From: Blastocatellia bacterium
GTDB taxonomy: Bacteria; Acidobacteriota; Blastocatellia; HR10
Length of the DNA stretch: 64,000 bases
Direction: 5' to 3'
Assembly: GCA_025055075.1 (NCBI GenBank)
Contig: JANWYV010000053.1
Coordinates: 1 to 64,000, forward strand
This document shows, one piece after another, positions 1-64,000 of this stretch. The position numbers and the translations under genes are program-made. The notes beneath the pieces were generated by a model. The model did no database searches, was not told the DNA's origin, and saw only the letters and a program-made list of their open reading frames with translations. How positions within the stretch are numbered: position 1 is the stretch's first letter; the number at the start of each line of letters is the position of its first letter.

Positions 1-60
1 CAAGTCCATGCCCACGCGTAATTCAGCTCGGATTTTCTCAATCGGCTCTTGACCAGTCAT
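1..60 (-). CDS. 5' end of an unidentified gene downstream of arsR (partial)
   Basis: An ATG at 60 on the minus strand opens a frame that runs without a stop to the window edge; its first residues are MTGQEPIEKIRAELRVG. It starts 9 bases after the arsR stop codon in the same direction, so it is probably cotranscribed with the regulator. ArsR-type regulators often precede permeases or transferases, and the basic/amphipathic start would suit a cytoplasmic N-terminus of a membrane protein, but 20 codons cannot settle this. There is no clear Shine-Dalgarno (SD) sequence. Confidence 0.4.
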   Translation of the reverse strand, partial: MTGQEPIEKIRAELRVGMDL

Positions 61-69
61 AGCGTTTGC

Positions 70-522
70 TCATCGGCTCACCGATGCCACTTCGGCCTTC
101 GCCTTCTGGCGCACTCTCTTGGCCGCCCTGCCCGGCAACAATCTCTCCTTTTGTATCCCGACGAGGCATTTGCCACGGATGCGAAGGCGCAGGCGCTTCT
201 TCAGCTCCCTTTCATCCCTTGCCGAAAGGCCTCTTGGAATTGAGGCGACGGCGTCAAAGAGAGCGCGCGTGAACGGCTCATCGGCGTCGGGCAGCGAGTA
301 ATAGACCCATCGGCCCTCCCTCCGCTCGGTGAGCAGTCCCGCCTGCTTCAATACCCTCAAATGCTTGGAGACGTTGTACTGGGGGATCTCCAGGGAATCG
401 ACCAATTCGCAGACGCAGAGACCGCTCTTGGCAATCATCAGTAGGTGCATGATACGGAGCCGCGTCTCATCGCCCAGAGCTTTAAGGATTTCGGCGTACT
501 CCTTCATCGCTCGGATGTTCAT
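70..522 (-). CDS. ArsR/SmtB-family HTH transcriptional regulator
   Basis: A 150-residue winged helix-turn-helix repressor. The pattern LKALGDETRLRIMHLL near the N-terminus, followed by CVCEL and a recognition helix with YNVSKHLRVLKQAGLL, is typical of ArsR-type metal or metalloid sensors; the CVC pair in the helix before the recognition helix is where arsenite-type sensors bind metal. YYSLPDAD forms the wing. The last 50 residues are basic and unlike the family. The predicted transcript start (about 527) lies 5 bases before this ATG, so translation may be leaderless; an alternative ATG at 507 (MKEYAEIL) also lacks a good SD. A palindrome over the -10 box suggests autoregulation. The target metal is not known. 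Confidence 0.85.
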   Translation of the reverse strand: MNIRAMKEYAEILKALGDETRLRIMHLLMIAKSGLCVCELVDSLEIPQYNVSKHLRVLKQAGLLTERREGRWVYYSLPDADEPFTRALFDAVASIPRGLSARDERELKKRLRLRIRGKCLVGIQKERLLPGRAAKRVRQKAKAEVASVSR

Positions 523-540
523 ATGCGCTGTGAAGCATAT
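521..540. promoter_or_regulatory. Probable ArsR operator palindrome
   Basis: ATATGC, 8 bases, GCATAT: a perfect 6-base inverted repeat covering the -10 box and predicted transcription start of the arsR promoter. This is where an autorepressing ArsR dimer would be expected to bind. Binding is inferred. Confidence 0.55.
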
Positions 541-562
541 ATTTCGCCTTCCGCGCTGTCAA
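534..562 (-). promoter_or_regulatory. Sigma70-type promoter of arsR
   Basis: On the minus strand a perfect TTGACA (562-557) is followed by 17 bases and TATGCT (539-534). Predicted start of transcription is near 527, just 5 bases from the arsR ATG. Confidence 0.7.
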
Positions 563-927
563 TGACTTCAACGGCTCGTTCGGCGAGGTCGGCTCGGAGC
601 ATCGGGACCCTCGCGCGCGCATCCCAGAATCCCGACTTGTTTTGAATGATGCGCTTCGGATCAGCGGGAGTGGCACGGTCATCCTTTGGGGCCGCGGTCC
701 GGTTCAGTTGAACCTCGAAGAAGAGGCATCGCTTCTCATGACGTTGGATGGCGCGGTTCGCCGATGTGTAGTGGTCAATGAGCGATCTCAAATCTCGCGG
801 TACGCCATGATGTCGGCATCGAGCGCGCGCCGCGCGACCTCGTATCGTTCGTATACGAGCAGTTTCTCGCGCTGTCCCATTAGTGTTGCGCACGGGCGCA
901 TGAGGATATCGCATCCTGGGATGTGCG
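563..927. other. Intergenic region without a supportable gene
   Basis: About 365 bases between the arsR promoter and the promoter of the phosphatase gene. Open frames exist on both strands, but none has a recognisable product or good start. A short minus-strand stretch (about 790-900) with residues like QREKLLVYERYEVARRALD has protein-like composition and could be a gene remnant. An inverted repeat lies at 839-859. Confidence 0.4.
839..859. repeat. Inverted repeat CTCGTAT-N7-ATACGAG
   Basis: Two perfect 7-base arms separated by 7 bases, in noncoding DNA between divergent genes. It could be a protein-binding site or a small hairpin; no T-run follows it. Confidence 0.4.
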
Positions 928-956
928 TTGGCGGTCGTCGTGGGGTTGGATATAAT
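928..956 (+). promoter_or_regulatory. Sigma70-type promoter of the phosphatase-glycosyltransferase pair
   Basis: TTGGCG (928-933), 17 bases, then a perfect TATAAT (951-956). Predicted start of transcription is near 963, leaving a leader of about 9 bases before the ATG at 972 and no room for an SD. Confidence 0.65.
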
Positions 957-971
957 CGAGTCTTCAAAGCC

Positions 972-1322
972 ATGAAGCGGCGGGTGCTCTTCATCTGCAC
1001 GGCGAATCAACATCGCTCGCCGACAGCCGAAGCGCTATTGGCGCGGAGTCAACGATATGAAGCGCGTTCGGCGGGAGTGTCGCCGCTGGCCACGCGTCCG
1101 GTGACGCGCGATCTCGTGGAGTGGGCCGATCTCATCTTCGTGATGGATGAGCGATATGATCGTCATCGGACGCAACTGCTCGAACTCTTCCCCGATGTCG
1201 AGGGGCTCGCCGAGAAAATCATCGTGCTGAACATTCCGGACATTTACGAGCGGGATTCGCCGGAGCTGATCGCCCTTCTGCGGCAAAGACTGCAGCACTG
1301 GTTGCCGGATTTAGATGTCTGA
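972..1322 (+). CDS. Low-molecular-weight protein tyrosine phosphatase-like protein
   Basis: A 116-residue protein that starts MKRRVLFICTANQHRSPTAE. The CX5R(S) phosphate-binding loop (CTANQHRS) sits at the N-terminus as in low-molecular-weight tyrosine phosphatases, and WADLIFVMDERYDRH and IPDIYERDSPELI match the short bacterial subfamily of about 110 residues. It should be a cytoplasmic phosphatase; its substrate is unknown. The start at 972 was chosen because the P-loop must be N-terminal and a TATAAT box lies just upstream; the frame is open further upstream, but those residues look non-coding. Its last 8 bases overlap the next gene (ATGTCTGA). Confidence 0.85.
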   Translation: MKRRVLFICTANQHRSPTAEALLARSQRYEARSAGVSPLATRPVTRDLVEWADLIFVMDERYDRHRTQLLELFPDVEGLAEKIIVLNIPDIYERDSPELIALLRQRLQHWLPDLDV

Positions 1323-2340
1323 TCGCCCTTATCCCGATGTGAGCATTGTTATCCCGACGTGGAACGGGCGCCATTTGCTCGAACAGTTTCTTCCTTCGGT
1401 TGTGGAGGCGGCATACGCCTATCAGCGAGAGATGGAGGCGCGCGTCGAAATCGTGATCGTTGATGATGGGAGCGAGGATGGGACGCCGGAATGGGTGAAG
1501 GCGAATGCCCCACCGTGTGTCGAAGTCCTCGTGAAGTGCGGGCCGGAGGGATTTGCACCGACGGCGAATGTGGGATTTCGTCGGGCGCGGTTCCCGGTGA
1601 TTTTTCTTCTCAACAATGATGTGGCCGTAGAGCGGGATGTGCTCTTTTACCTCGTGCCACATTTCTCTGATCCCGACGTCTTCGCGGTGACGTGTCGAGC
1701 GTTGGATCCGCGCACGCGAAGGCTCGCGAGCGGGGGGAAGCTCGGCCGCTTTCGTCGGGGATTCTGGCGGGTTCATGAGGATTACGATGTCACGCCGGAA
1801 GGCGAGCGTGGGGCTGCCGGTTGTTCGGCGGAACCGTTCGAGACGTGGCTTTCGCTTTTGGCGAGCGGCGGATTCTCGGCCTTCGATGCGGAGAAAGTGC
1901 ATGAGCTTGGGGGATTCGATGAGCGGTTGCGGCCGTTCTACTGGGAGGACGTGGATTTGAGCCTGCGGGCATGGCGGCGCGGGTGGCAGATCAGATATGA
2001 ACCGCGCGCCGTTGTATATCATGAAGCGAGTCGAACGATCGGGCCGCGCTTCTCGCGGTCTTTCATTCGACGGGCGAGCGAGCGGAATCGGTTGCTCGTC
2101 CATTGGAAGAACTTGGATGAGTGGGATTGGTGGTTGGAGCATGCGATGGTCGTCACCTTGCTCACGCTGACGATCCCGCTGCGATGGGATTGGGCTTTTG
2201 GAGCGGCGCTCGTGGGGGCGCTTCGGGAATTGCCAGGGGTATGGCGAGATCGGCGTCGGGAGCAGAGCGCGCGGCGATGGCGCGGGCGGGAGCTAGAGCG
2301 CCTCTTTCGCATGTTCGATCGCTCGATCCGCAGCAGCTAG
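1315..2340 (+). CDS. Family 2 glycosyltransferase
   Basis: A 341-residue GT2 enzyme transferring a sugar from a nucleotide donor. The N-terminus has VSIVIPTWNG, then the donor-binding VDDGSEDGT, the DXD-like LLNNDVAV, and the acceptor-side GGFDERLRPFYWEDVDLSLR, all in the order seen in rhamnosyltransferase-like GT2 proteins. A hydrophobic segment near residues 275-300 (TLLTLTIPLRW...) could anchor the C-terminus to the membrane. It overlaps the phosphatase gene by 8 bases and is probably translated with it. It may build cell-surface polysaccharide; the sugar is not predictable. Confidence 0.85.
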   Translation: MSDRPYPDVSIVIPTWNGRHLLEQFLPSVVEAAYAYQREMEARVEIVIVDDGSEDGTPEWVKANAPPCVEVLVKCGPEGFAPTANVGFRRARFPVIFLLNNDVAVERDVLFYLVPHFSDPDVFAVTCRALDPRTRRLASGGKLGRFRRGFWRVHEDYDVTPEGERGAAGCSAEPFETWLSLLASGGFSAFDAEKVHELGGFDERLRPFYWEDVDLSLRAWRRGWQIRYEPRAVVYHEASRTIGPRFSRSFIRRASERNRLLVHWKNLDEWDWWLEHAMVVTLLTLTIPLRWDWAFGAALVGALRELPGVWRDRRREQSARRWRGRELERLFRMFDRSIRSS

Positions 2341-2444
2341 GCATTTGTGGGATTCTTACAGTACAATACATGACCGCTGATTGAAAGCTCGCATCCCGCG
2401 GTAGGGAGGTGGCTCGGGCACCGCCGTTACTTTGGAGGGGCGAG

Positions 2445-3437
2445 ATGGAGGAGAGGGAGCAACTCAAGCAGGAATTGGCCGAGCTGGAGAGCCGATTGGA
2501 GGAACTATCGCAGCGGGCGACGACACGAGGAGAGCAAGAGGAGCTGGTGGCGCTCAAGCAACGAGTCGAACGATTGCGCGAGCAGTTCGCGCGCCCGGTG
2601 ACGGCGATGGATCGGGTGAAACTGGCGCGCCATCCCGATCGTCCATACACACTCGATTTCGTCTCATGGATCTTTGAGGACTTCATCGAGATTCACGGTG
2701 ATCGGCGTTTCGCCGATGATCCGGCGATCGTTTGCGGCTTGGCGCGATTTCACGGGGAGCCGGTGCTGGTGGTCGGCCATCAGAAAGGGCATGATTTCAA
2801 GCAACGGCAGCTTCGCAACTTTGGGATGCCGAAGCCGGAGGGGTATCGCAAGGCCCTTCGAGCGATGAAGCTGGCTGAGAAGTTCCATCGTCCGATCTTC
2901 TCCTTCGTAGATACGCCGGGCGCGTATCCTGGAGTGGACGCCGAGGAGCGCGGGCAAGCCGAAGCGATCGCGTACAATCTTCGCGAGATGGCGCGCCTGC
3001 GCGTTCCGATTATTGTGACGATCACGGGGGAGGGGGGATCGGGCGGTGCTCTGGCCATCGCCGTTGGAGACGTCATTCTCATGCTGGAGAACGCGATCTA
3101 CTCGGTGATCTCCCCCGAAGGATGCGCCGCCATCCTTTGGAAGGATGCGAGCAAGGCCGATCGCGCGGCCGAAGCGCTCAAGCTCACCGCGCCGGACCTG
3201 CTTGAGCTTGGAGTCATTGATCGGATCGTGCCCGAGCCGCCCGGGGGCGCGCACACGGATCCGCGTCAGATGGCGGAGATCCTCGATCGGTTTCTCATGG
3301 AAGCATTGGCCGAGGTGCGAGATCTGCCCATCGAGGAACTTGTGGCCCGTCGGTATCAGAAATTCCGCGTCATGGGGCAGTACATGGAGGCGAGCGAGGA
3401 GCAACTGCGTGCTCTGCTCAGCGGAAGTTCGGGATGA
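2445..3437 (+). CDS. accA: Acetyl-CoA carboxylase carboxyltransferase subunit alpha
   Basis: A 330-residue protein that with AccD transfers carboxyl from biotin to acetyl-CoA, the first step of fatty-acid synthesis. The N-terminal helical part (EREQLKQELAELESRLEEL) is followed by the crotonase-like core: ARHPDRPYTLDF, IHGDRRFADDPAI, HQKGHDFKQRQLRNFGMP, FVDTPGAYPGVDAEERGQ and GEGGSGGALAIAVGD, all hallmark AccA segments. The ATG at 2445 has GGAGGGG about 4 bases upstream; a GTG at 2409 would add 12 residues with no SD. No accD is adjacent. Its end lies 4 bases from the convergent pncB. Confidence 0.96.
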   Translation: MEEREQLKQELAELESRLEELSQRATTRGEQEELVALKQRVERLREQFARPVTAMDRVKLARHPDRPYTLDFVSWIFEDFIEIHGDRRFADDPAIVCGLARFHGEPVLVVGHQKGHDFKQRQLRNFGMPKPEGYRKALRAMKLAEKFHRPIFSFVDTPGAYPGVDAEERGQAEAIAYNLREMARLRVPIIVTITGEGGSGGALAIAVGDVILMLENAIYSVISPEGCAAILWKDASKADRAAEALKLTAPDLLELGVIDRIVPEPPGGAHTDPRQMAEILDRFLMEALAEVRDLPIEELVARRYQKFRVMGQYMEASEEQLRALLSGSSG

Positions 3438-3441
3438 AAGC

Positions 3442-4791
3442 TCACACGCCCTGAAGCTCCGCGATGACCTGCTGTCGCAAGTCTTCGAGGCGTTCGCTCC
3501 AAGAGACTGGATATTCCGCCGCTTCTCTCAAACGGCGGTACGCTTCCGGCAATCGGCGCACATTTTCCAGCGTACGCTCTCGGATCTCCGAGAGGGAAGG
3601 CAAAGACGCGACAAGGCGACCTCCGCGCATGACCTCCTCAAGCAGCGGAAAAGCGTCGGGAGGCGGAGGTTCATCGGCCAAAGCGATCACGTCGGAGAGG
3701 AAACGGCCCTCAGCGTCCGTTCTCCTCCATACCTGTTTACGGCCCGGATAGGTCGCTTTCTCCGTGCTCAGTTTGATCTTGTAGATGATGCGTCCATCTA
3801 CCTCTTCTTCCACCAGCTTGTAGACACCGCCCAGAGTCGGGGCATCGTAGGAAGTGGAGAGCTGCGTGCCAACGCCGAAGATGTCGATGGGCGCTTCCTG
3901 CTCAAGGAGATCGGCGATTTTGTACTCGTCGAGATCGCCGCTAGCGATGATCTTAGTCTCGGTCATCCCGGCCTCATCTAGGATAGCGCGCACCTGCTTG
4001 CTGAGCGTCGCCAGATCTCCACTATCCAATCGCACGCCGCGGACGACCGAGCCAAGGGCGGTCGCCTTACGCGCTCCCTGAAGCGTATCGTAGGTGTCAA
4101 TGAGGAGAATCGTCGTCTCTGGAAAGACGCGGAGATAAGCGCGAAATGCGTCCAGTTCGTCCGGAAAGGCCATGTTCCAGGAATGAGCGGCGGTCCCGTA
4201 AATGGGAATTCCAAAGAGATAGCCGGCCTCCACATTAGAAGTTCCGATGCAACCCCCGATGTAGGCCGCGCGCGCCGCATAGAGCGCAGCCTCCATGCCG
4301 TGCGCGCGGCGCGCGCCGAACTCAATGATGGCCCGCCCTTGGGCGGCGTCCACGATGCGGGCCGCTTTGCTCGCGATGGCGCTCTCGAAGTTGAGGTAGG
4401 CGAGCACGTAAGTCTCCAAGATCTGGGCCTCGATGATCGGCGCTGTGATTCGCAAGATCGGTTCGTTCGGGAAGAAGATGGTCCCTTCAGGCATGGCCCA
4501 GACATCGCCACGAAATCGAAATTCGCTCAGGTAATCGAAGAAGGCATCCGAGACCCGCCGGAAGACCGGCAAGCGGCGGAGGAATTCGAGCTCGCGGGGG
4601 GAGAACCGCAGCTCCAGCAAATACTCGATGACCTGCGCGAGTCCCGCAGCGACCAAATAACTCCGATTCGGCGGCATCCATCGCACGAACACCTCGAACG
4701 TGGCGGGATGGTTCATCTGATTCTCGAAATAGGCCGCCGCCATCGTCAGCTCATACAGGTCGGTCGCCAGCGCGTAGGATCGTTCTCGCAT
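3442..4791 (-). CDS. pncB: Nicotinate phosphoribosyltransferase
   Basis: A 449-residue cytoplasmic enzyme joining nicotinate to PRPP to give nicotinate mononucleotide in NAD salvage. The start YALATDLYELTMAAAYF is diagnostic, followed by EFGARRAHG, IGGCIGTSNVEAG, the catalytic-region TAAHSWNMAF, and the phosphoribosyl-binding VRLDSGDL and IIASGDLDE. Length matches the short bacterial type. The gene has its own promoter (4823-4851) and SD-like GAGGG before the ATG. It is convergent with accA. Confidence 0.95.
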   Translation of the reverse strand: MRERSYALATDLYELTMAAAYFENQMNHPATFEVFVRWMPPNRSYLVAAGLAQVIEYLLELRFSPRELEFLRRLPVFRRVSDAFFDYLSEFRFRGDVWAMPEGTIFFPNEPILRITAPIIEAQILETYVLAYLNFESAIASKAARIVDAAQGRAIIEFGARRAHGMEAALYAARAAYIGGCIGTSNVEAGYLFGIPIYGTAAHSWNMAFPDELDAFRAYLRVFPETTILLIDTYDTLQGARKATALGSVVRGVRLDSGDLATLSKQVRAILDEAGMTETKIIASGDLDEYKIADLLEQEAPIDIFGVGTQLSTSYDAPTLGGVYKLVEEEVDGRIIYKIKLSTEKATYPGRKQVWRRTDAEGRFLSDVIALADEPPPPDAFPLLEEVMRGGRLVASLPSLSEIRERTLENVRRLPEAYRRLREAAEYPVSWSERLEDLRQQVIAELQGV

Positions 4792-4822
4792 TCGGAATCC
4801 CTCACCGGAGTTTCGCCAGAGA

Positions 4823-4851
4823 AATGTAGCCCAGCCCCTTAATCACGTCAA
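4823..4851 (-). promoter_or_regulatory. Sigma70-type promoter of pncB
   Basis: On the minus strand TTGACG (4851-4846), exactly 17 bases, then TACATT (4828-4823). The predicted transcript start is near 4816, giving a leader of about 25 bases that contains GAGGG. Confidence 0.65.
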
Positions 4852-4881
4852 TTCGAGCGCGCCATCTACCCCCCGTCCGTG

Positions 4882-5121
4882 TCATGCACGAGGGATCGAA
4901 AATCGAACGTTAACGCGACGCCGGTAGATGCGACCGATGGTTTCATCGCGCGGCGGGGGACCGTAGGCCATACCCTCCGATGGGGGGGAACTATTCGGTG
5001 GTGATTTTTCGACGATTTCGAAGTGTATCGCCCGATGGTCGCTCTCTGGATTCGGCTGAAGGATCATTTTGGCCTCTTGCATCCGTCTTTCGTTCGTCTG
5101 CTCAGTCATGAATTGGCACAT
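4882..5121 (-). CDS. Small hypothetical protein
   Basis: A possible 79-residue protein (alternative starts: GTG at 5124, ATG at 5109). It is Pro- and Arg-rich (SPPNSSPPSEG, YGPPPRDET) with no membrane segment, and I recognise no family. It lies about 100 bases downstream of the M64 peptidase in the same direction and could be transcribed with it. The SD is weak, so this may be a chance frame. If it is not real, 4852-5221 is a gap with no other visible feature. Confidence 0.35.
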   Translation of the reverse strand: MCQFMTEQTNERRMQEAKMILQPNPESDHRAIHFEIVEKSPPNSSPPSEGMAYGPPPRDETIGRIYRRRVNVRFSIPRA

Positions 5122-5221
5122 CACGGCGGGGCAGAAGAGGCATCTTCTCCGACGCAGGTCAGATGAAGAGGGGCGATGGGGAGGATGGCTTCCATCGCCC
5201 CGGGGGATGGGGGCTGCATAG

Positions 5222-6781
5222 TCAGCGCGTGAGCGTCCAACTCACGCGGGAAGAGAGAAGCCCTAGTGGATCTCGACGGACGAAGGGGGTCCGATCGGTG
5301 ACAACCACCGTGATCGTATGCTGACCCGGAGAGAGGGTTGCCGTGGGAAGGGAGAAGCTCGCTTCGTGGTGGTCGAGCGGGAGGCCATCCATGAACCATT
5401 CGATATGCAGCGTCCCTGGCGAAGGTTCCGGGGGAACCACGCGAAAGAGCAGCGTATCGGCCATGGTCTCGTGAATTGAAAGCAAAGAGCCGGGCGGAGG
5501 GAGGGCGGCTTCGATCGGACGAATGTAGAAGTAGAGACGTCGGACATGCTGTTCCATGCAAATGGGGCAGAACGGTTGACCAAGCGTCCGCATCTTGCAG
5601 GTCGGGGATGGGCGAAAGACTCCGCGCGAGGCACCCAGTCCTCCTTCAAAGAGTCCAACGTTCATGCTCGATTCGGACGAGGATCGCGCATCCTCGATCC
5701 AGTAATCCCATTTCCCGACTCGCCGAAGGCCCTCACGGGTGTGTTCAAGCGTGACGTTCACTTTCGTCGGTTCGCGCAAAGGCGGAGCCGAAGGACCGTC
5801 GTTCTCATCAGCGAGGAAGGCGAAGCTATGTCCCAGTTCGTGCACTAGCAGCTCCGGTCCCAGTGCGTGCGTCGTGACGACCGAGATGTTCTTCAAGGGC
5901 CCAGAGGAGCCACCGAAATCTCGTTCGTTCACGAGGACGACAATGAGATCGGCTTCGGGCACCAAAGCGGCCGCGCGATAGATCTTGTACTCGCTTTCTA
6001 CGGGAGCATAAACGGCACTCGGCACGCCCCCGAAGTCGAACGTCATATCCAGGGCTGTATCGCGATAGAGTCCGAGGCTCGGCCGATCGATGCCGGAGTC
6101 TCGGGAGATCACATTGACCTTGTGAATGTTGATGGCGTGGCGATAGGCCGCATACGGTTGAGTCTCGAGCAGATGGGCAGCGAATGCGCGAACGTCTCGG
6201 TCGAACTTCTCCATCTCCGTCGCTTGGTAGCCATCGCCCAAAAACACGATGTCCAGACGATTGCTCGAGGGCCCCGTGCGAATCACCGTCTGCGCCGTAT
6301 AATTCGGTCGCGCGCTGGTCGCTTCAAGTGCTTCTGTAGAAACCTCCAGAGGGAGAACGATCGTCGGCAAGTCGTCTCCCGAGATGCGAAGTCGAGTAGC
6401 CTTTTCCGCATACGGCACCCGGAGTGGGAAGATCGTCTCCGGCAGGAGAAGCGTCTGCCCGTCAATATTTCCTTCTTCGCTGAGGCGATCCACATGGATG
6501 GGGCGCGGATCGTCAAATTCGCTGACGAAAAGGACTTGTCCGTCTTCAGCTTCCACAGTGAACCGGAAAGTTCCCGGCAAGTGAGATGGGGACGCCTGCG
6601 GGAGAGCCGATGCGGGGTGAATCTGGCTCTCGATGAGTTGAAATCGTGTGCCGTCATAATGCACCCAAAGGGTTTGCATCATTGGCCTGGGCGATGGCGG
6701 ATGGGGATTCGCGGTTTCCGGAATGGGCCACAAGATGCACTTGAGACCGATGGCGAGCATCGCGATCTTTTTCACTGCCAT
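5222..6781 (-). CDS. Secreted M64-family (IgA peptidase-like) zinc metallopeptidase
   Basis: A 519-residue exported peptidase. Basic and hydrophobic residues 1-17 suggest a signal sequence (KKIAMLAIGLKCILWPI). Residues about 30-150 form the N-terminal beta domain; SNRLDIVFLGDGYQ opens the catalytic domain, and HELGHSFAFLADE (first His at residue 314) is the HEXXH zinc motif with the LADE extension characteristic of M64. Cys residues follow in CKMRTLGQPFCPICME. The C-terminal 100 residues look like an Ig-like beta domain. The ATG has GGAGG 7 bases upstream, and a consensus sigma54 promoter lies just before that. It is read towards 4882, and the sigma54 activator gene lies upstream on the same strand. 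The substrate is unknown. Confidence 0.85.
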   Translation of the reverse strand: MAVKKIAMLAIGLKCILWPIPETANPHPPSPRPMMQTLWVHYDGTRFQLIESQIHPASALPQASPSHLPGTFRFTVEAEDGQVLFVSEFDDPRPIHVDRLSEEGNIDGQTLLLPETIFPLRVPYAEKATRLRISGDDLPTIVLPLEVSTEALEATSARPNYTAQTVIRTGPSSNRLDIVFLGDGYQATEMEKFDRDVRAFAAHLLETQPYAAYRHAINIHKVNVISRDSGIDRPSLGLYRDTALDMTFDFGGVPSAVYAPVESEYKIYRAAALVPEADLIVVLVNERDFGGSSGPLKNISVVTTHALGPELLVHELGHSFAFLADENDGPSAPPLREPTKVNVTLEHTREGLRRVGKWDYWIEDARSSSESSMNVGLFEGGLGASRGVFRPSPTCKMRTLGQPFCPICMEQHVRRLYFYIRPIEAALPPPGSLLSIHETMADTLLFRVVPPEPSPGTLHIEWFMDGLPLDHHEASFSLPTATLSPGQHTITVVVTDRTPFVRRDPLGLLSSRVSWTLTR

Positions 6782-6807
6782 CTCGCATCCTCCGCCGAGG
6801 GGAGAAA

Positions 6808-6823
6808 AGCAATCGACGTGCCA
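6808..6823 (-). promoter_or_regulatory. Sigma54 (-24/-12) promoter of the M64 peptidase gene
   Basis: On the minus strand TGGCACG (6823-6817), 4 bases, TTGCT (6812-6808), with exactly 10 bases between the invariant GG and GC. This matches the sigma54 consensus at every conserved position. The start of transcription would be near 6797, leaving a leader of about 16 bases containing the SD. The neighbouring gene encodes a sigma54 activator. Confidence 0.8.
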
Positions 6824-6974
6824 AGACGCTTCGTCTGAAGCGACGAGCGCTTTATTTCATCGCAGCGGGATCAACTCTTCCCTCACCAAAGGATTCCTCA
6901 AAAGGTGGGCCTGAACACAAGGGCGGGCTTCATGATGGACGCTCGATCCCAAACGTTTCACGCCTCCTCGGATG

Positions 6975-6990
6975 GTTTCATGGATGAAAC
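6975..6990. promoter_or_regulatory. Candidate enhancer (upstream activating) site for the sigma54 activator
   Basis: GTTTCATGGATGAAAC, two perfect 7-base arms around GG. It lies about 150 bases upstream of the sigma54 promoter and about 60 bases past the end of the activator gene, the usual distance for an enhancer bound by an NtrC-type dimer. A half-site-like GTTTCA occurs at 6955-6960. The rest of 6824-7051 shows no gene. Binding is inferred. Confidence 0.55.
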
Positions 6991-7051
6991 GCTTCGTTCA
7001 TTGCGGGGCGTCGCGGGGAAGGAGATGACCCATTGTGCACGAAGTCGTCCA

Positions 7052-8437
7052 TTACGGGGAAGTGTCCTCGGGCGAATTCGACGAAGAGACGAATCGTTTC
7101 GCGAGCCCGTATTTCTTCATCTTCCGCCAAAGAGTGACGCGGCTGATACCGAGATCGCGAGCCGTGCGTTCGAGGTGGCCTTCGTTGCGCTCGATCGCCT
7201 GAAGGATGAGATCGCGCTCGACCTGATGGAGGATGGTCTCGGCTTCTCGCTCTTCTGAGGGCGCGGTGGAGATCCGCACATGGGCAGGGAGATCAGCGAT
7301 GGTAATCCACTGACCGGTGGTGAGGGCGACGGCTTGTTCGATGATATGACGCAGTTCGCGTACATTGCCAGGGAAGGCGTAGTGCATCAGTGCGGACATG
7401 GCCGCTTCGCTGAAGCCCAGGATGACCTTTTGCTCTCGTTGGCAGAATTGGCGGAGGAAGTGATGCGCCAGTAAGGGGATGTCCTCGCGTCGGGCGCGCA
7501 GCGGTGGGAGGTGGATGGTGACGACGTTAAGCCGGTAGTAGAGGTCTTCGCGGAATTCGCCGCGCCGGAGGGCATCGTGTAAGTCTCGATTGGTCGCCGC
7601 GATGATCCGCACGTCCACGGGGATCTCGCGATTCTCCCCGAGACGGCGGATGGTCTTGTTTTCGAGCACGCGCAGGAGCTTGGCTTGGATCGAGAGCGGG
7701 ACCGAGCCAATCTCATCGAGGAAGAACGTCCCTCCGGAAGCCTCTTCGATCAAGCCCCTCCGATTCGCAACGGCTCCGGTGAACGCGCCTTTGACATGTC
7801 CGAAGAGTTCGCTCTCCAAGAGTTGTTCCGGCAGGGCTGCGCAGTTGACCGAGATGAATGGGCGCGAGGCACGTCGGCTCAAGAGGTGGATCGCGCGAGC
7901 GATCACGTCCTTGCCCGTTCCGGTCTCACCGGTGAGCAAAACGGTGGCGTCGCTTGGAGCGACGCGCCGCACTTTCTCCAGAACCTGAAGGAACGGCGAA
8001 CTTTGACCGACGAGATTCTCGATCCCGAAGTGGTGGAGCAACTCTTCTCGCAGCCATCGGTTCTCGCGTTGCAAGCGCTTTCGCTCCAGGATGTGCGCGA
8101 CGCGCAGGCGGAGCTCATCTATGGGGAATGGCTTGGTGATATAATCGCAAGCGCCGAGCTTCATGGCTTGCACGGCCGTCTCAATCGTCCCGTAGGCGGT
8201 CATCATAAGGACTTCCGTGTCCGGGGAGATCTCCTTGATGGCGCGCAGCAGGTCCATGCCCGAGAGGGGGGTCATCATGAGGTCGGTGATGACCAGATCG
8301 AAGACCTCCTCGCGCGCTCGTTCTAAAGCTTCCGAGACGTTAGCGGCCGTTTGGATCTCGTACTCCTCATCAGCAAGCGCCTGCTGGACGAACGTTCGCA
8401 CAGTCGCTTCGTCGTCCACAATCAGGATCTTGAACAT
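7052..8437 (-). CDS. NtrC-family sigma54-dependent response regulator
   Basis: A 461-residue activator with three domains: receiver (residues about 1-115; ILIVDDE, phosphoacceptor Asp in LVITDLMM, conserved Lys in ITKPF), AAA+ domain (about 140-370; Walker A GETGTGKD, sigma54-contacting GAFTGA, Walker B GGTFFLDEIG), and a Fis-type HTH at the C-terminus (LERTARDLGISRVTLWRKM). It should bind an enhancer and activate sigma54 polymerase when phosphorylated. The ATG at 8437 (MFKILIV) was preferred to a GTG at 8449 because that GTG overlaps the AAGGAG. No histidine kinase gene lies in the window. The sigma54 promoter and palindrome just downstream make the M64 peptidase its likely target. Confidence 0.93.
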   Translation of the reverse strand: MFKILIVDDEATVRTFVQQALADEEYEIQTAANVSEALERAREEVFDLVITDLMMTPLSGMDLLRAIKEISPDTEVLMMTAYGTIETAVQAMKLGACDYITKPFPIDELRLRVAHILERKRLQRENRWLREELLHHFGIENLVGQSSPFLQVLEKVRRVAPSDATVLLTGETGTGKDVIARAIHLLSRRASRPFISVNCAALPEQLLESELFGHVKGAFTGAVANRRGLIEEASGGTFFLDEIGSVPLSIQAKLLRVLENKTIRRLGENREIPVDVRIIAATNRDLHDALRRGEFREDLYYRLNVVTIHLPPLRARREDIPLLAHHFLRQFCQREQKVILGFSEAAMSALMHYAFPGNVRELRHIIEQAVALTTGQWITIADLPAHVRISTAPSEEREAETILHQVERDLILQAIERNEGHLERTARDLGISRVTLWRKMKKYGLAKRFVSSSNSPEDTSP

Positions 8438-8487
8438 CGCTCTTGCCACTCCTTGAGGCGCCGCGCATGACGCCCACGAAGGGTGGA

Positions 8488-8493
8488 ATTATA
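8488..8493 (-). promoter_or_regulatory. -10 box of the sigma54-activator gene
   Basis: A perfect TATAAT on the minus strand, about 50 bases upstream of the ATG at 8437. The -35 region at 17 bases spacing (TTCCTC) is poor. It is divergent from the uvrB -10 box 74 bases away. Confidence 0.4.
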
Positions 8494-8566
8494 GAGGAGC
8501 GCGAGCGGGAGAGGAAAGGGCAAGAGGGTGAACGCGCGAGGTCTTTTCCCGCTAGAGGGATCGGAC

Positions 8567-8572
8567 TATAAT
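8567..8572 (+). promoter_or_regulatory. -10 box of the uvrB promoter
   Basis: A perfect TATAAT, 24 bases before the uvrB ATG, with a weak -35 (TTTTCC at 8544-8549). No LexA-type palindrome is evident to me, so SOS control is not supported by what I can see. Confidence 0.45.
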
Positions 8573-8595
8573 TCAGCTTTTGGTGAGGGCGCGTT

Positions 8596-10584
8596 ATGAA
8601 GTTCACGTTGGTCTCCGACTATCAACCGCGCGGCGATCAACCCGAGGCGATCGAAGCCCTGGTGAGAGGGGTGCGCGAGGGGAAGCGATTTCAAGTCCTC
8701 ATGGGCATCACGGGCTCGGGCAAGACCTTCTCGATCTCCAAGGTCATCGAGCGCGTGAATCGGCCTGTGCTCGTGATGGCGCACAATAAGACGCTTGCCG
8801 CGCAGCTCTATCAAGAGTTCAAGAAGTTCTTCCCCCACAATGCCGTGGAGTACTTCGTGAGCTATTACGACTACTATCAGCCGGAGGCGTACATCCCAGC
8901 GACCGACACGTACATCGAGAAGGAAGCCATCATCAACGAGGACATTGATCGGTTGCGGATGTCGGCCACGCGCGCGCTCTTCGAGCGGCGGGACGTCATC
9001 ATCGTGGCGAGCGTCTCGTGCATCTACGGTCTCGGGGATCCGAACGAGTACTACGGGATGCTGTTCTGGGTGCATCGGGGACAGATGCTCTCGCGTGCGG
9101 AGTTGCTGCGGCGATTGGTCGAGTTGCAGTACGAGCGGACTGAGGACGAGCTGCGACGGGGCATGTTTCGGGTGCGAGGGGATATCGTGGAGGTCTATCC
9201 GGTGGATCGCGATCTGGCCCTTCGGATCGAGTTGTGGGGGGACGAAGTGGAGGCGATCGCGACGATTGATCCTCTCTTCGGGGAGGTGATCGAGCGCGTG
9301 GATCGCGTGGCGCTGTATCCGAAGACGCACTTCGTCACGCGCCAGGAGGTGTTGCGTCGAGCCATTCGCTCGATTCGGGAGGAATTGGAGTGGTGGTGGC
9401 CGCAACTGGAAGCCAAGGGGAAGCGGCTCGAGGCGCAGCGAATTCGGGAGCGAACGCTCTACGATCTGGAGATGTTGGAGCAGTTCGGATATTGCCGCGG
9501 GATTGAGAATTATTCCCGGCATCTGACGGGACGGCGACCGGGCGAACCTCCACCGACGTTGCTCGATTATCTCCCCAAGGACGCGCTCGTCATCGTGGAC
9601 GAGAGCCATCAGACGATCCCGCAGATTCGTGGCATGTACCATGGGGATCGTTCTCGGAAGGAGACGCTGGTCGAATATGGGTTTCGATTGCCGAGCGCGC
9701 TCGACAATCGGCCCCTGATGTTCGAGGAATGGGAGGCGCGCGTTGGACAGGTTATCTTCGTCTCGGCGACGCCGGGCGATTACGAGCTGGAGAAAGCGGG
9801 TGGGGAAGTCGTGGAGCAGGTCGTGCGTCCGACGGGCTTGCTCGATCCGGAAGTGGAGGTGCGCCCGGTGCGCGGACAGGTGGATGATCTGCTTGACGAG
9901 ATTCGGCAGCGAGTGGCGCGGGGCGAGCGCGTGCTGGTGACGACACTCACCAAACGGATGGCGGAGGACCTGTGCGCGTATTATGCGGAGTTAGGCGTGC
10001 GCGTCCGGTATCTCCACTCGGAGATCGACACGCTGGAGCGGGTTAAGATCCTGCGCGATCTCCGGCGTGGGGATTTCGATGTGCTGATCGGCGTGAATCT
10101 CCTGCGCGAGGGGCTCGATTTGCCAGAGGTCTCACTGGTCGCCATCCTCGATGCCGACAAGGAGGGATTCTTACGTTCGACGCGCGCGCTCATCCAAACC
10201 ATGGGGCGATGCGCGCGGCACGTCAATGCGAAAGCGATTCTCTACGCCGATCGCATCACTGAGTCCATGGCGCAGGCGATCCGCGAGACGGAGCGACGTC
10301 GGGCGAAGCAGCAGGAGTACAATCGGCGGCACGGGATCACGCCGCAATCGGTCGTTAAGCCCATCGAGGAGACCCTCGTTAACATCATTGAGGCCGATTA
10401 CGTGACCGTTCCGTTGGACGAGGACGACGAGGAGGTGATGACGGAGGAGGCTGTGGAGGAGCGCATCCGGCAGTTGGAAGCCGAGATGCGGGAAGCGGCG
10501 CGGCAACTGCAGTTCGAGCGAGCGGCCGCGTTGCGCGATCGGATCAAGGCGTTGAAGCGCAAGTTGTTGGAGGTCCCCAGTTGA
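8596..10584 (+). CDS. uvrB: Excinuclease ABC subunit B
   Basis: A 662-residue DNA helicase-like subunit of nucleotide excision repair; it receives damage from UvrA and loads UvrC. Walker A is GITGSGKT (residues 37-44), followed by the beta-hairpin [12 protein letters not shown] that inserts into DNA, and helicase motifs ([51 protein letters not shown]). The C-terminal UVR coiled coil that contacts UvrC ([20 protein letters not shown]) is intact. An SD-like GAGGG precedes the ATG. mfd, which recruits UvrA at stalled polymerase, is encoded further along the window. aroC follows after 25 bases. Confidence 0.98.
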
Positions 10585-10609
10585 GCAACTCATCCAGGAG
10601 GGGAGGGCG

Positions 10610-11788
10610 ATGGCAATTCGTTTCCTCACGGCGGGGGAGTCGCATGGTCGAGCGCTGGTGGCCATCGTGGAGGGGTTTCCGGCCGGATTGTCTGTGGATG
10701 TGGAATTCATCGCGCGGGAGCTGAGGCGGCGACAGGGCGGTTTCGGGCGCGGCGCTCGGCAAAAGATCGAACGAGATCGTGCCGAGATCTTGAGCGGGGT
10801 GCGGCATGGACGCACACTCGGGTCGCCCATTGCGCTTTTGATCGAGAATCGGGATTTCGCGAATTGGCAAGAGGTGATGGCGCTCGAACCGCGCGCGTTC
10901 GAGGACGAACGGAAGGCACGGAGAGTCGTGCGTCCCCGACCCGGGCACGCGGATTTGGCCGGAGGCTTGAAATACAACACGCACGATTTGCGCGACATCT
11001 TAGAGCGGGCGAGCGCCCGCGAAACGGCGGCGCGCGTGGCCGTTGGCGCCTTGGCGAAATTGCTTTTGCGCGAGTTCGGCCTTGAGGTGAGCAGTCACGT
11101 CTTGATGGTCGGGGGGGTGCCCGAGCAACCGCGTGAGGACGTTTCGTGGGAAGAGATCCAAGCCATCCCCGAGGATTCGCCCCTGCGATGTGCGGATCCC
11201 GAGTTGGAGGCGCACATGATCGCGCGGATCGAAGAAGCGATGCGCGCTGGCGATACGGTGGGCGGCCTCTTCGAGGTCGTCGCTCATGGCGTACCTCCGG
11301 GCTTGGGCACGCATACGCAATGGGATCTGCGATTAGATGGGCGCTTGGCGCAAGCCATCATGTCAATTCAGGGGGTGAAGGCCGTCGAGATCGGCCTTGG
11401 GGTGATGGCCGCCCGATGGCCCGGCTCGCGCGTCCACGATGAGATCTTCTACGATGCCACCGAACGCCGATTCTACCGGAAGACGAACCGCGCCGGCGGC
11501 ATCGAGGGGGGGATTAGCAACGGCGAGGAGATCCGCGTGCGCGGTTATTTGAAACCGCTCTCGACCTTGCGGCGGCCGCTCAATAGCGTCAACGTTGTCA
11601 CGAAAGAGCCAGCCGAGGCCACCTTCGAGCGCTCGGACGTAACGGCCATCACGGCGGCGGGGGTGATCGGAGAAGCGATGGTCGCCATCGTGCTCGCGCA
11701 AGCGATGCGCGAGAAGTTCGGCGGCGATTCGCTCGAGGAGATGAAGCAGCAATTCCTCGCGTATCAGGAACAGTTGCGGGCCTATTGA
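10610..11788 (+). CDS. aroC: Chorismate synthase
   Basis: A 392-residue FMN-dependent enzyme that converts 5-enolpyruvylshikimate 3-phosphate to chorismate. [18 protein letters not shown], the basic [17 protein letters not shown], the [12 protein letters not shown] signature, [16 protein letters not shown] and the glycine-rich [13 protein letters not shown] are all present. GGGAGG lies a few bases before the ATG. Chorismate also feeds the menaquinone enzyme MqnA encoded at 38067. It is likely cotranscribed with uvrB and the downstream ABC transporter. Confidence 0.97.
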
Positions 11789-11816
11789 AGTGTTGCGGCA
11801 ATGGGGGGTATGACGA

Positions 11817-13625
11817 ATGGCTGGCGTGCTTTCCGAGAGCAGGCGTGGGGATTCGGAGAACGTTCGACGGCGGGCGTGGAGGCGTATCCTGGCCGCTTGG
11901 AAACGGCATCGGCGGGGGCTCGTCCTGGGCCTCGGATGCATTCTCGTAGGAAACGCCATTGGCATCACGGCCCCGACCGTCGTGCGCCAAGCTGTAGATG
12001 ATCTGGTGCGGGCGACGACGGCGGAGAAATTCTTTCGCTATGGGCTCCTGGTGATCGCCATTGCATTGGGGCAGGGACTCTTCCTCTTTTGGCAGCGACG
12101 GTTGCTCGTCGGAATGTCGCGGGACATCGAGTATGAGCTGCGCAACGAGTTCTTCGCACACTTGGAGCAGATGGGGCCGAAATTCTTCCACGAATACCGG
12201 ACGGGCGATCTCATGTCGCGAGCGACCAATGATCTGAACGCCGTGCGGATGCTCGTCGGGCCGGCGCTCATGTACTTGGTGAACGCGCTCGTCGTGTTCG
12301 CGCTCGCGCTGCCATTGATGATTCGGGTGAGCGGACGGCTGACGGCGCTGGCCTTGCTCTCCCTGCCGTTGGTCTCGATCGCGACGAAACTTTTCGGAGC
12401 GCGCATTCACGCCCATTTCGAACGGGTGCAGGAGCAACTGGGGCGCTTGAGCACGCGCGCGCAGGAGAATTTCGCGGGCGTGCGCGTCGTGCGCGCTTAT
12501 GGACAGGAGGAGGCAGAGCGCCGCGCCTTTCGGGCCCTCAATCGGGAATACGTGCGGCGCAACCTGCGCCTCATTCGGTTGACCGCGCTCTTCTCTCCCA
12601 CGCTCGCGGCTCTCATCGGGCTCGGATCGGTGGCCGTACTCTGGTATGGCGGCCGGCTCGCCCTCGCGGGAGCGATCAGTGTCGGTCAGTTCGTGGAGTT
12701 CAATCTCTATCTGGCGCGGCTCGTTTGGCCGGTGATCGCCATGGGCTGGGTCGTGAACCTCGTCGAACGCGGACTGGCCAGCATGGGCCGCATCGTGGAG
12801 GTCTTGGAGCGGGAGCCCGAGAGTCGGGAGGTCGCCGCGCCTCTTCTTCCGAAGGCTGACGACGGATGGATCCCGCAAGGGAAGATCGAGATTCGTCGTC
12901 TGACCTTCAGCTATGATGATCAAGCGCCGGTCTTGCGCGATGTCTCGCTGGTGATCGAACCCGGAGAGATGGTGGCCATCGTCGGACGAACGGGATCGGG
13001 GAAGACGACCTTGGTGAATGTGCTCACGCGACTCTATGAGCCGCCGCCCGGAACCGTCTTCATTGATGGGCGAGATATCCGGGAGATCCCCCGAGCGCAA
13101 TTGCGCGCCGCGCTTGGCGTGGTGCCGCAGGAACCGTTCCTCTTCAGCATGAGCGTCGCTGAAAATATCGCGTTCGGCGTCGACTCGGTCAGTGAGTCGG
13201 AGATTGCGGAAGCCGCGCGGTGGGCCGGACTTGATGAAGAGATTCGGGGATTTCCCGAGGGATTTCGCACGATCGTGGGCGAGCGCGGGATCATGCTTTC
13301 CGGAGGACAACGGCAGCGCGTGGCGATCGCGCGCGCACTCCTTCGGCGGCCGCGCATTCTCATCTTGGACGATGCCCTCTCGGCTGTGGATGCGCATACG
13401 GAAGAGCACATCCTCGCGCAGATTCGAGCGCTCATGTCCGGGCGCACGGTGCTCTTCATCTCGCATCGGTTATGGACGGTGCGCGAGGCGGATCGAATCA
13501 TCGTCCTGGACCGCGGGCGCGTGGTCGAGCAAGGGATGCACGAGGAATTACTCGCCCGGGGTGGCGTCTATGCCGAGTTGTATGAGGAGCAACTTCTGGA
13601 GGAGGAACTGGCGGCGAGCGAATGA
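11817..13625 (+). CDS. ABC half-exporter (MdlA/YheI-like) with degenerate Walker B
   Basis: A 602-residue fused transmembrane and ATPase half-transporter. Five to six membrane segments occupy residues about 35-310 and the ATPase the remainder: Walker A GRTGSGKT (residues 390-397), Q-loop VVPQEP, signature LSGGQRQR, Walker B ending D518-D519, D-loop SAVD, H-loop ISHRL. The catalytic Glu after Walker B is Asp (LILDDALSAVD rather than LDEATSALD). In the family this marks the degenerate-site subunit of heterodimeric exporters such as MdlA/B or TM287/288, yet no second ABC gene is next to it. It overlaps the following gene by ATGA. The transported substrate is unknown. Confidence 0.9.
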   Translation: MAGVLSESRRGDSENVRRRAWRRILAAWKRHRRGLVLGLGCILVGNAIGITAPTVVRQAVDDLVRATTAEKFFRYGLLVIAIALGQGLFLFWQRRLLVGMSRDIEYELRNEFFAHLEQMGPKFFHEYRTGDLMSRATNDLNAVRMLVGPALMYLVNALVVFALALPLMIRVSGRLTALALLSLPLVSIATKLFGARIHAHFERVQEQLGRLSTRAQENFAGVRVVRAYGQEEAERRAFRALNREYVRRNLRLIRLTALFSPTLAALIGLGSVAVLWYGGRLALAGAISVGQFVEFNLYLARLVWPVIAMGWVVNLVERGLASMGRIVEVLEREPESREVAAPLLPKADDGWIPQGKIEIRRLTFSYDDQAPVLRDVSLVIEPGEMVAIVGRTGSGKTTLVNVLTRLYEPPPGTVFIDGRDIREIPRAQLRAALGVVPQEPFLFSMSVAENIAFGVDSVSESEIAEAARWAGLDEEIRGFPEGFRTIVGERGIMLSGGQRQRVAIARALLRRPRILILDDALSAVDAHTEEHILAQIRALMSGRTVLFISHRLWTVREADRIIVLDRGRVVEQGMHEELLARGGVYAELYEEQLLEEELAASE

Positions 13626-14221
13626 GGATCCGGCTCGTGATCGGTCCGGGGAATCGGTGGACCTTCCAGGCCGAACCGGAAGGTGAGAGGGAGGCTCGCG
13701 CGGAATTCTCCGCTGGCCCCGAGGGAGTCATCACTCGGCTCTGGCAACGGCTCTTGGCCGAGTATCGCCATGCGCGGCGCGCGATCGAGACATCTGAACG
13801 GATGGGGTGGATTCAGCGTTGGCTTCGACGACTGGAAGCGCGCATTGATCCGAATGAATCGCTCCTGCGACACATGCGCACGGCAGCGGAAATCGTGCTC
13901 CTATATCCGGCATCGCTCTCGGCGACGCTCGTGCAGCGCCGATTCCTGCGCTTCCTTCGGCGTCAATCCCGCGCGCATACGCGGGGGATCGTCCTCAATG
14001 CCCTCCTGCTTCCGGTGACGGCGGCGCTGGCGGTCTTGCCGGGACCGAATGTCTTCTTCGCGTGGAATGCCTATCGGCTCATCGCGCATCTGTTGGCGCG
14101 ACAGGGCGCGCGACGCATCTTGCGCGGAGCTTGCCCGGTGCGCTTGCATTCTGTGGCGGGGGGTGATACCGTCGTAGGCGTGAGTCCGGGCTCGCCGCGA
14201 GATCTTCGAGAGCGAAGCTGA
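13622..14221 (+). CDS. Membrane-associated protein resembling mitochondrial K+/H+-exchange-related proteins
   Basis: A 199-residue protein starting within the stop of the ABC gene (ATGA), so probably coupled to it. The middle (RRLEARIDPNESLLRHMR, then LLYPASLSATLVQRRFLRFLRRQ) is basic; residues about 128-165 are hydrophobic (GIVLNALLLPVTAALAVLPGPNVFFAWNAYRL). From memory this pattern resembles the Mit_KHE1 family (proteins related to mitochondrial K+/H+ exchange); the match is my recollection, not a search. The function in bacteria is not known to me. Pairing with a half-exporter may mean a shared role in the envelope. Confidence 0.6.
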   Translation: MRIRLVIGPGNRWTFQAEPEGEREARAEFSAGPEGVITRLWQRLLAEYRHARRAIETSERMGWIQRWLRRLEARIDPNESLLRHMRTAAEIVLLYPASLSATLVQRRFLRFLRRQSRAHTRGIVLNALLLPVTAALAVLPGPNVFFAWNAYRLIAHLLARQGARRILRGACPVRLHSVAGGDTVVGVSPGSPRDLRERS

Positions 14222-14234
14222 TGAGGGGGATGTG

Positions 14235-14855
14235 ATGGGGCTTCCGCGCGTATACGCTATCACGGATCGTCGGTTGAGCGGACTCTCGCACGCTGAGCAA
14301 GTGCGGCGACTAGCGGCTGGCGGGATTCGTCTCATCCAGTTGCGGGAGAAGGAGGCGTCGCCTCGGGATTTCTATCGCGAGGCGCAGGAGGCCGTCGCCG
14401 TCGCCCGAGAGCTTGGCGTCATGCTGCTCATCAATGATCGCGTGGATATTGCCCTGGCCGTTGGGGCTGACGGCGTCCATCTCGGACAAGAGGACCTTCC
14501 GCCGGAGAAAGCGCGGAAACTCCTCGGTCCGGATCGCCTCATCGGCTATTCGACGCATTCGTTGGAGCAGGCGCTTCAGGCGGACGCGCTTCCGGTGGAT
14601 TACATCGCCATCGGTCCGATTTTCCCCACGCGGACGAAGGAGAAGCCGGATCCGGTCGTGGGCGTGGAAATGGTCCGAGCTGTTCGGGCGCGGATTCGGA
14701 AACCGCTGGTGGCCATTGGAGGGATCTCACTGGAGACAGCACCACAGGTCATCGCGGCTGGCGCGGACGTTATCGCTGTGATCTCCGATCTCGTCGGCGC
14801 GCCGGATCTCACGGCGCGAGCGCGTCAGTATGTCGAAACCCTATCCGCTCTGTAG
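14235..14855 (+). CDS. thiE: Thiamine-phosphate synthase
   Basis: A 206-residue TIM-barrel enzyme joining hydroxymethylpyrimidine diphosphate and thiazole phosphate into thiamine phosphate. VYAITDRRL at the start, RLIQLREKEAS, LLINDRVDIA, GADGVHLGQEDLP, IGYSTHSLEQ, DYIAIGPIFPTRTKE and ALGGIS-type VAIGGIS are canonical. The ATG at 14235 is 5 bases after AGGGGG; a GTG at 14232 is the alternative. No other thiamine gene and no TPP riboswitch is visible upstream, as the gene lies 13 bases after the previous stop. Confidence 0.95.
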   Translation: MGLPRVYAITDRRLSGLSHAEQVRRLAAGGIRLIQLREKEASPRDFYREAQEAVAVARELGVMLLINDRVDIALAVGADGVHLGQEDLPPEKARKLLGPDRLIGYSTHSLEQALQADALPVDYIAIGPIFPTRTKEKPDPVVGVEMVRAVRARIRKPLVAIGGISLETAPQVIAAGADVIAVISDLVGAPDLTARARQYVETLSAL

Positions 14856-14943
14856 GGACATGGCGCCGCCATGCCTCTGCTGTTCGGGTCGGTTCGAAGA
14901 CGCATGCAGTTGCGAACCGGCACGTGCCGAGGGGAGGAAGGAG

Positions 14944-15711
14944 ATGAGGTGCACATTGCTCGTCCTCGTTCTGATCGCGATCGCAGTGGTTGGGATCTCC
15001 GCAGCCGAATCTTCACCTGTTCGCTCCACTGCGAGGCTTTCGGTCCAAGATCGCCCGGTCGCCCAAGAACCTCACACCGTGTGGTTGCGCAACGGATCGG
15101 TCCTTCGTGGACGCGTCGTTCGATTCGAGAACGGGGAGTTCACCCTCATCCTCTCGGGAACGCAAAGCCGGGCGATTCTCAAAGCCAGCGACGTCGAGCG
15201 CATAGACTTCGGGGGAGCAGAAACACCGGTGGAGGCCCCGCGCGCGCAAGAGGGAGCGCCGAGCGCGCGTCCGGCTCAGGAGTTGGCGACTTCAGCGCCG
15301 ACGCCAGCGGGAGCCGTCGCGCTGCCGCGATATACGGAGCGCACCGTCAAGGTCCCGGCCAATCAAGAGTGGATCGACACCGGGATTGATGTCGTCGAAG
15401 GGCAGAAATTGCGACTGGCTGTCAGCGGGCGCATCCGCGTCTCGGCGACACAGGAGGTCGGGCCCGAAGGCATCGAGCGAGAAGATCCGGATCGGTTGAT
15501 GCCGCATCATCCGAGCGGCGCCGTGATCGCCGTCATCGGGGATGACAATGACGAGTTCCTCTTCATCGGCCCGGCGGCTGAGATCGTCGCGCATCGTCGC
15601 GGTCGGCTCTTCCTGACGGTGAACGAGGGGACGCTTCGGGACAATAGTGGTGAGTTCCTCGTGCGCATCCAGGTGGGTGAGCCGCCGCGCGTCGGTGCGA
15701 AGAGACAATAG
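14944..15711 (+). CDS. Secreted protein with Sm-like barrel and LecA (PA-IL)-like lectin domain
   Basis: A 255-residue exported protein. Residues 1-20 form a signal peptide (LLVLVLIAIAVVGISAAES). Residues about 43-95 look like a small beta-barrel (VWLRNGSVLRGRVVRFENGEF ... SDVERIDF), followed by an Ala/Pro linker. Residues about 130-252 resemble the PA-IL/LecA galactose-binding lectin: WIDTGIDVVEGQKL, then GPEGIEREDPDRLMPHHPSG (from residue 173), and NEGTLRDNSGEF near the end, parallel to the calcium/sugar loop of LecA (NDVPGTYGNNSG). Two of the loop's acidic/Asn positions are conservative changes, so sugar binding is plausible but unproven. The start at 14944 follows AGGAAGGAG. It lies between thiE and selA. 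Confidence 0.75.
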   Translation: MRCTLLVLVLIAIAVVGISAAESSPVRSTARLSVQDRPVAQEPHTVWLRNGSVLRGRVVRFENGEFTLILSGTQSRAILKASDVERIDFGGAETPVEAPRAQEGAPSARPAQELATSAPTPAGAVALPRYTERTVKVPANQEWIDTGIDVVEGQKLRLAVSGRIRVSATQEVGPEGIEREDPDRLMPHHPSGAVIAVIGDDNDEFLFIGPAAEIVAHRRGRLFLTVNEGTLRDNSGEFLVRIQVGEPPRVGAKRQ

Positions 15712-15783
15712 CTCCCGTCAGCGACGGGGATCCTACGAGCGCATATCCGGTCGGGCGAGCGACCCTGCTAGGGAGGATAATCG

Positions 15784-17199
15784 GTGACAGAAGCGGAGAG
15801 CGTCGAACGGTTGCGCGCGATTCCTTCGGTCGAATCCATCTTGCATTGGGGTTCGATCGCGCCGTGGACCGAGCGATTCGGTCGAGCGATCGTCGTGCGC
15901 GAAGTGCGCGCCGTCACCGATGAGTTGCGACGAGAGCTTCGCGCCGGGCATCTGGCGCTGACGCCCCAGGACGTGCCGCGCGAGATTGAGCGCCGGTTGC
16001 GCGCGCGCCTGGAGGCCTTCGAACGCCCCTCATTGCGACGAGTGATCAATGCCACGGGAGTCGTCCTCCATACGAACCTGGGACGCGCGCCGCTTTCGGC
16101 CGCAGCGCTTCAGGCCATCGAGCGCGTCGGGGTGGGATACTCGAATCTCGAGTTCGATCTCGTGCGCGGTGAGCGCGGGCGACGCGAAATGCATTGTCAG
16201 GATGTGTTGCGTCACCTGCTTGATGTGGAAGCCGCTCTCGTTGTCAACAACAATGCGGCGGCTGTGCTGCTCGTGCTCAACACACTGGCCGAAGGGGGCG
16301 AGGTCATCGTCTCGCGAGGAGAACTGATCGAGATCGGGGGAGCATTTCGCTTGCCGGAGATCATGGCGAAGTCCGGGGCGATTCTTCGCGAGGTTGGGAC
16401 GACGAACCGCACGCGCTTGGAGGATTACGAGCGCGCCATCACCGAGCGCACACGGCTCATCCTTCGCGCACACTGGAGCAACTTTCGCATCATTGGATTC
16501 ACGGAGCGACCGTCCCTTCGGGACCTCGTCGCCCTGGCTCATCGGCATGGTCTGCCGTGTTACGAGGATTTGGGGAGTGGATGCCTCGTGGATTTACGAC
16601 CGTGGGGGATCCCCGACGAACCGACGGTCGCACATTCGTTGGCGGAGGGCGTGGACGTTTGCTCCTTCAGTGGGGACAAATTGCTCGGAGGACCGCAGGC
16701 GGGGATCATCGTCGGGCGCGCGGCGATCCTCGAGCGTTTGGCTCGAAATCCGTTGATGCGCGTCGTTCGGCCGGATAAACTCACGCTCGCGGCGTTGGAA
16801 GCGACTCTGCGAGCGTATCTGGCCGGACGCCTTGAGGAGATCCCGGTCCTTCGGATGATCGCCCTGACGCCGGAGCAGGTGCGACGTCGCGCTCGGGCCT
16901 TCGCAAGCCGACTTCGGCGAATATGCGGTGAAGCGTTTCGCGTTCGATTGAGGGACGGTGTCTCGGTCGCCGGTGGTGGCGCAGCCCCAGAGGTCGGCCT
17001 TCGGACGGCGCTCATCGCTCTGCGACATGAACGTCTCCCGGCTCACGAGCTGGAGGCGCGACTTCGTGCGGCCGATCCACCAATCATTGCGCGGATCGAG
17101 GAGGAGGAGGTACTCCTCGATCTCCGAACGGTCTCCTCCGAAGAGGAGGAACTCATCCTCCGGGCCTTGAGTCTGGTGGCCACCTCAATGTCGTTGTGA
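15784..17199 (+). CDS. selA: L-seryl-tRNA(Sec) selenium transferase
   Basis: A 471-residue PLP enzyme that turns seryl-tRNA(Sec) into selenocysteyl-tRNA(Sec) using selenophosphate. The N-terminal tRNA-binding domain (VERLRAIPSVESIL) is present. The core has RRVINATGVVLHTNLGRAPL, VNNNAAAVLLVL, SRGELIEIGGAFRLP and the PLP lysine K299 in SFSGDKLLGGPQAG. This length and N-terminus favour true SelA over shorter SelA-like PLP enzymes. Start is a GTG with GGGAGG 7-8 bases upstream. selB, selD and the Sec tRNA are not in the window, and I saw no in-frame TGA within a recognisable enzyme. Confidence 0.92.
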   Translation: MTEAESVERLRAIPSVESILHWGSIAPWTERFGRAIVVREVRAVTDELRRELRAGHLALTPQDVPREIERRLRARLEAFERPSLRRVINATGVVLHTNLGRAPLSAAALQAIERVGVGYSNLEFDLVRGERGRREMHCQDVLRHLLDVEAALVVNNNAAAVLLVLNTLAEGGEVIVSRGELIEIGGAFRLPEIMAKSGAILREVGTTNRTRLEDYERAITERTRLILRAHWSNFRIIGFTERPSLRDLVALAHRHGLPCYEDLGSGCLVDLRPWGIPDEPTVAHSLAEGVDVCSFSGDKLLGGPQAGIIVGRAAILERLARNPLMRVVRPDKLTLAALEATLRAYLAGRLEEIPVLRMIALTPEQVRRRARAFASRLRRICGEAFRVRLRDGVSVAGGGAAPEVGLRTALIALRHERLPAHELEARLRAADPPIIARIEEEEVLLDLRTVSSEEEELILRALSLVATSMSL

Positions 17200-17341
17200 A
17201 GTAGGGATTTCCCTCCTCGCGCGAGTTGATCTCACTTCCCCTTCGCCGAAAATTTGCACGGATTTAACGTTCCCCTAACAAGGAGTTGATCCGCATCCGG
17301 TATTCTCTCCCTTGCTGATGAAGGCACAAGGAGGCGGATGC

Positions 17342-20206
17342 ATGAAGGGATTGGGACCAATCGCGTTCATCCTTGGGATGCTCATCTCCACAATCCCCAC
17401 CATGGCTCAAGAAGTCCGCTCCTCGAACGCAAGGGGACAGGGATCCCAGGGAACGATTTTGGGCGTCGTCATAGACCTGCAGACGAACCGGCCATTGCCG
17501 GAAGTCCTCGTCCGCGTGGCCGGCCTATCGGTGGAGGTTCGAACGGACGCCGAAGGGAATTTTCGTCTCCTGCTTCCGCCGGGGACATATGAGCTGCGCA
17601 TTTGGCGCGATGGGTACAGAGAGGAGGTTGTTCCCGCCGTTGAAGTGCGAGCAGGAGATGTGACCTCGATCGACATCGCGTTGAGCCCAGCCGACCTGAA
17701 GCTCGGAGAGATTGAAGTCCGGGCGGGGGATGGGGATGCGCGTCTTGCGCTGCTGGAGGAGCGAAAGGCCGCAGCCGTTGTGAGCGACGCCATCAGTGCG
17801 GCGGAGATGGTGCGCGATGTGAAATCTGATACGGCTTCGGTGCTCTCCCGCTTGGTCGGTTTGTCCGTAGTGCAGAACAAATACGTTTACGTGCGCGGCT
17901 TGGGAGAGCGCTACAGTCAGACGATGCTCGGAGAGGCCATGCTGCCGACGACCGAACCAGATCGTCGGGTCGTTCCCATGGACTTGATCCCAGCCAACTT
18001 GCTTCAAGAAGTTCGTGTCTTGAAGTCGTTCACTCCGGATCAACCGGGAGAGTTCTCCGGGGGAGTTGTGAAACTTCGGACCTTGGATTTCCCGCCTTCG
18101 GGGACGCTCAAGATCGGGTACTCGATAGGCGGCAACTCCCAGACGAGCTTCAAGCCTTTCGGGACGTATCCCGGAGGACGATGGGATTGGCTCGGCTTTG
18201 GTCAAAGCACTCGACGATTGCCAGCCATCATCCCCGATCAAGCGGTGATTCCTGGGCGATTCTCTTCAACGGAGCTACAGGCGTTCGGTCGTGCTTTTCG
18301 GAACATCTGGGAACCTCGGCATCATCGAGCAGCCCCCAATCAGGGGATCAACCTCTCCGGAGGAGGGAGCTGGGGGCGGTGGGGCATCGTCGGTGGCCTC
18401 AGCTTCAGCAATACTCTCCATACGCAGCGTGAGGATCGCATCTTTTACATCCTCGGTGCCGAAAGGCGTCCCATTCCGCGGAGCATCTTCGCGGACTCGG
18501 AGTTCTTGCGACGACATGGGCTGCTCTCGCGCGTGCGAGAGGTGATGCCTGAAGGCCTGGATTTGAATCTCCTGCAGGGGTACACATCCAGCACTCAAAC
18601 GGCGCGCCTTGGAGGGCTGACTTCTGTCGCCTATCAGCTCACCTCGCAACACAAGCTCATGTTCCGGTCATTCTACGCGCACGATGGCACGGATCAAACG
18701 CGCATCTACCAGGGATGGTACGAGAGCCGATTCACCGTCATTCGCAATTACCGATTGCGCTTCACCGAGGAAGAGATCGCCTCGGGGCAACTCGCCGGAG
18801 AGCATGTCTTCCCCAGCCTCGGCAACAGCCTTCTCGCATGGCGATGGACCTATTCGCGCGCTCGTTTGGATGAGCCGGATGCGCGCGAGGTCATTTACGA
18901 GTTCGATCCGGGGCGACAGCGATTTCGCTTCTTCAGCCAGCTGCAGAGCGGGCTCCGGTTGTTCAACCGGATGAGGGAGAATCTGCGAGAGCCAGCCGTG
19001 GATTGGAGCACCTTCTTCTTCGCGCGGGGATTCACGCTCGCGCTCAAAGCGGGGGCTTCCTATAGCAATCGCGATCGCGCGTTTCTCTCCCGCCGATTTC
19101 GATTCATCGCTCGGCGGTTGCGGGGGATAGACGTCTTCCTCCCGCCGGAGCAGCTCCTTGCGCCCGAGAATATTCGGCCCGACGGATTCGAGCTATTCGA
19201 GGAGACGCGCCCGACGGACGCCTATGCCGCGACGCATGATATCGCCGCCGGATACGTGATGGGTGATCTAACGTTCAAAAGATGGCGCCTCATCCTGGGC
19301 GGACGCGTGGAAGATTCCGATCAGCTCGTCCAAACGTTCAATCCCTTCAACCGCACCCTGAATCCGGTCGAGGCGGGGCAAAAGATTCGGGATGTCCTCC
19401 CCAGCATGGGCCTCGTGCTCGCGCTCACACCTCAGATGAACGTGCGTTTGGGCTGGAGTCAGACGGTCGCACGTCCGCACTTCCGCGAGTTGAGCCCATA
19501 CGAATATACGGATGTGACAGGCGGGCCCTCGGCGCGAGGGAATCCCGATCTCCGGCGGACGCGCATTCGGAATTTCGACCTACGGTGGGAGTGGATCCGC
19601 CCCCCCGAGGTGTTCGCCGTGAGCTTTTTCCTCAAGCGCATGACCGATCCCATCGAACCGGTGATCGAGCCCTCCAATGAGACGACGATCGTCTCCTTCC
19701 GAAATGTGGCCGGGGCACGTAATGCGGGTTTTGAGGTTGAGGTGCGCCGAGGGCTCGGATTCTTGGGACCTTCTTGGCAAAGAGTGGGAGTGTTGGGAAA
19801 CTACACCTACGTGCGTTCGCGGGTGACAATCGGACGGCAGCAATTGAACGTCCTCACCTCCTTGCGACGTCCGTTGGTTGGACAGTCACAGCATCTCTTC
19901 AACGCCGCTCTCGATTATGAGATCCCACGCATAAGCGCGTATGCGCGTCTGCTCGCGCAGTATGTCGGGCAGCGCTTGAGCGAGGTCGGCGCCTATGGGT
20001 TGGCCGACATCGTTCAAGATGGGTATCCCACTCTCGATTTCATCTTCGCTAAACAGTTCTTGGGCGAGGCGAAACGGATGGAGATCAAAGTCTCGCTCGA
20101 GAATCTGCTCAATCGCACGATCCGATTCCATCAGGGATCGGATCCCTATTGGTTCTATCGCCGAGGCCGGACGATCCAGATCGGCCTCTCGTATCGAATC
20201 CGCTGA
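17342..20206 (+). CDS. TonB-dependent outer-membrane receptor with carboxypeptidase-regulatory domain
   Basis: A 954-residue outer-membrane transporter. Signal peptide at residues 1-23 (GPIAFILGMLISTIPTMAQ); a carboxypeptidase-regulatory-like Ig fold at about 38-120 (GTILGVVIDLQTNRPLPEV ... LPPGTYELRI); a plug at about 140-245 (DTASVLSRLVGLSV, YVYVRGLGERYSQ, GEFSGGVVKLRT); then a beta-barrel to the C-terminal strand IGLSYRIR. The ATG at 17342 follows AAGGAGG; an upstream ATG at 17312 is less likely. The next two genes encode a secreted and a membrane protein in the same direction with short gaps, probably partners. The ligand is not known. No clear promoter was found in 17200-17341. Confidence 0.9.
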   Translation: MKGLGPIAFILGMLISTIPTMAQEVRSSNARGQGSQGTILGVVIDLQTNRPLPEVLVRVAGLSVEVRTDAEGNFRLLLPPGTYELRIWRDGYREEVVPAVEVRAGDVTSIDIALSPADLKLGEIEVRAGDGDARLALLEERKAAAVVSDAISAAEMVRDVKSDTASVLSRLVGLSVVQNKYVYVRGLGERYSQTMLGEAMLPTTEPDRRVVPMDLIPANLLQEVRVLKSFTPDQPGEFSGGVVKLRTLDFPPSGTLKIGYSIGGNSQTSFKPFGTYPGGRWDWLGFGQSTRRLPAIIPDQAVIPGRFSSTELQAFGRAFRNIWEPRHHRAAPNQGINLSGGGSWGRWGIVGGLSFSNTLHTQREDRIFYILGAERRPIPRSIFADSEFLRRHGLLSRVREVMPEGLDLNLLQGYTSSTQTARLGGLTSVAYQLTSQHKLMFRSFYAHDGTDQTRIYQGWYESRFTVIRNYRLRFTEEEIASGQLAGEHVFPSLGNSLLAWRWTYSRARLDEPDAREVIYEFDPGRQRFRFFSQLQSGLRLFNRMRENLREPAVDWSTFFFARGFTLALKAGASYSNRDRAFLSRRFRFIARRLRGIDVFLPPEQLLAPENIRPDGFELFEETRPTDAYAATHDIAAGYVMGDLTFKRWRLILGGRVEDSDQLVQTFNPFNRTLNPVEAGQKIRDVLPSMGLVLALTPQMNVRLGWSQTVARPHFRELSPYEYTDVTGGPSARGNPDLRRTRIRNFDLRWEWIRPPEVFAVSFFLKRMTDPIEPVIEPSNETTIVSFRNVAGARNAGFEVEVRRGLGFLGPSWQRVGVLGNYTYVRSRVTIGRQQLNVLTSLRRPLVGQSQHLFNAALDYEIPRISAYARLLAQYVGQRLSEVGAYGLADIVQDGYPTLDFIFAKQFLGEAKRMEIKVSLENLLNRTIRFHQGSDPYWFYRRGRTIQIGLSYRIR

Positions 20207-20231
20207 CAATTCCCCACAAAGGAGGAGGCGT

Positions 20232-21512
20232 ATGACACGACGAAGAGAAATCTGGAGGAAGGGCGCAGCCGCTGGACTGGCCGTCCTCTGGTTCACGGTC
20301 GCCCTTCCCATCGCGGCTCAACAAAGAGAGCAGGTGATCGTGCAAGGCGACATCACATCCAATCGCACGTGGACCCCGGATAAGGAGTACATCCTGAGCG
20401 GAGCTGTCTTCGTGCGCGCGGGCGCGACGCTGACGATTCTCCCCGGCACGGTCATCAAAGGCCTAGATCGGAGCTTCCTGGTCATCGATCGCGGGGCGAA
20501 ACTCATCGCTGAGGGAACGCCCTCGTCTCCCATCGTCTTCACGAGCGCGCAGCCAAGGAGACAGCGCAGCCCTCGGGATTGGGGAGGCGTGTGGATCAAT
20601 GGCCGCGCCCCCATCAATGCGCCCGGGGGAGAGGAGCAGGGGGAGGCTGGGTTGACAGGCGTGTATGGCGGCAACGATCCCAATGACAGCAGCGGCGTGA
20701 TCCGCTATGTTCGGATCGAGTTCGCCGGATTCCCCGTCGCTCCCGATCGTGAGCTGAATAACTTCACGCTCGCCGGCGTCGGCGCTGGGACAATTGTGGA
20801 CCACGTTCACGTCAATCGCGGGGCCGATGATGGGATCGAGTTTTTCGGCGGCACGGTGAATGTGAAGTATGTCCTCGTCACTGGGCCAGGCGATGACGGT
20901 TTCGATTGGCAGACGGGATGGACGGGGAAGGCGCAGTTTGTCGTCGTTCAGCAAGATGGGGAAGTAGATCCAGCCGCCGATCGCGGCATCGAGGCGGACA
21001 ACAACGAGAACGACAACAACCTGCTGCCGCGCTCGAATCCCACGATCTATAACGTCACCCTGGTCGGAGATCCTCGCCCGCAGACAGGCGGTGGCGCGGG
21101 CATTGTGCTGCGACGAGGGACAGCGGGAACGCTCCGCAATCTCATCGTCGTCGGGTTCAAGCGCGCGGGACTCGACATCCAGGGAAGCATCAGCCAGACG
21201 CTCGCTCAACGTGGGGAGCTGGTGGTCTCTCATGCGATCTTCTTCGAGAACGGGCCGAACTTCGCTTCCGGCGCGACGAGCAGCCTTGTCAGCAACTTCG
21301 CGCACATTGTGACCGCTGATCCCAAGCTCCGTGACCCCTTCAATCTCGATGATCCCGATTTCCGACCGGCAGATGATTCTCCCGCTCTCGATCGAGCTCG
21401 CGTGGCTTCTCCTCCGAACGATGGGTTCTTCGAGCCAGTGTATTTCCTGGGGGGAGTTAATCCGCAGAACGACTGGACGAAGGCCAAGTGGATCGTGATC
21501 GCTCGAGATTGA
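20232..21512 (+). CDS. Secreted right-handed beta-helix-like protein, partner of the TonB receptor
   Basis: A 426-residue exported protein: a basic start (MTRRREIWRK) and signal sequence to about residue 33 (LAVLWFTVALPIAAQ). The rest has repeating short beta rungs typical of parallel beta-helices: LSGAVFVRAGATLTILPGTV, AGTIVDHVHVNRGADDGIEF, GTVNVKYVLVTGPGDDGFDW, TAGTLRNLIVVGFKRAG. Asn/Asp-rich turns (ADNNENDNN) could bind calcium. It starts 25 bases after the receptor stop with GGAGGAGG, so the two are probably coexpressed. I recognise the fold and the pairing, not a specific function; it may capture a substrate at the surface. Confidence 0.75.
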   Translation: MTRRREIWRKGAAAGLAVLWFTVALPIAAQQREQVIVQGDITSNRTWTPDKEYILSGAVFVRAGATLTILPGTVIKGLDRSFLVIDRGAKLIAEGTPSSPIVFTSAQPRRQRSPRDWGGVWINGRAPINAPGGEEQGEAGLTGVYGGNDPNDSSGVIRYVRIEFAGFPVAPDRELNNFTLAGVGAGTIVDHVHVNRGADDGIEFFGGTVNVKYVLVTGPGDDGFDWQTGWTGKAQFVVVQQDGEVDPAADRGIEADNNENDNNLLPRSNPTIYNVTLVGDPRPQTGGGAGIVLRRGTAGTLRNLIVVGFKRAGLDIQGSISQTLAQRGELVVSHAIFFENGPNFASGATSSLVSNFAHIVTADPKLRDPFNLDDPDFRPADDSPALDRARVASPPNDGFFEPVYFLGGVNPQNDWTKAKWIVIARD

Positions 21513-21535
21513 CCTGAAAGGGGAGCGCACGCCGT

Positions 21536-22162
21536 ATGGGAAGGCACCGACAGAGTCACGTACAGCGCGCGCGTTCAATCGAACAAGGAGTGCGCTCCCC
21601 ACTGATCGTGCGCTTCCTGCGAAGCCGCACGGGCATTGTGTGGGGCATCGGACTCCTTTTGGGCGCATTCGTTGTGCTGTTTGGATCACGTCTCTGGCTT
21701 TCATCGAACGCGCGAATCGAAAGCGCCGCCCTTGTGCTCCCCTCCATACCCAGTGAATCGCGTCCCGGAGTTCGAGCGCTCGCCGAGGAGGTCCTTCGCG
21801 CTCTCCATCGGCAGGATCGGGCCGCGCTCGAAAGACTCCTCCTCACGAAGGAAGGATTCTGTAATGAGCTTTGGCCCGCGCTACCTCCCACGCCCAATTT
21901 GTCTTGCGAGTGGGTCTGGTCCGCGTATGCGCCTCAAAATGCCGAAGGGTTGTATCGTATCCTCCAAGAGCATGGAGGACGAGCATACACGCTCCTTCGG
22001 GTGGAACCTCAACGCATCGTCGCCTACGGTGATGTGCGAGTCTATGAGCGCGTGCGCCTGGTCGTGATGGATGAGACCGGACGAGAACGCGCCGTGCGCC
22101 TCTTCGGCTCCATTTGCGAAATCCGCGGGACCTTCCGATTATGCAGTTTCATTCTCGATTGA
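21536..22162 (+). CDS. Membrane-anchored protein of unknown function
   Basis: A 208-residue protein with a basic N-terminal tail, one membrane segment at about residues 34-54 (IVWGIGLLLGAFVVLFGSRL), and a periplasmic domain of about 150 residues. That domain has LAEEVLRALHRQDRAALERLLLTKEGFC and ends FGSICEIRGTFRLCSF; its Cys residues could form disulfides. I do not recognise a family. It begins 23 bases after the beta-helix gene, so it is likely the third member of the TonB receptor operon. It is convergent with the gene at 22314; the 150 bases between them hold a small GGGGA-GCGG-TCCCC hairpin without a T-run. Confidence 0.7.
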   Translation: MGRHRQSHVQRARSIEQGVRSPLIVRFLRSRTGIVWGIGLLLGAFVVLFGSRLWLSSNARIESAALVLPSIPSESRPGVRALAEEVLRALHRQDRAALERLLLTKEGFCNELWPALPPTPNLSCEWVWSAYAPQNAEGLYRILQEHGGRAYTLLRVEPQRIVAYGDVRVYERVRLVVMDETGRERAVRLFGSICEIRGTFRLCSFILD

Positions 22163-22313
22163 AAGCCCCTCTGGCCATGCGTCCCCAATACATCTTTGCC
22201 TCACTCCTTAACCCCGAGCCAGTCCAGTAGGGGGCCCCACCTCGAGCGAAGGGGAGCGGTCCCCATGCCCTCCCCCTCGCTTCATCCATTGAGGGCGCGC
22301 GCTCGAGCGAAGA

Positions 22314-22727
22314 TCACGGCGTCGGCTTCACGTCCTGGCTCACGAGATTCTTCAATTCACTCCTCAACCGCTCGATTTCGCGGATCTTCTCTTCGATCCG
22401 TTCGAAGAGACTGGCTTGTGCCTTGATCCCTTCGCTGATCAAGAACGCCGCGCTCTCAGAGCGACTCTTGAAGATCCCGGCCTCGACCAACTCGTCAATG
22501 CGCCGTAACGATTCGCGATTGACGCGCACCATGAGTGGGAAATCTCTCCCCTGAAGGGCCTTCTCGATCGCTTTAGCGATCGAATCGGGAATCCGCTGTG
22601 CGAATTCCCTCACCGATGAGGCGATCTCCTCAAGGGGATCGGGCCGTTCTCCCTCTGTCGCGATCTTCTTCTCGATGGGCTTCCCTTCCTCCTTGCTCTC
22701 AATTGTAATTTCCGGCTCCCCTATCAT
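22314..22727 (-). CDS. Ribbon-helix-helix-like protein
   Basis: A 137-residue protein. Residues about 1-60 are acidic and helical (REFAQRIPDSIAKAIEKAL); then FPLMVRVNRESLRRIDELV and SRSESAAFLISEGIKA match the strand-helix-helix pattern of CopG/Arc-type DNA-binding or dimerisation domains. The last 35 residues form a coiled coil (IEEKIREIERLRSELKNL). The ATG at 22727 follows GGAGGAG at good spacing, and a separate promoter lies at 22806-22834, so it is expressed independently of the upstream operon. No toxin gene is adjacent. Confidence 0.75.
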   Translation of the reverse strand: MIGEPEITIESKEEGKPIEKKIATEGERPDPLEEIASSVREFAQRIPDSIAKAIEKALQGRDFPLMVRVNRESLRRIDELVEAGIFKSRSESAAFLISEGIKAQASLFERIEEKIREIERLRSELKNLVSQDVKPTP

Positions 22728-22805
22728 ACGACTCCTCCAAAGCACCGATCTCGTCGCGTACGCTGATAGCTTTCACGACTACTGCGCAAGCGCATTACGT
22801 CAATC

Positions 22806-22834
22806 AGGATAGCATGGGAAGGCGCAAGTCGCAA
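22806..22834 (-). promoter_or_regulatory. Sigma70-type promoter of the ribbon-helix-helix-like gene
   Basis: On the minus strand TTGCGA (22834-22829), 17 bases, TATCCT (22811-22806). The predicted start near 22799 gives a leader of about 70 bases. Confidence 0.5.
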
Positions 22835-22871
22835 ATTGTGCTCAACTCGGGATGCGAGTGGGCAAGACGGT

Positions 22872-23036
22872 TCAAGAGAACGGATACATGAGCCACCCGA
22901 TCGCTAAGGCGATACCGAGGAAGGCGAAGAAGGCCTTCACGGCGTAGTGGAGTTGTTCGCGTGGCTCCTCTTTGGTGACGATCGCGAAGACCGTTGAAAC
23001 GCATAGCGCGAAGAGGACCATGGCCAGCAGATGCAT
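22872..23036 (-). CDS. Small membrane protein (54 residues)
   Basis: A 54-residue protein starting MHLLAMVLFALCVSTVF and ending GIALAIGWLMYPFS: two membrane segments (residues about 1-20 and 35-52) joined by a short charged loop (TKEEPREQLHYAVK). Its ATG is immediately after the stop codon of the larger membrane protein upstream (TAG then ATG), with GGAAGAAG before it serving as a plausible SD. The arrangement strongly suggests translational coupling and a shared membrane role. I know no name for it. Confidence 0.7.
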   Translation of the reverse strand: MHLLAMVLFALCVSTVFAIVTKEEPREQLHYAVKAFFAFLGIALAIGWLMYPFS

Positions 23037-23597
23037 CTACTTCTTCCTCCCCACAGCGATATCGAAGGCATCGAGGACGACGAGGTAATTCAGGAGGCCA
23101 GCGACGAGCAAGAAGGTGTTCCCGTACTCGTAGGTCGGGACCTCGGGGTTCGCATCGAATCCCGCTCTGAGGAAGGCGCAAAGCACATAGAGGCCACCGA
23201 TGCCAGCATTAGCGATGACTGGGAAGATGGAGAGCGGCTCTTCGGGATTGAACGTATAGAGCTTGCCACCGAACAGAAAGAGACCAGCGGCGAACATCCC
23301 GAGGATCGCCACGCACAGCAGCATGGCGCGGATCCATCGGCCGAGGACCGCGTGTCCAGCCCCTGGAATCACGAAAGCAACAGCGCAGGCGAGCGTCGCT
23401 TTGAGAGCGAGATGCGGGGACCAAGCTTTGACCTCTGGCAAGGAAGCAGGCGAGGCCGGAGGATTGGAGAGCGCAGGAGTCGCAAGCGAGTCGGTCGGAG
23501 GATCAGCCTCTTGAGCGTTGGTCACCGAATATTCTCCGCGCTCTTCAGAAGGGGGTATGAGCGATGGGTCAACCGACGAACGCGTTGCGTCTTCCAT
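23037..23597 (-). CDS. DUF6677-like integral membrane protein
   Basis: A 186-residue protein. Residues 1-65 are a Pro/Ser-rich cytoplasmic tail; the rest has about four membrane segments (LALKATLACAVAFVIPGAGHAVLG, AMLLCVAILGMFAAGLFLF, NAGIGGLYVLCAFL, TFLLVAGLLNYLVVLDAFDI). The GAGHAVLGRW and NYLVVLDAFDI motifs match my memory of DUF6677 proteins. Those are membrane proteins of unknown function, known to me mainly from Acidobacteriota. It follows pyrD by 66 bases, and its stop touches the ATG of the 54-residue membrane protein. Confidence 0.75.
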   Translation of the reverse strand: MEDATRSSVDPSLIPPSEERGEYSVTNAQEADPPTDSLATPALSNPPASPASLPEVKAWSPHLALKATLACAVAFVIPGAGHAVLGRWIRAMLLCVAILGMFAAGLFLFGGKLYTFNPEEPLSIFPVIANAGIGGLYVLCAFLRAGFDANPEVPTYEYGNTFLLVAGLLNYLVVLDAFDIAVGRKK

Positions 23598-23663
23598 GTT
23601 CCCATCAATCCTGTCTCAGCGTGTTGCACACAAGATGGATTCTAGGCAGGGGCTCCGAGTGTG

Positions 23664-24593
23664 TCAAGCAAGGCGCTCGTCCATCCGGAGCGAGCCGATG
23701 AGCGAGCGAATTGCGGTGATTCGCTGTTGCTGGCAGAACTGCTGAAGACCTTCGATGACCTTGATTGAGACGAGCGGATCGTAATAGTTCGCCGTCCCGA
23801 TTTGCACGGCCGTTGCGCCGGCGATGAGGAACTCCAAGGCATCCTCAGGGGTCGCAATCCCGCCGATGCCGATGACGGGGATGCGGACGGCGCGAACAAT
23901 TTGATAGACCATGCGCACAGCGATCGGTTTGATAGCGGGGCCGGAGAGACCACCCATTCCCATCGCCAGTCGAGGGCGGCGCGTGTAGATATCCACCGAG
24001 AGGCCGAGGATCGTGTTGATCGCAGAGATGGCATCGGCCCCAGCCGATTCCACTGCGCACGCCACCCGAACGATGTCGCCGGCATTGGGCGAGAGCTTCA
24101 CGATGATCGGGCGACGGGCGATCCGTTTGCACGCTTCCGTCAGACGAGCGGCCTCATCCGGATCGTTGCCGAACTCCATGCCGCCCGCTTTTACGTTCGG
24201 GCAAGAGATGTTCAACTCATATGCGGCGATCCCTTCGGCGTCGTCGAGGATGCGGATGACTTCGAGATACTCCTCGAAGCAGGAGCCGAAGACGTTGGCG
24301 ATGATGTGCGTCTGGAATTGGCGCAAGAGAGGGAGTTTCTCGGCGACGAAGGCGCGAACGCCGATGTTCTGTAGGCCGATGGAATTGAGCATACCGCCGT
24401 GTGTCTCAACGATTCGGGGCGGAGGATTCCCTTCCAGCGGTTCAAGTGAGAGCCCTTTGGTGCAGATTCCGCCCAACCGCCCGAGATCGAACCATTGAGC
24501 GAATTCTATCCCATAGCCGAAGGTGCCGCTGGCGGTGAGGACCGGATTCTTGAAACGCAGTCCGGCGATTTCGACCGAGAGATCACAACTCAT
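23664..24593 (-). CDS. pyrD: Dihydroorotate dehydrogenase, class 1B catalytic subunit
   Basis: A 309-residue FMN enzyme oxidising dihydroorotate to orotate in pyrimidine synthesis. [26 protein letters not shown], the catalytic-loop Cys in [42 protein letters not shown] and [20 protein letters not shown] are all canonical. Its ATG lies within the last codons of pyrK (11-base overlap), as expected for a PyrD-PyrK heterotetramer made in equal amounts. The upstream extension in this frame is inside pyrK and is not coding. Confidence 0.96.
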
Positions 24594-25410
24594 CCCAGAT
24601 GACCTCCTCCGCTCGGAAGACCGGACCTTCGATGCAAGCGCGGCGATAGTGAGGCGCGCGATCCGAGGCGAATTGCGTCTTGACGGCGCAGCCCAGACAA
24701 ACGCCGAATCCGCAGGCCATGCGGGCTTCGAGCGAAACGTAAGCTGGCAGCTCCCACCGTGCGGCGATCTCAGCCACGCGTCGCAACATTGGCGTGGGGC
24801 CGCACGCGTAGAGGACGGCGCGGCGCGGACGCGCGCGCTCCAAATCAGCCTCAAGAGCTTCGGTCACCAGTCCCCGGACTCCTTGCGAGCCATCTTCCGT
24901 GGCCAGCGTGATCGCTTCTGGCTTCAACACGCGCGCGAAGTCCTCCAGGAAAGGGAAAGGGATCCCTGGCTCGACCGTTGGTTCGCCGTGGAAGAGTCGA
25001 ATCGGCCTTTTGTCACGCGCCAAGGCTTCGGCCAAAAGATAGAGGGCCGGGAGGCCGATCCCACCCGAGACGAGGATCGCTTCGGCTTCCGGATTCTCGC
25101 CCGTGGGGAAGCCGTTACCCAATGGGCCCAACATCTCCAGCTCATCACCCGGACGTTGGCGACTGAGCAGCGCGGTCCCGCGTCCGAGGACTTTGTAGAG
25201 GAATTCCAGGTGCACGCCCTCGGCGTGCTCCTCCATGCGATAGATGACGAGCGGGCGCCTCCAGATCGGCTCCCACTGATCGCGCGCGCGCATCATGACG
25301 AACTGACCAGGGCGCGCTGCGAAGGCTTCCGAGAGATGAACCCGCAAACGCCAATAGGTAGGCGTCTCCGGCGCATTACTGAGGATGCGAACGCGATGAT
25401 CTCTCATCAT
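24583..25410 (-). CDS. pyrK: Dihydroorotate dehydrogenase electron-transfer subunit
   Basis: A 275-residue FAD and [2Fe-2S] protein that passes electrons from PyrD to NAD. The FAD-binding region has [10 protein letters not shown] and RRPLVIYRM; the NAD-binding region has [18 protein letters not shown]; the cluster ligands are the four Cys in [14 protein letters not shown] ... [10 protein letters not shown]. Two adjacent ATGs at 25410 and 25407 are possible starts. It lies 40 bases after the SurA-like gene and overlaps pyrD. Confidence 0.94.
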
Positions 25411-25450
25411 GGCTCGAGCGGTGGTCCTATGAGTTGAAGCGGGAGCGAGT

Positions 25451-26500
25451 TCATTGAGGCTTCTTCGGATTCGCCGTCGTCGTCTCAGCGGCCGCGTATT
25501 GCTCGCGGTAAGCGGGAGCGATCCAGATGTAAGCATCGCGACGGAGCGTCTCGATATACTCGCGAATGGCCCCCTCGGCGCGTTGTTGTGCCAGGCGCAT
25601 TTGGATCTGGCGTTTCAGTTCGGCATCGAGCGGGCGAACGCGCGCCTCCTGCCGTTCGGTCACCTTCAAGAGTTGGAAGCCATCGGGCAGCTCAATGGGA
25701 GGCGAGACATCGCCTACTTTCAGTCCCTCAATAGCCTTGGCTTGGGCATCGCCCAAAGTGCGCCGGGGACCAAGCGTGAACGTCCCGATGTCACCCTTAT
25801 TGCGAGCCGAAGGACGCGCGGAATACTGAACGGCGAGATCCCCGAAGTCGGCTCCCGCTTTCAACTTCTCTTGAATCTCGCGCACGATCGCGAGCGCCTG
25901 CTCGCGCGAGCGGCCCTGCGTGCTGATGAAGATCTCGCTCAGGCGAACGGTCTCCGGTTCCGTGAACTCCTCGCGATGCTGTTGATAGTACTGTTCGACA
26001 TCGCGATCGAAGATGTTTTGGAAGATGCGGCTGTAGACCTCGCGAGCGAGGACAGCTTCGCGAAGGAAGCGCAGGCGAAGCGTCTGTCGAACTTGATCGG
26101 GATCGAGACCGGCTTCCGCCAAACGCTTCTCCACTTCGGCCGGTGGGATACCTTGCTGTCGGCCCCAGTTGAGGAGGAATTCGTTGATCTGCGTCTCGAC
26201 GGTGATGCCGAGTTCGTTGGCGCGCTGGACGAGGAGCTGATTGTCGATCAACTGTTGCAGAAGGGTCTTGGAAGCCTCGCGATACGCGCGCTCCAACTCT
26301 TCTCCTCTGAGGCCCTGCTGCTCCAATTCCTGTCGCAGCTCGGCTTGCGCGCGGCGCAATGCCGAGAGGGTAATGATGTCGCTGTTGATGCGCGCGACGA
26401 TCTCATCCACGAGGACCGGTTCGTCCTGGCCTCGAGGGAGAGGAGGAGCGAGGAACCAAAGGAGGAATCCGAGGAGACCGGCTATCCCGTATCGTTTCAT
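25451..26500 (-). CDS. SurA/PpiC-type periplasmic peptidyl-prolyl isomerase
   Basis: A 349-residue exported folding factor. Residues 1-24 are a signal peptide (GIAGLLGFLLWFLAPPLPRG). Residues about 28-170 form the SurA-like N-terminal chaperone domain (DEIVARINSDIITLSALRRAQ, QLIDNQLLVQRANELGI, LRLRFLREAVLAREV), and about 180-290 the parvulin domain (VRLSEIFISTQGRSREQALAI, FGDLAVQYSARPSARNKGDIG, PIELPDGFQLLKVTER). There is one parvulin domain, not two. It would help outer-membrane proteins such as those at 17342 and 38891 to fold. It is 14 bases after mfd. Confidence 0.88.
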   Translation of the reverse strand: MKRYGIAGLLGFLLWFLAPPLPRGQDEPVLVDEIVARINSDIITLSALRRAQAELRQELEQQGLRGEELERAYREASKTLLQQLIDNQLLVQRANELGITVETQINEFLLNWGRQQGIPPAEVEKRLAEAGLDPDQVRQTLRLRFLREAVLAREVYSRIFQNIFDRDVEQYYQQHREEFTEPETVRLSEIFISTQGRSREQALAIVREIQEKLKAGADFGDLAVQYSARPSARNKGDIGTFTLGPRRTLGDAQAKAIEGLKVGDVSPPIELPDGFQLLKVTERQEARVRPLDAELKRQIQMRLAQQRAEGAIREYIETLRRDAYIWIAPAYREQYAAAETTTANPKKPQ

Positions 26501-26514
26501 GTGCTCGCGTCCGC

Positions 26515-29500
26515 TCAGTGTTTTCGCTCCCCCTTCGTTGTGTCGGCGCTTGCGGCGCTTCCTTCTCGCTGCGATGGGGAATTGTACGTCGCCTCCTGCA
26601 GCTGGAGCAAGTCGTCGCGAAGCTGAAGGAGGAGCGTTCGTTCATCGGGCGCTGAGAGGTCATACCGCAGCGTGCCCTCAGGGGTGAATTCCGCCGAAGG
26701 ATGCGCGGCGAGGAAAGTCCGACAGCATTCCGGGCTCAAGCGATCGGGATCGGCGAACTGGATGAGAATGCGTGAGCCTTCGCGCTCGATGGCGCGCACG
26801 CGCAGCGAGAGGGCCGCGTTTCGAATCGAGCCAAGGAGCAGGAGGCGTTCGACCTCAGGAGGTAGCGGCCCATATCGGTCCACTAGCTCCTCGCGCAACT
26901 CGGCGAGTTTCGCTTCAGTGCGAGCGGCCGCCAGGCGCTTGTAGACGTGCAAGCGCTGACTCATATCGGCGATATAGGTCTCCGGGATGCGGATAGGGAG
27001 GCGGAGGTTGATCTGCGGGACGATCTCCTCCTCGATCTTCTCGCCGCGCAGCTCGCGGATCGCGCGTTCGAGAAGCTGACAGTACAGCTCGAAGCCGAGC
27101 GCATTGAGATGTCCCGACTGCTCGGGCCCGAGCAAATTCCCGGCACCGCGCAATTCGAGATCGAGAGCCGCGAGGCGAAAGCCCGAGCCCAGGTCGGAGA
27201 ATTCCTTGAGGGCGGCCAATCGCCGACGCGCGACCGAGCTGAGCGTGGCCTCCGGAGGGATAAGCAAATACGCATAGGCGAGGCGATTGGACCGACCGAC
27301 GCGCCCACGCAGTTGGTAGAGGTCGGCCAAGCCGAAGCGCTCGGCCATGTTGATCAAGATCGTGTTCGCTTGCGGGATGTCAATGCCGTTCTCGATGATC
27401 GTCGTCGTGACGAGGACATCCAGCTCCTGGCGGACGAAGCGCAAGACCGTGCGCTCCAATTCGCGCTCCGAGAGCCGACCGTGCGCGACGCCGACGCGCG
27501 CATGGGGGACGAGTTGGCGGATGAGATGCGCGATCTCGTGGATCGTCTCAATGTCGTTGTGGACGAAGAAGACCTGCCCGCCGCGTTGCAATTCGCGCTC
27601 GATGGCGCTGCGAATGATCGCCGAAGAGAAGGGGACGATCGCGGTCTGCACAGCCAACCGATCCGGCGGAGGGGTCTGAATGACGGAGAGATCGCGCAGT
27701 CCGGTGAGCGCCATGTAGAGCGTGCGAGGGATCGGCGTCGCTGTGAGCGTGAGCACATCCACGCGGCGTCGCAGTTGTTTCAGTTGCTCCTTATGTCGGA
27801 CGCCGAACCGTTGCTCTTCATCAATGATCACCAGGCCGAGGTCGCGGAAGCGCACATCGCGGCCGAGCAGACGATGGGTCCCGATGACGATATCCACCGT
27901 TCCCTCCTCCAGGCCTCGGAGCGTGCGCGCGATCTCGGCACGGGAGCAGAATCGGGAGAGCTGCGCGATGGTGATGGGGAACGCGGCGAAGCGGCGCGTG
28001 AACGTGCGGTAGTGCTGCTCGACCAAGACCGTCGTGGGAGCGAGCACGGCCACTTGCTTGCCGTCCATGACGGCCTTGAAAGCCGCGCGCATAGCGACTT
28101 CCGTCTTGCCGAATCCGACGTCCCCGCATAGGAGCCGATCCATCGGGACCGGACGTTCCATGTCGCGCTTGATCTCTTCGAGCGCGCGGGCCTGATCGGG
28201 GGTCAGTTCATACTCGAAGCTGGCCTCGAACTCGGCCTGCCAAGGGGTATCGGGACTGAAGGCGTGTCCGGGGATGAGCTTGCGCTCGGCATAGAGCTTG
28301 AGCAACTCTTCGGCCAGATCTCGCATGGCGCGCACTGCGCGCGCTTTCGTACGAAGCCAGGTCGTTCCACCCAACCGATCCAGGCGTGGTGGTCCTCCGT
28401 CAGCGCCCACGTATTTCTGCACCAGGTCCAATCGCTCCACCGGCACGTAGAGTCGCGCGTCGTCGGCATAGCGAAGCAGCAAGAAATCGTGCGGCGTGCC
28501 CTCGGGCGTCCTCAATTGGACGAGCCCCTCGAATTGTCCGATCCCATGGTCCACGTGCACGAGATAATCGCCCGGCTTGAGGTCCTTGAAATCTGAGAGG
28601 AAGGCTGCCGAAGGCCGCTCCCGACTCGGCGATGGCCTCGCGGCTTCTGGCTCTTCGCGAAGCAGGTCATGTTGGCTGAAGACGGAGACTCCGAGCGCAG
28701 GCAAATGGAATCCCGAGCGCAGATGCCCGACGAGAATGAAAAGAGGCCATCGCGGAAGATGATCGCCGGGGGCGATCGCCGGACCGCTCGTTGAAGGGAA
28801 CATGTCCACCGGTACGTCATGTTCGGTGAAGAGCTTGAGGAAGTGTTCGGCGAGCGATTTCGATCGCGCGATGAGGAACGTGAGCGCGCCGGGCTGCGGC
28901 GTCAGGACCTTCGTCCATTCGATCGTGGGCGTGCGCGCGCCTCTCTCGCTCACCGCGCGGAATTCGATCACAGGAGGAAGCCCGTCTTCCGCCTCCGTGA
29001 GGAGCGGCGAGCGTCCGAGCGGATGCAGCTCGATGCGCTGTCGTGCGGTCAAACGCGCGGTCAACTCCATCGGCGTGAGGAAGTAGTGCTCGGGCGGGAG
29101 GACAATGCGCCCGTTCTCTCTGGCCGCGTCGTAATGCTCCATCATCGCTTGCCAAAGCTGTTCGACGTAGGTGGGCATTCTCACTGCGTCGTCCACGAGG
29201 AAGAAGGCCGAGGGGAGCCACTCGAAGAGCGTGTGCGTCAGCGGACGCGTCAAAGGAATGAGGAATTCCCAGCCTGGGGGCAGATCTCCCGTTTGCGCTG
29301 CAATCTGCACGCGCTTACGATCATGCGCAAACTGCGGCTCGGCCCATTCGCGCGCCAGTCGCTCATTCCACCGCTGTAGCTCTTCACGCGAGACGGCGAA
29401 TTCTCGGAGAGGGATGATGCGCGTGTGGTCGAGCGAGGCGATCGAGCGTTGGGATTCCGGATCGAAAGCGCGAAGCGAAGCGACCTCGTCGCCGAAGAAT

Positions 29501-30135
29501 TCGATGCGTACGGGCGTGGACTCCGACGGCGAGTAGACGTCAAGGATACCGCCGCGCCAACTGAATTGGCCCGGCTCTCGTACCGGGTCCTCGCGCACAT
29601 AACCCGCTGTCAGCAGCGCGGAGACGAGCGTTTCGGGGGCGATCTCCTCGCCGGGGGCGAGTCGCAGATCGAGGCGTCGAAGATCCTCGGGCGGGAACGT
29701 TCGCATCATGAGCGCCTTCGCCTCCACGAGGACGATCGCCGCCTCTCCTTGCGCGAGCATCGTGAGCGCATGAGCGCGCTGTTGCAGTACGGCCGGATGT
29801 GGGGAGAGTCCATCAAAAGGTGAGACGTCGAGAGCCGGAAGCAGCACTACGGTCGAAGACGCGTCCTCGCTGAGCACCGACAGGAAGAGACGCACTTCTT
29901 CGCCGAGGGCCTGAAGGTCTTCTTCCATCCCGACGAAGACGAGTGGGCGCGCATCTCCCGAGAGGAACCATCGAAGTGCTGCCAAGAAGAAGGCCTTCGC
30001 TCCCGAAGCGTGCACGTCAGAAACGGCGAGAACCGGCTCTCCGCGAGCGATCCCTTCTCGCAGAGCGCGCAGAGCGGGATCGGCTCGCAGCCGTCGTCGG
30101 AGTTCGTCCCGAGCGTTCTCCTCGTAGCGGCCCAT
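26515..30135 (-). CDS. mfd: Transcription-repair coupling factor
   Basis: A 1206-residue DNA translocase that removes stalled RNA polymerase and recruits UvrA. The N-terminal UvrB-like module ends with RIEFFGDEVASLRAFDPESQ; the polymerase-interacting domain starts at FKDLKPGDYLVHVDHGIGQFEG; the motor has Walker A CGDVGFGKTEVAMRA, DEEQRFGVRHKEQLK, TATPIPRTLYMALTGLRDLS, and GRVGRSNRLAYAYLL; the C-terminal TRCF domain follows. Length is normal and nothing is missing. It lies 6 bases from the heptose adenylyltransferase gene and upstream of the SurA-like gene in an apparent operon. Confidence 0.97.
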   Translation of the reverse strand: MGRYEENARDELRRRLRADPALRALREGIARGEPVLAVSDVHASGAKAFFLAALRWFLSGDARPLVFVGMEEDLQALGEEVRLFLSVLSEDASSTVVLLPALDVSPFDGLSPHPAVLQQRAHALTMLAQGEAAIVLVEAKALMMRTFPPEDLRRLDLRLAPGEEIAPETLVSALLTAGYVREDPVREPGQFSWRGGILDVYSPSESTPVRIEFFGDEVASLRAFDPESQRSIASLDHTRIIPLREFAVSREELQRWNERLAREWAEPQFAHDRKRVQIAAQTGDLPPGWEFLIPLTRPLTHTLFEWLPSAFFLVDDAVRMPTYVEQLWQAMMEHYDAARENGRIVLPPEHYFLTPMELTARLTARQRIELHPLGRSPLLTEAEDGLPPVIEFRAVSERGARTPTIEWTKVLTPQPGALTFLIARSKSLAEHFLKLFTEHDVPVDMFPSTSGPAIAPGDHLPRWPLFILVGHLRSGFHLPALGVSVFSQHDLLREEPEAARPSPSRERPSAAFLSDFKDLKPGDYLVHVDHGIGQFEGLVQLRTPEGTPHDFLLLRYADDARLYVPVERLDLVQKYVGADGGPPRLDRLGGTTWLRTKARAVRAMRDLAEELLKLYAERKLIPGHAFSPDTPWQAEFEASFEYELTPDQARALEEIKRDMERPVPMDRLLCGDVGFGKTEVAMRAAFKAVMDGKQVAVLAPTTVLVEQHYRTFTRRFAAFPITIAQLSRFCSRAEIARTLRGLEEGTVDIVIGTHRLLGRDVRFRDLGLVIIDEEQRFGVRHKEQLKQLRRRVDVLTLTATPIPRTLYMALTGLRDLSVIQTPPPDRLAVQTAIVPFSSAIIRSAIERELQRGGQVFFVHNDIETIHEIAHLIRQLVPHARVGVAHGRLSERELERTVLRFVRQELDVLVTTTIIENGIDIPQANTILINMAERFGLADLYQLRGRVGRSNRLAYAYLLIPPEATLSSVARRRLAALKEFSDLGSGFRLAALDLELRGAGNLLGPEQSGHLNALGFELYCQLLERAIRELRGEKIEEEIVPQINLRLPIRIPETYIADMSQRLHVYKRLAAARTEAKLAELREELVDRYGPLPPEVERLLLLGSIRNAALSLRVRAIEREGSRILIQFADPDRLSPECCRTFLAAHPSAEFTPEGTLRYDLSAPDERTLLLQLRDDLLQLQEATYNSPSQREGSAASADTTKGERKH

Positions 30136-30141
30136 GTGCGC

Positions 30142-30618
30142 TCAGGAGAGCATGGTGCGAATGCGCTCGATCAATCTCGTCGTGGAATAGCCCTCGTGAT
30201 ACGGCAACGAGAGGACGCGTCCGCCAGCCGCTTCGACTTCCTCGCGGCCGACGATCTCTTCCAAGCGCCAATCGCCGCCTTTGACGAGGACATCGGGCAA
30301 GAGAGCGGCGATGAGGGCGCGCGGCGTGAGGTCATCGAAGATAGTGACGTAATCCACGGCTTCCAGAGCGGCGAGCATCTCCGCGCGCTCTCGTTCGGGG
30401 AAGATGGGACGGCCTGGGCCTTTCAAGGCGCGAACGGAGGCGTCGCTGTTGATTGCGACGATGAGGACGTCGCCGAGCGCTTTCGCTTGCTGCAGGAACC
30501 GGATGTGGCCAGGATGCAGCAGGTCAAAGCAACCGTTGGTGAAGACGACGCGCCGGCCTTCGCGCCGCAGGCGCTCGCGCTCGCGTTCGAGAGCCGGTGG
30601 GTCGAGGATCTCCCCCAT
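30142..30618 (-). CDS. rfaE2: D-glycero-beta-D-manno-heptose 1-phosphate adenylyltransferase
   Basis: A 158-residue nucleotidyltransferase that makes ADP-heptose for the LPS inner core. [22 protein letters not shown] contains the HPGH (HxGH) nucleotide-binding motif, followed by [19 protein letters not shown], the Glu/Arg-rich [10 protein letters not shown], and [11 protein letters not shown] (the TTRLI-type motif). In E. coli this is the C-terminal half of HldE; here it stands alone, with no kinase half nearby. It implies heptose-containing LPS. It lies between serS and mfd. Confidence 0.92.
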
Positions 30619-30636
30619 AGCGAATCTCCGGGCTCA

Positions 30637-32028
<1,392 letters not shown>

Positions 32029-32136
32029 TTACAAATTAGCATAGCTCGACGGGAGCAGCAAATACGGAGAATCGCCATGCTTTGCGCTTAGCAGGGGTGT
32101 TGTTCGTCGCGCAGACGGTGGAATTGAGGAGGAGGG

Positions 32137-33012
32137 ATGACGAGGAGGGGGAGAATTCGGAAGGCTGTATTTCCAGCCGCCGGACTCGGGACGCGCTTTT
32201 TGCCCGCGACCAAAGCGCAGCCCAAGGAGATGCTGCCGCTGGTGGATAAACCGCTCATTCAATATGCTGTCGAGGAGGCGATTCAGAGCGGGATCGAGCA
32301 AATGATCATCGTGACCGGGCGCGGCAAGAACGCCATCGAGGATCATTTCGACATCGCCTTCGAATTGGAGCAGACACTCGAAGAGCGAGGGAGGCATGAT
32401 CAGGCGGAGGAGATTCGGCGAATCGCGGAGATGACGCGTTTCGCCTACGTGCGACAAAAGAAGGCGTTGGGGTTGGGACATGCGATCTTGGTCGCGCGCG
32501 ACCTCGTGGATGATGAACCATTCGCCGTCCTGTTGGGCGACGATGTGATTGATGCCCAGACGCCGTGCGTGAAGCAACTGATGGCCGTCTTCGAGCGGTA
32601 TGCGGCGCCGGTGATCGCCCTTTTGCGGATCGAGGGACCGGAGATCTCCCGCTTCGGCGTTGTGCGAGGCGAACCCATTGGGCCTCGCCTTTATCGGCTT
32701 CTGGACATGGTGGAGAAACCCCGGCCCGAGGAAGCGCCTTCCAACCTGGCTATCGTGGGACGGTACATTCTGACGCCCGATATTTTCGAGGAGCTGGAGA
32801 GGACGCCACCGGGCGCTGGCGGGGAGATTCAACTCACCGATGCCTTGCGGGCCTTGTTACGACGGCGGCCTGTTTACGGCTACGAGTTCGAGGGCAAGCG
32901 TTACGATGCGGGGGACAAATTGGGCTTTCTGATCGCCACGGTTGAGCTGGCGCTCAAACGGGAAGACATCGGGGAAGCGTTTCGAGAATATCTGAGGAGG
33001 TTGCCACTCTGA
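32137..33012 (+). CDS. galU: UTP-glucose-1-phosphate uridylyltransferase
   Basis: A 291-residue enzyme making UDP-glucose. KAVFPAAGLGTRFLPATKAQPKEMLPLVDKP is the nucleotide-binding start, IIVTGRGKNAIEDHFD and AVLLGDDVID follow, and EKPRPEEAPSNLAIVGRYIL and YRFEGKRYDAGDKLGF-like YGYEFEGKRYDAGDKLG close the active site. UDP-glucose is the substrate of the dehydrogenase encoded at 53038. A strong GGAGGAGG SD precedes the ATG. The stop and the next ATG share one base (TGATG). Confidence 0.96.
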   Translation: MTRRGRIRKAVFPAAGLGTRFLPATKAQPKEMLPLVDKPLIQYAVEEAIQSGIEQMIIVTGRGKNAIEDHFDIAFELEQTLEERGRHDQAEEIRRIAEMTRFAYVRQKKALGLGHAILVARDLVDDEPFAVLLGDDVIDAQTPCVKQLMAVFERYAAPVIALLRIEGPEISRFGVVRGEPIGPRLYRLLDMVEKPRPEEAPSNLAIVGRYILTPDIFEELERTPPGAGGEIQLTDALRALLRRRPVYGYEFEGKRYDAGDKLGFLIATVELALKREDIGEAFREYLRRLPL

Positions 33013-33791
33013 TGTTTCGGCTGCCGCAACGACGGCTTCCGGCTTGGGCCCAAGAGGTGGAGGAGGCGCGCGCAGCTTACGATGCGCTCGCACCGCTATC
33101 GGCGGAACGGTTGGGAGAGCTGGCTGGATGGCTTCTGTTGGAACAGGTCACTCACGAGATGCGCCTGGACGGGTATCGGTTGGAGCGCGAGCGCTTGCGG
33201 GAGCTTCTCCTCGAAGGGAAGATGGCAGAGACTCCTGAGGAGCAGCTTGCGCTCGGCTTCGCGGCTGCCATTCGGCGACTGAGCGCGCACGTCGCCACCG
33301 GACTGGAGGAAGGACGCCCGGTCGAGCTGACGCTGGAGTTGCTTCTGGACCTGGCGCGCTTGAGCCTCGGGCGTGCCGAAGGCGCGAAGGAGCTTCTGCG
33401 CCATCGGCGCGTGAATCCTCTGTATCCGGAACATGATCCCTGCTCGCCTGAGGAGCTACCGCATCTGTTGCGATTGGCCCTAGAATGGTTCACCGCCGAG
33501 AGCTTCGCCGAATTGAATCCCATTGAGCAAGCGGCCTTGGTGCATGTTCGGCTCTTCGACCTCCAACCGTTCGAACGGGCCTCGCAGCGCGTGGCGCGTT
33601 TGGCGGCGAACCTCTACACGTTGCGCGCGGGGCTGCCGCCCATCCTCATCCCGGTGGAGGCGACCGCGGCCTACTACGAAGCGTTGCTCTCCGGGCTGCG
33701 GATGGCGACCGAACCACTTGTGGAGTTGTTTGCGCGCTTGGTGGCCGGAACACTGCGCACGCTCCGACAGCTCGCTTTGGAGAGCGCGTGA
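33012..33791 (+). CDS. Fic-fold protein with degenerate active site
   Basis: A 259-residue helical protein. WLLLEQVTHEMRLDGYRLERERL resembles the region of Fic proteins that precedes the core (inhibitory or substrate-entry helices). LNPIEQAALVHVRLFDLQPFERASQRVARLAANLYTLRAG occupies the place of the Fic helix, but the motif HPFxxGNGR is changed: the catalytic His is Leu (LQPF) and the Gly-Asn are lost, while PF and the Arg side remain. AMPylation is therefore unlikely. It overlaps galU by one base and precedes the RNB ribonuclease by 3 bases, so the three are cotranscribed. Fold assignment is from pattern only. Confidence 0.6.
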   Translation: MFRLPQRRLPAWAQEVEEARAAYDALAPLSAERLGELAGWLLLEQVTHEMRLDGYRLERERLRELLLEGKMAETPEEQLALGFAAAIRRLSAHVATGLEEGRPVELTLELLLDLARLSLGRAEGAKELLRHRRVNPLYPEHDPCSPEELPHLLRLALEWFTAESFAELNPIEQAALVHVRLFDLQPFERASQRVARLAANLYTLRAGLPPILIPVEATAAYYEALLSGLRMATEPLVELFARLVAGTLRTLRQLALESA

Positions 33792-33794
33792 GCG

Positions 33795-35804
33795 ATGGAT
33801 GGGCGTCGAATCGAAGAGTGCGAGGGGCGGATCGTCGAATTCCTCGACGAGGAGATGCCTCAACTGGGGCTCGTCCTCAAGGCTGGAAAGGAGCGCGTGC
33901 ACCTTCTGGATGAGCGAGGGCGGGAGAGCTCTGTGTCGGTGGCGCGGGTGTATCTCGTGCACACAGTGAAGCCCATCGAGCGGGGGGAATTCCCACAGCA
34001 GCTCGAGACCTTACGGGCGCAGATCGAAGCTCGGCGTCGAGAGGTTGATCTCGATCTCCTATGGGAGGGGGTACGGGGAGAAGAGCGGGAATATACGCTC
34101 GCGGAATTGACCGAGCACTATTTCGGCACGGCCTCCGCGATTGAGCAAGCCGCGATGATGCGCGCACTCGTCGAGGATCGCCTTTATTTTCGGCGGCGCG
34201 GGGTGCGTTTCATCCCCCGTTCGCCGGAGCAGTTGGAACAAATCCGTCATCAGGAAGCGCAGCGGCAGCAACGCGCGCAGCTCAAAGAGCGGGTAATCAG
34301 TTGGTTTCGCTTCGTGCTCACCTCCACGGAGCCGGTGGAAGTGCCCGAGGAATGGACGGGGATACTGGAGCGCGTGGAAGACTTCCTCCTGCGCCGGCAG
34401 ATGAACGATGTGGCTCGATGGCTCGTGGAAGTGGATGAGGAGCGAACAGCGCGCGATATCGCCTATGAGGTGTTGGTGAAGACGGGACGATTGGAGGCGA
34501 TGGCCGATCCCTTCCTCATCCTCGCAGGGTTGGACGTGACCTTTCGGACGCGGGCCATCGAAGCCGCTGATCGGTTGATCCCATTCGCCGGAGCTTCGGA
34601 TCGCGTGGACTTCACGTCGGCATGGACGGTCTCGATTGATGACGAAGAAACCGAGGAGATTGACGACGCCCTCAGTCTGGAGCCAGCGGCCGAGGGATGG
34701 CGCCTGGGGATCCACATCGCTGATGTGGCGCACTACGTGCGCAAGGGGGATGCGCTCGATGAAGAGGCAGCGCGGCGCGGAGTGACGGCTTACCTGCCGA
34801 CGCAGCGCGTGTTGATGTTCCCTGAGCGACTCTCCTGTGATCTGGCGAGCTTGCGACAAGGGGAATTGCGACCGACGCTCAGTCTCGTGCTCAGCGTGGA
34901 CGAGGAGGGGAGCGTGCGCGAAACGACGCTCGTCCCTGGCATGATCCGCGTCCGATGGCGGCTCAGTTATGAGGGAGCGGACCGGTTGATCGCCGAGGAT
35001 GAGGGGGAGATGGGCGAGTATTTGCGGCAGCTCTTGCGATGGGCGCGGCAGTGGGCCGACGAGCGGTTTCAGCGGGGCGCTCTTTGGCTGCGGCGTCCCG
35101 AGATGAAGGTGCGCGTGCGCGATGGTCAAATTCATGTCAAGCGGCTCGATCCGGGAACGCCCAGCCGTTTCCTGGTGAGCGAGCTGATGGTCTTGATGAA
35201 TCACGTCGCGGCCGAACACGCGGCCCGTGAGGGCATCCCGATCATCTTTCGGGCGCAGGATCCACCGGCGCATCCCCTCGATGACGAATTGCGCGCGCAA
35301 TTGCGCGCGGCCTACGATCCCGTTCGCATTGAACAGGTCGTTCGAGGGCTTCAGCGTTCTCGCCTCTCGCTCTCCCCGCAACCGCATGCGGGGCTCGGCC
35401 TGAGCGCTTATACCCAGCTGACCTCCCCTATTCGACGCTTCGCCGATCTGGTCGTGCAGCGGCAGATTCGGGCGGCTCTGGTCGGCGAACCCTATCCTTA
35501 CGAGCGGGAGGAGTTGTTGGAAGTTTTGGCGACAGCGGAGACGGTCGAGCGCGAAATGCGCGCGTTGGAGCAGCGAGCGCAACGCTACTGGCTGCTGGAA
35601 TATCTCCGGCAGCTTCCGGAAGAGGCGGAGTTAGAAGCTCTCGTCATCAAACGCGTCCGCGAGGGGTATGAGGTCGAATTGACGGAGTGGCTCGTGCGAG
35701 CGCTCCTGCGCGCGAACGCGGAGCTGGCTCCCGGGACGCCTCTGCGCGTGAAGCGCGAGCATTGTGATCCGAAATCTGGCCTCTTGCGGGTGCGGATGGT
35801 TTGA
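33795..35804 (+). CDS. RNB-domain (RNase II/R-like) exoribonuclease
   Basis: A 669-residue 3'-5' exoribonuclease. The N-terminus has a small beta-barrel (GLVLKAGKERVHLLDERG) and a helical region instead of the usual cold-shock domains. The catalytic RNB domain spans about residues 275-590: the metal-binding Asp cluster IDDEETEEIDDALS, GIHIADVAHYVRKGDALDEEAARRG, LPTQRVLMFPERLS, and LGLSAYTQLTSPIRRFADLVVQRQI. After it there are only about 65 residues, too short for a standard S1 domain plus tail. This layout resembles cyanobacterial and plastid RNB enzymes more than E. coli RNase R. It is translated just after the Fic-like gene. Confidence 0.9.
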   Translation: MDGRRIEECEGRIVEFLDEEMPQLGLVLKAGKERVHLLDERGRESSVSVARVYLVHTVKPIERGEFPQQLETLRAQIEARRREVDLDLLWEGVRGEEREYTLAELTEHYFGTASAIEQAAMMRALVEDRLYFRRRGVRFIPRSPEQLEQIRHQEAQRQQRAQLKERVISWFRFVLTSTEPVEVPEEWTGILERVEDFLLRRQMNDVARWLVEVDEERTARDIAYEVLVKTGRLEAMADPFLILAGLDVTFRTRAIEAADRLIPFAGASDRVDFTSAWTVSIDDEETEEIDDALSLEPAAEGWRLGIHIADVAHYVRKGDALDEEAARRGVTAYLPTQRVLMFPERLSCDLASLRQGELRPTLSLVLSVDEEGSVRETTLVPGMIRVRWRLSYEGADRLIAEDEGEMGEYLRQLLRWARQWADERFQRGALWLRRPEMKVRVRDGQIHVKRLDPGTPSRFLVSELMVLMNHVAAEHAAREGIPIIFRAQDPPAHPLDDELRAQLRAAYDPVRIEQVVRGLQRSRLSLSPQPHAGLGLSAYTQLTSPIRRFADLVVQRQIRAALVGEPYPYEREELLEVLATAETVEREMRALEQRAQRYWLLEYLRQLPEEAELEALVIKRVREGYEVELTEWLVRALLRANAELAPGTPLRVKREHCDPKSGLLRVRMV

Positions 35805-35825
35805 GTCGTGTGAGGAGGAGGACCG

Positions 35826-36257
35826 ATGATCACGGTTCCGAAACTGACGCTCGAGGATGCCAAGATCATCCTAGAAGGCGCCGAACGCAAGGCGCGCGAG
35901 ATCGGCGTGCCGATGGACATCGCCGTCGTGGACGATGGGGGGAATCTGCTCGCCTTCTATCGCATGGATGGGGCGAAGATCACCAGCATTGATATCGCCA
36001 TCAATAAAGCGTTCACGGCGGCGGGAGCGCGCAAGGCGACGCACGAATATGCGGAGATCGCGCAGCCGGGGGGACCGGCCTTTGGCATCCACGTCAGCAA
36101 CCAAGGTCGGTTCATGATCTTCGGCGGTGGCCTGCCGATCTTCGTGGATGGACAGATCGTCGGCGGCGTCGGCTGCAGCTCGGGAACGCCGGAGCAAGAT
36201 CGGTTGGTCGCACAAGCCGGCATCGAGGCGTTCTTGGCTTCCCTCGAACGAGGATAA
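35826..36257 (+). CDS. GlcG/HbpS-like (DUF336) protein
   Basis: A 143-residue protein of the HbpS/GlcG family. LTLEDAKIILEGAERKAREIG, PMDIAVVDDGGNLLAFYRMDGA, SIDIAINKAFTAAGARK, GGPAFGIHV and the glycine-rich GGGLPIFVDGQIVGGVGCSSG are all family signatures. Members form octamers, some bind heme, others sit next to glycolate or diol metabolism genes. It is cytoplasmic here (no signal). It lies 21 bases after the ribonuclease gene, with AGGAGGA before its ATG. Its exact role is unknown. Confidence 0.88.
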   Translation: MITVPKLTLEDAKIILEGAERKAREIGVPMDIAVVDDGGNLLAFYRMDGAKITSIDIAINKAFTAAGARKATHEYAEIAQPGGPAFGIHVSNQGRFMIFGGGLPIFVDGQIVGGVGCSSGTPEQDRLVAQAGIEAFLASLERG

Positions 36258-36287
36258 CGCTGAGCCTCTCCGTGGAGTCGCGAAGCG

Positions 36288-36301
36288 CTCGGCGCGCCGA
36301 G
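36288..36301. repeat. 14-base perfect palindrome after the DUF336 gene
   Basis: CTCGGCGCGCCGAG in the 100-base gap between the GlcG-like gene and yggS. It could be the stem of a transcription stop for the galU operon, but no T-run follows, so this is uncertain. Confidence 0.3.
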
Positions 36302-36320
36302 AGGGCGGGAGAGGGGAAGT

Positions 36321-36350
36321 TTGCTCTCAGCGCAGCGCGTTTGATATACT
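36321..36350 (+). promoter_or_regulatory. Sigma70-type promoter of the yggS-yggT pair
   Basis: TTGCTC (36321-36326), 18 bases, TATACT (36345-36350). The predicted start, near 36357, almost touches the GTG at 36358 and the ATG at 36361, suggesting a leaderless mRNA. Confidence 0.5.
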
Positions 36351-36360
36351 GCCCGAAGTG

Positions 36361-37056
36361 ATGTCGGAAGAGATTGCCGAACGCGTCGCGCTCGTGCGCG
36401 AGCGGATTCGCCGCGCTGCTGAACGCGCGGGGCGCTCGTCCGAAGAGATCACGCTCGTGGCGGTGACAAAAGGCGTGGAGGTGGAGCGCATTCGCGCAGC
36501 GATCGCCGCCGGGCTCACTCATTTTGGCGAGAATCGCGTTCAGGAAGCGGAGCGGAAGATCACCGAAATCCATGCCCCGATCGTCTGGCATTTGGTCGGA
36601 CATCTGCAATCGAATAAGGCGAGGCGGGCCGTTCAACTCTTCCACGCGATCCATTCGCTCGATAGTCTTCGGTTGGCCGAACGGCTCGATCGCATCGCCG
36701 GCGAGTTGGGGCGTACGATCCCTGTCTTGCTGCAGGTGGATCTGGCGGGGGAGCCAACGAAGTTCGGCATCCCCGTGGATCAGCTCATCGAGGTGGCGCG
36801 CGGATGTCGTCCTCTGCGGCATCTCAGCGTCCGGGGATTAATGGCCATCCCCCCATACTTTGAGGATCCCGAGCGCGTGCGTCCCTATTTTCGCCGATTG
36901 GCCGAATGCTTGCGGGAACTGAACGCGCGGGAGATCTTCGAGCCGCCGCTCCGAGATCTCTCGATGGGCATGAGCCACGATTTCGAAGTCGCCATCGAGG
37001 AAGGAGCGACCATGGTCCGCATCGGACGCGCGATCTTCGGAGAACGTCAGCCATGA
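36361..37056 (+). CDS. YggS-family PLP-homeostasis protein
   Basis: A 231-residue TIM-barrel protein that binds pyridoxal phosphate. [17 protein letters not shown] contains the PLP Lys, then [75 protein letters not shown] and the phosphate-binding [28 protein letters not shown]. Homologues (YggS/PROSC) balance cellular PLP and amino-acid pools. ATG 36361 or GTG 36358 both fit; neither has an SD. Its stop overlaps the yggT-like ATG (ATGA), a common pairing. Confidence 0.93.
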
Positions 37057-37658
37057 ACGTCGTGGGATTCGTCTTCGAAGCGATCCGGGGATTCCTATGG
37101 GTGGTGTTCGCGCTCGCAGTGGGATTGGTCGTGGCGCGAATGGTCGTGGACGGATTGCGCTTGAATCCTTTCGGGTGGTTCCCCTACGTGATCCGACGGT
37201 GGAGCGAGCCGTTACTCATGCCCTTGCGGCGCAATCCGCTGGCGTTCACTTCGCGATACGATCTGGCGCCCATCCTCTTCCTCATTCTGGCGATCCTCGT
37301 GCTCGCCTTCGGCCTGCATTTCGTGAGCGATGTGCATCGCGCCGTGATTGGGTTCTGGATCGCCGCGCGGTTCTTCGCGCAAGGCGAGCTCGGTCCTGGC
37401 GCGCGGCATCTCATCGGGCACGTGCTTTTGCTCGCGCTCTCGGTGGCGATGATCTGCGTCATCTTCGGCGTCGTCTTCTCTTGGATCGGCGTGTATCGCG
37501 GGCGACTTGTGCGCTTCATTTGGTGGGGGTTCGAGCGGATCACGACTCCGCTGCGACGGGTGGTGCCTCCACTGGGGATGTTCGATCTGACGCCGCTTGC
37601 GGCGTATTTCATCCTCCTGATCCTCTCGTGGATCGTGCAGGTCACGTTCTTCGGATAG
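37053..37658 (+). CDS. YggT-family membrane protein (two-domain)
   Basis: A 201-residue integral membrane protein. Two YggT-like halves each have a hydrophobic pair around a conserved turn: WFPYVIRRWSEPLLMPLRR in the first and GFERITTPLRRVVPPLGMFDLTPLAAYFILLIL in the second. Membrane segments lie at about residues 8-28, 70-90, 122-150 and 180-199. YggT proteins are often next to yggS and are linked to osmotic tolerance or cell-division-associated membrane functions. The overlap ATGA suggests coupled translation. Confidence 0.88.
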   Translation: MNVVGFVFEAIRGFLWVVFALAVGLVVARMVVDGLRLNPFGWFPYVIRRWSEPLLMPLRRNPLAFTSRYDLAPILFLILAILVLAFGLHFVSDVHRAVIGFWIAARFFAQGELGPGARHLIGHVLLLALSVAMICVIFGVVFSWIGVYRGRLVRFIWWGFERITTPLRRVVPPLGMFDLTPLAAYFILLILSWIVQVTFFG

Positions 37659-37702
37659 CGCGAACGCACATCTGGCCCTTGCGTTCGGCGAGAGGATGAC
37701 AA

Positions 37703-37948
37703 ATGTCGCATCGTCCCATCAACGTGCGGACCTATGCGGGGTATCGGGGAGAGCAGCGCCCAACGGCGTTTGAGCGCGATGGGCGATGGGTCTTGGTGGA
37801 GGAGATCATTGAGGAAGTGGTGGAGCTGAGCGAAGGGCGAGTCTGGAGGCGGTTTCGGGTTCGCGCCGAAGGAGGCCTTCTTCTCACTCTGCGGCGCGAT
37901 GAGCGACTCGGCGCATGGTTCTTGGAGGAAGAGCGCAAGGAACGCTGA
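37703..37948 (+). CDS. Small conserved protein (DUF6504-like)
   Basis: An 81-residue soluble protein: RPTAFERDGRWVLVEEIIEEVVE, then WRRFRVRAEGGLLLTLRRDERLGAWFLEEE. This beta-rich pattern of two halves resembles DUF6504-type proteins, which often accompany DNA-repair polymerases; the match is from memory. No such polymerase is adjacent. It follows the yggT-like gene by 44 bases. Confidence 0.55.
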   Translation: MSHRPINVRTYAGYRGEQRPTAFERDGRWVLVEEIIEEVVELSEGRVWRRFRVRAEGGLLLTLRRDERLGAWFLEEERKER

Positions 37949-37992
37949 GCGCGATGCGTCTCCTCGATGGTGTCCCATGGTTCACGCCGTGC

Positions 37993-38021
37993 TTGCGAAA
38001 TAGCAGCGATTCCCGTAGTAT
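37993..38021 (+). promoter_or_regulatory. Sigma70-type promoter of mqnA
   Basis: TTGCGA (37993-37998), exactly 17 bases, TAGTAT (38016-38021). The predicted start near 38028 gives a leader of about 40 bases with AGGGA before the GTG. Confidence 0.5.
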
Positions 38022-38066
38022 AGCGGGCGGGATGTCGAATTCGAGCGACAGAGGGAACGTGCGGCG

Positions 38067-38894
38067 GTGACGGAGCGGACGGAGAAGCCGGTGATCGCGG
38101 CCTCGACCTACTTGAATTCAGCACCTTTGTGCTACAGCTTCCTTCACGGGTCTCTTCGTGAGGCCGTTCTCTTTCTCCCTCACGCGGCGCCTTCGACCTG
38201 CAGCGAGCTATTGCGGGATGGTCAGGTGGATGCGGCCCTGATCCCCGTCATCGAGTATCAGCGGATCGAAAATGCAGCGGTCGTTCCTGGAGTCGCCGTC
38301 GTCTCCCCGCATGAGGTGCGGAGCGTTTTCCTCGCGTCGCGCGTGCCGATGGAGCGCGTGCGGCGCGTCGCGCTGGACATCTCCTCGCGAACTGGTGCCA
38401 CTCTGACGCGCATTTTTTTCGAGCACTTTTTGGATCGTCGCGTGCAGTACATTCCCTGGCCGCCCGATGTGGACGCTATGCTCGCGGTCGCCGATGCTGC
38501 CCTTCTGATTGGAGATCCGGCCCTTCAGGTGCGCTATCATCGTTCGGACCTTCGCTTCTACGACTACGCGCGGCTGTGGCGGGAATACACGGGGAAGCCG
38601 TTAGTCTTCGCTTTTTGGGCTGTGCGAGAGGATCGTTGGAGGCATGGAGCGGTCGTGGACTTCCAGCAAGCGAGGGAGGAAGGGCTGCGACATCGGGATC
38701 AGATCATCGCGCGATATGCGGAGACGCTGCGCCTGCCGCTGGAGTTCCTTCGGCTGTATTTGGAGGAATCGGTCACGTACGACCTGGATGAGGAGGGAAT
38801 CGCCAGCCTCGCGCTGTTTTACGATCTCGCGCATCGCGTGGGAGTGGTGAGTGACGTGAAGCCGTTGCGATTTCTCTCAGTGCGAAGCGGATGA
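38067..38894 (+). CDS. mqnA: Chorismate dehydratase (menaquinone, futalosine pathway)
   Basis: A 275-residue periplasmic-binding-protein-like enzyme that dehydrates chorismate to 3-[(1-carboxyvinyl)oxy]benzoate, the first step of futalosine-route menaquinone synthesis. AASTYLNSAPLCYSFL, PSTCSELLRDGQVDAALIPVIEYQ, LDISSRTGATLTRIFFEHFL, ALLIGDPAL and LWREYTGKPLVFAFWAVRED are characteristic. The start is a GTG at 38067. No other mqn gene is visible. It overlaps the OmpA-family gene by ATGA. Confidence 0.93.
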   Translation: MTERTEKPVIAASTYLNSAPLCYSFLHGSLREAVLFLPHAAPSTCSELLRDGQVDAALIPVIEYQRIENAAVVPGVAVVSPHEVRSVFLASRVPMERVRRVALDISSRTGATLTRIFFEHFLDRRVQYIPWPPDVDAMLAVADAALLIGDPALQVRYHRSDLRFYDYARLWREYTGKPLVFAFWAVREDRWRHGAVVDFQQAREEGLRHRDQIIARYAETLRLPLEFLRLYLEESVTYDLDEEGIASLALFYDLAHRVGVVSDVKPLRFLSVRSG

Positions 38895-41089
38895 GGAGGG
38901 GTGCCGTGAGGCGACGCTCGCTGTTGTGGCTCGTCGTTATCCTTTGGTGTGGCGTGCGCTCGATCGCAGGACAGCAGGCACCAGCACCCTCGCCCATGAC
39001 CTCGACATTCGTCGGCGGATCGAGCACGGGATTATTTGGGACGTGGAGCGCGCGCACATTGCGTCGGGGCGAATGGACCTGGGGCGTCTTCTGGAACAAC
39101 TTCGATCGGGACCCTGGGGACATTGATGTCAACCAGATCCCCGTGAATTTCACGTTGGGGTTGACGGATCGGATCGAGGTCTTCGGCACGATTGATTTCT
39201 TTCAGCAGGTGACGACGCGTCAGCCGTTCCTGCTGAGTGGCAGCGGATTCAATCTCGGGCGCCTGCGCTTCGGAGGGCCAGGAGCTGATCCCATTCGCGC
39301 CTTCGGTCCACCGCGAGGCGGGCGAGATGGAACGGCCTTCTTCCCGGGGACGAGTGCGCCGGGCGGAGGCATTCTTCCCGCCCTTGGGGCTTTGGCCTTT
39401 CGATATCCAGGATTCGGGCCGTTCGATCGGCCGAGCTATTACAACGACTTTCCTTTCTTCCCCTTCACTGATGAGAGCGGCCCGCGCATGTCCTCAAACG
39501 GATTGGGGAATTTCACGCTGGGGATGAAGGTGGGGCTCTCCGATCCCGATCGGCGCTTCGCGTGGAGCGCCGCAGCGCTGCTTCGGTTGCCATCGGCTCG
39601 CCATTATTCTGCGCTCGCTCATGGCCGCGGCGCAGGAGTCGTGGACGGGGGGGTGGCGCTGATCTTCAGCGAGACCTTTTGGGGGGAGCGCCTGCGTCTG
39701 CATCAAAACCTCGGATACATCGCCACGGGCAGCGTGCATCGAGGGGGGGTGAAGATCCTCGATCGCCGCGATGAGCTGCTGCTCAATGCCGGATTAGAGC
39801 TAGGGCTTCATCACTCGGTGATCTACACGGCCGAGCTGAACTCGAAGGTCTTCGTCGGAGGCGGGACGCCGAACCTGAATCCCGTGAATCCATTGGATCT
39901 ACTCCTTGGCGCGCGGTTTCTGTTCAGCGAAGGGCGGATTCAACTCGGCGGCGGATGGCGCATGTTCCTGACAAACGCCGATCGGCGCGCCTTCTTCTCC
40001 GAAGATCCGATCTTGGTCACCGTGAATAAGGACGATGCCAATGGCTTTGTCATCACGTTGAGTCTTGGACGTCGCAAGGCGCGCCCGACGCCTCCGCCGC
40101 CGAATCGGCCTCCGGTCATCACGGCATTGGAAGCGGACAAGGAGCAGGTGACCGATGGCGAGCCCATCCAATTCACGGCCCGCGCGTATGATCCTGATGG
40201 CGACTTCCTCATCTACACCTGGGAGACGACAGCCGGACGCATCAGGGGCACCGGCCCAAGCGTCACCCTCGAAACCAGAGGCGTGAATCCGAACATCGGT
40301 GCGCCTCCCGTTCGCGTGACGGTAACGGTCACCGTGGACGATGGCCGCGGCGGATCGGATACGGCTAGTAAGACGGTCACGGTCTTGGCGCCCACTCCGC
40401 CACCTCCACCGCCTCCACCACCTCCGCCGAACCGTCCGCCGCGCATCGAAGCAATCGAGATCACCGTCGTAGGCACGCCTCAAATCGCCGGGCAGTTCAC
40501 CGATGGCGATCTGCTCGCCATTCGCGCCGTGGCGACGGATCCGGACGGCGATCCGCTCTCCTACAGTTGGTCGTCCTCGCTTGGCGTGATCGAAGGGACG
40601 GGACCTGAGGTGCGGCTCAATACGACGGGCTTCACGGCGGGGCCGGGCGCGCCGCCGGTCTCGGTCACGATCGCGCTGCGAGTGGAGGATGGACGCGGGG
40701 GGACCGATTCCGATTCACGCACGATCCTCGTGCATTCGCTTCCGCGTCCGACGCCTATTCGGGCGGGCGAACTCTTCTTCCCACAGAATACGGCTCGGAT
40801 CACCAACGAGCATAAGGCAGCGCTAGACGACGTCGCGGATCGGTTGCTCCGAGACCCGCGCGCGCGTTTGGTGATCATGGCCTATGCCGATCGTAGCGAA
40901 GTGCGAAACGTGGCGCGACGCCGAGCCGAGAACGCGCGGGCATATCTGGTCACGAGTCGGGGCATTGATCCCGCGCGCATCATCATTCGGGTCATTGGCG
41001 CTGCGCGGCCCCATCCGAGTGGGGAGCGCCGGATGAACCGCCGTCTGGAGTTGTGGATTGTGCCGGAAGGGGCTGAGATGCCTCGGTGA
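38891..41089 (+). CDS. OmpA-family outer-membrane protein with Ig/PKD-type domains
   Basis: A 732-residue exported protein: signal peptide at about 1-27 (SLLWLVVILWCGVRSIAGQ); a beta-barrel-like region to about 395 (FTLGLTDRIEVFGTIDFFQQ, LNAGLELGLHHSVIY). Two Ig/PKD-like domains follow (about 408-505 and 520-615; each has ARAYDPDGDFLIYTW or ATDPDGDPLSYSW), separated by runs of Pro. The OmpA-like peptidoglycan-binding domain is at 630-725 (LVIMAYADRSEVRNVARRRAENARAYL ... RRMNRRLELWIV), with the Asp and Arg that bind diaminopimelate in place. It probably tethers the outer membrane to the wall while the Ig domains span the periplasm. Confidence 0.85.
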   Translation: MRRGAVRRRSLLWLVVILWCGVRSIAGQQAPAPSPMTSTFVGGSSTGLFGTWSARTLRRGEWTWGVFWNNFDRDPGDIDVNQIPVNFTLGLTDRIEVFGTIDFFQQVTTRQPFLLSGSGFNLGRLRFGGPGADPIRAFGPPRGGRDGTAFFPGTSAPGGGILPALGALAFRYPGFGPFDRPSYYNDFPFFPFTDESGPRMSSNGLGNFTLGMKVGLSDPDRRFAWSAAALLRLPSARHYSALAHGRGAGVVDGGVALIFSETFWGERLRLHQNLGYIATGSVHRGGVKILDRRDELLLNAGLELGLHHSVIYTAELNSKVFVGGGTPNLNPVNPLDLLLGARFLFSEGRIQLGGGWRMFLTNADRRAFFSEDPILVTVNKDDANGFVITLSLGRRKARPTPPPPNRPPVITALEADKEQVTDGEPIQFTARAYDPDGDFLIYTWETTAGRIRGTGPSVTLETRGVNPNIGAPPVRVTVTVTVDDGRGGSDTASKTVTVLAPTPPPPPPPPPPPNRPPRIEAIEITVVGTPQIAGQFTDGDLLAIRAVATDPDGDPLSYSWSSSLGVIEGTGPEVRLNTTGFTAGPGAPPVSVTIALRVEDGRGGTDSDSRTILVHSLPRPTPIRAGELFFPQNTARITNEHKAALDDVADRLLRDPRARLVIMAYADRSEVRNVARRRAENARAYLVTSRGIDPARIIIRVIGAARPHPSGERRMNRRLELWIVPEGAEMPR

Positions 41090-41144
41090 TCCCCGAGGCG
41101 ATCGCCCCTTCCATCGGACGATTCGCAAGGTCTTCTTCCCGAAA

Positions 41145-41171
41145 GGGAGAGAAATTTTGGAACTCTCTCCC
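41145..41171 (+). terminator. Possible hairpin between the OmpA-family gene and the secretion cluster
   Basis: GGGAGAGA and TCTCTCCC pair perfectly around an 11-base loop, and outer CCATCG/CGATGG could extend it. There is no T-run, so it may act as a weak terminator or mRNA-end stabiliser. Confidence 0.35.
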
Positions 41172-41221
41172 GATGGAGGCGTCCCTTCTAATGGCCTGGC
41201 GAAAGTGGTATCATACAGGAG

Positions 41222-41830
41222 ATGATGCGCGTGTGGATCAATTTGGCCAGCGAACCCTTCCGCAATCGCCGCGCCTGGATTGTGGGAGTTGGCCTTTTGG
41301 TGGGCGTATGCGTAGGGGGAAGCCTGCTGCTTGCGGCGCGAGCCCGGAATGTCGCGCAGCAGGCGGAAGCTCTGACGGAATTGGTCGAGCAGCAGGAGGG
41401 GGAGATTCGACGCCTCCGACAGCAAATCCCCCCGCCGGTTGCCCCGGAGCAACTCTCTCCTCTGGAACGTGAAGCTTGGCGCGCGGCCGCCGCGCTGATC
41501 GAGCGACGCGTCTTCCCCTGGTCCCGCCTTTTGCAAGACATCGAGCGAAGTCTCGGCGCAGATGCCCGTGTGACGACGATTCGCGTCGCCTCCGAGGAGA
41601 CGGCTTCGGTGGATGTCCTGAATCCCGGGCGCGCCCCAGTTCGAGTCGCGCTCACGCTGATCGGCCGACGACTTGACGACGTGCTGCAGGTGATGGAACG
41701 GTTGCGCGCTTCCGGTCGCTTTCGGGACTTCCGGCCTAGAAAACAGAGCCCTTTGGAAGGAACCGAGGAAGTCGAATACGAGCTGGAGGTGACTTATTTC
41801 CCTGAGCCTCGCCACGGAGGGGGAGGATGA
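41222..41830 (+). CDS. PilN-like secretion/pilus assembly protein
   Basis: A 202-residue inner-membrane protein: a short cytoplasmic start with INLASEPFRNRR (the PilN-type INL motif that binds PilM), a membrane segment at about 20-40 (IVGVGLLVGVCVGGSLLLAA), a coiled coil (LTELVEQQEGEIRRLRQQI), then a ferredoxin-like domain. AGGAG abuts the first ATG; ATG 41225 or GTG 41231 are alternative starts with better SD spacing. It overlaps the next gene by ATGA and opens a ten-gene cluster. Confidence 0.8.
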   Translation: MMRVWINLASEPFRNRRAWIVGVGLLVGVCVGGSLLLAARARNVAQQAEALTELVEQQEGEIRRLRQQIPPPVAPEQLSPLEREAWRAAAALIERRVFPWSRLLQDIERSLGADARVTTIRVASEETASVDVLNPGRAPVRVALTLIGRRLDDVLQVMERLRASGRFRDFRPRKQSPLEGTEEVEYELEVTYFPEPRHGGGG

Positions 41831-42516
41831 GCGCCGCGACCTTCGTGTTTCGAAATGGGCGCCTCTGGCGAGCGAAGCGGCTGGGCGCCATCGAAGGGTT
41901 CCTTTTGTTAGGCGCTCTGGCAGCGATAGCGACCGTTGGGGCCTTCTTCTGGTCCCTGGAACGTCACCAACAGCGGGTGGCGGAGTTGGAGCGACGATTC
42001 CGCGAAAATCAGGAGATGATCGCCTTGCTGCGACAACGCGTGGCCGCCGCACAAGCCGGTTCCCGAACAGAGGCGCCGACGCCTGAGGCGGTCCGCCGAA
42101 GCCTCCATCGCTTCGAACACACGTATCTCCCAGATTCGGATACCGGTCTCTCGCGAGTGCTCACCGAGGTCAATCGCATCGCACAGGAGAGCGGTGTCCT
42201 TCTCTCTTCGGACATCATGTTCAATCCGATGGAGGAGGCCGAATTTCGAGCGGGAACGGGCACGGCGGCACGGATGGGCGGACGCGGCTTTTATCCCGGA
42301 CTGCGCCTGTCCTTCACCGTGAGCGGTGAATATGCGAGCATGCGCCGCTTTCTGGCGGCGCTCGAACGCAGTCCGCTTTTGCTGATCGTGGAGTCCTTGG
42401 CGTTGAAGAGTGTGGAGGAGCGCGCCACGGCGCGTCCGGCGGCAGCGTCCGGGGGCTCTGTCTCTTTGGAGATCACCATATCCGCCTATTTCCGGCGATC
42501 AGGAGGGGAATCGTGA
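41827..42516 (+). CDS. PilO-like secretion/pilus assembly protein
   Basis: A 229-residue inner-membrane protein. One membrane segment at about 22-42 (AIEGFLLLGALAAIATVGAFFW), a coiled coil (RVAELERRFRENQEMIALLRQRV), and a C-terminal periplasmic ferredoxin-like domain (LRLSFTVSGEYASMRRFLAALERSPLLLIVESLAL) fit PilO, the partner of PilN in the alignment complex. GGGAGG precedes the ATG, and its stop overlaps the next GTG. Confidence 0.78.
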   Translation: MSAATFVFRNGRLWRAKRLGAIEGFLLLGALAAIATVGAFFWSLERHQQRVAELERRFRENQEMIALLRQRVAAAQAGSRTEAPTPEAVRRSLHRFEHTYLPDSDTGLSRVLTEVNRIAQESGVLLSSDIMFNPMEEAEFRAGTGTAARMGGRGFYPGLRLSFTVSGEYASMRRFLAALERSPLLLIVESLALKSVEERATARPAAASGGSVSLEITISAYFRRSGGES

Positions 42517-43589
42517 AGAACGTGGACAAGAAGCGACTCGCGATCTTGAGCGCATTGCTTGTGATCTTAGCCGTCGTCTGGCTTCGAGACGTTGGATCCG
42601 ATCCGGAAGGGACGGCGTTGCATCGGCCGAACCAGACCGTTTCAGCCGGCGGCAACCGGGTCGCGCGTTCATCGGCGCCGACCCCTGGCGGGAGCGCTCT
42701 GGCAGAGGAAGGCTTCCGACCACTCCCGCTCTTCGCGCTTGAAGAGCAGACACGACGCACGGCAGTGGAAGTCGGTCGCAACATCTTCGTGTACTACGTG
42801 CCTCCGACGCCAGTCTCGCCGAAAGAGCCCGCAGGACCGCCGCCTACGATTCGCGTGACCTCGCTCTCACCAGAATCGGTGTACGCGCGCACGGGGGATT
42901 TCGTCCTCTACGTGCGGGGGGAGTCTTTCCCCGAAGACGCCCGCATCGTCGTCAATGGGCGAGAACAACCGACTGAGCGTGTCAGCCCGATGGAGTTGAA
43001 GACGACCATCGGACGTCAATGGATCAGCGCGCCGGGGAAGCTGACGATCCTCGTGCGCAACGATCGCGGGGAGTTCTCCGCGCCCATGACGCTCGCCGTT
43101 TTAGAACCTCCGGCGCCCGAGTACAAGTACGTGGGCCGCATTGCTGATCTCGTGTTTCTGGCCAGTGGCGAGGATCGCTATGCTGTGCGCGTTGGTCAGC
43201 TTGTGGATCAACGACAAGGGAATCGTTGGCGCGTCGTCACTGCCTCGGACACGCACGTGACGATCCAAGACGTCCTTCTCGGCGTGACCCATCGCGTGGA
43301 GATGGAGACGACGCAAACGGCGGCGACAACGCCGGCACCTTCGCCGATGACGCCGTTTGAACGTCGGCGCTTTATTCAAGAACGCCTCCGCCAGCAAATG
43401 GAAGAGATGAGTCCTGAAGAAGAGGAGCCGCCCCCCGATCAAGTCCCGCCCGAGGAGCAGGAGTTATTGCAGAAGCAGCAGCCGCCACCTCAAGGCCCGT
43501 GGGGGCAGCCGATGACGCCCCAACAGATTCGCCAGCAGCTCCAGCAACAGCTTCAGCAATTGAGGAACCGGCCGAATCGAAATTGGTAG
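42513..43589 (+). CDS. Membrane-anchored periplasmic protein, PilP/GspC-like position, with IPT/TIG-type domain
   Basis: A 358-residue protein starting with GTG after AGGAGGGG. A membrane segment lies at about 8-25 (LAILSALLVILAVVWLR). Residues about 105-190 look like an IPT/TIG Ig fold (IRVTSLSPESVYARTGDFVLYVRGESF). Residues 200-262 (YKYVGRIADLVFLASGEDRYAVRVGQLVD ... VTIQDVLLGVTHRVEM) match the homology region of PilP/GspC that docks onto the secretin. The C-terminal 80 residues are Pro/Gln-rich (QLQQQLQQLRNRPNRNW) and look disordered. Its position between PilO and a pilin agrees with the PilP/GspC role. Confidence 0.75.
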   Translation: MKNVDKKRLAILSALLVILAVVWLRDVGSDPEGTALHRPNQTVSAGGNRVARSSAPTPGGSALAEEGFRPLPLFALEEQTRRTAVEVGRNIFVYYVPPTPVSPKEPAGPPPTIRVTSLSPESVYARTGDFVLYVRGESFPEDARIVVNGREQPTERVSPMELKTTIGRQWISAPGKLTILVRNDRGEFSAPMTLAVLEPPAPEYKYVGRIADLVFLASGEDRYAVRVGQLVDQRQGNRWRVVTASDTHVTIQDVLLGVTHRVEMETTQTAATTPAPSPMTPFERRRFIQERLRQQMEEMSPEEEEPPPDQVPPEEQELLQKQQPPPQGPWGQPMTPQQIRQQLQQQLQQLRNRPNRNW

Positions 43590-43619
43590 CATCATGATCC
43601 GCTCGCCTCGGCCGCGTAT

Positions 43620-43625
43620 GGGAGG
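43620..43625 (+). promoter_or_regulatory. Ribosome binding site that sets the pseudopilin start
   Basis: GGGAGG with 7 bases to the ATG at 43633. It makes 43633 a better start than the ATG at 43594, and gives a nine-residue prepilin leader ending in Gly. Confidence 0.7.
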
Positions 43626-43632
43626 CAACCGA

Positions 43633-44487
43633 ATGCGCGCGAGCGCATCCGCTCGCGGATACGCATTGTTGGCGCTGATCGCCGCGATGACCGTGATGGC
43701 AATCCTCATCGCCGGATATGTGCCGCATCTGGTGCGGCAGATGCAGCGCGAGCGCGAGGAGGAGATGCTCTTTCGCGGTCAGCAGATCGTCGAGGCCATC
43801 GCGCAATACGTCCAGATGACCGGTCGGTATCCCTCTTCCTTGGAGGAGCTAGTGCGTGGCTTCGTCATCCAAACGCCACGAGGGATGCGCCGCGTGCGCT
43901 TCCTTCGCCCTTCGGCCCTCATTGATCCGATGACCAACGAAGAATGGAAGGTCGTACGACCCGGCGATCCCGTGTTGCGGCGATTCGTAGAGGCCTACCT
44001 GGAGACCGTCGGGCAATCGGCCAATCCCATGCTCCTGCAGTTCCTGCAACCGGGCGCGGTGATCATGCTACCCGGGCGTCCGCGCTCGGTGCCGACGCAA
44101 CCGGTGCGGCCGGGGCGTCGCACGAGGATGCCAACGCCGAGAACCGTTGCGCCCGATGCCACGGAGGGACTCGCGGAGAGTACGTTGACTTCACCCTCTG
44201 CTGTTCAGGAGGGAGGTGGTGCCGGGCCCATCCTCGGCGTCGTGAGCAAGAGTGAAAAGAAGAGTGTGCGCGTCTACTATGGCTTGGATCGCTATAGCGA
44301 TTGGCCCTTCGTCTTCATCCCTGTTCTCCCGGTCGCCGTGGGAGAAGCGCGCGTTCGCGCCGTCATGAATCCGGTGATGTTCCCGAGCGATCCCTTGGCG
44401 CGCCTGCTGCAGGGCGGCGTCGTCGGTCCGCGCCGCGTGGTCCCGCAGCAGAGGCCCACGATCCAACCGGAAGCTCTTCGGAGGTGA
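43633..44487 (+). CDS. Pseudopilin-like protein lacking Glu5
   Basis: A 284-residue protein with a nine-residue leader MRASASARG followed by YALLALIAAMTVMAILIAGYV, the type IV pilin membrane helix after the peptidase cleavage site. Position 5 of the mature protein is Ala, not the usual Glu. The next part (LFRGQQIVEAIAQYVQMTGRYPSSLEEL) is the standard pseudopilin helix with its YPSSLEEL turn. The rest contains a Pro-rich stretch and a C-terminal region of unknown fold. It is one of three pilin-like genes in the cluster and may be a minor pseudopilin. Confidence 0.78.
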   Translation: MRASASARGYALLALIAAMTVMAILIAGYVPHLVRQMQREREEEMLFRGQQIVEAIAQYVQMTGRYPSSLEELVRGFVIQTPRGMRRVRFLRPSALIDPMTNEEWKVVRPGDPVLRRFVEAYLETVGQSANPMLLQFLQPGAVIMLPGRPRSVPTQPVRPGRRTRMPTPRTVAPDATEGLAESTLTSPSAVQEGGGAGPILGVVSKSEKKSVRVYYGLDRYSDWPFVFIPVLPVAVGEARVRAVMNPVMFPSDPLARLLQGGVVGPRRVVPQQRPTIQPEALRR

Positions 44488-44494
44488 GCACGGC

Positions 44495-45706
44495 ATGGCC
44501 GAGTACGTGTTTCGCGTGGGCACTCCTTCGGGAGAGATCGTCCTTCGCAAGGTGGAAGCCTTGAGCCCGGAGGAGGCTCGACAGCGCCTCGAGCGCGAGG
44601 GATATCGCGTCTTCACCCTCGCGCAGCGCAGTAGGCCGACCTGGAGCTGGCGCTTCTCGTTCCGACGCATCAAGCTGGAGGATTTCCTGCACTTCAATCA
44701 GCAACTGGCAGCGCTCATCCGCGCTGGATTGCCGATTCTACACGCCATCAGCATGCTGGCCCGGCGGCAGAGCCATCCCGCTTTGCAAAGCGTGCTGCGC
44801 GACATCGAAGATCGCATTCGCGAAGGCACGCCGCTGTCGCAAGCTTTCGCATCGCGGAGCGACGTCTTCCCTCGCTTATATATCGCTGCGATCCTAGCCG
44901 GCGAACGATCGGGGAATCTCGATGAAATGCTCTCGCGCTACATCGCCTATACGAAGCAGATGGTCGCCCTCAAGCGACGCGTGCGCGCAGCGACGGCCTA
45001 TCCTATCTTCTTGCTCATCGCGTTGATTCTCTTGGTCGCCGTGATGACCGGATTTGTGATCCCGCGCTTCTCGCTCATCTATGAAGATTTCGGCGGCGAG
45101 TTGCCCACGATCACGCGGATCGTCTTGGCCGTCGGCTACGGCGTGCGGGAGAACCTCCTCTGGGGCGTTCCGGCACTTGTCGCTCTGTTCATTGGTTTGG
45201 TGCTTTGGCGGAAGACCGAACGTGGACGCGCGACGCTCGATGCCTTGGTCCTGAGGCTACCCATTGTCGGGCCGATTGTGCGCGACCTGGCGGTGGCGCA
45301 ACTGGCGCGCAGCCTGGCGACGCTCCTGCAAGGGGGGATCACACTCGTTGAATCATTCCGCGTGGCGAGCGAGACGCTCACTAATCGCGTGCTCGCCCGT
45401 TCTTCGGGCATCGTCCTCCGACGCATCCAGGAGGGGCAGGCTTTCGCCGATAGCCTGGAGCAAGCCGGATGGCTTCCGCCGCTGGCGATTGACATCGTGC
45501 GCGTCGGCGAGCGCGCCGGTAGCCTCAAGGAGATGCTCGATGAGCTGGCCAATTTTTACGATGCCGAGCTGGAGGTGCGCTTCAATCAGGTGACGACGCT
45601 CATTCAACCCATTATGCTCGTGCTCATGGCGGGATTGGTGACTTTCGTACTGCTGGCCATGTATCTGCCGCTGTTCACCTTCATCTCGACATTAGGCGCG
45701 AGGTGA
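44495..45706 (+). CDS. gspF: Type II secretion/type IV pilus inner-membrane platform protein (GspF/PilC)
   Basis: A 403-residue polytopic protein with two homologous GspF domains (about 70-190 and 275-395): FNQQLAALIRAGLPILHAISML in the first and LAVAQLARSLATLLQGGITLVESFRV in the second, each followed by a hydrophobic stretch (PIFLLIALILLVAVMTGFVIPRF; TLIQPIMLVLMAGLVTFVLLAMYLPLF). It anchors the GspE ATPase at the membrane. GGAGGTGA lies just upstream of the ATG. Confidence 0.93.
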   Translation: MAEYVFRVGTPSGEIVLRKVEALSPEEARQRLEREGYRVFTLAQRSRPTWSWRFSFRRIKLEDFLHFNQQLAALIRAGLPILHAISMLARRQSHPALQSVLRDIEDRIREGTPLSQAFASRSDVFPRLYIAAILAGERSGNLDEMLSRYIAYTKQMVALKRRVRAATAYPIFLLIALILLVAVMTGFVIPRFSLIYEDFGGELPTITRIVLAVGYGVRENLLWGVPALVALFIGLVLWRKTERGRATLDALVLRLPIVGPIVRDLAVAQLARSLATLLQGGITLVESFRVASETLTNRVLARSSGIVLRRIQEGQAFADSLEQAGWLPPLAIDIVRVGERAGSLKEMLDELANFYDAELEVRFNQVTTLIQPIMLVLMAGLVTFVLLAMYLPLFTFISTLGAR

Positions 45707-45723
45707 AGGGGGAGGGAATCGCC

Positions 45724-47385
<1,662 letters not shown>

Positions 47386-47467
47386 GCGGTCGAAGATGGG
47401 CCGAAGCGCGAAGAGGGATCTTCGTGCTGGATCGGCGCAAGAAGTTTCAGTGCGGAGGGAAAACGTT

Positions 47468-49837
47468 ATGAAGCGGCGATCGCTGTTAGTGAAACGCGTG
47501 GGGACGTTCGCCCTGCTCCTGGCGACCCTTTGGAGCACGCCCGCTCCCGCATGGGCGGGGTCCAAGGGGAAGAAGTACTTCCAAGAGGGGCAAAAATTGG
47601 AAGCGGCGGGGAAGTTCGATCAGGCGGCGGAACAGTACCTGCTGGCGCTCTCGGAAGCGAACCGGCCCGAGTATCACATCGCCTATCGCCGCGCGGCGCT
47701 TCAGGCGTCGCTCATCTTGACGCGGCGCGGTCGCGAATTGATGGAGGCCGGGCAATATGAGGACGCCTATCACGCCTTCCGCCGCGCCTACCAGTTCGAT
47801 CAAACCAACGAATTGGCGCGCGAGCTGGCGCGCCGTGCGTTGGAACTGGCGCAGAAGGAGGGGAAGGACGTCTCCGTGCCCACGAATTCGACGTTCGGAT
47901 CGCCTGGACCTCCCGAGCTACAGGCCGGGCGCGCACGACCCGAGCTTCCGCCCGAGCCGCCGCAGGAAGAAGCGCGACAGGACGTCATCTTTCGAGACGA
48001 TTTGAGGGCGATCATCGCACAGCTTGGCCGCCAGCTCGGCTTGAACGTGCTCTTCGATCAAAGCGTGCCCGAGGGACGACGCGTCTCGATCGAGTTGCGA
48101 AACGTCACCAAAGCGCAAGCGCTGGATGCCATCCTCCTCAGCCATGGGCTCTTCTTCCAGCCCATCAGTGACAATACGATCATCGTGGCCCTCGATCAAC
48201 CGGCTAATCGCAATCGCTTGCAGCAGACGAGCGTGCAAACCTTTTATCTGAGGCATGCCGATCCCGTACAGGTGCAGCAACAGTTGGCGCCCATGGCCGG
48301 TCAATTGCGCGCGCAGATCGTGCTCAATCAAGATTTGCGAGCCTTGATCGTACGCGCGACGCCGGAGAACCTCAAGCTCTTCCAAGAGATCATCGAGAGC
48401 ATCGACAAGGAGAAGCCCGAGGTGATGATTGACATCAGCATCTACGAGGTCGCGCGCAACGATCTCATCGAGATCGGGAACCAGTTGCTCTACGATGGTT
48501 TCTTCACCACCGCGCCACAGGGACCGATTCGTCCGGGCACGTTGAACCTCCTCGGGGTGACGATGGGGCAGATCATCACCGAGCAGCGGTTGGCGCTCGC
48601 CATCCCCACGAGCATCATCCGCTTCCTGCAAACGCGCGGTCGGAGCAACTTGATTGATAGTATTCAAGTGCATGCTCTGGATGGGCAGCAGGTGACGGCG
48701 AACATTGGTCGCCAGATTCCCATTCAAACGGCTTCGATCCCAACCTCGTTCGTGAATGTCGCCCCGACGCAGCCGGGGCAACAACCGGGTGGGCAACTGC
48801 CGGGATTTCCTGGCAACATCTTCGGCTTCGGCTATCCGCAAATCGAATATCGGCCCGTCGGGCTGAACGTGACGATCACGCCCACGGTCTATAGCGACGA
48901 ATATGTGAAGCTGGAGATGGAGGTGGAAACGTCGGGGTACAATGAAGGGCCGACGAGCCTGACGCCCGTCTTCACGACGCGGAAGTTGAAGAGCGTGGCG
49001 ACTGTCCGGACCGGCCAAGCGGCGATGATGGCCGCTGTCGCGCAGAAACGCGATGAGCAGGGGCGCACGACCATCCCCTTCCTCGGCTTCTTGCCCGTGA
49101 TCGGGCGATTCTTCAGCATTCCCAAGCAAACAGGCAACACGACGGACATCCTCATCACGGTGACGCCCCATATCCTGCGGGCGGCTTCGATCGAGGAGCG
49201 AGATCGGCTGGCACGGTTGGCTGGGACGCTGCAGAGTCAAGGCGCGAGCTTGACGATCGAGCGCTTCCTGGAGCAAACGCGGATGTCGCAGATGGGCGCG
49301 TCCCCTCATGGCGTCGCCCGAGCCGTGAGTCCGGAGGAGAAAAAAGCACCCGAATCCACGGCGACGCCGCCATCGCGGACCGAAGCTCCCAGTGTCACTC
49401 CGGCTCCTGGGGCGTTGGAAGGGGAACCAATCCAGCTCTCGCTGCAGATGAGCACGGCCACGCCGCGAGCGGGCGAGTGGGTGCAAATCGCGCTCTTCAT
49501 CAATGGCAGAGAGGAGATTCGCGAAGCGACGGTAGCGCTCACCTACAATCCGCAGATGCTGCGCTTGGTCAATGTGGCCGATGGAGGGGCGCTCACAAGT
49601 AGCGAGGCTCCAGCCGAAGTCCGCACGCAGCACGATCCCAGTGGAAAGATCATACTCACCGTGCGAGCGACCGGTTCGGCACGCCCCGCACGAGGACGTC
49701 TGGCCGTTCTCCTCTTCGACGTCTTGCAGGGTGGCAGCTCGCAGCTTGAGGTGGACGCCACCGCGACGCGATTCGTCACAGCCGACGGTCGAACCGTGGG
49801 AGGCAAGGCCGTGCCGCTGACGGTCGCCGTCAGATGA
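47468..49837 (+). CDS. gspD: Outer-membrane secretin with C-terminal cohesin-like domain (GspD/PilQ)
   Basis: A 789-residue secretin. Signal peptide at about 1-31 (VGTFALLLATLWSTPAPAWA); TPR-like helices at 32-125 (YFQEGQKLEAAGKFDQAAEQY); a short N-domain at 175-235 (FRDDLRAIIAQLGRQLGLNVLF); secretin N domain (YLRHADPVQVQQQL); the secretin pore at about 345-605 (VTITPTVYSDEYVKLEMEVE, TTIPFLGFLPVIGRFF, ILITVTPHIL). The last 130 residues (IQLSLQMSTATPRAGEWVQIALFI ... VALTYNPQMLRLVNV) are a cohesin-like domain. The ATG at 47468 follows GGAGGG. Confidence 0.93.
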   Translation: MKRRSLLVKRVGTFALLLATLWSTPAPAWAGSKGKKYFQEGQKLEAAGKFDQAAEQYLLALSEANRPEYHIAYRRAALQASLILTRRGRELMEAGQYEDAYHAFRRAYQFDQTNELARELARRALELAQKEGKDVSVPTNSTFGSPGPPELQAGRARPELPPEPPQEEARQDVIFRDDLRAIIAQLGRQLGLNVLFDQSVPEGRRVSIELRNVTKAQALDAILLSHGLFFQPISDNTIIVALDQPANRNRLQQTSVQTFYLRHADPVQVQQQLAPMAGQLRAQIVLNQDLRALIVRATPENLKLFQEIIESIDKEKPEVMIDISIYEVARNDLIEIGNQLLYDGFFTTAPQGPIRPGTLNLLGVTMGQIITEQRLALAIPTSIIRFLQTRGRSNLIDSIQVHALDGQQVTANIGRQIPIQTASIPTSFVNVAPTQPGQQPGGQLPGFPGNIFGFGYPQIEYRPVGLNVTITPTVYSDEYVKLEMEVETSGYNEGPTSLTPVFTTRKLKSVATVRTGQAAMMAAVAQKRDEQGRTTIPFLGFLPVIGRFFSIPKQTGNTTDILITVTPHILRAASIEERDRLARLAGTLQSQGASLTIERFLEQTRMSQMGASPHGVARAVSPEEKKAPESTATPPSRTEAPSVTPAPGALEGEPIQLSLQMSTATPRAGEWVQIALFINGREEIREATVALTYNPQMLRLVNVADGGALTSSEAPAEVRTQHDPSGKIILTVRATGSARPARGRLAVLLFDVLQGGSSQLEVDATATRFVTADGRTVGGKAVPLTVAVR

Positions 49838-49854
49838 TTCCGGAGAGACGTTGT

Positions 49855-50334
49855 ATGCGAGAGGGAGGACGTCGGCACGCTCAGGGGTTCACCCTCTTGG
49901 AGCTGATCCTCACGATCGCCATCCTGAGCATCTTCACGGCAGCAGCCATCCCGATTGCGCGCAATGCCGTTCAGCGGCAGCGCGAGGTCGAATTGCGTCG
50001 GGCGCTTCGCGAGCTGCGTACGGCCATTGATCGCTACAAGCGCGCGTATGACGCTGGGCTCATCAGCCGATTGGAGACCCAGGCCGAGACCGAGGGGTAT
50101 CCCCCCAATCTCGAAGTGCTCGTCAATGGCGTGCAACTGGCCGGAAGTCCGGATCGGAAGATACGGTTCCTGCGGCGTATCCCTGTGGATCCGATGACCG
50201 GTCGCGCCGAATGGGGGTTGCGCTCGACGCAAGATGAACCGAACGCTCGTTCTTGGGGCGGGCAGAATGTGTTCGATGTTTATTCGCTCAGCGACGGAGT
50301 TGCGCTGGATGGGACGCGATATCGCGATTGGTGA
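49855..50334 (+). CDS. Type II secretion major-pseudopilin-like protein (first copy)
   Basis: A 159-residue prepilin: leader MREGGRRHAQG then FTLLELILTIAILSIFTAAAI with Glu5. Features of GspG follow: AIDRYKRAYDAG, YPPNLEVLVNGV, RIPVDPMTGRAEWGLR, and the terminal VYSLSDGVALDGTRYRDW. The ATG at 49855 has GGAGAG 7 bases upstream; an ATG at 49834 inside the gspD stop would lengthen the leader. It overlaps the next pilin gene by 26 bases. Confidence 0.88.
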   Translation: MREGGRRHAQGFTLLELILTIAILSIFTAAAIPIARNAVQRQREVELRRALRELRTAIDRYKRAYDAGLISRLETQAETEGYPPNLEVLVNGVQLAGSPDRKIRFLRRIPVDPMTGRAEWGLRSTQDEPNARSWGGQNVFDVYSLSDGVALDGTRYRDW

Positions 50335-50722
50335 GGCTCGCACTCCGCGAGGCTTCACCTTGCTGGAAGTGATCATCGTCCTGACGGTCGTGGCGATCTT
50401 AGTCTCCGTCGCTATTCCCGCCTACCAACGAGTGATCTTGCGCGCGCGCGAAGCCGTGCTCAAGCAAAACCTGCATTTGCTGCGGAGCCAGATCGAAGAG
50501 TTCGCCGCCGACTACGGCCGATATCCGGAGTCCCTGCAGGAGTTGGTTGAGAAGGGATACTTGCGCGAGTTGCCGTTGGATCCCATCACGGGATCGCGCG
50601 AGACGTGGGTTCCGGTCCCGGAGGATCAGCCACTTTCGGTCGAGGGAAAGGTGGGGATCCGGGATGTTAAGAGCGGAGCCGAAGGGCTCTCATCCGAGGG
50701 GACACCTTATAGCGAATGGTGA
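50309..50722 (+). CDS. Type II secretion major-pseudopilin-like protein (second copy)
   Basis: A 137-residue prepilin: a 15-residue leader ending TPRG, then FTLLEVIIVLTVVAILVSVAI with Glu5. LLRSQIEEFAADYGRYPESLQELVEKGYLRELPLDPITG and the end SSEGTPYSEW are GspG-like and parallel the first copy (YRDW). Probably a duplicated and diverged pilin. Its first 26 bases lie inside the upstream gene in another frame, so it depends on that translation or on CGGAG 10 bases upstream. Confidence 0.85.
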   Translation: MGRDIAIGEARTPRGFTLLEVIIVLTVVAILVSVAIPAYQRVILRAREAVLKQNLHLLRSQIEEFAADYGRYPESLQELVEKGYLRELPLDPITGSRETWVPVPEDQPLSVEGKVGIRDVKSGAEGLSSEGTPYSEW

Positions 50723-50731
50723 GCGAGCACG

Positions 50732-51847
50732 ATGATGCGTAGAGTCTTCTCCGCACTCCCCGACCGCATGCGCATGTTCTTCATGGCGCCTGTGTTGCCG
50801 CCGACGGCGTTGGCCCTTCGATCGCGCGAGATCGTCGTCGTGGAGGTGCGACAGCGGCGCGGGCGCCTCTTCGTTCGTCGCGCTGCCGTCGAGCCCTTGG
50901 GAGAGGGAGTGCTCGAACCCGCCTTCGAGGGGAAGAATGTACGTGCGAGGGAGCCGTTGCTTCGTGCACTGGAGCGCGCGAGGGAAAAAGCGGGAGTGCG
51001 CTATGCGCGACGATGGGCGGTGACGTTGCCCTCGGCGACGTGCCGGGTCTTCTTGTTGGAGCTTGAGGACGCGCCGAAAGCGAAAGACGAGCTGGCCTCC
51101 ATGATCGCATGGAAGATCGAACGTCTCGTTGGAATCTCAGCCTCCGAGTTGACGATCGCGGTTCAACGATTTCCCCTCCGACGTCAGAGGGCGTCGTCGA
51201 ACGCTTCCTCTTCCGAGCGGGAAGTCGTCGCGCAAGGCGAGCGATTCCTGGCCGTCGCTGCTCGCACGGATGTGCTCAGCGCTTATGAAGAGCTCCTCGT
51301 GGAGGCGGGACTCCATCCCGGATTCATCGTCCCGAACAATTTAGCTGAGAGCGGTTGGATGGCAACGCTCCCATCGGATGAAGATGCGGTGCTCATCTCC
51401 GTGGAGGGGGACTGGCTGACGCTCTTTTTCACGCGACGTCGAGAGCCCCTGGCCGTGCGCGCCATTCATTGTGAGCCGGGAGCAATGCTCGACGAGATCC
51501 ACCGTACGCTCGTCTACTATCAGGATCGGTTGAGCCGCTTGGAGAGAGAGTTGAAATCCCCATCTGTCGAGAGCACATCTTCAGAGGCGGCACCCTCGTC
51601 ACCAGTCATAGAGAGGAGCGCGCGGCTTCGCACGATCGTTGTCGTCCATCACAATGAAGAAATGGGAGGGACGCCCTCATCGCTCGCCCGAGAGATCGAA
51701 AGTCTATGCGCGGCCCTCTTCTCCACGGAGGCGGCCCCCACGGTGTATTGCTTGAACGAGCACGCTCTCGAACAGGAGTCGAACTGGCGTCTCTCTCAGT
51801 TGGCGGCTCCTCTGGGGATAATCGCGTCCTCTCGAATGCGGGGCTAG
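50732..51847 (+). CDS. PilM-like actin-fold assembly protein
   Basis: A 371-residue cytoplasmic protein: LALRSREIVVVEVRQRRGRL opens the actin-like fold, ARRWAVTLPSATCRVFLLELEDAP and ELASMIAWKIERLVGI match PilM/GspL cytoplasmic domains, and GWMATLPSDEDAVLISVEGDWLTLFF corresponds to the second nucleotide-binding half. Ser-rich insertions occur near 155 and 290. It would bind the INL tail of the PilN-like protein. In typical clusters pilM comes first; here it is last. Its stop overlaps the convergent gene's stop by 3-4 bases (CTAG). Confidence 0.75.
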   Translation: MMRRVFSALPDRMRMFFMAPVLPPTALALRSREIVVVEVRQRRGRLFVRRAAVEPLGEGVLEPAFEGKNVRAREPLLRALERAREKAGVRYARRWAVTLPSATCRVFLLELEDAPKAKDELASMIAWKIERLVGISASELTIAVQRFPLRRQRASSNASSSEREVVAQGERFLAVAARTDVLSAYEELLVEAGLHPGFIVPNNLAESGWMATLPSDEDAVLISVEGDWLTLFFTRRREPLAVRAIHCEPGAMLDEIHRTLVYYQDRLSRLERELKSPSVESTSSEAAPSSPVIERSARLRTIVVVHHNEEMGGTPSSLAREIESLCAALFSTEAAPTVYCLNEHALEQESNWRLSQLAAPLGIIASSRMRG

Positions 51848-52842
51848 AGGAGGCGGCCGTAGGAATACACGAGGCGGAAGCCCAGCTCTCGCACGCGCTC
51901 CTCTACTTCTGGTCGCGCTCGACGGCAGAAGCACACGGGGAAGACCTCGCCCTTCAGATGCTCCCGCGCGCGTTCCACCAGTTGGGCGAATCGTTCGACC
52001 TCGCGCACCGTCAGGTTGTATTTGGCTTCGCCCACAATCCAAATCACCACATCGGGCCGTCGCGGATCGTGCGCTCGCCCGAAGATGTTGATCTCCTCCA
52101 TCTCATCGTTCCATTTCTTCCACGTCCGCTCCAACGGCTCAACGTCCCACCCCAGCTCTCGCTTGAGCACATCGTGAAGCACAATGTACGCCATGTCTTC
52201 CAGATCCGCACCCAATGTCTCGCTGATGGCGCCGAGCTGTTGGGCCAATTGCCGCATGGTCCTTTGCATACGCACTTGTTCCTCGAGCATTTGCTGCTGC
52301 GTCTCCACCACTTGAGCGACGATTTGCTCAAGGCGCTCGAGTCGCTTGATCGCCTCGGCATGGGAAGCCGCGAGCGCTCGTAGTTCTTCTTGCGTGCGTG
52401 CCTGGGCCTCAATCAACTGCGCGACGATCTCCTCTAGCCGTGCAGTTCGTTCCTCCAATCGTCCAACGCGCTCCTCCGTTCGCGCTTGAGCCTCAGCGAG
52501 CTGTGCGACGGCCTCTTCCAATCGTCCGACACGTTCCTCCGTTCGCGCTTGGGCCTCAGCGAGCTGTGCGACAGCCTCTTCCAATCGCCCGACACGTTCC
52601 TCCGTTCGCGCTTGGGCCTCGGCCAATTGGGCGACCACTCTTTGCAGGTTCCTCAGGGCAGTAGCTATCTCTTGGACGACGCCATGAAGTGCGCGCAGGT
52701 CTTCCCGAAGAGCGATCTCCGCTTGTCGCTCCGCCATTCGCTCGAAGACCTCCATCAAGGCGTCGGCCACCGATTTCTCAAACGCCCGCTCGAGCCGAGC
52801 GCGAATCTCTCTGCGTTCTTCGGGGGTCAGCCCATTCGGCAT
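51844..52842 (-). CDS. Coiled-coil protein with PD-(D/E)XK nuclease-like C-terminus
   Basis: A 332-residue protein. Residues about 10-60 are helical; 60-210 form a long coiled coil made largely of 21-residue units (AEAQARTEERVGRLEEAV), encoded by a 63-base tandem repeat. The C-terminal 120 residues look like a restriction-endonuclease fold: LGADLEDMAYIVLHDVLKR, EEINIFGRAHD, then RPDVVIWIVGEAKYNL (Asp...Glu-X-Lys) and VERFAQLVERARE. Proteins of this build (DUF3782-like) are common in thermophiles; their targets are unknown. The ATG at 52842 follows GGAGGA. It is convergent with the PilM-like gene and divergent from the dehydrogenase. Confidence 0.78.
   Translation of the reverse strand: MPNGLTPEERREIRARLERAFEKSVADALMEVFERMAERQAEIALREDLRALHGVVQEIATALRNLQRVVAQLAEAQARTEERVGRLEEAVAQLAEAQARTEERVGRLEEAVAQLAEAQARTEERVGRLEERTARLEEIVAQLIEAQARTQEELRALAASHAEAIKRLERLEQIVAQVVETQQQMLEEQVRMQRTMRQLAQQLGAISETLGADLEDMAYIVLHDVLKRELGWDVEPLERTWKKWNDEMEEINIFGRAHDPRRPDVVIWIVGEAKYNLTVREVERFAQLVERAREHLKGEVFPVCFCRRARPEVEERVRELGFRLVYSYGRLL
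52454..52642. repeat. 63-base tandem repeat, three copies, inside the coiled-coil gene
   Basis: Copies at 52454-52516, 52517-52579 and 52580-52642. Copy 2 and most of copy 3 differ at only a few bases; copy 1 and the end of copy 3 are more divergent. The unit is 21 codons (three heptads), so gain or loss of a copy keeps the frame and the coil register. Confidence 0.85.
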
Positions 52843-52971
52843 GTCCTCCTCCCCGTGCGATTCGCGAAGAGGTATTCTACCATGAGGAGGAGAGATGGGA
52901 GAAGGAGCCCATTGCTTCGACAAAAACGCGTTGCTGTACGCCGCGCGTCGAAGAAGTGGGAGGGAAAGGTT

Positions 52972-53000
52972 TTGACGGAGAATCGGGCGAGTGCTATAGT
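52972..53000 (+). promoter_or_regulatory. Strong sigma70-type promoter of the UDP-glucose dehydrogenase gene
   Basis: TTGACG (52972-52977), exactly 17 bases, TATAGT (52995-53000). The predicted start near 53007 gives a leader of about 30 bases. Confidence 0.75.
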
Positions 53001-53037
53001 AGTCAACCTTTGATCCTGCGTTCGGTCCGATAGAGTC

Positions 53038-54444
53038 ATGGGGGAGAAGATGCACGTCTGTGTGATCGGGACAGGATATGTGGGATTGGTCACGGCCGCT
53101 TGTCTGAGTCACATTGGGCATACCGTCGTGGGCGTGGACGTGGATCGGCGAAAGATCGCGAGATTGCGCGAAGGTCTCTCGCCCATTTACGAACCCGGTT
53201 TAGAACGTCTCTTGCGCGTTCAAATGGATGTGGGAGGACTCGCGTTCTCGGAAGATGCCGAGTCGGCGATCGCGAAGGCCGACGCGATTTTGATCGCCGT
53301 TGGTACCCCCCCGCGTGTAGATGGACACGTGGATCTCCGCCACATTGAGGCCGTCTTGCAGACGCTCAAACGCGCGCTTGAGCGCGTGGCCGACCGCGCG
53401 ACGCGCCTCATTGTGAGTAAGTCGACAGTCCCTGTCGGAACAGCCCGATGGATGGCTGAATGGTTTCGGACCTCATCGTTCACGGGCCAGGTGCTCGTGG
53501 TCAGCAATCCGGAATTTTTGCGAGAGGGGAATGCATTGCACGATTGCCTGTACCCGGATCGGATCATCGTCGGCGCAGAGGATGCGAGAGCGGTTCCCTT
53601 GGTGCGACAGCTCTATCGCCCGATCCTGGAGCAAACGTTCCCAACGCCGGATTATATTCCCCCTCGTCCGGAGGGACTGCGGCGTGTGCCGCTCCTGTGG
53701 ATGGATTGGAATAGTGCCGAGATGGCCAAGTACGCCTCGAATGCGTTCCTCGCTCTCAAGATCAGTTTCGCCAACGAGATCGCCAATATCTGCGAGCGCG
53801 TCGGTGCCGACGTGGCGCGCGTCATGGAAGCTGTGGGGCTCGATCATCGCATCGGCCCGCATTATTTGCGGGCGGGAATCGGATGGGGCGGCAGTTGTCT
53901 TGGAAAGGATCTCATGGCCCTGATTCGATCGGCGGAGCAGGTCGGCTATGATCCGGCTTTGCTCCGCGCTGTGCAAACGACCAATGCCTATCAACGTCGC
54001 GTTGTAATTGAGAAGCTCCGCGCCGTGCTTGGGTCTCTGAAGGGGCGCACGATCGGGCTATTGGGATTGGCCTTTAAACCAAACACGGATGATATTCGCG
54101 ATGCTCCGAGCATGACGATCGCGCGGGTGTTGCAAGACGAAGGCGCGCGGGTCAAGGTCTATGACCCGGTTGCCATGGAGAACGCGAAAGCGGAGCATCC
54201 CGATCTCGCGCTCTCATATGCGACTGATCCGATAGACCTCGCGCGTGAGTGCGATGCCCTTGTTCTCGTCACCGAATGGGAGGAGTTTCGTCAGCTCGAT
54301 CTCGCTGCGCTTCGACGCGTCATGCGAGGCGATGTTCTTTTGGACGGGCGCAACCTCTTCGATCCCGAGCGCGCGCGTCGGGCGGGATTCACTTATCTGG
54401 GGATGGGGCGTGCTCTCTCCATCGCTCGCGCGCACAGCGAATGA
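53038..54444 (+). CDS. ugd: UDP-glucose 6-dehydrogenase
   Basis: A 468-residue NAD enzyme oxidising UDP-glucose to UDP-glucuronate. CVIGTGYVGLVTAACLSHIGH is the N-terminal NAD site; VGTPPRVDGHVDL, SKSTVPVGTA, NPEFLREGNALHDCLYPDRIIVG and AEMAKYASNAFLALKISFANEIANIC follow; the catalytic Cys lies in GWGGSCLGKDLM; the C-terminal domain has GLLGLAFKPNTDDIRDAPSM. The ATG at 53038 has little SD; ATG 53050 (MHVCVIGTGYVG) has GGGGGAG a few bases upstream and would be closer to family starts. GalU supplies the substrate. It has its own promoter. Confidence 0.95.
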   Translation: MGEKMHVCVIGTGYVGLVTAACLSHIGHTVVGVDVDRRKIARLREGLSPIYEPGLERLLRVQMDVGGLAFSEDAESAIAKADAILIAVGTPPRVDGHVDLRHIEAVLQTLKRALERVADRATRLIVSKSTVPVGTARWMAEWFRTSSFTGQVLVVSNPEFLREGNALHDCLYPDRIIVGAEDARAVPLVRQLYRPILEQTFPTPDYIPPRPEGLRRVPLLWMDWNSAEMAKYASNAFLALKISFANEIANICERVGADVARVMEAVGLDHRIGPHYLRAGIGWGGSCLGKDLMALIRSAEQVGYDPALLRAVQTTNAYQRRVVIEKLRAVLGSLKGRTIGLLGLAFKPNTDDIRDAPSMTIARVLQDEGARVKVYDPVAMENAKAEHPDLALSYATDPIDLARECDALVLVTEWEEFRQLDLAALRRVMRGDVLLDGRNLFDPERARRAGFTYLGMGRALSIARAHSE

Positions 54445-54463
54445 GTCGGGAGGGAACCGTTCT

Positions 54464-55264
54464 ATGAGGAAGAGGACGTTCGCCGCCGCTCTCCTGACGC
54501 TCGCCGCTACAGTTGCGGCCGCGCCGTTTGTTGCGGCGCAAGGTCGCGTGGAGCGTGTGCTGGCCGGACGCGGACGCGTCGTGGATTTGACGCACCGCCT
54601 GAATCCGACGATCCCCTACTGGCCAGGCGAGCAGTATCGGCCTTTCGAGTTCCGCACCATCGCGACGTTGGAACGCGATGGCGTCTTCTCTGGCTTCTTC
54701 GCCATGCCCGAACACATGGGGACGCATGTGGATGCTCCCAATCACTTCGTGGCCGGTCGGGCATCGGTGGACCAACTTCGTCCGGAACAGTTGATCGCTC
54801 CGGCTGTCGTCATTGACGTGCGGGAGAAGGTCGCCCGCGATCCCGATTATCAGCTCACGGTCGAGGACATTCGGCGATGGGAGCGGCGCTATGGACGAAT
54901 CCCTCGCGGAGCTGTTGTGTTCATGCGCACAGGATGGGATGCGCGGTGGGAGAATCCGGAGGCGTATCGAAATCGAGATGCTCAAGGGGTGATGCATTTC
55001 CCTGGGTTCTCGCCGGAGGCGGCGGAATTCCTCGTTCGCGAACGGCGGATTCACGGCATCGGCATTGACACGCTCAGCGTGGATTTCGGGCCCTCGAAGG
55101 ACTTTCGCGTGCATCACATCATGCACGGAGCGGGGAAGTATCATCTGGAGAACGTCGCGCGATTGGGTCTACTGCCTCCTCGTGGAGCGATCATCATCAT
55201 CGGCGTGCTTCCGATCGAGGGAGGATCCGGCGGACCGGCGCGCGTCTTCGCGCTCTTGCCCTGA
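54464..55264 (+). CDS. Secreted cyclase-family metal-dependent hydrolase
   Basis: A 266-residue exported hydrolase of the kynurenine formamidase/cyclase family. Signal peptide at 1-25 (FAAALLTLAATVAAAPFVAAQ). VVDLTHRLNPTIPYWPGEQY starts the domain, and HMGTHVDAPNHF is the HXGTHXDXPXH metal-binding motif; GIGIDTLSVDFGPSKDFRVHHIMHGAGKYHLENV closes the site. Family members hydrolyse amides or cyclic compounds; the substrate here is unknown. GGGAGGG lies before the ATG. It starts 19 bases after ugd and ends 2 bases before the next gene. Confidence 0.88.
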   Translation: MRKRTFAAALLTLAATVAAAPFVAAQGRVERVLAGRGRVVDLTHRLNPTIPYWPGEQYRPFEFRTIATLERDGVFSGFFAMPEHMGTHVDAPNHFVAGRASVDQLRPEQLIAPAVVIDVREKVARDPDYQLTVEDIRRWERRYGRIPRGAVVFMRTGWDARWENPEAYRNRDAQGVMHFPGFSPEAAEFLVRERRIHGIGIDTLSVDFGPSKDFRVHHIMHGAGKYHLENVARLGLLPPRGAIIIIGVLPIEGGSGGPARVFALLP

Positions 55265-55266
55265 CG

Positions 55267-56463
55267 ATGTTCTGGCCCGTGGTGGCGCTGGCAGCCGTGC
55301 AGAGCTGGGGATCCCTGTGGGTCGGGATTCGATATTGGAACTATGTGCGGGAGCACTTGAACGCAGATCCGCCGCCCTATTACCCCCCGGCTGCTGTGAT
55401 CGTTCCGTGTCGCGGCGTGGATCCCGAGCTTCGCGAGAACGTGCGCGCGCTCCGGCAGCAGGAGTATCCCGAATACGAAGTGATCTTCGTCCTCGAATCG
55501 CATGCTGATCCGGCCTACGCCGTCATCCGAGAGGTCATCGAGCGGGAGCCGGGAGCGCCGGTCACGATCCTCGAAGCTGGGCGGGCGCGCGACTGCGGCC
55601 AGAAGGTGCACAACTTGCTCGTTGCCCTGGAGCATCTCGAAACGCGCTCAAGCGGAACGAAGCCCGAAGTCTATGTCTTCACCGACAGCGATGCGCTGCG
55701 CGATCGCTACTGGTTGCGGCATCTGATCGCCCCGCTGCGTGCGCTCGAGCTGGGGGCGACGACCGGGTACCGATGGTACATCCCAACAGGGAGCCTGGCC
55801 TCGCTCTTGCGCTCGCTCTGGAATGCGCCGATCGTGACGGCTCTCGGCCCTCATCCTCGCAATTTCGCTTGGGGGGGATCAATGGCGCTACGACGCGAGA
55901 CGGCTGATCGCATTCGCTTGCGCGAATATTGGCGGGGAAGCGTCTCAGACGATTATCGGCTGACGGAAGCCCTTCGACGCGCTGGCGGATCGGTGGTCTT
56001 CGTCCCGCAATGCTTACTCCCGTCATTGAGCGAATGTTCACTGCGCGACGTGTTGGAATTCACTACGCGTCAGATCATCATCACGCGCCGATATGCTTTC
56101 CATCTCTGGGCGTTTCTTATGCTGGGCACGAGTCTTTTCCTGACCGCCTTCTTCTGGTCAGGCGCTCGTGCCATCGCTCAGTTCGCTTCAAAGGGAGAGG
56201 CGACTGAACCAGTGCTCGCTTTCCTCGCCATCTATGTTCCAGGTGTTCTAAAGGCAATGGTGCGCACGTATGCTATCGAGCGCATCCTCACTGCTTATCG
56301 CGAGCAATTGCGTCCGTACCGCGCGGCACATTGGTTCCTTTATCCATTGGCGAGCATGCTCTTCTTCTACAATTGCCTGATTGCTGCCTTCTCGCGCCGC
56401 ATTTCGTGGCGCGGCATTCGCTACGAATTGCGCGCTCCGGATCACACCATCGTTCTCTCGTGA
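55267..56463 (+). CDS. Membrane glycosyltransferase, ceramide-glucosyltransferase/HpnI-like
   Basis: A 398-residue GT2/GT21-type enzyme. An N-terminal membrane segment is followed by AAVIVPCRGVDPELRENVRAL, VFTDSDALRDRYWL (DXD-type), GGSMALRRETADRI, VSDDYRLTEALRRAGG and the QXXRR-like TTRQIIITRRYAF, the order found in ceramide glucosyltransferase-like proteins. At least three membrane segments lie in the C-terminal third (FLMLGTSLFLTAFFW; LAFLAIYVPGVLKAMV; FLYPLASMLFFYNCLIA). It may glycosylate a lipid such as a hopanoid or sphingolipid-like acceptor. Confidence 0.85.
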   Translation: MFWPVVALAAVQSWGSLWVGIRYWNYVREHLNADPPPYYPPAAVIVPCRGVDPELRENVRALRQQEYPEYEVIFVLESHADPAYAVIREVIEREPGAPVTILEAGRARDCGQKVHNLLVALEHLETRSSGTKPEVYVFTDSDALRDRYWLRHLIAPLRALELGATTGYRWYIPTGSLASLLRSLWNAPIVTALGPHPRNFAWGGSMALRRETADRIRLREYWRGSVSDDYRLTEALRRAGGSVVFVPQCLLPSLSECSLRDVLEFTTRQIIITRRYAFHLWAFLMLGTSLFLTAFFWSGARAIAQFASKGEATEPVLAFLAIYVPGVLKAMVRTYAIERILTAYREQLRPYRAAHWFLYPLASMLFFYNCLIAAFSRRISWRGIRYELRAPDHTIVLS

Positions 56464-56584
56464 GGACGCGAAAGCACGCGCGACGATTCGCGGGGCGAGG
56501 GGATGGGTTGGAGGAAGGCGGATTTTGTGCTATGTTTTCCGCCGAGCTTTGACTTTGAGGCGACGACGTCAACGGGGAGTGCGG

Positions 56585-57148
56585 ATGAAGGCGCGCGTGA
56601 GACAACTTTGGTGGATTTTTCTCCTCTTCGCTGCACTCCCATGGGCCTGGCCGCAAGAGAGAGCGGCTCTCCCTGGACTGCCGCGCTTCGCGCGGGTCGC
56701 TGACGGCCTTTATCGTTCGGGGCAACCGAGCGAGACGGGATTTCAGTATCTCGCCCAACTGGGGGTGAGGACGGTGATTGACCTACGCGGACCGGGCGAG
56801 CGCGCCGCGCGCGAGCGAGCGCTCGTGGAATCGCTTGGCATGCACTATGTGAACATCCCCTTGAGCGGATGGCGGCCCCCTCGGGATGAGGCCGTTCTCC
56901 ACGTCCTGATGCTTCTCGCCGATCCTGCTGCTCGTCCCGTCCTCGTCCACTGTCGTCGTGGAGCCGATCGCACGGGCGTCATTATTGCGCTCTATCGCAT
57001 CCTCTACGAGGGTTGGGATCCCGAGCGCGCCTATCGCGAGATGCGCGCCTTCGGCTTCCGATGGTATTTGCGGGGAATGAAGCGATATGTGTGGGAGGCG
57101 CCGGAACGATTGCGAACTTTGATGGCCGTGCGAACCCTTCACCCATGA
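56585..57148 (+). CDS. Exported dual-specificity-type tyrosine phosphatase
   Basis: A 187-residue protein with an N-terminal signal or anchor (LWWIFLLFAALPWAWPQ). FARVADGLYRSGQPSETGFQYLAQLGVRTVIDLRG is the start of the Siw14/DSP-like fold; the catalytic loop is HCRRGADRTG with Cys123 and Arg129 (CX5R). YREMRAFGF then closes the domain. It probably acts in the periplasm on an unknown phosphorylated substrate. Its stop overlaps the next start by ATGA. There is a 120-base gap after the glycosyltransferase. Confidence 0.85.
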   Translation: MKARVRQLWWIFLLFAALPWAWPQERAALPGLPRFARVADGLYRSGQPSETGFQYLAQLGVRTVIDLRGPGERAARERALVESLGMHYVNIPLSGWRPPRDEAVLHVLMLLADPAARPVLVHCRRGADRTGVIIALYRILYEGWDPERAYREMRAFGFRWYLRGMKRYVWEAPERLRTLMAVRTLHP

Positions 57149-57975
57149 CGATCAGCATCGCCATGACGGTGGTCCTTCCTCATGCGCCGATCCTGATCGG
57201 CGCCGTGGGCGGCGAACTGGTGCGTCAGGCCGCTCCCTTGGTGAAGGCGATCGAGTCCCTGGCGCGCGCGATCGCGCATGTGAATCCGGAGACGGTCGTC
57301 CTCGCTACCCCTCATGCTCCTGTCGCGTTCCACGCCTTCGGCATCCACCTCGGGGACGTCTTGCGTGGCTCGTTCGCTCATCATGGGCTTCCGTCACTCA
57401 TCCTTCAGTTCGAGAACGATCTGGCGCTCGTGGACGAGATCATCAGCGAGGTCCTCGATCATCGGATGCAGGTCTTCGAGATCCCTGAGGGAGCGCCCCT
57501 CGATCATGGAGCGCTTGTGCCCCTCTATTTCCTTCGCGAAGCGAGATGGCAGGGCCGCCTCGTGGTCCTGGGCAGCTCTTATCTCCCCGATCGCGACCAT
57601 ATCAGCTACGGACGATGCGTTGAACGTGCGGTGCGCGCGCTCGGACGTCGCGCTGTCTTCATTGCCAGTGCGAACCTGAGCCATCGCTTGAGCAAGACGA
57701 CTCCCTATGGCTATCACCCTCGCGCCGCCGATTTCGACCGCGAGATCGTCTCCTCCTTGGAATGCGGAGATCTCGCTCGGCTCTCTCAAATCGAGCCCGA
57801 GCTGCGCGATCTCGCCGTCGAATGCGGCCATCGTCCGATCTTGATCGCGGTCGGAGCGGTTGCAGAGACTCCATTTCAGCACCGCGTCCTCGCCTATGCC
57901 CATCCCTTTGGCGTCGGCCACGTGGTCGCCGTCCTTGCCGATCACCGCCAGGGAGAGTCTGCGTTCGCGAGATGA
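57145..57975 (+). CDS. LigB/Memo-like class III extradiol dioxygenase-fold protein
   Basis: A 276-residue protein: VVLPHAPILIGAVGGE at the start, VLATPHAPV, LDHGALVPLYFL and FIASANLSHRL follow, matching LigB-type or AmmeMemoRadiSam B-type proteins. The His and Asp positions for metal binding look present. Family members can be dioxygenases or non-catalytic partners of radical SAM proteins; no AMMECR1 or radical SAM gene is next to it. It overlaps both neighbours by ATGA, so it is part of a tightly coupled operon. Confidence 0.8.
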   Translation: MTISIAMTVVLPHAPILIGAVGGELVRQAAPLVKAIESLARAIAHVNPETVVLATPHAPVAFHAFGIHLGDVLRGSFAHHGLPSLILQFENDLALVDEIISEVLDHRMQVFEIPEGAPLDHGALVPLYFLREARWQGRLVVLGSSYLPDRDHISYGRCVERAVRALGRRAVFIASANLSHRLSKTTPYGYHPRAADFDREIVSSLECGDLARLSQIEPELRDLAVECGHRPILIAVGAVAETPFQHRVLAYAHPFGVGHVVAVLADHRQGESAFAR

Positions 57976-59300
57976 ATGACAATCGGGAGCTGAAGATGCG
58001 ACGAAGATCGGTTGGGATCACCCTGTCGCTTATTGCGGGACTTGCGGCGCTCGGACTCCCGTCGAAGGAAGAGCCGCGCGCGGCGAAACGTCAAGAACCG
58101 ACGCTCGAGTTAGCCCACCTTTCGGTGAACGATCATGAGGACATCGTGTACACGACTCCCGAAGGCATCTTCTTGAAGAGCGGCCCGCGTCCGCTTCGGC
58201 TTGTAGCAGTCGGTGAAGAGGCGCCGATGACACGTGGCGCTCGTTTCCGAGCGTTCGGTCCCCTGCGGATCAATCGGCGGGGAACTGTGGTGTTTCACGC
58301 TACCGTAGACGGGGGTGAGATTTCAAGCGGACTCTTCGTCGTCCGAGCCCGCGCGCGCGCTCGTCCCCTCGTGCTCGCTGGGCAACCGGCACCGCAGACG
58401 CGTGGGTACTTCTCCGCCTTTGAGCGGTTGGAACTCACGGATCGCATCCGCGTATTCGGCCTCCTGCCGGTCCCGGAGACGGAAGTCGTCGTCTTCCGAG
58501 CCCTCGTCCGTGAGGGAGAACGAACGCGAAGCGGGCTTTTCTTCGTTCTCCTCGCGGGAGGAGATGTGGGTGCTCTCGTCCTTCAAGGACAACCCATCGG
58601 CGTTCGTCGGGGACGCTATCGCGCATTCGGCGATTTCTCCACGCTCTCCATTGACGCTTTTCCGTTGGGGACCGTGCGCATCGCCTTTATCGCAGAGTTA
58701 GAGGGAGACGAGGCGTCAGAGGGAATCTTCCTGATGACGCTCTTTCCCCAGCTCAGCGAATTCGCCCGACCGATCGCCCTTTCTGGAGAGGATGCTCCGG
58801 GAGGCCCAGGCCTTGGACGTTTCGACCAATTTCGCTCCGTCTCGTTGAACCGAAACGAGCTGGCTTTCGTCGCGACTCTGACCGGCGAGCGCGCTAGCGA
58901 GGGAATTTTCCAAGCGATCACTGTCGGTCCCCTCGTCTTCTTCCAGTCGAAAGTCATGCAAGGAGGCAACGTTCCTTTCGGTCCAGGGCGCTTCGAGCGC
59001 TTCGGCGAGTTGAGCAGCAATAACCAGGAGCAACTCGTCTTTCGCGCGACAGTCGTCGGGAGGGACGCGCCCGAAGGGCTCTACCTGGTCAGCTTGGGAC
59101 CGTTGACCATCACCACGACGGTCGCCGAGATCGGCGATCGGGCTCCTGAGCGAGATGGCCGAATTGCACGGATCGGCGAGTTCGTCTTACTCGAAAATGG
59201 CAAGACTTACTTCCAAGCCTCGCTCACTGATGGGGATGCGCGTGAGGCCATCTATATCGGCTCAGCGCGGCGCATCTTCCCAACAGGAATTCAGCGCTGA
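57972..59300 (+). CDS. Secreted six-repeat protein (NxxGxxxAF-type tandem repeats)
   Basis: A 442-residue exported protein (alternative ATG at 57996 with GGGAG). A signal sequence follows the basic start (SVGITLSLIAGLAALGLP). Six repeats of about 60 residues follow, each beginning like GEEAPMTRG or GQPAPQTRG, continuing RFRAFGPLRINRRGTVVFHATV and ending SGLFVV or EGIFLM. They resemble the NxxGxxxAF tandem repeat/DUF7453 family and probably make beta-propeller blades; six is fewer than a seven-bladed propeller. No enzyme motif is visible. It ends the operon that starts at ugd or the cyclase gene. Confidence 0.72.
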   Translation: MNDNRELKMRRRSVGITLSLIAGLAALGLPSKEEPRAAKRQEPTLELAHLSVNDHEDIVYTTPEGIFLKSGPRPLRLVAVGEEAPMTRGARFRAFGPLRINRRGTVVFHATVDGGEISSGLFVVRARARARPLVLAGQPAPQTRGYFSAFERLELTDRIRVFGLLPVPETEVVVFRALVREGERTRSGLFFVLLAGGDVGALVLQGQPIGVRRGRYRAFGDFSTLSIDAFPLGTVRIAFIAELEGDEASEGIFLMTLFPQLSEFARPIALSGEDAPGGPGLGRFDQFRSVSLNRNELAFVATLTGERASEGIFQAITVGPLVFFQSKVMQGGNVPFGPGRFERFGELSSNNQEQLVFRATVVGRDAPEGLYLVSLGPLTITTTVAEIGDRAPERDGRIARIGEFVLLENGKTYFQASLTDGDAREAIYIGSARRIFPTGIQR

Positions 59301-59379
59301 AACCGGCCACGATAGAAGGATGACGCTCCTCACGTCGCCGCTCATCGAAGAATCGCACTAGGGATCGAACAAGAGCGGC

Positions 59380-59730
59380 TCATGGGAGCCACTCATTCGA
59401 TGGCGTAGTCTTCATCATCACATTGATCTGCAAGACGAGCCAGCGGATCTCGCGGGCGAGGCGCGCCTTCTCAGTCAAATCTTTCGCGCGAGCGAATTCT
59501 CGCCGCAGCTCGGTCAACTCGCGGTGCAGCGAGAGTTCGAGGGGAGCGAGCCCGGCGTTCTTCAAGACCTTGTTCGCCAATCGCCGTTCGGGCGGCTCCA
59601 GAGGATCGCAAGAGAGGTCTAAGGGTCGCCCTTTGAGTGAGAGGTTATCAAGGGCTCCTTGTTCGATCGCCTCCGCGATCTTTCTCTCGGCGATGAGTCG
59701 AAGAACGTCTATCCCTTCAGCCTCCATCAT
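59380..59730 (-). CDS. DUF1992 (DnaJ-homologue C28-like) protein
   Basis: A 116-residue soluble protein: LIAERKIAEAIEQGALDNLSLKGRPLDL and LANKVLKNAGLAPLELSLHRELTELRRE are the DUF1992 core. The family is small and helical; its role is unknown. It follows the secreted protein gene by 5 bases in the same direction and is convergent with the six-repeat gene. Confidence 0.85.
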   Translation of the reverse strand: MMEAEGIDVLRLIAERKIAEAIEQGALDNLSLKGRPLDLSCDPLEPPERRLANKVLKNAGLAPLELSLHRELTELRREFARAKDLTEKARLAREIRWLVLQINVMMKTTPSNEWLP

Positions 59731-59735
59731 CGATC

Positions 59736-61175
59736 CTAGTGCTGGCTGACAATCTCCCCGGCCTTCACTTCACCAGAGCGTTCAATTCGAAGCGGCTTCA
59801 GAGAAGCTAACGAGCGATCCCCCCCGAGTCGTTTTCTCAATGACGATTCGCGCACAATTTGAGAAGATACGGTCTTCCCGAAAGCGAATGTCGCTCGAAT
59901 ATTGGCATTCATGAAGACGGGCAGGCCCGTGAACGGCTCATCTCGTCGTGGGCGCCCCCACGTCTGGCCGTTATCGGCCGAAAAATATGTGCGAAGAAAT
60001 TGTGCGGGACTTCGATCAAAAGCCAATGCGATCCCCGTTTGCTCAATCGGGTCGGAAGGGAACTGAAGTCCAACGTAGACGACACCAGATTCAATGGTCA
60101 CGGGGGGATCAATGGGAAGGTCTATGACTTCGCCGATCATCTCGATCGTCCGAGGAATCGGGAGCATTTTATCGAATAGGACCGTGGCTTGATTCAAAGG
60201 AGGCGGTGCTGCGTCGAATCGGTCGCTCTCGCCAGCGAGCACGAGTACGCGGATGGATTTACCACTTGGGTCGGGAAGATCGCGGAAGCGAAAGAAGGGA
60301 TGACTGATGGCGACGAGCCGCGCTGGATAGCGGCTAGGGCGGAACCGGTTAAGGATAATCCCGCCTGATGGTCCGGCGAAAAATTGGGCCGAGAGCAACC
60401 CATCATCAACTTGGTGCGATTCTAGCCCTGTAAAAGAGGCTTGTCCTGTTCCGAGCGAAGCCAAGTTTTCGATGGTCACGGTATATTCGGCTGCCGAGCC
60501 CGCGTAGTGCTGAATGCCGATCACGAGCTTTCGCGCGAACCCATCGTTGGGCAGCGGCTCCCCGTCTCGGATTCGCACGCCCTTCGGTTGCAGGTACAGG
60601 ACGATGGCGTAGTGTGGCTGATCGCGCCGGGGCCAGGATTCCGGACGTTGATCCGTCGCCATCTGGACGTCGCTCATAGCCTTGAAGCCGTCGACGAAGA
60701 ACGTTCGATCATCTACGAGCATGCCGATCCAGAAGTCAAGATCGATCGCCTGTTGGGCTTGTTGCCCTGAGGTCGCCGGTCTCCAATCAGCTGTGATCCG
60801 GAGAGGGATCGGTCCATCTCCCGGAGCCGCTGCGCCAAGTGCATCGGGATCGGCGACGACCCAATCGTGGATGTCACCGACCTCAATGTCGAATTGGCTG
60901 AAGAACGTCTCCAACTGCTCGCTGCGGCTTCCCTTATCGCCACGCGCGACGCGCCCTCGGAAGACGACCTTCTCACCCGGGCGCGGGAAAGGAACGACCT
61001 GCGCCGTCAACGGGGTATCATTCGGTTCCTCTTCCGGAACGACCATGCCCTCCTGATCTTGAGAGTGCGTAGGAGGAGCGAAATCCCGTGCCGACGGCCT
61101 CGTCGGAGGCATCAGGTCGAGGATCAACGGGACGAGAACGAAGGAGCAAGCGAGAACCCTTTGGTGTCTTCTCAT
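59736..61175 (-). CDS. Secreted protein with PPC-like domain
   Basis: A 479-residue exported protein. Signal peptide at about 1-28 (VLACSFVLVPLILDLMPP). EEEPNDTPLTAQVVPFPRPGEKVVFRGRV is the typical start of a bacterial pre-peptidase C-terminal (PPC) domain; the rest is beta-rich (AEYTVTIENLASLG, VYVGLQFPSDPIEQTGIALAF) and ends with a basic tail. No peptidase motif is visible. The ATG at 61175 follows GAGGTAA. A good promoter lies at 61219-61247. Confidence 0.7.
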   Translation of the reverse strand: MRRHQRVLACSFVLVPLILDLMPPTRPSARDFAPPTHSQDQEGMVVPEEEPNDTPLTAQVVPFPRPGEKVVFRGRVARGDKGSRSEQLETFFSQFDIEVGDIHDWVVADPDALGAAAPGDGPIPLRITADWRPATSGQQAQQAIDLDFWIGMLVDDRTFFVDGFKAMSDVQMATDQRPESWPRRDQPHYAIVLYLQPKGVRIRDGEPLPNDGFARKLVIGIQHYAGSAAEYTVTIENLASLGTGQASFTGLESHQVDDGLLSAQFFAGPSGGIILNRFRPSRYPARLVAISHPFFRFRDLPDPSGKSIRVLVLAGESDRFDAAPPPLNQATVLFDKMLPIPRTIEMIGEVIDLPIDPPVTIESGVVYVGLQFPSDPIEQTGIALAFDRSPAQFLRTYFSADNGQTWGRPRRDEPFTGLPVFMNANIRATFAFGKTVSSQIVRESSLRKRLGGDRSLASLKPLRIERSGEVKAGEIVSQH

Positions 61176-61218
61176 CGAAATTACCTCGCGTGCCGATCTC
61201 TCATCCAACACCGCCTTA

Positions 61219-61247
61219 TGTGTAGCATCGTGCCTAAGCGCCGTCAA
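61219..61247 (-). promoter_or_regulatory. Sigma70-type promoter of the PPC-like gene
   Basis: On the minus strand TTGACG (61247-61242), exactly 17 bases, TACACA (61224-61219). Predicted start near 61212, leader about 37 bases with GAGGTAA. Confidence 0.5.
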
Positions 61248-61284
61248 GGACGCTGAGGAAAAACTCGGGCTCGGCGCTCGTCCC

Positions 61285-62655
61285 TCATCCGACGGCGGCT
61301 GTGGACTCGATCGCGCGAAGCATCTCCTCGTCCGTCGCGAACTTGAACCATTCGAGACCGCGCCGCTCGGCCTCACGCCGTTCCACGTCTTCCAGACGTT
61401 GGACATCGGGATACTCGACGAAGCGCACGCCGCGCGCGCGAAGGTGCGTTCGGAAGGCCTCGAGGCGTTCGGCGAGATCTTCCACTGATTCGATGGGAAG
61501 GCGCTCCACGTAATGCAGGAGCGCTTCGGCTCCTCGCTCGCCATCTTGCTTAGCCTTCCCGACCAAGCCGTCGGACGCTTTTCGCGACCATCCGGCGACG
61601 AAGAGGCCTTCGAGGACCGCGCCTTTCTCGGGGTCGTATACCTGATAGGCCTCATCGCCCGGATGATGCGGGTCCGGATGCGGATTGGTCACGTATTCCG
61701 TCCCTCGAACGGGCAAGCCGAAGCCCTCATCCACTGTGTCGCCGACGGCGAAGATGACGGTATCGCACGGGATGTCCCAGAACGTTCCCAAGCCTTTGGC
61801 GACGATCGAATGATCGCGACGCACCAACTCTGTGTCCTCGACGCGCAGGGCGATCGGACGGCCTTCGGGGCCGAGAACGATCTCCTTCGGCGCGCACAGG
61901 AATCGAAAGCGGAATCGCGTGGGACTCGGGCCCTCTTCCGGCGGAGCGTCTACGTATTTCGTCAGCTCGCGATACAGCTCTTCGACATTCTCGCCGAGCG
62001 CTTCCAGGCGCGCTCGAATGCGCTCCAACTCCTGACGCAGATCCTCCACATCGAGGTTGGCCGCAATGGCCTTGAACTCCTTATCCGTGTAGGCACGTTG
62101 GCCGGGCCCGCGGCGAGCGACGGCGATGACTTCTTCCACCTTGCGCGCGTGCACGAGATAATGCGCGATGTCCACCATCACGTTGCCGATGCCGATGATC
62201 GCCACGCGTTGGCCGATGAGGAAAGTGCGCTGACTGAAAGGAGGGAGATTGTTGTAGTGGTAGACGAGATCCTTGGCATGATAGACGCCCGGCGCCTGTT
62301 CGCCGGGAATCCCGAGGAACTTCGTCCCCTGAGCGCCCGTAGTGATCAAAACGGCCGCAGGTCGCAACAGCTCGCGCACTTCGTCCAGGGTGATGTCCCC
62401 ATTCTTCCCCACGCGAACGTGCCCGAAGTAATGAACACGAGGATGGGCGAGAATGCGCCGGAATTGCTTCCGAATCCCTTCTTTCATCCGGTGCTTCGTG
62501 AAATAGATGCCATATTCGGCGAGTCCGCCCGGCTTGATATCTCGATTCAAAAGGACAATATGATGGCCGGCTTCAACGAGCTTTCCCGCCGCATAGATTC
62601 CCGCCGGGCCCGCGCCGATGATAGCGATCAGTCGAGAAGTCATTGGCGTCGTCAT
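61285..62655 (-). CDS. FAD-dependent ferredoxin-NADP reductase/glutamate-synthase-like oxidoreductase
   Basis: A 456-residue two-dinucleotide-fold flavoprotein. AIIGAGPAGIYAAGKLVEAGH is the FAD site; GGLAEYGIYFTKHRMKEGI resembles the GLxxYG-type segment of glutamate-synthase small subunits; VAIIGIGNVMVDIAHYLVH is the NADP site; VIFAVGDTVDEGFG and GLFVAGWSRKASDGLVGKAKQDG form the second FAD motif. It resembles adrenodoxin-reductase/FprA-type enzymes. No Fe-S cluster motif is present. The ATG at 62655 has a perfect AAGGAGGTGA. Confidence 0.88.
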   Translation of the reverse strand: MTTPMTSRLIAIIGAGPAGIYAAGKLVEAGHHIVLLNRDIKPGGLAEYGIYFTKHRMKEGIRKQFRRILAHPRVHYFGHVRVGKNGDITLDEVRELLRPAAVLITTGAQGTKFLGIPGEQAPGVYHAKDLVYHYNNLPPFSQRTFLIGQRVAIIGIGNVMVDIAHYLVHARKVEEVIAVARRGPGQRAYTDKEFKAIAANLDVEDLRQELERIRARLEALGENVEELYRELTKYVDAPPEEGPSPTRFRFRFLCAPKEIVLGPEGRPIALRVEDTELVRRDHSIVAKGLGTFWDIPCDTVIFAVGDTVDEGFGLPVRGTEYVTNPHPDPHHPGDEAYQVYDPEKGAVLEGLFVAGWSRKASDGLVGKAKQDGERGAEALLHYVERLPIESVEDLAERLEAFRTHLRARGVRFVEYPDVQRLEDVERREAERRGLEWFKFATDEEMLRAIESTAAVG

Positions 62656-62660
62656 CGTTC

Positions 62661-62670
62661 TCACCTCCTT
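62661..62670 (-). promoter_or_regulatory. Perfect SD (AAGGAGGTGA) that sets the oxidoreductase start
   Basis: The full anti-16S complement AAGGAGGTGA lies 5 bases before the ATG at 62655. It rules in that start over the open frame upstream to 62721. Confidence 0.85.
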
Positions 62671-62801
62671 GGATGTCTCTGAAGCGAAAACCTGGGGAGC
62701 GATCGGTGAAGAGACAGGCATCGCGTTGTGGTTCTCTCCGCATATGCACCGAATTCGCTCGCTACCGCAACTCCGATTCTAGGGGGGGAGGGACGTGGAC
62801 G

Positions 62802-63770
62802 TCAACTCCCCGTGGGGATGGACCATGAAGCCCAGCGGTAGAATTCGATCCCATCGCGCCGCTCGCACTGAACCGCGCCTTCGGCGAGGGCGAAGTCCAA
62901 ATGCGCGATCGTTTCCGAGAGCGCGAGAAATCGTTGATCGGCGCGGGCGTCGGGAAACAGACGCAAGGACAGTTCCCACGGCGTTAACGCTTGTGTGCCG
63001 AGAGCCGCACGCATGGCCTCTTGTCGCTGCCGGACATGACGATGGATGTCGCGCCAGTAGGTCTCGAAATCGTCGACCTCCTCCCCGTGGCCGGTGACGA
63101 CGAGCGTCGGGGCCAAGTCTCGCAATTGATCCACGCTCATGAGAAAACGGCGAAGGGAGGGGAAGCGTCGGTGTCCATCCCGAGGATCGGGATTCAACAC
63201 GGGATTCGGCGTGATGTGCTTCAAGACCGTATCTCCAGCAATAAGGATACGCCGACTTGGGGAGAAGAGGCCAATATGGCCAGGCGTATGTCCGGGGGTG
63301 TGCACGACGCGCCAGGATTCGCGCTCGAACGGGAGTTCGTCCCCATCCTCCAAAAGCGCGACTTCTGAAATCGGAGCGATCAATTCCCGAAGCTTCCAAC
63401 GCAGGACTTCGAATTGAGCGATGACCTCTTCCGGAACGCCGAGTTCGGCGAGCAGATGGCGATACGCCGCATAGTCGAAAGTAGGACGCAGGCGCTCGAC
63501 CTCCCAAGGATGAGCATAGACAGTGGCCCCTGAGAGCGCTTGCAACCGCGCTGCTTGTCCCGCGTGATCCTCGTGCGAGTGGGTGAGGACGATCCGGCGA
63601 ATTTGTTCCAGCGAGAAGCCACAAGCTCTCACTTGTTCGCGTAAGGCCGCGAAGGCCTCATCGGTTCGCGGACCAGAATCCACGAGCGTGATCGGATCTT
63701 CCGCAAGCAGGGTGACGTTGACCGGACCGACGGGGAATGGCGTCGGGATGCGCAGCCGATGGATCTTCAT
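62802..63770 (-). CDS. Metallo-beta-lactamase-fold hydrolase
   Basis: A 322-residue MBL-fold enzyme. HSHEDHAGQAARLQ is the HXHXDH metal motif, and VVHTPGHTPGHIGLFSPSRRILIAGD and VVTGHGEEV supply the remaining ligands. It resembles glyoxalase II/LACTB2-like hydrolases with a C-terminal helical domain. The substrate is unknown. It follows the glcF-like gene by 27 bases on the same strand. Confidence 0.9.
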   Translation of the reverse strand: MKIHRLRIPTPFPVGPVNVTLLAEDPITLVDSGPRTDEAFAALREQVRACGFSLEQIRRIVLTHSHEDHAGQAARLQALSGATVYAHPWEVERLRPTFDYAAYRHLLAELGVPEEVIAQFEVLRWKLRELIAPISEVALLEDGDELPFERESWRVVHTPGHTPGHIGLFSPSRRILIAGDTVLKHITPNPVLNPDPRDGHRRFPSLRRFLMSVDQLRDLAPTLVVTGHGEEVDDFETYWRDIHRHVRQRQEAMRAALGTQALTPWELSLRLFPDARADQRFLALSETIAHLDFALAEGAVQCERRDGIEFYRWASWSIPTGS

Positions 63771-63797
63771 CCTGTCCCTCCCGCCAAGGGCCCTCCT

Positions 63798-64000
63798 TCA
63801 TTCATACGTGAGCGCCAAAAGCTCGATCGGATGCATGACGCGAATCGGAAGGCCAGCGCGTCGCACGCCACGACGAAGATACATGAGGCAGCCGGCATTG
63901 CCCGTGAGCAACACGTCGGCACCCGTTCGGCGAAGATGTTCGAGCTTCCGTTGAAGCAGTCGCTCGGCGAGTTCGGGATGGCGCAGGTTGTAGATTCCGG
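63798..64000 (-). CDS. 3' end of a glycolate-oxidase iron-sulfur subunit-like gene (partial)
   Basis: The last 67 codons of a gene running off the window: IYNLRHPELAERLLQRKLEHL, ADVLLTGNAGCLMYLRRGV and IRVMHPIELLALTYE. The GNAGC Cys loop and MHPIELL end are typical of GlcF-like proteins with two CCG domains that form Fe-S-dependent (S)-2-hydroxy-acid oxidases. It is upstream of the MBL gene and probably cotranscribed. Confidence 0.8.
   Translation of the reverse strand, partial: GIYNLRHPELAERLLQRKLEHLRRTGADVLLTGNAGCLMYLRRGVRRAGLPIRVMHPIELLALTYE

Follow-up and report, generated by a model that had tools for sequence, protein, structure and literature searches.

An inverted repeat upstream of a sigma54-type promoter as the probable core of an enhancer for an M64 metallopeptidase gene in a Blastocatellia bacterium

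Activation of the sigma54 polymerase by one AAA+ activator, which is bound at an upstream activating sequence (UAS) and reaches the promoter through DNA looping, is a standard mechanism. The NtrC family (AtoC, ZraR and NtrC) shares with the locus described here the REC-AAA+-HTH domain order, the GAFTGA loop and a dyad located 100–200 bp upstream of a −24/−12 promoter. PrsR, the PEP-CTERM response regulator (TIGR02915), is likewise a sigma54-dependent response regulator; its targets are surface proteins and exopolysaccharide. The sigma54-dependent response regulator DVU2114 of Desulfovibrio vulgaris is reported to have bound promoters of Flp pilin and Tad-type assembly genes, and for its orthologue in a genome without pilin genes, a similar motif is located before a different gene (PMC3333781).

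The DNA analyzed here, referred to as the window, is a stretch of 64,000 nucleotides from a Blastocatellia bacterium. An earlier note had pointed out one 7-2-7 palindrome, GTTTCATGGATGAAAC, at positions 6975–6990 and had proposed it as the binding site of the adjacent activator; its sequence and coordinates are exact. The palindrome resides in a 270-bp intergenic gap between a response-regulator gene and an M64-peptidase gene, both on the minus strand. One sigma54 (−24/−12) promoter, TGGCAC-N5-TTGC (TGGCACGTCGATTGC), is located at 6809–6823 on the minus strand, on the peptidase-gene side of the palindrome. The distance between the two, put at about 150 bases in the note, is 151 bp, and the start codon of the peptidase follows 26 bases after the promoter. 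As in known UASs, one inverted repeat is thus found at enhancer distance upstream of a −24/−12 promoter. We consider it probable that the palindrome is the core of a UAS (enhancer), which would be read by the neighbouring NtrC-type regulator and would drive the M64 peptidase gene.

With loops of 0–8 bp allowed, the palindrome (7-bp arms) is the longest-armed inverted repeat of the 270-bp gap, in agreement with its description as the most symmetrical short intergenic sequence. However, dinucleotide shuffling of the gap reached 7-bp arms with a loop of 0–8 bp in 324 of 2000 cases, and 7-bp arms with a 2-bp loop in 53 of 2000. Symmetry alone is at chance level and was rejected as a sign of significance. 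The 324 shuffles speak for a functionless chance inverted repeat, the sigma54 promoter being activated from elsewhere or never; this is very improbable, because much of the sequence around the arms differs in the congeners, yet the arms themselves are kept, the motif is associated order-wide with sigma54-like sites, and the exact 12-base core is expected only 0.05 times per genome of the same size. It is hardly credible that the dyad serves as an RNA hairpin (terminator or attenuator) closing the regulator gene at its 3′ end. Although its position ~60 bp past the regulator stop codon would suit such a role, the stem is short and A+T-rich, and the dyad is tied order-wide to promoter-like sites at 50–199 bp. 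No T-run follows the stem, and the terminator reading was rejected on this ground.

Returning to the enhancer reading, we compared the locus with those of its relatives. Two congeners, G001 and G003, keep the gene pair, and both retain the dyad and the −24/−12 promoter; the promoter boxes are CGGCACGCCGATTGC in G001 and TGGCACGCCGATTGC in G003. In minus-strand sense, the element is GTTTCATCCCTGAAAC in these congeners and GTTTCATCCATGAAAC in the window, with 15 of the 16 bases kept. The congener core, GTTTCA-TCCC-TGAAAC, is symmetrical as 6-4-6 only, without the seventh pair. The conserved unit is therefore not the 7-2-7 palindrome of the note, but the dyad GTTTCA-N4-TGAAAC plus a third half-site. 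This half-site (TGAAAC at 6955–6960 on the minus strand, in the context TGAAACG) begins at a distance of 20 bp from the second dyad arm, which is the one nearer to the promoter, and is present together with the dyad and the −24/−12 box in all three congeneric sequences that have the gene pair. On the other side, at −20, there is one weak, degenerate half-site (TGAAC, 6996–7000, minus strand), which is not found in the congeners. Absence of the element from relatives with the gene pair had been named as grounds for giving up the proposal; the element is kept in 2/2 congeners, and two near-copies occur in G005.

In G005, which belongs to the same family but to genus g2, one CpaF-type ATPase gene is inserted between the regulator and peptidase genes. 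The peptidase gene is preceded by two 1-mismatch dyads, GTTTCAGCCATGAAAA and GTTTCACGCATGAAGC, and by the box CGGTACGCCACTTGC (GG-N10-GC), and the regulator–CpaF gap contains a further dyad (2 mismatches) and a separate promoter for it. A similar order was observed for truncated orthologues on G008:C56 and G009:C356, where the regulator is followed by a UAS with 2 mismatches, a sigma54-like box and CpaF. These two were considered as standalone small HTH proteins, which was rejected; they are contig-end fragments of regulator orthologues.

To place the dyad in the order, GTTTCA-N4-TGAAAC was searched with at most 1 mismatch in 11 genomes, irrespective of promoters, and 81 sites were obtained. 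The context was examined in nine order genomes, with 69 sites in total; 6 sites each of G007 and of G032, the latter from another family of the class outside the order, were left out. Promoters were scored by a scheme set for the present analysis, in which GG-N10-GC is obligatory and the other positions are weighted by the consensus. A sigma54-like site (score ≥12.4) that is 80–200 bp off and points away from the dyad was found for 45 of the 69 sites: 15/21 in G006, 12/17 in G008, 9/12 in G009, 4/7 in G005, 1/4 in G001, and 1/2 each in G003, G002, G004 and the genome of the window (G000). The other 24 have no sigma54-like site at this score and distance. With a score of 12.8, away-pointing sites numbered 9 at 50–99 bp, 28 at 100–149 bp and 7 at 150–199 bp, with 8 in the other bins to 900 bp; 44 of the 52 fall within 50–199 bp, and towards-pointing sites amount to 6 in all bins to 900 bp.

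We also scanned 162 genomes of the class with one composite pattern, TTTCA-N4-TGAAA followed after 101–161 bp by TGGCA-N6-TTGC. Of the 20 matches, spread over 9 genomes, 17 came from the order (6 genomes out of 10) and 3 from the other 152 genomes; judged by eye, at least one of these three (L117) runs into a reading frame. The reversed composite, used as control, matched once in the 162 genomes. When the search was started from the promoter side, 2 of a sample of 30 strict sigma54-box loci from 11 genomes, picked irrespective of the motif, had a dyad (≤2 mismatches) 60–230 bp upstream, a modest yield that is expected if the dyad is one of many activators' sites. Judged by sequence comparison, the dyad is beyond chance, owing to its conservation and its order-wide association with sigma54-like sites; like a UAS, it is kept with its promoter and is common to several promoters.

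Around 46 promoter-linked dyads, TGAAA half-sites on the promoter-ward strand were counted at offsets that were picked after the sequences had been inspected. The motif was observed 13 times at −20/−21 and 8 times at +20/+21 (0.08 expected for each), 10 times at −41 to −44 (0.15 expected), and 12 times at the remaining offsets within 70 bp (4.5 expected). G008 and G009 are too closely related to be independent; restricted to G006, G007 and G009 (26 sites), the motif was counted 7, 4 and 6 times at −20/−21, +20/+21 and −41 to −44, respectively. Steps of ~20–21 bp correspond to two helix turns, so the half-sites would share one helix face. Of this array, the dyad and, at 6955–6960, the +20 half-site are present in the window, where the −20 TGAAC is degenerate. 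The phased half-sites provide a simple prediction of how the activator oligomer is seated on DNA.

The regulator gene (7052–8449, minus strand) encodes an NtrC-type response regulator. It contains, in order, Response_reg (PF00072, 107.7 bits), Sigma54_activat (PF00158, 244.6 bits) and HTH_8 (PF02954, 54.8 bits) domains, all over the cut-offs. In the alignment, the GAFTGA sigma54-contact loop is present, and the receiver residues in VDDE, TDL and TKP (Asp/Lys) are intact; by domain order and these residues, the protein belongs to the receiver group of NtrC-type regulators. It is under the NCBIfam cut-offs of all the best 25 models listed, with 433.5 of 760 for ZraR and 410.5 of 558.6 for NtrC. 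An identity as AtoC (NF008469) was rejected, since the protein reaches 496.9 of the 714 bits of the curated cut-off; PrsR (TIGR02915) was also rejected, with 442.8 bits compared to a cut-off of 502.6, which was passed in 0 of the 11 genomes searched. We saw no histidine-kinase gene adjoining the regulator gene, and uvrB is divergent.

Matches to the HTH of the regulator at E ≤1e-9 were found in 10 of the 162 class genomes, namely 8 of the 10 order members and two genomes of family f9, G032 and G045. The 8 order genomes include all 6 with the strict composite, plus G001 and G005, which have variant boxes. In G032 and G045, the HTH is 56% identical, yet there is no composite match. The proteins of the order clade share the recognition helix SR[VTA]TLWR[RK]M[KR]K, which is not that of the outgroups. 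A tree was computed for 23 regulators, with short rows for those from truncated contigs; in it, the order proteins with the shared helix form one group (99/98 with G032). RpoN was found in 9 of the 10 order genomes, including G000. Motif, promoter, spacing, conservation, order-wide association, recognition-helix conservation and domain content are all established at the level of sequence.

Some relatives of the regulator are placed differently. On G006:C132, a paralogue is located behind one histidine-kinase gene, which is headed by the 1-mismatch dyad GTTTCTCTCCTGAAAC with TGGCACGTCATTTGC 123 bp on; this arrangement fits a possible autoregulation. No UAS with promoter was found alongside the full-length relatives on G006:C23 and G008:C105. 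On G008:C33 and G009:C215, one unrelated sigma54 activator gene, whose HTH is unusual and unlike that of the window regulator, is followed by an exact dyad (L142, 1205–1220, and L143, 1139–1154, respectively) and by a sigma54-like box 212–213 bp on; on G008:C33, the box precedes an FG-GAP protein gene.

Alternatively, the site might be a genuine sigma54 enhancer whose reader is a paralogue or an unrelated activator of the genome, the neighbouring regulator having its targets elsewhere. At E ≤1e-3, G000 contains 31 matches to the regulator, paralogues with an identical helix motif exist in the sister families, and the dyad is also found alongside the unrelated activator gene mentioned above. 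Moreover, the regulator HTH was not found (E ≤1e-9) in order members G002 and G004, which are 87% and 73% complete and have no strict composite, and both have TTTTCA-N4-TGAAAC (1 mismatch) 83–84 bp from CGGCAT-N5-TTGC (L195 on G002:C24 and L197 on G004:C54). Such sites without the regulator HTH argue against a simple one-to-one link between HTH and motif; another activator may use similar DNA. However, the linkage of regulator, UAS and peptidase promoter is maintained both in the three congeneric sequences and in another genus, HTH and motif co-occur order-wide, and the own genome has no second protein with an HTH close to that of the regulator (next best E 2.1e-5). Taken together, we regard a different reader as unlikely. 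The interpretation of the site as an enhancer, proposed in the note, is well supported by sequence, and its assignment to the adjacent regulator is probable, by indirect evidence.

The note had further expected the palindrome to reveal the whole regulon of the activator by a genome-wide scan. In the 3.02-Mb genome (59 contigs), the window site is the sole exact match to the 16-base pattern; the 7-2-7 pattern found nothing else and is too narrow, and the 6-4-6 pattern was used instead. With ≤2 mismatches, G000 has 25 dyads compared to 29 for the reversed pattern, i.e. there is no excess, and only the window site (1/25) has a sigma54-like site 80–200 bp off. G000 has 13 further strict sigma54 boxes, and no dyad (≤2 mismatches) was found 50–260 bp upstream of any of them. 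The own genome thus holds one promoter-linked site, and the larger regulon is seen in the sister families of the order. In congener G001, on contig C23 (L191, 962–977 and 1044–1059), we observed one 1-mismatch dyad 66 bp from TGGCATGCTTTTTGC, located before a 270-aa frame with a signal-like N-terminus, which is likely a second target there.

To survey the targets, Pfam was run on 30 proteins encoded behind a dyad with promoter in the order genomes. The targets comprise Flp pilin (G008), A24 prepilin peptidase (G008 and G006), TadE (G008) and CpaF (G005), as well as right-handed beta-helix (G006 and G008), two-component propeller (G006 and G009), FG-GAP and lactonase-type propeller proteins. 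FHA, protein kinase, receivers, histidine kinase, HAMP, sugar transferase and AAA_2 were also found. One target has a weak M12-type peptidase match below the cut-off, a few others have sub-cut-off matches only, and 5 of the 30 have no family. Dyads with promoters are present in the Tad clusters of G006 and G008 (flp and cpaA in each) and upstream of CpaE/CpaF in the second Tad cluster of G005; for the Tad genes of G007, they are on the same contig, ~8 kb upstream of CpaE.

CpaE/CpaF are present in G001, G002 and G003, and Flp in G001 and G003; no dyad with sigma54-like site was found at the Tad loci of these three genomes. CpaF was not found in G000 (98.8% complete) or G004 (73% complete) and is present in the other eight order genomes. 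Inspected by eye, the window has PilC-, PilB- and secretin-like frames in a row at 44495–49837, which could belong to a type IV pilus or type II secretion; the species would have such a machine although CpaF was not found. One weak CpaF match is located at 46642–46983. Near the start of the window, we noticed by eye an ArsR-like regulator frame (70–522, minus strand) and, near it, one frame (642–1322, plus strand) whose C-terminal part resembles low-molecular-weight phosphatase.

With the Tad dyads missing or CpaF absent in the genus of the window, the pilus genes would be uncoupled or incomplete, and the peptidase would have been kept by the regulator. The window site is most likely a remnant of a larger regulon; as for direction, we infer contraction here rather than expansion in the sister families. 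The fuller reading is one order-wide sigma54 regulon with a phased TGAAA enhancer, which would serve Tad pili and exported proteins in the sister families and would have shrunk in the genus of the window to the regulator and one exported metallopeptidase, after Tad uncoupling (congeners) or loss of the Tad ATPase (window species); we give about equal weight for and against it.

The predicted target (5222–6781, minus strand) is an M64 metallopeptidase with a hydrophobic N-terminus, which suggests, judged by eye, that the enzyme may be exported. Its match to PF09471 is 123.7 bits, well over the cut-off of 26, and an alignment with four relatives shows no variation at H314, E315, H318, D325, E326, C395, C405 and C408; with these metal-binding residues intact, the protein is a member of the M64 family. 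One M64 enzyme is described with an HExxH-x6-D catalytic site and a Cys-x9-Cys-x2-Cys second zinc site (PMC12402451), and the spacing of the metal residues of the window peptidase corresponds to both. Different from the M64 IgA peptidase as given there, Phe replaces the Gly of HEXXHXXXGXXD; no IgA link is implied. Related peptidase loci were found in records assembled from metagenomes, named 'uncultured Blastocatellia bacterium' and 'Acidobacteriota bacterium'. One distant relative of the M64 peptidase (28% over query residues 146–321) was noticed in the DPANN archaeal metagenome record JAGVWA010000002.1 (L265, 5001–5435).

From these observations, we infer binding, phosphorylation, looping and activation, with the neighbouring regulator rather than a paralogue as the reader of the site. 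The regulator beside the dyad would be phosphorylated by a kinase, bind the dyad together with the phased half-site(s) next to it, all on one helix face, and assemble into an AAA+ oligomer. One DNA loop of ~150 bp would bring the oligomer to the sigma54 polymerase at 6809–6823, where ATP would drive promoter opening for the M64 peptidase gene. By this reading, the motif is that of a regulator clade of the order, whose larger regulon in the sister families would include the Tad/Flp pilus along with secreted proteins and genes for signalling; in the window species, where the Tad ATPase gene is missing, the peptidase would be the sole remaining target.

We found no description of this motif or of a Blastocatellia sigma54 regulon in the mostly open-access literature consulted, including excerpts of PMC12316311 and PMC4641369. 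The motif and the regulator clade are concrete and testable, and concern the control of surface structures in bacteria known mainly from metagenomes. The locus is also a clear candidate for a regulon that has contracted: in the sister families, the enhancer code precedes genes for Tad pili, exported proteins and kinases, and here it precedes one peptidase promoter only. Compared to AtoC, ZraR and NtrC, both the dyad sequence and the target of the window system are different. The nearest working parallel to the proposed case, judged by its published description, is DVU2114 (PMC3333781); different from it, the window system belongs to another phylum and has an M64 peptidase as target. While the general mechanism is already known, the interest of this locus lies in a motif found across the order, in the phasing of its half-sites and in a regulon that has apparently contracted.
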